35,188 bases of DNA from Funneliformis mosseae (Eukaryota > Glomeromycota > Glomeromycetes > Glomerales > Glomeraceae). The notes beneath the pieces are model-generated. The model was not told the origin of the DNA. It saw only the letters and a list, made by a program, of their open reading frames with translations, and made no database searches. Below are positions 1 to 35,188 of this stretch, piece by piece. Made by a program: the position numbers and the translations under genes. The stretch's first letter is position 1. Each line of letters begins with the position of its first letter. Location of the stretch: contig CAJVPP010000350.1 of the NCBI GenBank assembly GCA_910592005.1, forward strand, positions 1 through 35,188, written 5' to 3'.

Positions 1-67
1 TATAAATGATTTTCTCAACTCAAAATAAATTTTTAAAGTTAAAAAATTGTAGTTTAATATTGATGGG

Positions 68-157
68 TTTTTGCCATTCGTCAAAACTTTTGCCATCTGT
101 CAAAACTTTTGCCAATCATCGAAACTTTTGCCACCTGTCGAAACTTTTGCAGTTTTG
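68..157. repeat. 19-bp tandem repeat with TTTTGCCA core
   Basis: About 4.5 copies of a 19-20 bp unit beginning TTTTGCCA and ending TCAAAAC or TCGAAAC lie head to tail (copies start near 68, 88, 107, 126 and 145). Related single TTTTGCC words continue to about 242. The short open frames across it are read-through of the repeat and not genes. The TTTTGCCA core recurs in the larger array at 30.4-30.9 kb. Confidence 0.85.
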
Positions 158-479
158 CCTTTAATAAAAAAATTTGGCAAAACGTTTCAATGGGTTTCGA
201 TTTTGATGCCTGTCGAAATCTCTGGATTTTGCCTGACAACCTTATTACATATGTAATAATTCTATTGCTAAAAAATAAATATCATTTATAAATAACTAAA
301 TAAATTTTAATGGGCAGTTATTAAATATTACATTGCATAATCAATATCATTAAGAAAGTTTTTAGACAACTTCAAACGTTAATAATAATTTTAAAATATT
401 TACGCTAAATCATATAAAAATAAATTATTAGAAAGCTAAAAATTCAAAGTTTTATTTATTATTATTTATGAAATTTCAA

Positions 480-1460
480 TACAGAATATGTTCCTTTTTT
501 TTTTAATTACAAGCCTACAACGCTCCTTTATTAATCCTACTAAATTCGCTAGAATACTTTCTAGAATTTTTTCTATTCCTTCTTCATAAATTATTCTAAT
601 TCATTTAAATTTTTTAATCACTGTTTTTTAACATTTCCCTTAACGATACTCTATAAATTTTTTATAGGATTTAAATTAGAACTATTAGAAGGCTAATCTA
701 TTACCATCAGGGCATTTTTTTCTAGAAATGCTTTAGCCACTTTACTTTTATACTTAGGATCATTATTATGTTGAAACTGCCAATGACTTGTAAGCTTTTT
801 TTTTAATTTCAGTAAAGTGTTTTTTTAAAATTTCAATATAAAACGAACTATCTATTATCCTTTAAAAATAAAAAAAACTTATCCTTTCTTTTACCTAAAA
901 CTCACTTTAAGCTAAAATTTTTTTTATCTTTCAGAATTCGTCATACCAGCTATTTGCCTTTATACCAATATTTTACCATATTTCTAAACAACTGAAAAGT
1001 CATTTTATCAGAAAATACTGTTCAGTTTCAATTATTATTGAGATATTTTTCTGTCTATTCTACACATTTTTGCATGTACTCTTTAGTAAGTATGAGTGTT
1101 ACCATTGCTCAATTTTTTTTATAATCAAGTTTGCTTAAATGATTCCAAACAGCTACATGAGAGACCTGGATTTCTTTTTTTAATAATTTGGTAGCTAACG
1201 CTTCTGATGATATTGCAAGGTTTTTTTTTACTTCTTAAACCAACATTTTAAAGCTTTCAGAGGAGATTTTTGAGAATGACTACTATACTTTCGGTAAGTT
1301 ACGCTTTCATTTTTTTTAGTTTAAAAATTGTTATAGTATATAATATACCTTGGGAGACCTGTTCGTTTTCTAATTTCCTTTGCATTTTGTATTCTTCTAT
1401 CCCATAATTGTTAAATAGCCTTTGCATATACGTCTTGACAAATATTCATATTTCGTTTAA
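480..1460 (-). pseudogene. Degenerate Tc1/mariner transposase
   Basis: Reading the minus strand from about 1460 down to 480 gives a broken Tc1-family DDE transposase. The HTH part is weak. The catalytic domain is clear: an FSDKMTFQLFRN block (first Asp) near 1020-980, a WQFQHNNDPKYKS block (second Asp) near 785-740, then a PSNSSNLNPIKNL block near 695-645. In active relatives the last block reads NPIENLW, so the third acidic residue is Lys here. Stops replace expected Trp twice (TAG). A frameshift near 600 moves the C-terminus (EEGIEKILESILANLVGLI) to another frame. No convincing terminal inverted repeats were found. The element is dead. Family assignment rests on motif order and spacing. Confidence 0.85.
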
Positions 1461-1707
1461 TTCTAAAAAAAATGCAGTAATAATTTCAAATATGCTACAA
1501 AGTAAAAAAAGATTGATTTGATAATCAATAAATATTATTTTTGTCACCAGAATTCTAACTTAAAACGGAAAATTTATGCAAATCTAATTTAGTTACGGGA
1601 AATTGTTTAAAGATTTTCTTAATGCACTGTATATTAAATAATTTGGTTAAATTAAAATAAGGTAAAAGGCAGCATAATATTTAATTTGACAATTATGTGA
1701 ATATCCA

Positions 1708-1890
1708 TTATGATTGCATTTTTAGAAAAAGATATTTATTATACAAGATGCCCATTCTGTGAAAATTATTTACAATTTTGTGAAAATAAGAAATAATATT
1801 TTAAATTACAGGATAAAAGAAGAGTTTGTATCAGAACATTCAAAATGTATTTATTGTTTGTTATCTTGTAAATTTGGCATTATACTCAAA
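1708..1890 (+). other. Possible coding remnant with CxxC pairs
   Basis: A short open stretch starts at an ATG near 1710 and contains TRCPFCENYLQFCENKK before a TAA. In another frame it is followed by SEHSKCIYCLLSCKFGI. Paired CPFC and CIYC motifs suggest a decayed zinc-binding module, perhaps the N-terminal part of the transposase remnant that follows the minisatellite. The link is speculative and the stretch is very short. Confidence 0.2.
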
Positions 1891-1959
1891 AAAAAAGTAT
1901 CAATCTGTAATGCAAGTTAAATTTTAATTAGTGTAATAATAAAAAAACTTTTTTTCTTT

Positions 1960-2520
1960 TTTTTTTGAAAATACAAATTTTTTTTTAAAAAAAAGTCAAC
2001 CTGTATTTTTCATTTTTAAAAAAAAATAAATCAATCTATAATTTTTATTTTTAAAAATAATAAATCTTTCGTTTTTAAAAAATAAGTCAACCTATCTCTT
2101 TAATTTTTTAAAAAAATAAGCCAACCTATCTTTTTTATTTTTTAAAAAAATAAGCCAATCCATTTCTTTCATTTTTAAAAAAATAAGCCAGCCTATTTCA
2201 TTTTTTTAAAAAAATAAGCCAAAACTTTCATTTTTAAATAAAAAATAAGCCAAACTGTTTCTTTAATTTTTAACAAAAAATTAACTGCCTTTTTTATTTT
2301 AAAATAAAAATCACATTGGATAACCTATATTTTCTTTTTTTCTTAAAATAATTAACAACCTACTTTTTCTTTTTCTTAAAATAAACCACTTCTTTTTCTT
2401 CTTAAAATTAATACACAAACTACTTTCATTTTTTTCTTTTATATAAAAGACAACCTGCATTTTCTTTTTTTCTTAAAATATTAATAATAATTGCCTTTCT
2501 TTTTTTAATCTGCCTCTTAA
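1960..2520. repeat. Degenerate AT-rich minisatellite
   Basis: Roughly a dozen diverged copies of a 40-50 bp unit with the pattern AAAAAATAAGCCAACCTAT followed by pyrimidine-rich sequence and a T-run. The conserved AAGYCAACCTAT word recurs near 2087, 2128, 2150 and 2185, with drifted forms to about 2510. Unit length varies with homopolymer length. No coding potential is seen. Confidence 0.75.
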
Positions 2521-2559
2521 AAAAAACAAAACACTTCAAATAATTTAAATAGATGATAA

Positions 2560-4306
2560 TAACAAATATAATTTGTCTGAATTAGGTTTAGATGATTACA
2601 AAAAGAATGAATTAGTTCTTGAAACTGTATATGACTTAGTATTATTTTTCAAATAATCTAACTGCATTTGTTGCTATACTTCAAATAATAAAGAAATTAT
2701 AAATTGTTATGAAAAAGTAGGATTTAAGCATTTTTTTGAATGACTCATTCAATTAAAAACTTTAGATAAACATGAACTTGAACTTCATATAAAATCTCAA
2801 TTAATGACTTTTAAAATTAGTAATGAAAAAAATAATAAAATAACTTAAAAACATAGTTATAGATATAATTATAATATATCTTTACCTTTTTGTAAAATAG
2901 TCTATATAAAAATGTGTGGTATTAGTGATTATAAACTTTCTATGTTGCAAAACAATTTATATGCAAATGGATTAACAAAAAGAATATATAGCAACACTGA
3001 TTATACATCTAAATGTGAAATACGAATTTATCTTGAACCAAGTATTACATTTCCAATAAACTAATTTTTAATACAATATAGAAATATTTATGAATTGCTA
3101 TCTCCTATGAGACATCGAAATGATTCTGATGTATTTATTTATCTTTCAACTAGAAAAACATATATGTCAATTTATGAAGAATTTAAAGAACATTTTTATA
3201 TAGAATATAATGAGTCAGATAAAGTTATATTATACAGTACATTTAAAAAAATTTAGTAAGAAACAATACCAAATTTAAAATTTCAATCTCATGCAAGTGA
3301 TTTATGTAAAATATGTGAAAGTTTTAAAGCTTAAATACAAATTACAAAAAATAATGTTAAGGAATTTGAAAATATTAAAATTCAATTTGAAGAACATAAA
3401 TTAACAGCAAAACAAGAAAGACAAAATTATAATAATATAATTAATAAAGCTAAATAAGATTCTACTATTACAAATATATATTATGATTGGGTGTAATATT
3501 TATCTATGCCATATATACCTCAACAAGTTAGTTCACTTTATTTCAAATCTCCTTTTATAGTACATTTATTTGGTATTTGTAAAACTGATAAAGGATAAAA
3601 TCATCAATTAAATTTTATTATTGAAGAAAATGAACTTTCAGAAGGTATATTGAAAGGAACTAATACAATACTAAATATGATATATAAATTTCTTTAAAAA
3701 ATTAGACATTTAGAAAAAGAATATTTATATATTAATTGTGATAATTGTATAGGACAAAATAAGAATAATTTATCTCTTTAATTTTGGTCTTGGTTAGTAA
3801 TGTTAGGTTGATATAAAGAAATTACAATAAATTTTATGATACCTGGTCATACTAAATTTATATGTGATGCTTTTTTCAGTCATATTAAAAAAAAATATAG
3901 AAACTAAATAATTAATATTATTGATGATATTAAATTAGTTATAAATAATTCATCAACAGAAATTAAAGCAATTTTATATAATAATGTATAGGTTGGACTT
4001 GGTATGACTTTAATTTATTTTTTAAAAATCATTTTATAAAACTTCCTAATTTAAAAACATATTATTATTTTAGTTTTAGTAGTTTACCAAATGATATTAG
4101 TAAAGTTTATGTATCAAAAAAATTAAATGATAGAGAAAATTATTAGATAGTGATAATTTTAATAAATACAAGCAACTTAGCATAATTCCTACTGCATCAA
4201 TAACAAAGAAAAGGTAAGAATACTGTATTCTAAAATTCGTCAATATATAAATGAATCATACAAAAATATATATTGTGCAAAACCTGCAAATTATAATAAA
4301 AAATAA
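2560..4306 (+). pseudogene. Decayed transposase-like gene (GQNKN motif)
   Basis: One continuous frame runs from about 2563 to about 3985 interrupted by 14 stops (11 TAA, 1 TAG, 2 TGA). After one frameshift near 3985 it continues to a stop near 4305. Recognisable blocks in order are a cysteine pair in SDLCKICESFKA (near 3300), YFKSPFIVHLFGICKTDKG (near 3540), the acidic block INCDNCIGQNKNN (near 3735), MIPGHTKFICDAFFSHIKK (near 3835), WTWYDFNLFFKNHFIKLPNL (near 3995) and a tail resembling KIRQYINESYKNIYCAKP. This layout matches a large family of integrase-like transposase proteins common in fungi and cnidarians (I think the DUF7869-like group; name not certain). Most stops sit where CAA would be expected, consistent with C-to-T mutation and not random decay. 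Confidence 0.75.
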
Positions 4307-6395
4307 GATTATTAGATTATTAATGATAATTATATTGATCATTTTCAATTTAAAATGTTAATCATGTTGATCATTTTCTAAATCTATTTTTAGATTTATT
4401 ATAAAAAAAATTAAAATGCAGATCACTTATTCTTAATATTAAGTTAATATATAATAAATTTTAACTGATTAAAGTTTATTATAATAAAGTAAAAATCTTA
4501 ATTTTGTTTGAAAAGTTTCAGAACTCTATTTTCTTAGATCATAACCATATATTTATAATAATTTTATAAAAATCAATTAGTCTTTCTCTCTCTTTCTCTT
4601 TAGAAAGAAATTTATAGTAAATAAGTAGATAAATTTGCTACAATTTAAGGGATAAATAAAAATATTTTTATTTAAATAAAATATACAAATATTAAAATAA
4701 TAGATTTTATAAATAAATAAATATATTATTATTGATCTTTATTTATTAAATATAAATTTATTTATAAATAATAAAAGTATATTAATTTTAATAAAATAAA
4801 TAAATTATTATTTACAATTATTTATAAATTAAGTAAATAAAAAATTTTATCTGAATTTAAATTATTTAAATTATTCTAATTTAAATAAAAAATAATTTAT
4901 TTTAATTATAATTTATAAAAAATTTTGTATTTATTTTATATTACTATTATATTTTTATATAATCACTCTTTATATAAGTATAACCTCTATATGTTTACAA
5001 TTTTCTTACATTAAAATCTTTAATTAAAAAATTATCTCTATATAGTCATAATAAAATTATAATTATTATTATACTAATATTTGCTTTCAAGTTCTTTTTT
5101 AATAAATTAATAAAACCTTTATATAATTATATTATATGATATTATTTATTTTTATAATCTTAAAAAATTTATCAAATTTTTTATTTTTTGAAGTATTATA
5201 TTATTAATTCTTTATTTTAAAAAATTTTTAAAATAAATTTTATAGTAAAGGAATTTATTTTTTTTTATTTTTTTATTATTAAATTTCAAAAATAATTTTT
5301 AAATTAAATATTTTTAGTATTAGAATTAGATCTTATCTAATTTTTAATAATAGATTATTAGACTTTAGATATAATAAAAATGTATAATTCAATTCTAATT
5401 TGACTATGATTATATAATTTTAATCAAATTATAATTATATATATTATAATTCTGATCAAATTTATAATACTAACTTAACTTAAAATTTGAATGATAATAA
5501 AATCATTATTCTTAAATGAATGATAATAAAATCACTTTAATTATATGATAATAAAATTGTTTAATTAAAATTATTATACAAAATATCTAGATACTTATAT
5601 TAAGAGTTTAGAAGAATTTAATTATTTGCCAAATTTTATATAAGTAGTAATTAGTAATTTAATAAAATTCTGATAAATATTAATAAAAATGATTTATATA
5701 ATATACATTTTATTAATTATTATAATTATGAATATATTATTAAAATTATATATAAATTTATAGTTATTAAACAAAGTTTATAGTCTCATAGTTTAATTTT
5801 AATAGAATTGAAATAGACTAAACTATTAGTATAATAGTTTAATAGTCTAAAAATCCATTAGTTCAAAAGATCAATATTAAATATTTTTATTAAATTTATT
5901 TATTTTATATTATTCTTTATATTATATTATAAACTTGTTTTTATAGTTAATAATCAATATCACTTAATATAATAAATTTAATATTTAGGTCATTTAAGCT
6001 TTTATTATAAAAAATTTATATTATTAATGTGTAATTTTTTAGATTGTAACTATTAGACGTAATGTTAGAAAATTAACTCTTTTATAGCTTATATAGTAAA
6101 ATTTATAGTTTATAAGTTAAATAAAGTTTTATTATATACTGAAAAATATATTTAAACTTTTGATAAATATATAATTTATTTGCTATATACTGTTAAATAT
6201 ATTTAATATATTGTTAAGTATTTTTTTTTCTTTACATGTGATAGCTTTGCATAATCTTTATTTAGAAGTAAAGCAAAATTTTACAAAATTACAAATTACA
6301 AGATAGAGAGTACAAAAATTTCTATTTAGTAAAAAACTAAATCAAAATCAACCTTGCACTGTTTTAGACTAACCTACCTAAATATACTTAGAATA
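4307..6395. other. Very AT-rich spacer without genes
   Basis: About 2 kb composed almost wholly of A and T with stops in all frames. Short local repeats occur, such as AATGATAATAAAATCA repeated near 5490-5560 and an ATATACTG..AAATATATTTAA word near 6135 and 6185. A CTCTCTCTTTCTCTTT stretch lies near 4583. Nothing here resembles a gene or an RNA. Confidence 0.7.
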
Positions 6396-6399
6396 GGTT

Positions 6400-9345
6400 T
6401 AATCATCCAGTACAAGAGGTGTGGTTGCTACTGATCTAAAAATTTAACCAGTTCGTATCAAATCTAAAGGAAGAAATAAAGTATGGGAGAATACTAAATT
6501 TATGTGATGATGAAGGGAAGCCTGTTTTGGTGAAATGTAATTTTCAATCATTGAGTGAGATGTTATTGAAGTTTTTAAAAGATTTGATGTCATTGCAATG
6601 ATCAAGCCAGATGGATTTTATTTGTGAGAATATATAATGGTAAGTAGAAGATAGAAGACTATTTGTTAAGTGAATGTTATTAATAAGGTGATGTGTTTTG
6701 TTAAATAGGAGAAGGGGTACAATTCCTTTGATCAAGTCAATAAAGTTAAGAAAGTCAGGTTGATTATTTAGAGACCAGATGGTTAAATCTAAAATATCCA
6801 TAAAATCTTGAGTGTCTGAAGCCAATGTAATTAGATATTGTATGAAAAAATTTTTGGTTGAGGATATAATGTCAATGAATTAGTGTGCAATTTTAGCACA
6901 AGTCCAAACGTGATTAAAAGTTTCATAAGTACACAAGCATCTAGGACAATTCCATGATTGGTTATACAGATTCGGGTATCTTATTTTGAGGATTTCTAAT
7001 GTAGAAAGCAATTCAAACATAAGTTTAATTTTAAATTTGTGAATGGAAAAGGCTTTGAAGGATGTATAGGAGTTGTTTTCATTATCATTGAGAATGAAAA
7101 AGGTTCAAATCCAATCAACATCCATTGTATTGTATTTCTTGAAGTATGAAAGTAGTTGTATATTATGAAAATCGATTGATCTGAAAAGGTCTTTCACAAA
7201 CAATCTAGGTAGAATAAGTACAATATTCTCATTAAAATAGAAATTATAATGATATCCTAGAAATTTGTTATTTGGTATGATTGGAAGACTATCAGCTTTT
7301 GCTAATGCATCAACTACATTATTATAATGATCATTTGAGTGTGCTTTAACTTTGTGGAGTTCAATAAAGATAGATTTTTCTCTGATTAACTTTATGATAA
7401 GAAACCAAATTGGGTAGAAGGAGATTTTAAAAATGGGGTTAAAAGTAGAAGAGAAGGTGTAGAAATAGTCTATTTTATCAAAAGATGAAATGATATTTTG
7501 TGAATTTGTGAAAATATTGACTGCAGCATTTATAGGAGCTACATATATAGCAGATAGTATCGCTACTAGTTCTGCTAGAGAAGATGAGGTTAAGGAAAAA
7601 TAAGTGTAGCATTAAAAGAAAGTAGAGGTGCTGAAGGATTAGTTTGCAATCAGGCCACGCTTATACAGATTGAAGAAGTATCTAAGTTGATAAGGAAACC
7701 ATCAGTATAAAATGAGAGGTTAGTTAATTGTATGAAGTGACTTTTGAAATTATCTAAATTATTAAGGATTTCTATATTAAATAATTGATCAGCTGTGAAA
7801 GATGGAGGGGACAAAGTAAGGAGAACAATAAATGTACTATTATTCATTATAACTATGTAAAGCAATTTCATAAAGCATATAAGGGAACAAAGAACAGATA
7901 TGGCTAACAGTTGGAAGAAGAGGAGCTTTGATATCAGTATACAAGTGTAAAGGAAGAATCACAAAGCAAACTTTATGTTTATTTCTCATATTAAAAGAAA
8001 TAAAGAAAGAATCATTGTTGAGAGAATATTTAGTGTATGGTAATAATAATGTTTTGAAATTTGTCTGACAATGCATTAAAATGTTGTAAGTGAACTATAT
8101 CATTTTTGATTCTGAGTACCTTGCTGATTATAGCAGAATGGGAGTTTAAATGCTAATCTATAGCAAAGTATGTAGTACTTTTAATATGAGTCAGAGAAAT
8201 TGAGTATATATTATTAGTATGTGAATGATGATAATTTGAGAAAATAATTTTTGTGTTAGGTGATAATATGAGTAATAATTGTAATTTGAGAAACCAAGTA
8301 GGGGCCTTAGGAATTGCCAGACGAGCTGCTGAAAATTTGAGGTCAGGTAATATGAAGAGTGCTGCACTATCTGATATTGTAATTAGTCAAGAAACATAAG
8401 TTTTTTGCTTCTATAGACTAGAGTAAAGGTACAATAATCTGTTTTGTTAAAAATTTCATATAGGGAAAATATCCTCCTTTTATACAATTATCATCAGTAT
8501 TACTATTAGAAATGGTAATATTGAGTGATTTTAGGGCAGAGAGTAAAGCAGACCACCAGTCTTTAAATTTGAAAAAATCATCATACGGCCAGAATGCTAA
8601 AGGTGATTTAATAAGCTATTCATTATTTTAGAGCAATCTAGAGCGAATCAGAGATGTAGTGCCTAATAGATCTTTGTCATTGATAGATTTAATGAAGTTA
8701 GAAATTTTTGCTTGAAGTTGCGCTGAATATAGGTGTGTAATGTTATAAAATAGTGATGAATAAATAATGGCTGCTGGAGTACTTTTGGATAAATAAAGGT
8801 TTGATTTAAAAATTTTTTGATACGATCCTATCATCTGATCACAGAATTTTTAGTTAAGAAATGTTAATTGGATGCGATACAAAATTCTTGGCAATAGGAC
8901 TGAGTTGAAGACTACTTTAAGTTGTTTATCTGTGAGGAATTTCTTTTTGATTGTTAAGGTAACATTATAAATTTCATTTTTTATTTGTTGTCTTATAAAC
9001 TGGCAGTTTAGAAGGAAAGAGATCTTAATATCTAGATAATGAGTGGATGATTTGAGATCCATTAGTTTAATCCATTCTTTATTATACATTAGTCTAAAGT
9101 ATATAGATGATGCAATCAGTACTGAAGAAAGTAATACAGATTTATCCCAGTTAACTAGAATACTATTGAGTTAGTAAAAATCATTAGCTATTGTTAAGAA
9201 CAATTCAAGATCATCCTTAGATTTACTGATCCACAGGATATCATTTATATAGGTAAGTGTGAAGACTTGTGTTGAAACTGTAGTTGATGGGTATCACTGA
9301 TATGTAGGTATCATTCAGCTGATAGATTATAATCAAGGTCAGTAT
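6400..9345 (-). pseudogene. 5'-truncated LINE remnant (RT, RNase H, CCHC-like tail)
   Basis: The minus strand carries a non-LTR retrotransposon. From high to low coordinates: the end of a reverse transcriptase palm with TQVFTLTYINDILWIS (near 9265-9215; the YxDD box reads YIND), an RT thumb region (9090-8630), an RNase H domain beginning FYTDGFLINLDTSS (near 7705), then SSLAELVAILSAIY (near 7585), IFTNSQN (near 7515) and HKVKAHSNDHYNNVVDALAK (near 7355), and a C-terminal module ending SWNCPRCLCTYETFNHVWTC (near 6950-6895), a Cys/His zinc-finger-like motif. There is no endonuclease or RT finger domain: similarity stops near 9345, as in ordinary 5' truncation. Several stops replace Trp or Gln, and at least one frameshift lies between the RNase H and tail frames. 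The tail resembles Rhizophagus LINEs as I remember them. Confidence 0.85.
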
Positions 9346-9370
9346 TTTGTAATAATTATAATATAATAAA

Positions 9371-9644
9371 AAATCTTTTTGATTAAAATTCTAATTTATA
9401 TTTAAAAACAGAAAATCAAAATAATAATTTACTTATTATATTATAATTATATATTATATTATTTATAAAATTAGATTAATTTAAATATAATAAATGAAAC
9501 TTATAATTGAAATAATTCAATAAGAAATCTTTTAATCAAAATTCTTTTTTGTATTAAAAACAAAAAGTCAAAATAATAATTTAAGCATTATATTATAATT
9601 GTGTATTATATTATTTATATCATTAGATTAATTTAAATATTATA
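9371..9644. repeat. Tandem duplication, period about 154 bp
   Basis: The block AAATCTTTTTGATTAAAATT..AAAATAATAATTTA..TTATATTATTTATA..TTAGATTAATTTAAATAT starting at 9371 recurs starting at 9525, with several substitutions. The two copies span about 120 bp each. No coding sequence is evident. Confidence 0.7.
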
Positions 9645-10170
9645 TATAAAAATTAATAAATATTATATATCAGATAATTGAAATAGATTAATAATAACAA
9701 ATCATTACTTCAGTATTAATATAAATTATTATAAACTATGAAATAAGAACTATTGTACATCTAAAACATTAATTTATATTACTTTAATAAATAAATTTAA
9801 TACAGTATTTGATTTTATATAATTCTAATTTGTTAACACAGTATTATATAAAGAAAAATTGATTAAAAGATACATATTTATATTATACCTGATCTTAAAT
9901 TTTGATTAGTCAATTTGTAATAAACAGATAGACATTACGTAGTTTTGACTGTAACAGAAGTATTTTTTGCTATACTTCAGATAAAAATATTTAATATAAT
10001 TTAGTAAAAATTAATAAGCAATTTTAATACAAGTTTAACAAAAATTTATTACAAATTAGTCAAAATTATAAAAATAATGTGAATTATTAATATAATTTTA
10101 ATAAAATTTCAATATCAATATAAGAGGTGTTAATTAATCTATATAATATTATTATATCACTATTTTATTA

Positions 10171-10333
10171 TATGGGACCTTTGCAATAGAAAGGGGGGAA
10201 ACTGCCGGAAAAAATCAATTTTACTTTTATATGCCAAATATGATTTTTAAGTCAAAATATGTTCAGATTTAGCATTAACTCAATTTTTATTTTTTCCAGT
10301 CATTTCTCCCTTTTCTATTGCAAAAATCCCATA
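10171..10333. mobile_element. MITE with about 45-bp terminal inverted repeats
   Basis: The left end TATGGGACCTTTGCAATAGA (10171) and its continuation to about 10215 match the reverse complement of the right end (about 10285-10333, ending TCCCATA) with few mismatches. The core is about 70 bp and non-coding. Ends start TGGG and stop CCCA inside TA dinucleotides, the target-site pattern of Tc1/mariner elements. A GC-richer patch of G and C runs makes it stand out from the surrounding AT DNA. It is non-autonomous and would need a transposase in trans. Confidence 0.8.
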
Positions 10334-12700
10334 TTATTACATAAAAAATTAAATTATTTATATAAAAGATTTTATTAAGATTTTTTACTTTATATTTAAT
10401 AATAGAACTATTAAAATAATTAATAATAATTTTTATAATATATAAATAAATAAAATTAAAATAAAAAAAAATTTAAAATTATCCTAAATAATATAATTTA
10501 ATTTTAACTTATCAATATATATAATAATATAACTTGTATAATAAAGTACTTATTAAAATATATTTTAATTTATTTTACAAAGATTTAGTACAACTTTTGA
10601 AAAAAATTTTTAAAAAATCTGAATTTTATTTTTTAGTATTATAATAAATAATTTAATTTAATTTTAATAAATATTTTTGATTGTATAAAATTAAATTAAA
10701 AATAATTAATAAATACATTTCTTTTTATTATATTTTATTAACTTTTAAAATTTTATTCTTTTTACATTCTTACCTTTTTATATATTTTATATACTTAAGT
10801 TTAAAAAAATTATATTCTGTAATAAATGATGATATAAAATAACAAATATGTATGTATATTATAAAATCTAAAAAATAAAAGTAAAGCATAATAATAAATT
10901 GGTAATATATTTTAATAAATATAATGAAAACTTAAATGTTGATAAGTTAATAATTTTTAAGATTATTAAAATAAGATAAATAATTAGTATTTTTTCATTA
11001 TCAAATAATACAAAAATTTTTTATCATTAAAAAGTTAAACATTCACAAATTAGGATTATGAATAAAAAATATAAATGCTTATAATCTAAAAATAATAATT
11101 AAAAAAGGATCTTTTTTGTATAATGATTTAATATTCCTCATGAAAATATATTTTTTTCAAATTATTAGTTATAAAAATTCAAAAGGCATAATAATATTTG
11201 TAAATATTATTTATAGTAAAGTAAATAATGTATCTTTAAAAACTTTTTTTATCTGCTTTTACTTTAGGTATAAAATAAGTAAGTAAATAAAAAAATAATT
11301 TTATTATTTATTATTTTTTATAAAAAAAAAAATAATTAAATTTTTTTTAGAATAAATTTTATATTATTATTCTTTTGATTATAAATATTACTAATACAAA
11401 AAATTTAAACTACCTATAATTGATTTTTTAAAAAATCTTAAATATTTTTATCAGATTAATTATAATATAAGTATATATTTTATTTGTATCTAATTGCATA
11501 ATTATATGAAAACATAATTGTATTAAATTTCTTAATAATTAATTTAATATAAAAAATTTACTTATTTATTTATTAAATTAAATTTAATTCAAAATATATA
11601 TTTATTAAAATCTATTTTAATATTTATAAAATATTAAATTTAAAATTTGATTTAACTTTAAATTTAAAAAAAAACTTTATTAAATTTAAGTAAAATATTT
11701 ATTATAAATAAATAATTATTAAAAATATGTTAATTCAAAAATTATTATATATTATTACATAAGAGAAGATATTGATCATAATGATCTAAAAGATGATAAT
11801 GATTAGTAAAAAATTATTTATGTCTTGTATGTTTTGTATGTTATCTATACCATTTATTTTTTTCTATTTAATATATTATTTCTATTTATTTTATTATATT
11901 TATATTATTTATTTATTATATTATATTTATTTTATTATATTTATATTATTTATTTATTATATTATATTTATTTTATTTATTATATTTATTTTTTTTTATT
12001 ATATTAATAACTTTATGTATTTCATTTTTTATAAATAAAAAAGTTTTCTTTTATCTTAGTAGTATATTTTAGAAATAGTTTTATTAGATACTTTACTTTA
12101 ATTTTCCTAATATATTTATATAATACAGAATACTGACTAAAGCAATACTCATTATTATTGTTATTAAAAATTTGTTTATTGATCAATACTACTTTTAATT
12201 TAATTATAAAAATCAAACCTTTTACTTACTATTTGAAATCATCGCATTACTTATCACTTATAAGCATTTTAAAGAACTGATTGTAATAATATCTTTAATT
12301 TAAATTAATATTAATTTAAATATAAATTATAATTTAAAAATTTATTAAAAATATAAAAAAAAAAATTAATTTTACTTTATATATTAAATATAACTTTTTT
12401 AGTTAAAATAAATTTAGATTTGAATATTACTTTAAAATCAAATTTTGGTTTATTTTTATTATAAATATTTATATCTGTTATTAAAAATAATGATTAAAAA
12501 TATTTTATTTATAAAAAGCTAAACTTTATTATATTTATTAATTTTATATTATTAAAAAAACTTTATGAATTTTAACATTTATTAAAAAGCATACATTTTT
12601 AAGTTTATTTTGAAAATATTATCTATCTATAATTAATTAAAAAGTAAATCCAAAATAGGTTTAGATAAGCAATCTTATCAAAAAGTTTATTATATAGATT
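10334..12700. other. Very AT-rich spacer without genes
   Basis: Nearly pure A/T sequence. At 11870-12010 a microsatellite-like run of TTATATTATTTATTTATTA units (about two copies of a 40-50 bp unit) creates open frames coding only Phe/Ile/Tyr/Leu; these are composition artefacts. No gene, RNA or complete element is visible. Confidence 0.7.
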
Positions 12701-12719
12701 TTTGATGATATTTTATAAT

Positions 12720-12876
12720 TTCTTCTATAACGGATTCTTCCCACACTCATAAATATTTTGTTGATTACGCAGATCATTCATATTTCAACCAATCATCGAT
12801 TGCCCCATTTTAGTATTCAAAATTTTGATAAAATTAAATTTTAAAAAAATGATTGTTTTTTTCTTCAAAACACAAT
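12720..12876 (+). promoter_or_regulatory. Putative SRPR promoter region with CCAAT box
   Basis: The last 150 bp before the SRPR start codon is less AT-biased than the block to its left and contains CCAATCATCGATTGCCCC near 12789, which holds a CCAAT box on the plus strand and ATTG on its right. No canonical TATA box is obvious close to the gene. The assignment rests on position and one motif. Confidence 0.35.
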
Positions 12877-15800
12877 ATGCTTGATTTCTTTACAATTTTA
12901 ACGAAAGGTGGAATTGTTCTTTGGTCGAAATCTTTTACTCGCATTACGTCTTCTCCGGTTGATGCCTTGATTAAGGATGTATTGATTGAAGAGAGAGCCG
13001 GTGAAAACAGCTATATTAAAGATTCCTATAGCTTGAAATGGACATTCGCAAACGAATTAGATCTTATTTTTGTGGTAAATGTCCAATAAAGTGAGTTGTA
13101 CTGTTGGCTTGAATTAAATACTTACAGGTTTGAGCTTGACTTAAGACATTACAACAATGCTAACCACGACTCTTTAGATTTTTATACTTGTAACTTACAT
13201 TTTTGATAACCATTTAGGCTGCTTATCAGAAAATTCTTCAACTTGCATATATTGAGGAACTTCTTGCTACCGTTAAGAAATTCTTTTGTGATAAATTTGC
13301 TGAACATATTCGAAACACAAGTAGTATTCACAAATATGCATTCGATGATGATTTCAACACAATATTCAATAATATCGAAGAAAAAGATTCGAAGGTTTTA
13401 AATTTTCTTTGTTCAAATCTCTAAATATGTAGATAGTTAATTGTGTCGTATTTTGAATTATCTTTTTTAGGGATATGATAAATTATCTAAACCGCGACCA
13501 TTTGAACAAACTAAAAAATTTAAAGAAACAATTGAAGGATCGAAGAAACTTAGTGAGTTGATTCATAATAACATAAGTTTGATCCATTAGAAGATAAATT
13601 TTCTTAAAGATAACTTTTTTTTTATATTTAGGTGTGAATGATATAACAAAACCACCCACGATCCCCATCATCAGTGATGATAAAATTGCCCGCAATATTG
13701 AAGCAATTCGTGGAAAGCCTACTCGAGGCCGTGGTGGACGAACTAAATCTAGAAGTAGCAAACCGTCCAATGAGTCCTCATCAGAGTAAGCGAATACAAA
13801 TAGATGCGTTACATTCGGTTTATTTATAATTGTAGTATTAATTTTTATTATATCGAATATATCAAAGTGATAAAAAGCCAACTAGAAAGAAAACATTGCG
13901 TACATGGGAAGACAAAATTTCAAAAGATGAAATGGAAAGTTTGGATTATAGTGGGAACAAAGACGATACAGATAGGTCATCGGCAGTAAATACACATAAT
14001 TTGGTTGATCAAAACCAATTTGGACAGTTTCAAGACGGACATTATGAAGTGCAGGATCTGGGTCAAAATGATAGTGATAAATCAGAGGAGGATGATTATG
14101 ACGAAGAAAATGAAGAATCAAACAAAAATGATAGTCAATCTAGCGTGTTTTCATTTTTCAGGAACATCACTGGACAAAAAGAAATTACACAACAAGATCT
14201 TGTTCCGGCATTAGCAAAAATGAAGGAACATTTAATTAAAAAAAATGTCGCAGCTGACATTGCAACTCATTTATGTGATTCTGTTGCAAGAAATCTTGTA
14301 GGGCAAAAGACTGGAAGTTTTAAGAGTAAGTTTTTTTAAAGTCGGTATATTTATTGTTTTAAGTGAATCCGTCAATTAATAAATTACCATTAAATCAAAT
14401 TAAAAGGCATTCAATCAACTGTGAAACAATCTATGGAAGTATCATTAAAACGAATACTCACACCAAAGACATCAGTTGACTTGTTACGTGATATTGCACA
14501 AGCTCAATCTGAATCACGTCCTTATACAATTTGCTTTATTGGAGTAAATGGTGGGTTTCGAAATTCCTTATGTGATAACTTTTCATTTAAATAAAAAAGT
14601 ATATATTGACAATTCATATTATTATAGGTGTTGGTAAATGCTTTGCAAGGGGGACCAAATTTTTAATGTACGATGGTACATACAAAAATGTTGAAGAGCT
14701 CACTGTTGGTAATCAAATTATGGGAGATGATAACAGCCCAAGGACTATTCAATCTACTACCAGAGGTGAAGGCAGCATGTATCGTATTTTCCCAAATGAT
14801 AAAGGTCCGGCCGAACCTTTCGAATGTAACGACCAGCATATCCTAGTGCTTAAATTCGCTGCTAACCCATTCATACAAAGTGGTGAAATTCCTATCACTG
14901 GATTTCACCCCAGAATTCGTCTCTTCTGGTATGAATATGACGAGGTGAACAATATGATAGTTAAAAAGACCGATTCTTACTATTACGGTCCTGGAAAACT
15001 TTATCTTAAAAAAGAAGCAGCTAAGAAAGCAGCGATACAAGATATGGCGAGAAAACCCAATCTCGCAATAACAGATTTTATTTGGGAGGTACCGGTCAAG
15101 GATTTCTTAACCGCGTCATATGATGTACGACGAAATTGTCTTATGTTTAAACCAAGCAAAGTTATTTTTAAAGTAGCACAAGGAAAATTTCGTATTATTT
15201 TAAGCGAAATTCTTGGGATTGATCCTACGGATTCTCAGATTTCAGCTGCTGCTTGGCTCGTTGGTGCATGGATTAGTAATGGACTTGAAACCTCGCCAAC
15301 AATATGTGTCAACGAGAATGAAATTGAAATAGTGAAGGCGATGGAAAAATATGGTGAAACGTTGAATTGGAAATGTATTAAAGATAATTCAAATAAAGAA
15401 CAACAGAGAATTTCATTTATTCATGGTAGCGGTTTTGAAAGCGAGTTCTTACGTCTTCTCCGTATGCTCGATATTTTGGATGCTAAAAAAGTACCACCAG
15501 TCATTATGACCGATGAACTCGATCAGGTTTGATATATCTTTATATTACATAAGGTTGCCTTTTTCATAATCTTTTATTCAACTTTCTTGGTTTATAGGTT
15601 CGTTTGCCTCTCCTTGCCGGAATCTTAGATATTGGCGGGCATTTACTAGAAAAACAGAAGGGATCTTACGAGTATATCTACCAATCTCCACAGAAGCGAT
15701 GTAACATCGTTGAACAAGTTCGTAATTTGGCCAATTTATCAGGATTTTGTTCCATCAATGTTAAGAGAAGAATGAAAGAGGTTTCAAATAATATAACGGC

Positions 15801-16981
15801 ACCATATTTTTATACAACCATCACTGGTAATGAGTTAGATAAGCTTCCATTAATCGTATCACGTAAAAAGGTATGTAAACACCGTGATTGCAACCTTAAG
15901 CTAGACAATCGTGATATGGTATGGAGCTTTAAAGTGGTGAATGTTGGCCTTGGTCCATATTACGGATTCAAAGTTGATAAAAACGAGCGCTTCTTATTGG
16001 CGGATTTGACTGTGGCCCATAATGTGAGCGAATCTTTTTTTTTTTTTTAAAAAAAAAAAAGTTATATTTGTGTTAATAATTAAATGCGCTTCTCTTGTTT
16101 AGTCTACAAATCTATCGAAGACTTGTTTTTGGTTATTACAAAATGGATTAAAGGTCCTCATTGCAGCGTGTGATACTTTTAGATCAGGTGCCGTAGAACA
16201 ATTAAGAGTGCATGTTAGAAATTTGAATGCTTTGGGCCAAAATTCAACTGTTGAATTATATGAACGTGGATATGGCAAAGATGCTGCCGGGATAGCAAAA
16301 GATGCAGTCAACTATGGTATTTCTTGGATATGATTATATGATTTTTGTTTTAGCTGATAATTTGAATATATTTGTTTAATGCAAAGATATATCTTTACCC
16401 TTAGCAAAAGCAAATAAATTTGATGTCGTATTGATCGATACGGCAGGACGTATGCAGGACAATGAACCATTAATGCGTGCGTTAGCGAAGGTATTGAATT
16501 TAATGAAGTTAATTGCGACATATCTTTATGCGATCTTTTTAATAAATTGTTCGCCCTGTTTTATTTTAGCTGGTATCTGTGAATAATCCAGATAAAATAA
16601 TATTCGTTGGCGAAGCTTTAGTTGGGAATGAAGCAGTTGACCAACTTACAAAATTCAATCAAGCATTGAAAGATTTTTCTGGATTGCAAAATCCGCGACA
16701 AATTGATGGAATGATCTTGACGAAATTTGACACAATTGATGATAAGGTTTGTTGATATATGATAATCGTTAAGATTTTTTTTAAAGATACTTTGGAAATT
16801 CTATGGAAATCATCTATATAACGATTAATGATCCAAAATTTTTTTTTGATAGGTTGGTGCGGCTTTATCGATGACTTACACAACGGGGCAACCGATATTA
16901 TTTGTTGGAACCGGACAAACTTATACAGATTTAAAGAATATGAGAGTTGGACATATTGTGCATGCTCTCCTTAGGGAATAA
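12877..16981 (+). CDS. SRPR: SRP receptor alpha subunit with intein in P-loop
   Basis: Alpha subunit of the signal recognition particle receptor, the GTPase at the ER membrane that docks SRP-ribosome complexes. Exons by sequence and frame: 12877-13074, 13218-13394, 13471-13552, 13632-13785, 13886-14325, 14407-14550, 14628-15526, 15598-16023, 16103-16316, 16387-16490, 16570-16746, 16853-16981; every intron is GT-AG and phases agree. The 1047-residue precursor becomes 609 residues after removal of the 438-residue intein (animal SRPR alpha is about 640). Start [16 protein letters not shown] is the typical SRX start, which binds the beta subunit; a charged linker with [10 protein letters not shown] and an acidic stretch follows, then the N domain ([20 protein letters not shown]) and the G domain. 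G motifs: GVNGVGK|STN (split by the intein), [37 protein letters not shown]. Identity is very sure; exact exon ends are inferred. Confidence 0.96.
14551..14627 (+). other. Intron within P-loop codons, 11 nt before intein
   Basis: A 77-bp GT-AG phase-1 intron (GTGGGT..TTATAG) splits the second Gly codon of the P-loop (GVN-G-VGK). Only 11 coding nucleotides separate its acceptor from the first intein codon, so the intein coding unit is nearly bounded by introns on both sides. Confidence 0.9.
14639..16023 (+). mobile_element. VMA-type intein with degenerate LAGLIDADG endonuclease
   Basis: Intein of 438 residues (296 codons at 14639-15526, 142 at 15598-16023) inserted after the P-loop Lys. Block [14 protein letters not shown], with Cys1. 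Block [12 protein letters not shown], His67 kept, the usual Thr at position 64 is Asn. Residues about 115-180 resemble the DNA-recognition region of PI-SceI. First LAGLIDADG-like motif [11 protein letters not shown] (206-216): the acidic position is Asn214. KKVPP (283-287) keeps the Lys-Pro segment. Second motif [12 protein letters not shown] (301-312): the acidic position is Gly309. C-terminal blocks: [19 protein letters not shown] then AHN, with His437-Asn438 followed by Ser as first C-extein residue. The resemblance to the yeast VMA1 intein is strong at both ends. I infer active splicing with a probably inactive endonuclease. Confidence 0.93.
15527..15597 (+). other. Spliceosomal intron inside the intein
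   Basis: A 71-bp GT-AG intron (GTTTGA..TTTATAG), phase 0, separates codon 296 (Gln) from codon 297 (Val) of the intein, just before the second LAGLIDADG-like motif. Frame and homology both require its removal: KKVPP..DELDQ joins to [14 protein letters not shown]. It indicates that the intein has resided in a spliceosome-using nuclear genome long enough to gain an intron. Confidence 0.9.
16024..16102 (+). other. Intron exactly at the intein/C-extein junction
   Basis: A 79-bp GT-AG intron (GTGAGC..TTGTTTAG), phase 0, follows the intein's last codon (AAT, Asn438) and precedes TCT (Ser+1). It contains a run of about 14 T followed by about 12 A. Without removal, translation ends soon after [10 protein letters not shown], so the mRNA must be spliced for the intein to have its C-extein. 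Confidence 0.9.
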
Positions 16982-18965
16982 ATTATTTGCATCGAACTTT
17001 TTAGTTGAATCATTTCAGATTTTGAATACATTTGAACATTATCCAAAATTGAGATTCAAAAAAAAAAATACACATTACCCTACACATAAATCTTGGCATT
17101 TTTGCATTTTTTATTGGCATAGTTCCTGATTCATTCTCGTTTTTTTTTTCTTTTTTCTTATTTATTTTCTTTTGTTTTATTTTTACGTAAAATAAAAAAA
17201 TTTTTGGACCGCCTTTTGTAGTTCGAGTGACGCAAGCTCACGTGACAAATTGGTCAAAACCTTTATAAAGTATTTTTCAATAGGACAAAATGTATATAAA
17301 AGAGATAATCAAATAAAGTTATCACATCAAACTCCTTTGTTTCAAAGATCTAATAAAAATTATGGTTTATAAAAGTACCTTTCTTGATGTAGATTGACAA
17401 TCTTTAATGTAGTTCAGACTGATTTGTTTATCATCTTTCAATAAATCACCACAGGGGTACATAATTATGCAAACCTTTTCTGCGTGGGAGAAAATTTAAC
17501 GAAGAAATTTAATCGAGAATAACAAGCCATATTCAGCCAACTATCATATAGATTAAGAAATAAATCGTATAGATGATAAATAATCGTTTTCCATTTTTTA
17601 AAAGGTGAATGATTTATTGATGTAAGCATAAACATCAAAACAAAATTGATAATGATAGTGCAATAAAATCTATAAAGATAGATGATCATTATTGTAAAAA
17701 TCTTCATTGATAAGTATTCATTTACTCAAACAATTTCCCAATTCTGATGCATGTAATAAATGGAAATAGCTTTTGTACGTACTTCCTTAAAAAAAAAAAA
17801 AAGGATTGACAGTTTAACCAAAGTTACAATCGTTAGAATAATAATAATCTAATTTTATTATAGTAAGCAAGTAGGTTACGCCTGTTTGGGATCAACGATT
17901 AGGAATTCATTTAGGGAATGATTTCAATTTATTAGGCGCGACAATTTTTCCTTAAGGTTTGACCACCATCATTACGTCAATTGGTCGAAAATTATATGCG
18001 CGCGTCAACAAAACATTGAGTCTCGTGATGTAATGAAGTAATTTGTAATTGCGTAAATAGGTTGCTTTTGCTTTTGCATAGCATTTAACATACATGAACA
18101 AGGAAAACTCGATTACCAAATCGAGTAAATTAGAACTTTAAAAAAAAAGTATCAACCAAATGTTATTCCAATAAGTCCAATAATAGGCAACTGATACACT
18201 CTTCTTTATTTTTTGCCTTTTTACCCCACAAAAAAATTATTATTGTACCGCAGCATCAATCGAATTTTTTTTTTAATTTGGCAATAAACATGTACGAATT
18301 TCGTCTTAACTTGTAATTTCCCTCCTTCCCTCCTCCTAATACGGACGATTACCCGAGTTTCTACGGGACGGGCCCTATTTGATTCAAACCGCCCAGTGCC
18401 ACTCATCCCAAGTGGAATGATTTTTTGTAATTGGGTAGTTGAATCTGATAAAAAACTCACTTCAATGAAATGCGGAGTGATCTGCACTTTTAACTTTTAT
18501 GGGGAATATTTAAGTGTCAAAAAAAAAAAAATTTATTATAATAATAAAATAATAATGATGAACTTTAAAAAGGTTCAACAAAAAAGAGGGCACAATGAGG
18601 ATAAAGTTCTTCTTTACTTTTGACAAACATCTTTGTTTACAATAAGGAATTGGAATATTTACAATTGTATCACCCCATGATATACACACTCTCTCATTTC
18701 AGACATCAAAAAAGAGAAAAAAAAAAAAATTGGGGGAGTTTTTTTTTTGTTTTGAATACCGAAATAACGAGATCCGCAATTTACAAGTTTTTTTTTAATG
18801 GGCTTTTTTTTTTTTAAAAAAAAAAAAAAAACTTGACATGATTACACACTCTAATAACGGTCTCATCTAATCAAATTTCCAAGTTTATAAAAAAAAAAAA
18901 AAACATTACGAAATTATTACCTACATTGAAAGAATCGATGATCATTTTATTGAGGTGGAACACTA

Positions 18966-19001
<36 letters not shown>

Positions 19002-19600
19002 AAACAAACATCCAACCGCGTGAACTGCATAACCAAAATTGAAATCTAAGTTTCATGCAATCGAGGGGGGTACAAATTTCTAGACTATTCGATCAAAACC
19101 TTGGTCAAACATTCTTTTTTGATGTGTTGATGCGTTTAAGATGTCATGATTTGATTGAAAAAAAAAAAAAAATAAAATGGTAATTAATCTTAAACGTACG
19201 ATGTGCCTCGTGATGTATCCCGTGATCAATTACCTGCATTTCAAACATTTCCCAAAATAATTAATTACTTCGAATCGGAAAACAAAATCATTCAATGACA
19301 AAAGATATGCGAACACCCCAAGTCGGAATTTCTTTTTTGTGAATGGGGGGGGGGTGTTATTTTTTTTTACAATAAGGATTGCAAATACATTAATATAAAT
19401 AACAACAAATAAGAATGGGGTAACTATATATATTCACTGTATAAACCCCAAATAAAAAAACAAAATAAAACAAAATATAAAGTGATTTTTTTAATATGAG
19501 TTAAAAAGAAAATTTTGACCCGTAATTAGACAGATCAAGTCTCAAAACATTAAACTCTCAAACACACCATGTATTCACCCCATTAATAAACCCCTTTATA
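16982..19600. other. Intergenic, SRPR 3' flank and homopolymer-rich DNA
   Basis: No gene could be supported. The first 200 bp should hold the SRPR 3' UTR; AATAAA-like words occur near 17189. A TATA-like TATATAAAAGAG lies at 17291 on the plus strand with no recognisable gene after it. Long tracts include T/A junctions near 18806-18832, about 34 T at 18968-19001, and a nine-G run near 19346. Short open frames here are homopolymer products and match nothing I know. Confidence 0.6.
17291..17302 (+). promoter_or_regulatory. Orphan TATA-like box
   Basis: TATATAAAAGAG is a near-consensus TATA box about 310 bp after the SRPR stop. No recognisable coding sequence follows within 1 kb, so it may be chance in AT-rich DNA or mark a non-coding transcript. 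Confidence 0.2.
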
Positions 19601-22240
19601 AAAATGGAATATGAGAATGGAAAAAAAAAAATCAAAGAAAGATCTGCTTTATTATTATTATTTTCCTACTTGCTTCAGCCAAGCGACCACGAAAGGTTTA
19701 CCAAGATGTAAACAAATTGCAAGTCGCGTAAAGGGCAATCAAACAGGTACACTAAACCAACTATTGCAATCAATGAAACTAAATTCGCGAAGGTAAATAA
19801 GAATTTATAAAATACGCGGTTAACCCCGGCTTTGTTATGGAACTTCATGATGTGTGGTAGCTGTACTGGGATTGAACGAATAAAACAACTTTTTGACTCA
19901 GGTTCGACTCGGGTGGTAAGTCGAAATAAACATTAGATCACCTGAACCACGACATGTCACCTGATTTGACATGATCACCTGGACAAAAGTATGTGTTTCA
20001 CTTTTTTTTTTCCTTTGCTTGATTTGTGATTCCGGATCAATAAATCTGTTTAATGATAATCCTACTATTTTCTAGACATTCATACGAGGAACAAAACGTT
20101 TCGTCAAAAAAAAAATATTTTGTTGTTTGGCATTTGTTGTCCCGCGGCATTGCTTCTTTTAGGAAATATTAATTATTATTTTCAATGTCTCTCTTTGATG
20201 CAAAAGAATCAAAAATCAAAATTTCATTGTTAAAAAAAAAAACTTGTTTCAAAGATGGATCATTTGTTTATTCTTTATCATGAACATTCAAAGGTTCATT
20301 TTAAAATGTGAAATAAAATTTCTAATATATATATTTTTTTTTGTTGTCAAACTTTTGAACAATTAAAACAAAGATTCTTATTACGTGTCGGCGTATCTTA
20401 TTGTCGTTGAGGGAATTACTCAGATTACAAGAATTCCAAAAATGATTTAAATAAAACCTAAAAAAAAACTAGGCGCACGAATTAAAAGGGAACGTAAAAG
20501 CCTAATATCAATTTTTGATGGGGTGTTTCATTGTCCGTTAAAACGTTTACCATGTAAACAAACGAATTTACTTGGCTGGGCGATGGGCGATGTAGGTTAG
20601 GTAATGGTAAATAAAAAAGCAAGAGGCAAGCTAAGGTCAAAAGATATCGTCATTCAGAAAGAAAAAAAAAATGTCCCTACATTTTTTTTCAATAACGCTC
20701 TTGTGTAATGAAAAAAGTGTAAATATTTGTAAACAAAAAAAAAAAAAAAAATTCCTTGTAAAAAAAAAAAAAAAAAATTAAAATTCCTTTGTTATTTGTT
20801 CACCTGTTCAAATTAAATTTATTTCTTTATTCTTGAACCTTACTAAATGAAGAAATGTTTGGAATATCTTGTTTATCAAAATAATTTTTATTTCAAAAAA
20901 AAAAAAAAGTGTTGGAAAAAAATAGAGGAGAAAAAAAAATTTTTTATCTCTGACAAATTTGGTTGGTTTTTTTTATTTTTTTTTTTTTTTTCTGTTCTGT
21001 TAGCGCCTCACTTAAAAACTTTATGACGCCAATTCACCAAAATAGATGATAATAAGTTTTAATTACTACAAAATATCACAAAGTTTTAAATTTGTATTAA
21101 TTGAAACCTTAAAACAAAAAAAAAGGGAATGATCATAAAACTTTGGAATCTTTTTTAACCATTCGAAGCAACAACAAAAATATACCTATCACAAAGTTTT
21201 CAAATGAAAAAAAAAAAAAGGGTTATTATGTTTAAAATGATTTCGAGAAATCGTTTTTTTTTTTTATTAGTTGGAAAAAAAAAAAATCGTAAACAAATTT
21301 TTATTTCCCCAAAAAGTTATGTAAAAACGTATGTAATAGGTTAAAACAGGTAAGATGACCTGTTTACTAAATAATGTGCTCTTGTATTTAGGCGTAACAA
21401 GAGAAAAAACCGGTTTGAAACATTAAGGTTTTCATCAGAACAAAAACTTTATTTTCCCTCAAAAGAATTTTTTATTATAAGGATTTATACTGTTAAGATA
21501 ATTAAAGTAAATTTCAAAACTAAATGATTCAATTAAAAATCCTAATTTTTGGAACCTGCATCGAATAGAAATTTGTTTACTTTTTTGACAGATTCTTTTC
21601 TTGGAATAGCATTAAATTTTGAAAGTTTGAAAGAAAGGTTTCACCAATGTAACATTTTTAAAAATAATAATTTATTTAACTTCTTTATTTATGTAAATAA
21701 TCAATCAATACTTGAATTGGAATAAAAATTTTTTAAAAAAGAACTGTTGTTAAGACAATATTGACAATATTTGGGTCACAATGTGACATTATTTGTGATT
21801 TTCTTCTCAATTATCAATCTAATTATAACATTCTTACATATTGGAAATCTAGATATTATTAGGTGCATATGTGACGTTATTACATCCTTTTTTAATTTAC
21901 GGAAACCGGGGAAAAAAAAAAAAATTAGAAGAATTGAGCGCGTCAAAAGAAAAACACGTTATTTTATCTTTTCGGATTAAACCACCGGAATTAGGTAACA
22001 CCGTCGGTGAAAAAAAAATGTCGTTTCCTTTTGGCACCTGTTGAGGATTTTCCCAACGCGACATTCTCTTAACAAACATTTTCTTTTTTTCCTTTATTGG
22101 AACAAAGAAACATGGAGAAAGAGAAAAATGAATGATGATATGTCAAAAATGTCGAAAAAGATGCATTCTGCAAAGTATATATATAATGAAGTTAGTTCGA
22201 ATTATTAAAAAAAAAAAATGGTTATGGTTCGTAATTACCT
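19601..22240. other. Intergenic, no supported gene
   Basis: Mixed-composition DNA with many A and T runs of 10-18 bp. A 61-codon open stretch at 19611-19796 (contains ATTKGLPRCKQIASRVKGN) is not recognised and lacks splice or promoter support. Pairs of A-runs each followed by an AATTCC-type word occur near 20735-20790. I see no tRNA, rRNA or complete mobile element. Confidence 0.55.
19938..19981. promoter_or_regulatory. Three phased TCACCTG (E-box-like) motifs
   Basis: TCACCTG occurs at 19938, 19957 and 19975, i.e. at steps of 19 and 18 bp, in otherwise unrelated sequence. CACCTG is an E-box variant bound by bHLH and some zinc-finger factors in other eukaryotes. Function is inferred from clustering only. 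Confidence 0.3.
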
Positions 22241-22244
22241 ATTA

Positions 22245-22268
22245 GGTTCCAAACAGGTTCCAAACAGG
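22245..22268. repeat. Direct repeat GGTTCCAAACA x2
   Basis: Two perfect adjacent copies of an 11-bp unit GGTTCCAAACA, followed by a partial third copy (GGTT). Confidence 0.8.
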
Positions 22269-22390
22269 TTATCACCAACGATGCGCCGCAGCTCCCAAAA
22301 ATGCAAGTGTAACTAGTTCGAATAAGGAAATATAAAAAATAAATTGGCGCATTTAATTCGTCATTCTTATGATATGACCATAAAGTGCAT

Positions 22391-22428
22391 GCATTCTCAA
22401 AGGCATTCTCAAAGGTACCCTCAAAGCA
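22391..22428. repeat. 12-bp tandem repeat GCATTCTCAAAG x3
   Basis: Two perfect copies of GCATTCTCAAAG at 22391 and 22403, then a diverged third copy (GTACCCTCAAAG). Confidence 0.75.
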
Positions 22429-22429
22429 C

Positions 22430-25400
22430 CCGACATTTGCATTTCATATCTGCCAATTCAGTTAACCTAATTAAAAGGAAAATGACTCAGAACTGACCGA
22501 GAACAAATTTTTTACAAAAAAAAAAGGACTAAAAAAAAAGAATTCTTTTATGGTAAGCTTGTTAGGTTGATCGTGACAATTATTCTGAAAGGTAAGTAAA
22601 TGAAAAAAAAAATATTAAAAAACTTATTTTTATTAAATAGATTTTAGCAGAAGGAAATACCTATTTTTTTTTTTGACTATCAAAATAAGAATTTGATTTG
22701 CACCTGGGAAAAAGGTGATACTATAATTAGTGAAGAACAACAAACAGTTATCGACTGACGCAACATTAAAGGATGGTACAACGTTCTCGTTTTTTTTTTT
22801 TTCCTTTGCGTAACGTCAAGTTTAACAAAATCAAGTAAAAACGAAAGCAAAGGGAAAAAAAAAAAATTAAATCTGTTAAAAAAAACGGGTTTTCACTTTG
22901 TCAATAATGGAATAATAAAACGATTGTTTTTTTTATGTGATCAATTCCATAAATATGCTTATTTTGTTGTACAATTGTTTTTTACTATTGTTCCCTCTGT
23001 TGTTTTTTTTTTTTTTTCCTTTCCTTCCAAGGCTTGACCAAATTTGTGCGGTACCTTGTGACTTGATAAGAATTTCATGAAGTTCAAAAAGAATTTAGTA
23101 TATATAACCATATTCCCACAGAACCTGTCCAAAATTTCGACGATTTCAACCTCTTTCCTCTCATAGTTGGTTTTTCAACAAGTTATTGTATCCAAAAATC
23201 TATTAAACATTTGGTGGCCCATTCGCCGTCAAAACGTTTCAAACATTTGTATGATCATTTTTACTTTAATCGGAAATTTGGCAATTCATGTATGAAAAAA
23301 AAGATTGTTTGGATAGACCAATTCAATAAGTCCAATTTAATCTTGGTCAGTTTACCCTGAGATCAAAGAAAGTGTGAGAGGATTATTGATAAATTCGATA
23401 AATTTAGAGATATTGGTTAGAAAATATCTCGATATTACAGGTTTATCATCAGGATATCACCAAGTATGTTGCAGTAAAGTTTTTTTTTTATCGCGTATAA
23501 AGATCAAAATCGTTCGCGTAGTTTGGCGTAAAATAAATAAGCAACATAAATATATTTCTGGAATGGCTGATGTTATGTAAGCCAGCAGATAATCGACCTT
23601 TTGGTCAACAACGCATACAGCCAGCATACATTGACCACATCGGAGCTTCTCTAGTTTAGGATGGAGTTTTTGTTCAAATTCCATGTCACCTGTCACATAG
23701 CATTCATCAAACATCATTCATTGGCGACCGACAAATTTTTCGAACAATGAAAGGTCTGCTTATATAATGAACTTATTGAGGGTATCCCCTACCATTATAA
23801 CCATTATATATTATTCATGGCAAATAAAAAAAAGTCTCCGAAATTATTACCTTAAAAAATAAAATAAAAAAAAAAAAATTAAAATTAATGATACACAGAG
23901 TTTAAAACCTGTCAATTGTATACACCCCATTTTTTTTTGTTTTTCCAATTTTTCACTCAATTTACTTTAATTTTTTATCTTGTGTAATTCGGATTATTGA
24001 ATAATCAATGAAGAGGAGATTTTTTTTTAATTTATTATAAAATGTACTGTTTTGTTTACCTAACACACAATATTATCTTGCTTCTTTTTTTTTTTTTTTT
24101 TTTAATGACCACTTTGTCAATTCGACCTTGTACATGCATAATATTTATTGTTTCTTTTATTTTGCATGTTAGATTGGTTACAATTCTTTTTTTTTTTTTT
24201 TCCCCACCTTCATATTTATTTGAAGTTTATTTTTTTTTTGATTTGATTTACGCTTTTATCAGATTTATTTTGTATAATCATAAAATATATATATATATAT
24301 ATATATATATTTTTTTTCGGTGCATGTCAATATTTGGACAAATGTTTGGATGTGTATGCAAATGACGTATTGCGGTGAAATCCAAGGCTAGAAGATCAGA
24401 GTAACAAAGAGAGCAACCTTTTGGTTGGGATGATGGAATTCTATGTGAAGAGAAAGTGAAAGGGGATTCGGGAACAAGGAAGTCATAGTGAGCGAACATT
24501 TATCATTGAAGTCTTAAAAGAAGCAGTTTGATAATAACGAAAAAAAATTCCTTGTGTAATTATTTTGGTTACCTACGTTAATGGTCACATATAAAGCTCA
24601 TTCGATGAAGATTATTAATATTGACCGGTTTTAGTATGGGTTGGAACTTAAGCAGTACATTCTGATAACATAAAACGTCAAATCATTATCAGATATTAGA
24701 TATCAGATTCAAGATTTTTTTTTTTACAAATATTATAATGTATTGTAATTTATTAATTTATGAATTATGTGTAAAAATATGTAAAATATAAACAAATGTG
24801 ACCCTGCAATATAAATAAAAAATTTTTTTTTTTCATTTATTATTTTTTATTTTTTTTTTTTTTTTGTCAACAACTACGTAAATAGAGGTCAAAGGGTTCA
24901 TATTGTAATAAATTTATTCTGGTTACTCCGGACTCCGGTTGCTATTCGCGTCTAACCACAAGTGTTTGTTTTATGGAATATTTACTTTATATTTTTTTTT
25001 TTTTTTTTTCTGTCATAGAATCTTGGAATCCCTTCTTTACCCTTTTATTTTATCGTTTATTTGTAATTTCTTTTTATTAAGGAAAAAATAAAAATAAAAC
25101 AAAACTTATCACCAAAAATGGTATTGCGCATTCTTCGCGTCAAAATCTTTTAAGAAACAGCCATCGAAAACGGCATTGGCGTTCCTAACCCAAGACGTGA
25201 TACTATTCTAAATTCCCACGGGATGTATATATTATTGAGGGTAACATTTATTCTTTTTTTGTCGTATGTGGTTGGTTGGTAAACTTTTTTTTTTTCATTT
25301 GCTACACCAACACAAATTGAGTCCACAAACCAATCGCCATTCCTTTTTATCACCCTTCTTTTTATCCCCAAAAAGTTATTAAAAATATATAAAATAATAA

Positions 25401-25549
25401 AAATAATCATAATAATAATAAAAAGAAAGAAATAAAGGAAGTAAAATAAAATAAAATAATGTTTGTACGAATGAAACCATTTTATTGTCATTATAATAAT
25501 AAAAAAAAACCGCTGTGCCTTGTCTGTAAAGGTTTTGATTGATGGGGGG

Positions 25550-25582
<33 letters not shown>

Positions 25583-26460
25583 TCATCGGTAGATTCCATT
25601 TCCCCCCCATCACCTTCTCCTCTCTTTATATTAATAAATTGTTACTGTTACATATATAAATAATAATAGGAAATTTAAGTTTGGATGATTGTAAATTAGT
25701 TAAAGTTTTTAGTTTTACTGAAATGTAAACAATAGTTTGAACCTGTGTTAACTATTTATGGATCAAGTCATTAAATTATTTTTTATTAAAGAGAAAAGAA
25801 TTTTTTTTTTATTATGACATTATATGTAGTATGTAACATGTAAAGTAAAAAATTTTTTTTTTTTTTTTTTTTTTTTATACGTAATATATTTAAAACAAAA
25901 AGTTTAAATAGTTGAGGTTACATAATACAAAAGCCAAAAAGCCTTAACTTTATTTACCAACTTAAAATTAAACTGCACACAAAAAAAAAAAAAAAATTCT
26001 TTGGTATAAAAACAAAGAAAATCTGAAAAAAAAAATTTTTTTTCTTATAAAAAAGACCCTATCGTGGTCACTTCCAATAACGAAAAAAATATTAAATTTT
26101 TTTTTTTTCTGCTTTTACGTTTTCTACTCTATTTATTCCGAAAAGTTAGAAGTAATTTTTCTTCCTTTTCAAATCATTCTCCTCTATCTTCATTTTTATG
26201 TGTAAAGATTTGTATACTTTTAGTATATATATAATCTTTGAAAGAAACCGCAACTATTTTGATTCAATTCTCGTTTGAAGAAAAAAACAATATTCGAAAA
26301 AGCTTCTTAGCGGCTTAATCACAAATTTATTTTGAGAGAACAACAAACAACAAAAACGAGATACGCTTTTTATTTGATGAATTTTATGTCATAAAATTAA
26401 AAAGTGTTTAAAAAAAAAAACCGACTTATAAAAAAATTTTCTGTCACGGGATTTTTCATT
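22430..26460. other. Intergenic, no supported gene
   Basis: About 4 kb of homopolymer-rich DNA upstream of the second gene. It includes an (AT)n microsatellite at about 24285-24310 and a T-run/A-run junction near 25551-25582. A minus-strand open frame at 23457-23717 (contains LRCGQCMLAVCVVDQKVDY) is not recognised, and the Lys/Phe-rich frame at 25150-25599 comes from poly-A/T. No RNA gene or transposase is visible. Confidence 0.55.
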
Positions 26461-26470
26461 ACCTTGAACC

Positions 26471-26480
26471 ATATATAAAA
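26471..26480 (+). promoter_or_regulatory. TATA box of the 26.6-kb gene
   Basis: ATATATAAAA lies 116 bp before the ATG at 26596. The stretch between contains ACGCGATTCATTT and a poly-A run just before the start context AAAAAATGG, which fits a fungal 5' leader. Position and motif support a promoter. Confidence 0.5.
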
Positions 26481-26595
26481 CACGCGATTCATTTAAAATC
26501 CCCTTATTCTTTTGTAAATAATAATCTTTCTTGTAACGAACAATATAATTTTCCTAAAAAAAAAAAAAAAAAGTACTCTAATCCAAATTTAAAAA

Positions 26596-28590
26596 ATGGA
26601 ACAACCATCAGTAACCTTTACCGCCACCAAATCTGTTGATTACCTCGGTCAATCTCACAAATGGACTGAAAGTGAAGTTTTGAGCTCCTACAAAGAAATT
26701 TCTAAACAGCTCAAGACAGTTCAAGAGAAATTGCGTGAAGAGAGTGAACAAAAGTTAAGGAGCAGGACCAAAAAGGGTTCTTCACGTTCCGCTCCATTAT
26801 CTCAAAAAGTTTCCCAAGTTTCTTCAAAATCACAGCAACCCCCGCGTGGAAAAAATGACGCAATCATAGGAAACATTAGCAGGCAACTCAAACAGCAGAA
26901 GGACGAGTGCGCTTTACGTGCTGAAGAAAAACGATTAATTCGCATGAAAAATGCTTTATGGAGAAAAATGGGCCCGGCGGTTGGCTGCGTTGGCAAGGGA
27001 AATAAGCTTGTATCTCCAAAGACTTTGAAATGGTAAGGTTTTTATTTTTATTAAAAAAAAGGGGGGAAACGAAAGAAAATTGTTGAGGAAAAAAAAAAAA
27101 AAAAAAAAAAAATGTGGAGAAAAAAAACTTTGGGATATTTTTTTTATTTCAGGGTAGTGCAGCTTGTTTCTGTGTGACCTACTTTATTTTAGCTCCCCAA
27201 ATTTTTTGTTATGGGGGATGTGAAGGATAGACGCAATTATCAATTGGTTCAAAGTATATCTATGCGATTAAACCTGAATATGGAAATACAAGATTTTTAT
27301 TTGTGAACCCATTAATAGCAATAACTCCCTTCGGAACTTTTTATTTCGTTTTTGACACTTTCTGCTGATCACATCGCATCCTTGTTGTTTGTCCTCCACC
27401 TTTTCCTCTTCGATAAGATTAGATTTTTTCTTTTTTTGGGTTTATTTTTGGCGGGCTTTTGCGAGTCTTACGAAATGTTTACTCAATGACCATTCATTTT
27501 AAGCTTTATTGTGATTGTCTCTCTCTCTTGTTTACATGTGGTGAAACTTTTACGAAACATTGGTCACACAAAACAAATACGCGCGCCCTCAACTCATTTC
27601 TTTTTTTGTCCTTTTTTTTTCTCTTAACAAATAACAACAAACGAACACAAAATACTCACCTTTATATCTTTATTAAAAACCAATAGGCAAAAGGAATGCG
27701 ACATCCTTTGGTTATTTGGTCCTCTTTACCAACCAGATAATGATCCATTCATGGAAGACGATGATGATTCGACCTTGGTAGGAAGTCCACCGGCCACTTG
27801 TTGCCCACCTTCACCTGTATTGTCACCACTGTCATCCTATTCTTCTTCTCCAAGCTCACCCTCAATCTACATCAAACCGGCCCTCAAGAAACCCGTGGAG
27901 TATGATCCTTTGAAAGACCTCGTTTCTTACGCTTGTGAAGTGTTGGCCAATGAAAAAACTTACTCTGGACGTCGCCATACGACTCCCCTTCCCATTAAAC
28001 CTAAGAAATCAATCAGCTTCAGTCGTAACCTTGAACAAGTTCATTATACTCCCACGCATTACACAATGCGACCTTCTCCCACGAGGCGTAGAATGAGCAA
28101 CCCATTTTTCGTAAAGATGGAAGAGGATTTGTCAAATGGAAAGAATGTTGAACAATACGATCAGATATTTGCATGGGCTAAAGAACAAGTCAAATCCACC
28201 GGTAAAGTCCAGCTATTCGGTGAGGACGGTACTTGGTTGGGTGGAAATCATGATGATGATGATGACGAATTCGTAATGCCACCAATTCCACTTTTGGTCA
28301 AATCCAATCCATCAAGACGATCTCCGTCCTCATCTCCCCGATCTCCGAAACGCAGATCTTCCGCAACGCCACCTGCAGCTTACACAGCCGCCGCAGCCAA
28401 AAAGAAGGCATCAGCCCATTCTAAAAATAACTTTGTCGATCCAAGATATATGAGTTCCCACGTGGCTGTCGATGGCGATTCTGAAACTGCAGAATCAGGA
28501 GTTGTACAACGCTGTGTAAACGTTGCATCTAATGTCAAAGATGTTGTAAGCTGGTGCGGTTCCATGTTATGGAACAGTACCGTTTTTTAA
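26596..28590 (+). CDS. Unknown 446-aa low-complexity protein, PP1-docking-like motif
   Basis: Two exons, 26596-27032 and 27687-28590, joined across a GTAAGG..AATAG intron that splits Trp146. ATG context AAAAAATGG and an upstream TATA box support the start. Residues 25-60 form a charged, coiled-coil-like helix (SYKEISKQLKTVQEKLREES), followed by a basic Ser-rich part, a second helix near residues 95-125, and WQKECDILWLFGPLYQ across the exon join. The C-terminal half is Pro/Ser-rich (residues 178-207, 350-380) with acidic runs EDDDD (169-173) and DDDDD (335-339). KKSISFSRNLEQVHYT (from 252) contains KSISF, which fits the [KR]x[VI]xF consensus for binding protein phosphatase 1. I do not recognise the family; a PP1 regulatory or signalling scaffold is a guess. 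No signal peptide or membrane segment is seen. Confidence 0.85.
27033..27686 (+). other. Long intron (654 bp) of the 26.6-kb gene
   Basis: Donor GTAAGG and acceptor CCAATAG. It is much longer than any SRPR intron in this window (70-143 bp). It contains a second good acceptor, T-rich followed by ATTTCAG, at 27152. Use of that site would add GVVQLVSV-like codons and a stop, giving a short isoform of about 154 residues. Confidence 0.75.
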
Positions 28591-29340
28591 CTTCTTCCAC
28601 AAAGAAGGTTAGAAAGGAAAAGCAATAAGAAACAAGATGACCAGTCATGTCTTTTCCTTTCAGAAAAAAAGGTACTTAAGACCTCGATTTTCCTTAATTT
28701 TCTCAACAACAAAAAATATTTTTTTAAATATTTTTTGAACATTTTTCTTTTTCTTTTTTTTTATTTCTTATATTTTTATCCCCTTTTTTCTTTTTTATCA
28801 TGGACATTATATTATTATCATAATGAAAAGGTTATAATGATGAACATTTTTTCAACTTTGGGTTTATTCAGGATGTTTATATATTTATCATATTGGTTTA
28901 TACATTATACATTATATATGTATTTCATCGCACTTGTGTAGTTAGTTACCTTTACCTTCACGCACTTTAATGTGTATTAATTCTTTCACGGTTCTATATA
29001 ACGTTTTTTACCACTATTACTTTCTGGTATTGTATACCACTCTCCTATTTTTTTACCACTATATTCCCTCAAAAAAAAAATTATAAATGTTTGTGTTTGT
29101 TTAATTTCACTCGAAAGTATTTCTTTACGTCCATAATAATTTGCGCAACGCTTTGCCAAATATTCGCAATTCACGATTATTATTTCTCTCTTCCATTTCA
29201 ACAATCAACAAAGTTACCTTGCATGTTTCTATTATTATTCGAATATTTTAATAAAAACAACTCCCATATCATAGCTTTATGAGCAACAACAACCCTACTC
29301 TTTCAATTCACCATCGTCAAAACCGAACAAAGAGAGAAGA
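28591..29340. other. 3' flank and intergenic
   Basis: The stop codon is followed at once by CTTCTTCCACAAAGAAGG, which can form a small stem-loop, then an AT-rich, T-run-rich 3' region. No second gene is supported; the hydrophobic 68-codon frame at 28735-28941 arises from T-rich DNA. Confidence 0.5.
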
Positions 29341-29353
29341 GGGAAGGCGAGAC

Positions 29354-29365
29354 CTATAAAAAGGG
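29354..29365 (+). promoter_or_regulatory. TATA box of an unidentified transcript
   Basis: CTATAAAAAGGG is a near-perfect TATA box set in GC-richer DNA. It is followed by CA-rich sequence (CACACACACGCTTACGCACACG) and then TCATATCACTG..TCACACTAAACAG, which look like a start region and leader. No convincing coding sequence follows, so the product is unknown or non-coding. Confidence 0.45.
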
Positions 29366-29475
29366 TCACACACACGCTTACGCACACGTTCATATCACTG
29401 TTTATTCACTCAACCAAATTATCTTCACACTAAACAGGTGGAAAGGGACACTCCAAGAGATCACTGAAATTATTG

Positions 29476-29556
29476 AAGCTGGTCACTGTCGAATGGAGCG
29501 ATTCCTAAGGATGTAATCAACCGCAGGTCACTGCCAAATGAGCCTATACCTAAGTA
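29476..29556. repeat. Imperfect direct repeat GGTCACTGYCRAATG..CCTAAG
   Basis: GCTGGTCACTGTCGAATGGA (about 29478) and GCAGGTCACTGCCAAATGAG (about 29525), each followed about 10 bp later by CCTAAG, form two diverged copies with a period of about 47 bp, inside the region expected to be transcribed from the 29.35-kb TATA box. Confidence 0.6.
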
Positions 29557-29599
29557 CCGAAAGAAAAAAAACACTACTATTATCTTTGGATAACAAAAA

Positions 29600-30135
29600 A
29601 AAAAAATACCCTTACCCTTAATATTATTATATATTAGAGTTAGTTCTTTCCCCTTTTGGTTCCTTTTCTATTTTTTTTTTTTTTTTTTCTCATCGGTATG
29701 ATGAAGTTACAAAGCTTGGTAAACGGTGCAACAGTATTCTCTAAGGAAGAATCGCACCGGCACACGGAGCTAGGTTTCCTTGATTTTTTGCAGCATGTTG
29801 TTTTTCCACTTTTTTCCTGTGCTGGATTTTTTGTTTTTTTGAATCAACCAGTTTATGTGCTTGTGGGTGGGTTGTCTTTGTGAAATTTTTTACTGGATTC
29901 TCCCCTTTTCTCGGATTTTCTTCTGTTTCGTTCTCACGATTGATGAAATGATAGCAGCATAAGATTCCGACTTCTTCAAAAAAACAGTATTTAACAATAA
30001 TATAACAACACCTCAACAACAATTTAAGCTTTCAATTTCCGTTCATATATTCCTTATTTAATTATGTCCAATAATTTACCATAACACTTTAACATATGGC
30101 ATTTTAATCATTCATCCCGCGAACTTAATTTTCCC
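29600..30135. other. Intergenic, no supported gene
   Basis: Contains a T-run at 29671-29689 and open frames of 75 codons (plus) and 93 codons (minus) around 29656-30022 that overlap each other and match nothing I know. A further exon of a transcript starting near 29.39 kb could lie here but cannot be shown. Confidence 0.45.
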
Positions 30136-30139
30136 AAAA

Positions 30140-30232
30140 CTCGAAATTTTTTTTGTTTGTGTTTGTGATTTCCTCAATTTTTAAATCGTTTTTCTAACTT
30201 TCGAAATTTTTTTGTTTGTGTTTGTGATTTCT
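30140..30232. repeat. Direct repeat of about 31 bp
   Basis: TCGAAATTTTTTTTGTTTGT followed by GTTTGTGATTTC occurs near 30142 and again near 30200, with a period of about 59 bp and one base difference in T-run length. Confidence 0.8.
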
Positions 30233-30435
30233 ATTTTATTTAATTAATTTCAAAATCCAATTCATCCATCATCATTTGTAAATTATGACTCTACTAGTTA
30301 CCTACCGCCATTCGCCAATTCCAAATTTTTTTATATGCCTTTTTTCTTTAATGAAAAAGATTCGCCAATTCCATTAATTTCACGAATTTAACGTTTTTAT
30401 CGAATTACTGTTCACGAATTTTATTGTTCCTCATT

Positions 30436-30912
30436 CAGATTTTTGCCAATTTTTTGTTCTTAATATTCAGATTTTGCCAATTTTTGTTCCTAAAATATTC
30501 AGATTTGCCAATTACTTATTGTTCCTTCATAATTCAGATTTTTGCCAATTTTTTTTTGTTCTCAAATATTCAGATTTTGCCACTTTTTTGTTTGTCATAT
30601 TCAGATTTTGCCAATTTTTTTTTTTTATTTCTTGTTCGTTTCAGATTTTGCCAATTCTTAGTTACGTTAATTTTTATTATATTCAGATTTTTGCCAATTT
30701 ATATTTTGTTCCTATTCAGATTTTGCCAATTTTTTTTTATAATCGTTTTGCCAATTTTGCCTTAATTTTTTTACTTTTTTTTTTTTTTATTCTTTCTTAT
30801 TTTTTCATTATTATATTATATTATATTATTTTTTTTTTTGTAAATTTTTTTGTTTTTGGGTTTGCAAATGTTCGATTTTGTCAATAAAGTACGAAAATTC
30901 AGATTTTTGCCA
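30436..30912. repeat. Variable tandem array, core TTCAGATTTTTGCCAATTTT
   Basis: About nine near-contiguous copies (starting near 30436, 30468, 30499, 30534, 30570, 30600, 30640, 30682 and 30714) plus an outlying copy at 30896. The core ATTCAGATTTTTGCCAATTT is conserved while the tail (T-run plus GTTC-like end) varies, so the period ranges from about 30 to 42 bp. Simpler CGCCAATTCC words precede it at 30312 and 30363. The open frames through it read IFRFCQF/IQIFANF repeats and are not genes. Confidence 0.88.
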
Positions 30913-31383
30913 GAGAAAAAAAAACAAAAAAAAAACGCGCGTTCCAAAGTGTAATCATTTATTTATTATTTTAAATTTTAAAAATTTTGTTGAAGTTGAT
31001 TGATTTTCTCTCGCTTGAAAAATAAAAATAGAAGATAAAAAAAAAGTTTACCGCGGCGGTTAGACCAACAAACATATGACGCAGCAAATAATTCGGAAAT
31101 TAATTCTCCTTTTGGAAATACCGAATTCATAATTATAAAAAAGTAAAAAAAATAGGGCAATTCAGTTTTTCATTTTGATCGACAAGGAATTAATTTTTTT
31201 ATTGTGAAAAATGTGTTCATTAAAAAACGTTTTTTTAGGATCTCTATTATTATTTTTTTTTACAAAGAATAAAATAATTTTTGTTAACCATAAAGAGATT
31301 TTATTTAATGTATTATGTAATGCAACCTACAGAATGTACATTATTGATACCTTATCAGAGAGGTAGATCATTGTGAGAATGGA

Positions 31384-31422
31384 GCGCTATTAATGGATCT
31401 TTTGATAAAAAATCAATAGCGC
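31384..31422. repeat. Inverted repeat GCGCTATT..AATAGCGC
   Basis: GCGCTATT at 31384-31391 pairs with AATAGCGC at 31415-31422. A third GCGCTAT, followed by CAATAAC, lies at 31477. These stand out by their GC content in AT-rich DNA. Confidence 0.6.
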
Positions 31423-34400
31423 CAAAAGCGTTTTAAGGCTTAGTGATCCAACGAAAGGGCTGAAGACAATCACGATGCGCTATCAATAACAAGTCCAAAC
31501 TGCAATAGGAAATTATTTAATATGTAAAGAGTGGAAGAGAGCGAATCACGTCATTAGTGGAATAACAAAGAAAAAAAAAAAGTGATCCTGTCGTATAAAA
31601 AAAAAATGTAAATGTAATGCGAAGTAGATTTTTTTTTTTTTGATTACACACTTTCTTTATCATTATTCGTTTCCTTTTGTTCCATTTTCATATCTCCATT
31701 TTTTTTTTTTTCCCTTTGAAGCGCACATTTTCCGCCAAGGACAGAAAAAAAAAAAAAAAAAAACTTGATTAATTTCTAGAATAAATCCCTTTGCAGGGTA
31801 AAAAATTTCGGTGAAACCGAATCTGCGTAAAAAGTGCCTAGTGAACAAATTGTATCGAGAGATGATTGGTGATTCTTATTTATAGATCAAAAAAGGTGAG
31901 TATTACAGCTTTATGCCTCATGAGCTTTGCTTGTGAGATCATAAGACGTTGAAAAAATATAAACAAGCGGCGGTTCAAAAAAAAAAAAAATCCATATTTG
32001 CATACATTAATGAAATGCAGTATGACATTCAAAGAGAATTGAAAGCCAAATAAGTAGTTTCATTTTGACTATTATATTTTTAAAAAAAAAAAGTTCGCAT
32101 GAGAGTTTCCGAAACCGATTTATTGCTTTTACCGTACCGTTTTTGATATTCTACCTTTTATATCCGACATCCGGATGGTGAAATTATTTTTAGATGCGGC
32201 TTGAACGAGATCCGTGACGGATGGGACGGTCGTGACGGTGGCACCCATCGGGCGGTGCGGGAGGAGTCGGTGGCTGATGACGAACTAAAAATAACCGACG
32301 AGTCGATTGGTCGCTTCCCCAATAACAACCAAATAGTAAACATGGGTAAACATGGTAACGTTAAGTAAATCACAAGTGATGATAATCCTTGATTTGTGAA
32401 AAAGCAAGATGTATTAAACAATAGACAACAAAAATCATATTGTTGTCAGTATGCGTGTGATACTTTTATCATAGTAAGAGCAATTAAAGGATAAACCATT
32501 TCGGAGGTCGGGGATAAATTAGAAAATGAAGCACATCCTACAAAATGCTGCGTTGTATCATCATATTCAGGTCGTGTGACATTGTCGTTCGTTTGTGGTC
32601 TGTGAGACTAAATTTCCACGCAACGATTTCATTAGCCGAATTTGGTATCTGTCAAAAACGTAAGAGCAAGCAATTTCCCGCCAATTGCCTTTTATAATTA
32701 ATATTCGGATCAAAATAATCACTTTCTTTTCCTTTTCCTTCCGACCTTGATCACCAATCACGATGAGACAGGTATCCACCTTTTGGTGAAAAAAAAAAAA
32801 ATTTCTGATCACAAAGTTCCAAAAAAAATAAAAAAATGGTCGTGTGACCGAAAATATTTTTTTTTTCCTCTCCCTTAAAATTATTATTATTATTATTTAT
32901 TAATTTGATTACCTTTTTTTTATTTATTTTTTCCTTTCTCATGGCTATTCTTTTACTGTTTCTAATTACGGATAATTCTGGACCTTTTTTTGTTTCAGTA
33001 AATAATGATACCAAAAAATTTTAAAAAAAAAAATCGCAAAATACTACACAGCATGACCTTTTTGATGTTCAAAATGGGCGTTTGAGGGCGAGAAGCAAAA
33101 GACCAATGATCGCGTCATATGGTCATTATAATTAATGCATGTACGTTATACCTGTCCTAGCGTTGTTTGAATCGTCTCCCCGCAATATGCAACGTGCGAT
33201 CCAACCGATATTATTACATAGGGATTTTACGTAAAGGCAATACATTGATTACATTACATCTCATAACCTTAAATTTTCGATCTCCTTTATTTTTTAATAT
33301 CATAAACATGGATATAATTTTTTTTATTCTCGCACAAAATTTATCAAGATGTATTAGTTGATGTATGAGTTTAATTAAGCGAAACATGGGGTGCGGGGGA
33401 TTAAAAAACAAAAAAAAAAAACAACAAATAAAACAAATAAAATTCGGAAAAGGATGAAATCCTTCATTCCACCCTTTCCGAAAAAAATTTTCGTCGTTTC
33501 GATGTCGATGACGTGACCTACGTTGAGAAATCCGCGGATCAAAAGTGTGACGTATCGCAACGTTCAGGTGACGAATTAAATGTAACGTTAGGTGTCGTTT
33601 TGAAAGATTTTGAGGACCTGTTACCCAAGTCGGACCTGAGTCATTATTCTTATGACAACCACGCAATCGCGTTTTCTTTATTTTTTTTGGGTTGTGTAAA
33701 TAATAGAAAACGATAACAGAACTTGATAAAAAAAAAAAAGTGGACAAGATGATAACGGTAACCTGATGAAGGAAAAAAAAAAATTTAGAATGGGCCAGAT
33801 GATAACGGAACTTGATATAAACATGTAATGAGAAAATAATTATGCGGTGTGATGTCTGTCGAAAAAAAAAAAAAAATTTTTTTTTCGTATGGATGGGATT
33901 GGTGGTAGATTACTCAAAGAAATTTCATTAGTCACACTGGGAGAACTTTTTTGGGGGGAGGGCTAATGGGGGCTAACACATTTTATTGCAACGACCTAAT
34001 GATGTGACACTTATCAACGAAAATAACCAAAACAAGATACACAAGTTGCGCGTATTTTAGGTTCGTAAATATTCGTCTCTCCTTTAGGTTGGTACACTAC
34101 TTTATCATATCACGCGGAACAATCATAATATTATCATTACATGTTTTTTTTTAAATATAATGTGATTTCTTTTTTTCATTTTTACGCGTTTATGTAAGTT
34201 AATTTCTAATTTGTTAAATGATAACGAGTTCGAGGTTCACGAATAATTTTGTGATGGTACATCTTGGCCTCATTTGTCAAGTCAACATCATGTCAAAAAG
34301 TCATGTATTTCAAAATCTACATCAAATCTTTGGCCTTTCCTTCAATTTGTGACAAAGAAAAAAAAAAATGATCAGATGATCATGTCCAAAAAAAAAAAAT

Positions 34401-34638
34401 ATCGTACAAGGAAATCGCCAAATTGCTTGATTTGATTGGATCTTCAATCTACATGACATGATAACGTATTTTCTTAATTCATGTTCTAAATTCAAATTCC
34501 TAATTTGGTCAATGCTTTTTATTTTTTTTAGAGAAAATTCCATCAAGTCCACGCGTCTTTGCGCGAAAAAAAAAAATGAATGAATGAGGCGAACAGTTCG
34601 GCTACGTCTGCGCTTTAATCGGATAGGCGGAGTAACAT

Positions 34639-34664
34639 TGATGGATCACACGATACATCCATCA
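34639..34664. repeat. 8-bp inverted repeat TGATGGAT..ATCCATCA
   Basis: TGATGGAT and ATCCATCA flank a 10-bp loop and could form a hairpin. No neighbouring gene gives it a role. Confidence 0.55.
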
Positions 34665-35049
34665 GGATGATGACCGGATGATTAGAACATTCCATAAACA
34701 GGAATCTTTGATTCTTATTATCATGACCTTATATTGTTATTTATTGTCATGCATTAGGAGGCATCTTGGAAAAAAGATTAAAGATTACCTTGTTACATCC
34801 TATATCAACTGCGTCACATCACAAACCCATATCCAGTCATTAAAAGATTGTTCTATTAATGGTCACCGCAGCATTATTTGAATCAGCCTAAACAGATGAA
34901 CGTTACCTAACATTAATTAATTATAAAAAAAAAAAAAATACAGATTGATGTTTTTGTTGTTTTTTTTTAAAAAAAAAAAAAAAAAATCCACATTGCCGCA
35001 CGGAACTTTATATCCCGGATTAATGCTAAAAATAAGTTATGTAATATCT

Positions 35050-35053
35050 CTTT

Positions 35054-35117
<64 letters not shown>

Positions 35118-35158
35118 AAAAAAAAAAAAAAAAATTATTTTAATAAATAAAAAAAAAA
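35050..35158. repeat. Long poly(T)/poly(A) tract at window end
   Basis: About 12 T are followed by more than 50 uninterrupted A, then GG, more A and AT-rich sequence. It may be a true low-complexity tract, the poly(A) tail of an old retrocopy, or an assembly edge. No coding sequence precedes it that would identify a retrocopy. Confidence 0.8.
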
Positions 35159-35188
35159 ACTGATCCGAATAATATATATATTTATATA

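Follow-up and report, generated by a model that had tools for sequence, protein, structure and literature searches.

The window analysed here is the whole 35,188-nucleotide stretch of Funneliformis mosseae contig CAJVPP010000350.1. On its forward strand lies a gene for the SRP receptor alpha subunit (SRPRα/Srp101), which is required for the entry of proteins into the secretory pathway and whose coding sequence is interrupted within the GTP-binding loop by an in-frame insert with the characteristics of an intein. The features of the locus, all in window coordinates, are as follows.

12877-16981, forward strand: SRPRα/Srp101 gene, 12 exons, encoding a precursor of 1047 aa
12877-13074, 13218-13394, 13471-13552 and 13632-13785, forward strand: SRPRα exons 1-4 (exon model)
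13868-14325, 14407-14550, 14628-15526 and 15598-16023, forward strand: SRPRα exons 5-8 (exon model)
16103-16316, 16405-16490, 16570-16746 and 16853-16981, forward strand: SRPRα exons 9-12 (exon model)
14541-14550, forward strand: P-loop part of the N-extein, GVN plus the first base of the next Gly codon (sequence, exon model)
14551-14627, forward strand: phase 1 spliceosomal intron splitting a P-loop codon, GVNG/VGK (GTGGGT...TTATAG)
14628-14638, forward strand: P-loop part of the N-extein, (G)VGK, abutting Cys1 (sequence, exon model)
14639-16023 (coding 14639-15526 and 15598-16023), forward strand: intein, 438 aa, Cys1...His437-Asn438 (PF05203, PI-SceI match, orthologues P0008-P0012)
15257-15283, forward strand: first LAGLIDADG motif, degenerate, LVGAWISNG (PI-SceI alignment; coordinates from the exon model)
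15527-15597, forward strand: spliceosomal intron within the intein, 71 nt, between the two LAGLIDADG motifs (GTTTGA...TTATAG)
15610-15639, forward strand: second LAGLIDADG motif, degenerate (PI-SceI alignment; coordinates from the exon model)
16024-16102, forward strand: phase 0 spliceosomal intron exactly at the C-terminal intein/extein junction (GTGAGC...GTTTAG)
16103-16120, forward strand: C-extein STNLSK (sequence, exon model, SRPRA alignment)

In the exon model all 11 introns are GT-AG and a single open frame runs throughout. The 609-aa protein that remains once the insert is removed scores above the cut-offs of PF04086, PF02881 and PF00448, giving the domain set of an SRP receptor alpha subunit (SRP-alpha N-terminal, SRP54_N and SRP54 GTPase), and matches the SRPRA chain 5l3q_B with an E value of 2.3e-153. 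Its GVNGVGKSTNL aligns without gaps to human SRPRA (GVNGVGKSTNLAK); the host protein is hence intact after removal.

GVNGVGK ends where the insert begins and STNLSK starts where it ends, so that the Walker A Lys is the last residue before it. Positions 14628-14638 read GT GTT GGT AAA and are followed by the Cys1 codon TGC from 14639, while the last intein codon, AAT (Asn), ends at 16023 and TCT ACA (Ser-Thr) begins at 16103. The coordinates 14639-16023, the 438-residue intein and the 609-residue spliced product proposed in an earlier note on this DNA are all reproduced by the exon model, and the mass computed for the intein, 50.07 kDa, agrees with the approximately 50 kDa given there. Near the intron at 15527-15597, P0001 stops and P0002 restarts, and the R. 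irregularis protein models P0002 and P0027 also appear to break at the HN/S junction.

Splicing residues and the endonuclease part

A profile search of the insert returns PF05203 (Hom_end_hint) at 80.2 bits (E value 2.9e-22; curated cut-off 32.1) and no match to PF05204 (Hom_end). PI-SceI aligns with its full length, residues 1-438 (E value 2e-15). The block A nucleophile is present as Cys1 at 14639, and the C-terminal end, TVAHN/STNLSK, supplies the His-Asn pair followed by Ser. In block B, ECNDQHILV, the His is retained and Asn stands in the place of the Thr of the classical motif; the same substitution is found in most of the relatives examined, PI-SceI included (register NATH). Cys1, the block B NDQH, the terminal HN and the Ser directly after the intein are kept in all six SRPRα intein rows (the window and P0008-P0012, from four species). 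The Ser at +1 presumably serves both as the P-loop Ser and as a splicing nucleophile. Judged by its sequence, the insert is an intein in the SRPRα P-loop, the profile, PI-SceI and the copies at the same site amounting to more than a chance match; together with the junctions, these lines of evidence bear out the earlier note's reading.

The architecture is that of the Saccharomyces cerevisiae VMA1 intein PI-SceI (PF05203, PF05204) over its full length, including the Cys1 start and the HN end. The SRPRα intein differs in its host gene and site, in the absence of a match to PF05204, in carrying a spliceosomal intron, and in having Ser at +1, where the VMA1 intein has Cys. It also differs in having lost both endonuclease catalytic Asp. 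In the alignment to PI-SceI, the positions of Asp218 and Asp326 are occupied by Asn and Gly in the window intein, and by G/S or G/N in Rhizophagus, such that neither of the two LAGLIDADG catalytic Asp of a homing intein is found in any of the six SRPRα intein rows. Homing should therefore have ceased. Comparison with the R. irregularis intein shows the splicing parts (69/90 identical residues in the N-terminal and 32/38 in the C-terminal part) to be better conserved than the endonuclease part (118/199); identity in the linker is 74/105.

Distribution, inheritance and the search for intein-free copies

A GenBank protein of Funneliformis caledonium contains an intein identical at 436 of 438 residues, and inteins at the same site in Rhizophagus irregularis, R. 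diaphanus and R. clarus are 65-69% identical. By this similarity the window belongs to F. caledonium or a very close relative. An uninterrupted GVNGVGKST-type loop is present in 111 of the 115 other SRPRα rows listed; the remaining four (P0027, P0030, P0033 and P0038) have no readable loop and are treated as misses rather than as evidence. P0030 has additional residues at the loop, P0033 lacks the loop and P0038 is without STNLSK. In five of six species pairs the ratio of intein to extein divergence is 2.3-3.4, and it is 1.5 in the closest pair; this faster divergence of the intein is in line with vertical descent, and the sequences suggest that it has been inherited vertically in the Funneliformis/Rhizophagus line.

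It is extremely improbable that the insert is instead removed at the RNA level, or that an intein-free isoform produced by exon skipping is the working receptor, even though the introns at 14551-14627 and 16024-16102 flank the intein and the R. irregularis model P0027 lacks most of it. Of the GT/GC-AG pairings enumerated, none of the 14,171 donor/acceptor combinations yielded GVNGVGKSTNLSK or restored the P-loop, and a narrower set of donors and acceptors likewise contained none that does. Skipping between the two flanking introns would join a phase 1 end to a phase 0 end, with the loss of VGK. P0027 was considered as an intein-less R. irregularis allele and rejected, as its loop reads GVN-DLT-STNLSK; as VGK is missing too, the model appears to have been forced rather than to represent a working allele.

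A further alternative is that this copy has decayed, does not splice or is not expressed, and that a functional intein-free copy lies elsewhere. As the 82-Mb assembly is split into 4154 contigs, such a copy could be missing from it. However, the frame is fully open, the extein is conserved (296 of 314 residues of the NG part are identical to R. irregularis) and R. irregularis, R. diaphanus and R. clarus have the same precursor. The assembly contains a single detected SRPRα locus, and no empty site was found in it with a search pattern that misses alleles having an intron between the Lys and the Ser; the second, intein-less SRPRα that the earlier note held would overturn its reading is thus not found in this fragmented assembly. 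The other SRP-type GTPase, on contig C126, shows 32-38% identity over the pieces that match and is presumed to be SRP54. The degraded-copy explanation is hence very unlikely.

Relatives in other P-loop proteins

The nearest relatives found outside SRPRα are inteins in two metagenomic SF2 helicases, P0013 (40.7% identity) and P0014 (36.7%), which form one clade with the SRPRα inteins (support 100/98). Both share the insertion point between GK and S/T of the P-loop, but their hosts are helicases, and P0013 keeps both catalytic Asp while P0014 has neither. Of 17 relatives outside SRPRα, 12 likewise have their intein immediately behind the Walker A Lys. Among fungi, the eIF5B intein of Coemansia (P0017, P0020) likewise occupies the P-loop of a GTPase, with GHVDTGK followed by the intein Cys and the terminal HN followed by TK; it differs in its gene, in having only 25-28% identity and in retaining one of the two catalytic Asp. 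Branching above the clade of SRPRα, P0013 and P0014 was not used, because long branches meet there (VMA1 with PIF1-like, eIF5B with Ski2-like).

The intein part of a structure model of P0013 is better than the precursor model of F. caledonium, and matches the PI-SceI fold (1jva_A; Foldseek 3.6e-26, TM-score 0.67 by target length). By Foldseek E value its host is most like a giant-virus A18-like helicase, with overall TM-scores of 0.33 and 0.39, and an A18-like identity for P0013 is treated as a model-based lead only. Scanning viral_contigs with the whole of P0013 and P0014 found no relative; the C-terminal helicase parts matched 53 loci there, whose best segments reach no more than 37% identity, which is too distant for a virus family to be named. 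A tentative scenario, rather less likely than not, is that an intein of a Walker A-targeting lineage left a giant virus infecting glomeromycetes, where it sat in a P-loop helicase, and entered the equivalent GK-S/T site of SRPRα. Its endonuclease would then have decayed, and the Funneliformis/Rhizophagus line would have retained it as a maturation step on which the secretory pathway depends.

Proposed splicing and its implications

The insert is very probably a class 1, PI-SceI-type intein of the SRPRα P-loop that splices to give the 609-aa receptor, is dead for homing and is inherited with the gene. The introns would first be removed from the mRNA, after which the 1047-aa precursor would splice: Cys1 would attack the Lys-Cys bond, Ser+1 would take over the N-extein, Asn438 would cyclise with the assistance of His437, and the joined exteins would form the receptor with its GVNGVGKST loop intact. 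In loops of this kind the Ser binds Mg2+, and here it would also act as splicing nucleophile. The unspliced precursor would have a split GTP-binding loop and should be inactive; as the insert lies exactly in this loop, the receptor should work only after excision. On this reading splicing would be efficient and constitutive. Any deletion short of a precise one would destroy the P-loop, and for this reason the intein would be expected to persist. AlphaFold gave a poor model of the F. caledonium precursor (mean pLDDT 51, pTM 0.31; Foldseek rmsd 3.4-23 for the SRα GTPase part and 13-17 for PI-SceI), and no claims about its fold are drawn from it.

Inteins in the P-loops of ATPases, Mycobacterium smegmatis DnaBi1 and Pyrococcus horikoshii RadA, are described as splicing conditionally, DnaBi1 in response to oxidation (PMC6195587, PMC5790916), and the P-loop Ser of DnaBi1 is also reported as a catalytic residue of splicing (PMC6195587). 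As presented there, both are prokaryotic mini-inteins that lack an endonuclease, and their conditional splicing is demonstrated, whereas for the SRPRα intein it is conjectural; DnaBi1 also uses a class 3 mechanism, the SRPRα intein being assigned to class 1. These precedents raise the possibility that redox state, metal ions or temperature set the level of active SRP receptor and so gate secretion. Besides Cys1 and Cys63, the four SRPRα inteins compared share Cys at positions 167 and 331, which P0013 and P0014 lack, but these shared cysteines may reflect chance or structure, and an intein whose endonuclease is dead should remain in a loop that does not vary even if it confers no benefit. Control of splicing by such signals is speculative and unlikely.

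The earlier note does not count SRPR among the fungal intein hosts, in accord with Green et al. 2018, whose Table 1 gives seven common nuclear hosts without it. The same paper reports two R. irregularis inteins, one of which could be the SRPRα intein. No title or abstract start concerning an SRP-receptor intein was present among the literature matches listed, from a library with limited coverage of subscription papers. The sequence evidence makes it probable that this is a splicing-competent, homing-dead and vertically inherited intein in a host gene apparently not reported before.

Known nuclear intein hosts are few, and SRPRα would add one, presumably essential, in the arbuscular mycorrhizal fungi, which are the partners of most land plants. 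Two questions become testable with it: is an intein that no longer homes kept only for want of a clean deletion, and do P-loop inteins pass from one NTPase to an unrelated one, also across the divide between giant viruses and fungi? If splicing is the sole route to the receptor, these fungi need it for every active SRP receptor molecule they make.

The precursor and its intein

The SRPRα gene, which encodes the alpha subunit of the SRP receptor, was placed by an exon model in a region of 31-36% G+C with AT-rich repeat stretches nearby.

Features of the window
12877-16981, + strand: SRPRα gene; 12 exons, GT-AG at 11 of 11 introns, 1047-residue precursor
15527-15597, + strand: intron within the intein, 71 nt (exon model)
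16024-16102, + strand: spliceosomal intron exactly at the junction of intein and C-extein, phase 0 (exon model)
7105-7608, - strand: open frame matching RNase H (PF00075, 1.6e-08); probable remains of a retroelement
About 4000-6000 and about 10000-12000: very AT-rich (9.5-14% G+C), tandem repeats

Removal of residues 409-846 from the precursor leaves a 609-residue SRPRα protein, in which a domain search finds the SRP-alpha N-terminal, SRP54_N and SRP54 GTPase domains. The top match of this product in the PDB set is chain 5l3q_B, an SRP receptor alpha subunit (E 2.3e-153; human SRalpha according to the entry title), whose P-loop, GVNGVGKSTNLAK, aligns without gaps to the joined GVNGVGK and STNLSK. 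The excised intein has 438 residues and a computed mass of 50.07 kDa; residues 1-437 match PF05203 (Hom_end_hint) in a profile search, and residues 1-438 match PI-SceI, the VMA1 intein of Saccharomyces cerevisiae. Cys1, NDQH in block B and a terminal His-Asn followed by Ser are present in all six SRPRα intein rows (the window, P0008 from F. caledonium and P0009-P0012 from Rhizophagus), and protein splicing is predicted. The rival explanation, that the intein is removed at the RNA level, is opposed by the finding that none of the 14,171 donor/acceptor combinations tried gives GVNGVGKSTNLSK.

Neither of the catalytic endonuclease residues Asp218 and Asp326 has an equivalent in any of the six rows when aligned to PI-SceI, the two positions being Asn/Gly in Funneliformis, Gly/Ser in R. 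irregularis and R. clarus, and Gly/Asn in R. diaphanus. Identity between the window and R. irregularis P0009 is 69/90 in the N-terminal splicing part, 74/105 in the linker, 118/199 in the endonuclease part and 32/38 in the C-terminal part. At the level of sequence, this would fit selection on splicing combined with a dead, drifting endonuclease.

Fragment P0001, which is 86-87% identical to three Rhizophagus inteins, ends in DELDQV, the point at which the window's intra-intein intron starts, and the R. irregularis model P0002 restarts at (V)RLPLL and later breaks after SHN. The reading GVN-DLT-STNLSK in P0027, another R. irregularis model, implies an exon beginning at STNLSK. These predicted proteins suggest that both introns may be common to Funneliformis and Rhizophagus. 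As exon 7 without the intein would be only 11 nt in the exon model, at least one flanking intron probably arose after the intein.

Distribution in the assembly and among glomeromycetes

Searches of the assembly (82 Mb, 4154 contigs, the window being C350) for SRP54-type GTPases matched only at the SRPRα locus and on contig C126. A degenerate empty-site pattern, which an allele with an intron between K and S would escape, had no match in the assembly. Hom_end_hint matches were confined to the SRPRα locus and PRP8.

G000 contig C1479, about 14671-16374, - strand (locus L012, about 3170-4887, - strand): second Hom_end_hint intein, in PRP8; at least two exons

The C-terminal junction of the PRP8 intein is SHN followed by CKDLKHLI, and its catalytic Asp positions hold N and T in the alignment to PI-SceI.

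An intein search using the precursor's length range found same-site inteins in five proteins: P0008, two from Rhizophagus irregularis, and one each from R. diaphanus and R. clarus. In the GenBank protein P0008, 436 of 438 residues of the intein and 586 of 587 aligned residues of the extein are identical to the window, which places the window in F. caledonium or a species very near it. Among the best 120 of 6635 SRPRα matches, five are intein-bearing precursors; the P-loop is unbroken in 111 of the other 115, which include some metagenome proteins, and unreadable in four (P0027, P0030, P0033 and P0038). The unbroken loops include those of Diversispora, Gigaspora, Ambispora leptoticha, Entrophospora and Acaulospora. 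The simplest reading is that the intein was acquired once, by a common ancestor of Funneliformis and Rhizophagus that had already separated from the other sampled glomeromycete lines. The public P0027 model (R. irregularis DAOM 197198w) seems to have lost the intein and the P-loop VGK through forced introns, whereas other R. irregularis models retain the intein.

Relatives at Walker A loops and possible origin

Related inteins were found in 17 non-SRPRα proteins, inserted between GK and S/T in 12, elsewhere within Walker A in one and at other sites in four, with terminase and topoisomerase II hosts; for this count the intein start of P0024 was assigned separately. The corresponding numbers are 20, 7 and 4 of 31 viral-contig loci (28 and 3 from two scans, some near-duplicates), while 47 of 55 bacterial-genome loci have the GK-S/T site, four lie inside Walker A and four are unreadable. 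An RPxMGK loop, presumably DnaB-like from its motif, is common to 49 of the 55 bacterial loci, which are thus not independent; the strict pattern [GA]xxxxGK[ST] is present in 62 of the 86 viral and bacterial loci. GK-S/T is a recurrent site of one intein superfamily across many unrelated NTPases (helicases, ATPases, eIF5B, DnaB-like proteins and SRPRα) of fungi, viral contigs and bacteria (proteins P0005, P0007, P0013-P0015, P0017-P0022 and P0025; loci L013-L098), as if the superfamily were specialised for Walker A loops.

The SRPRα inteins form one clade with those of P0013 and P0014, two metagenomic SF2 helicases (bootstrap/SH-aLRT 100/98 without the long-branch P0007; SH-aLRT 98 with it). 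The P0013 intein has both catalytic Asp residues and a predicted fold similar to PI-SceI; the first Foldseek match by E-value of the whole P0013 model is an A18-like helicase of Pithovirus LCPAC304, at a low TM-score. A viral origin of the SRPRα intein is possible, given these helicase relatives, the GK-S/T position common to both, and the 1.5-Mb giant-virus region that an excerpt of PMC10640383 places in the genome of R. irregularis strain 4401. However, scans of viral contigs gave no near relative of P0013 or P0014, and the 40.7% identity between the intein and that of P0013, the closest one found outside SRPRα, is distant.

Inteins in P-loops have been described before. In its P-loop insertion the SRPRα intein resembles M. 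smegmatis DnaBi1, in which the P-loop Ser has a second role in splicing, according to an excerpt of PMC6195587. SRPRα is absent from the common hosts in Table 1 of Green et al. 2018, as excerpted (PMC5784728), and the literature matches listed hold no published account of an intein in it. Regulation through splicing of this intein is speculation. SRPRα is an unexpected, and presumably essential, intein host gene.
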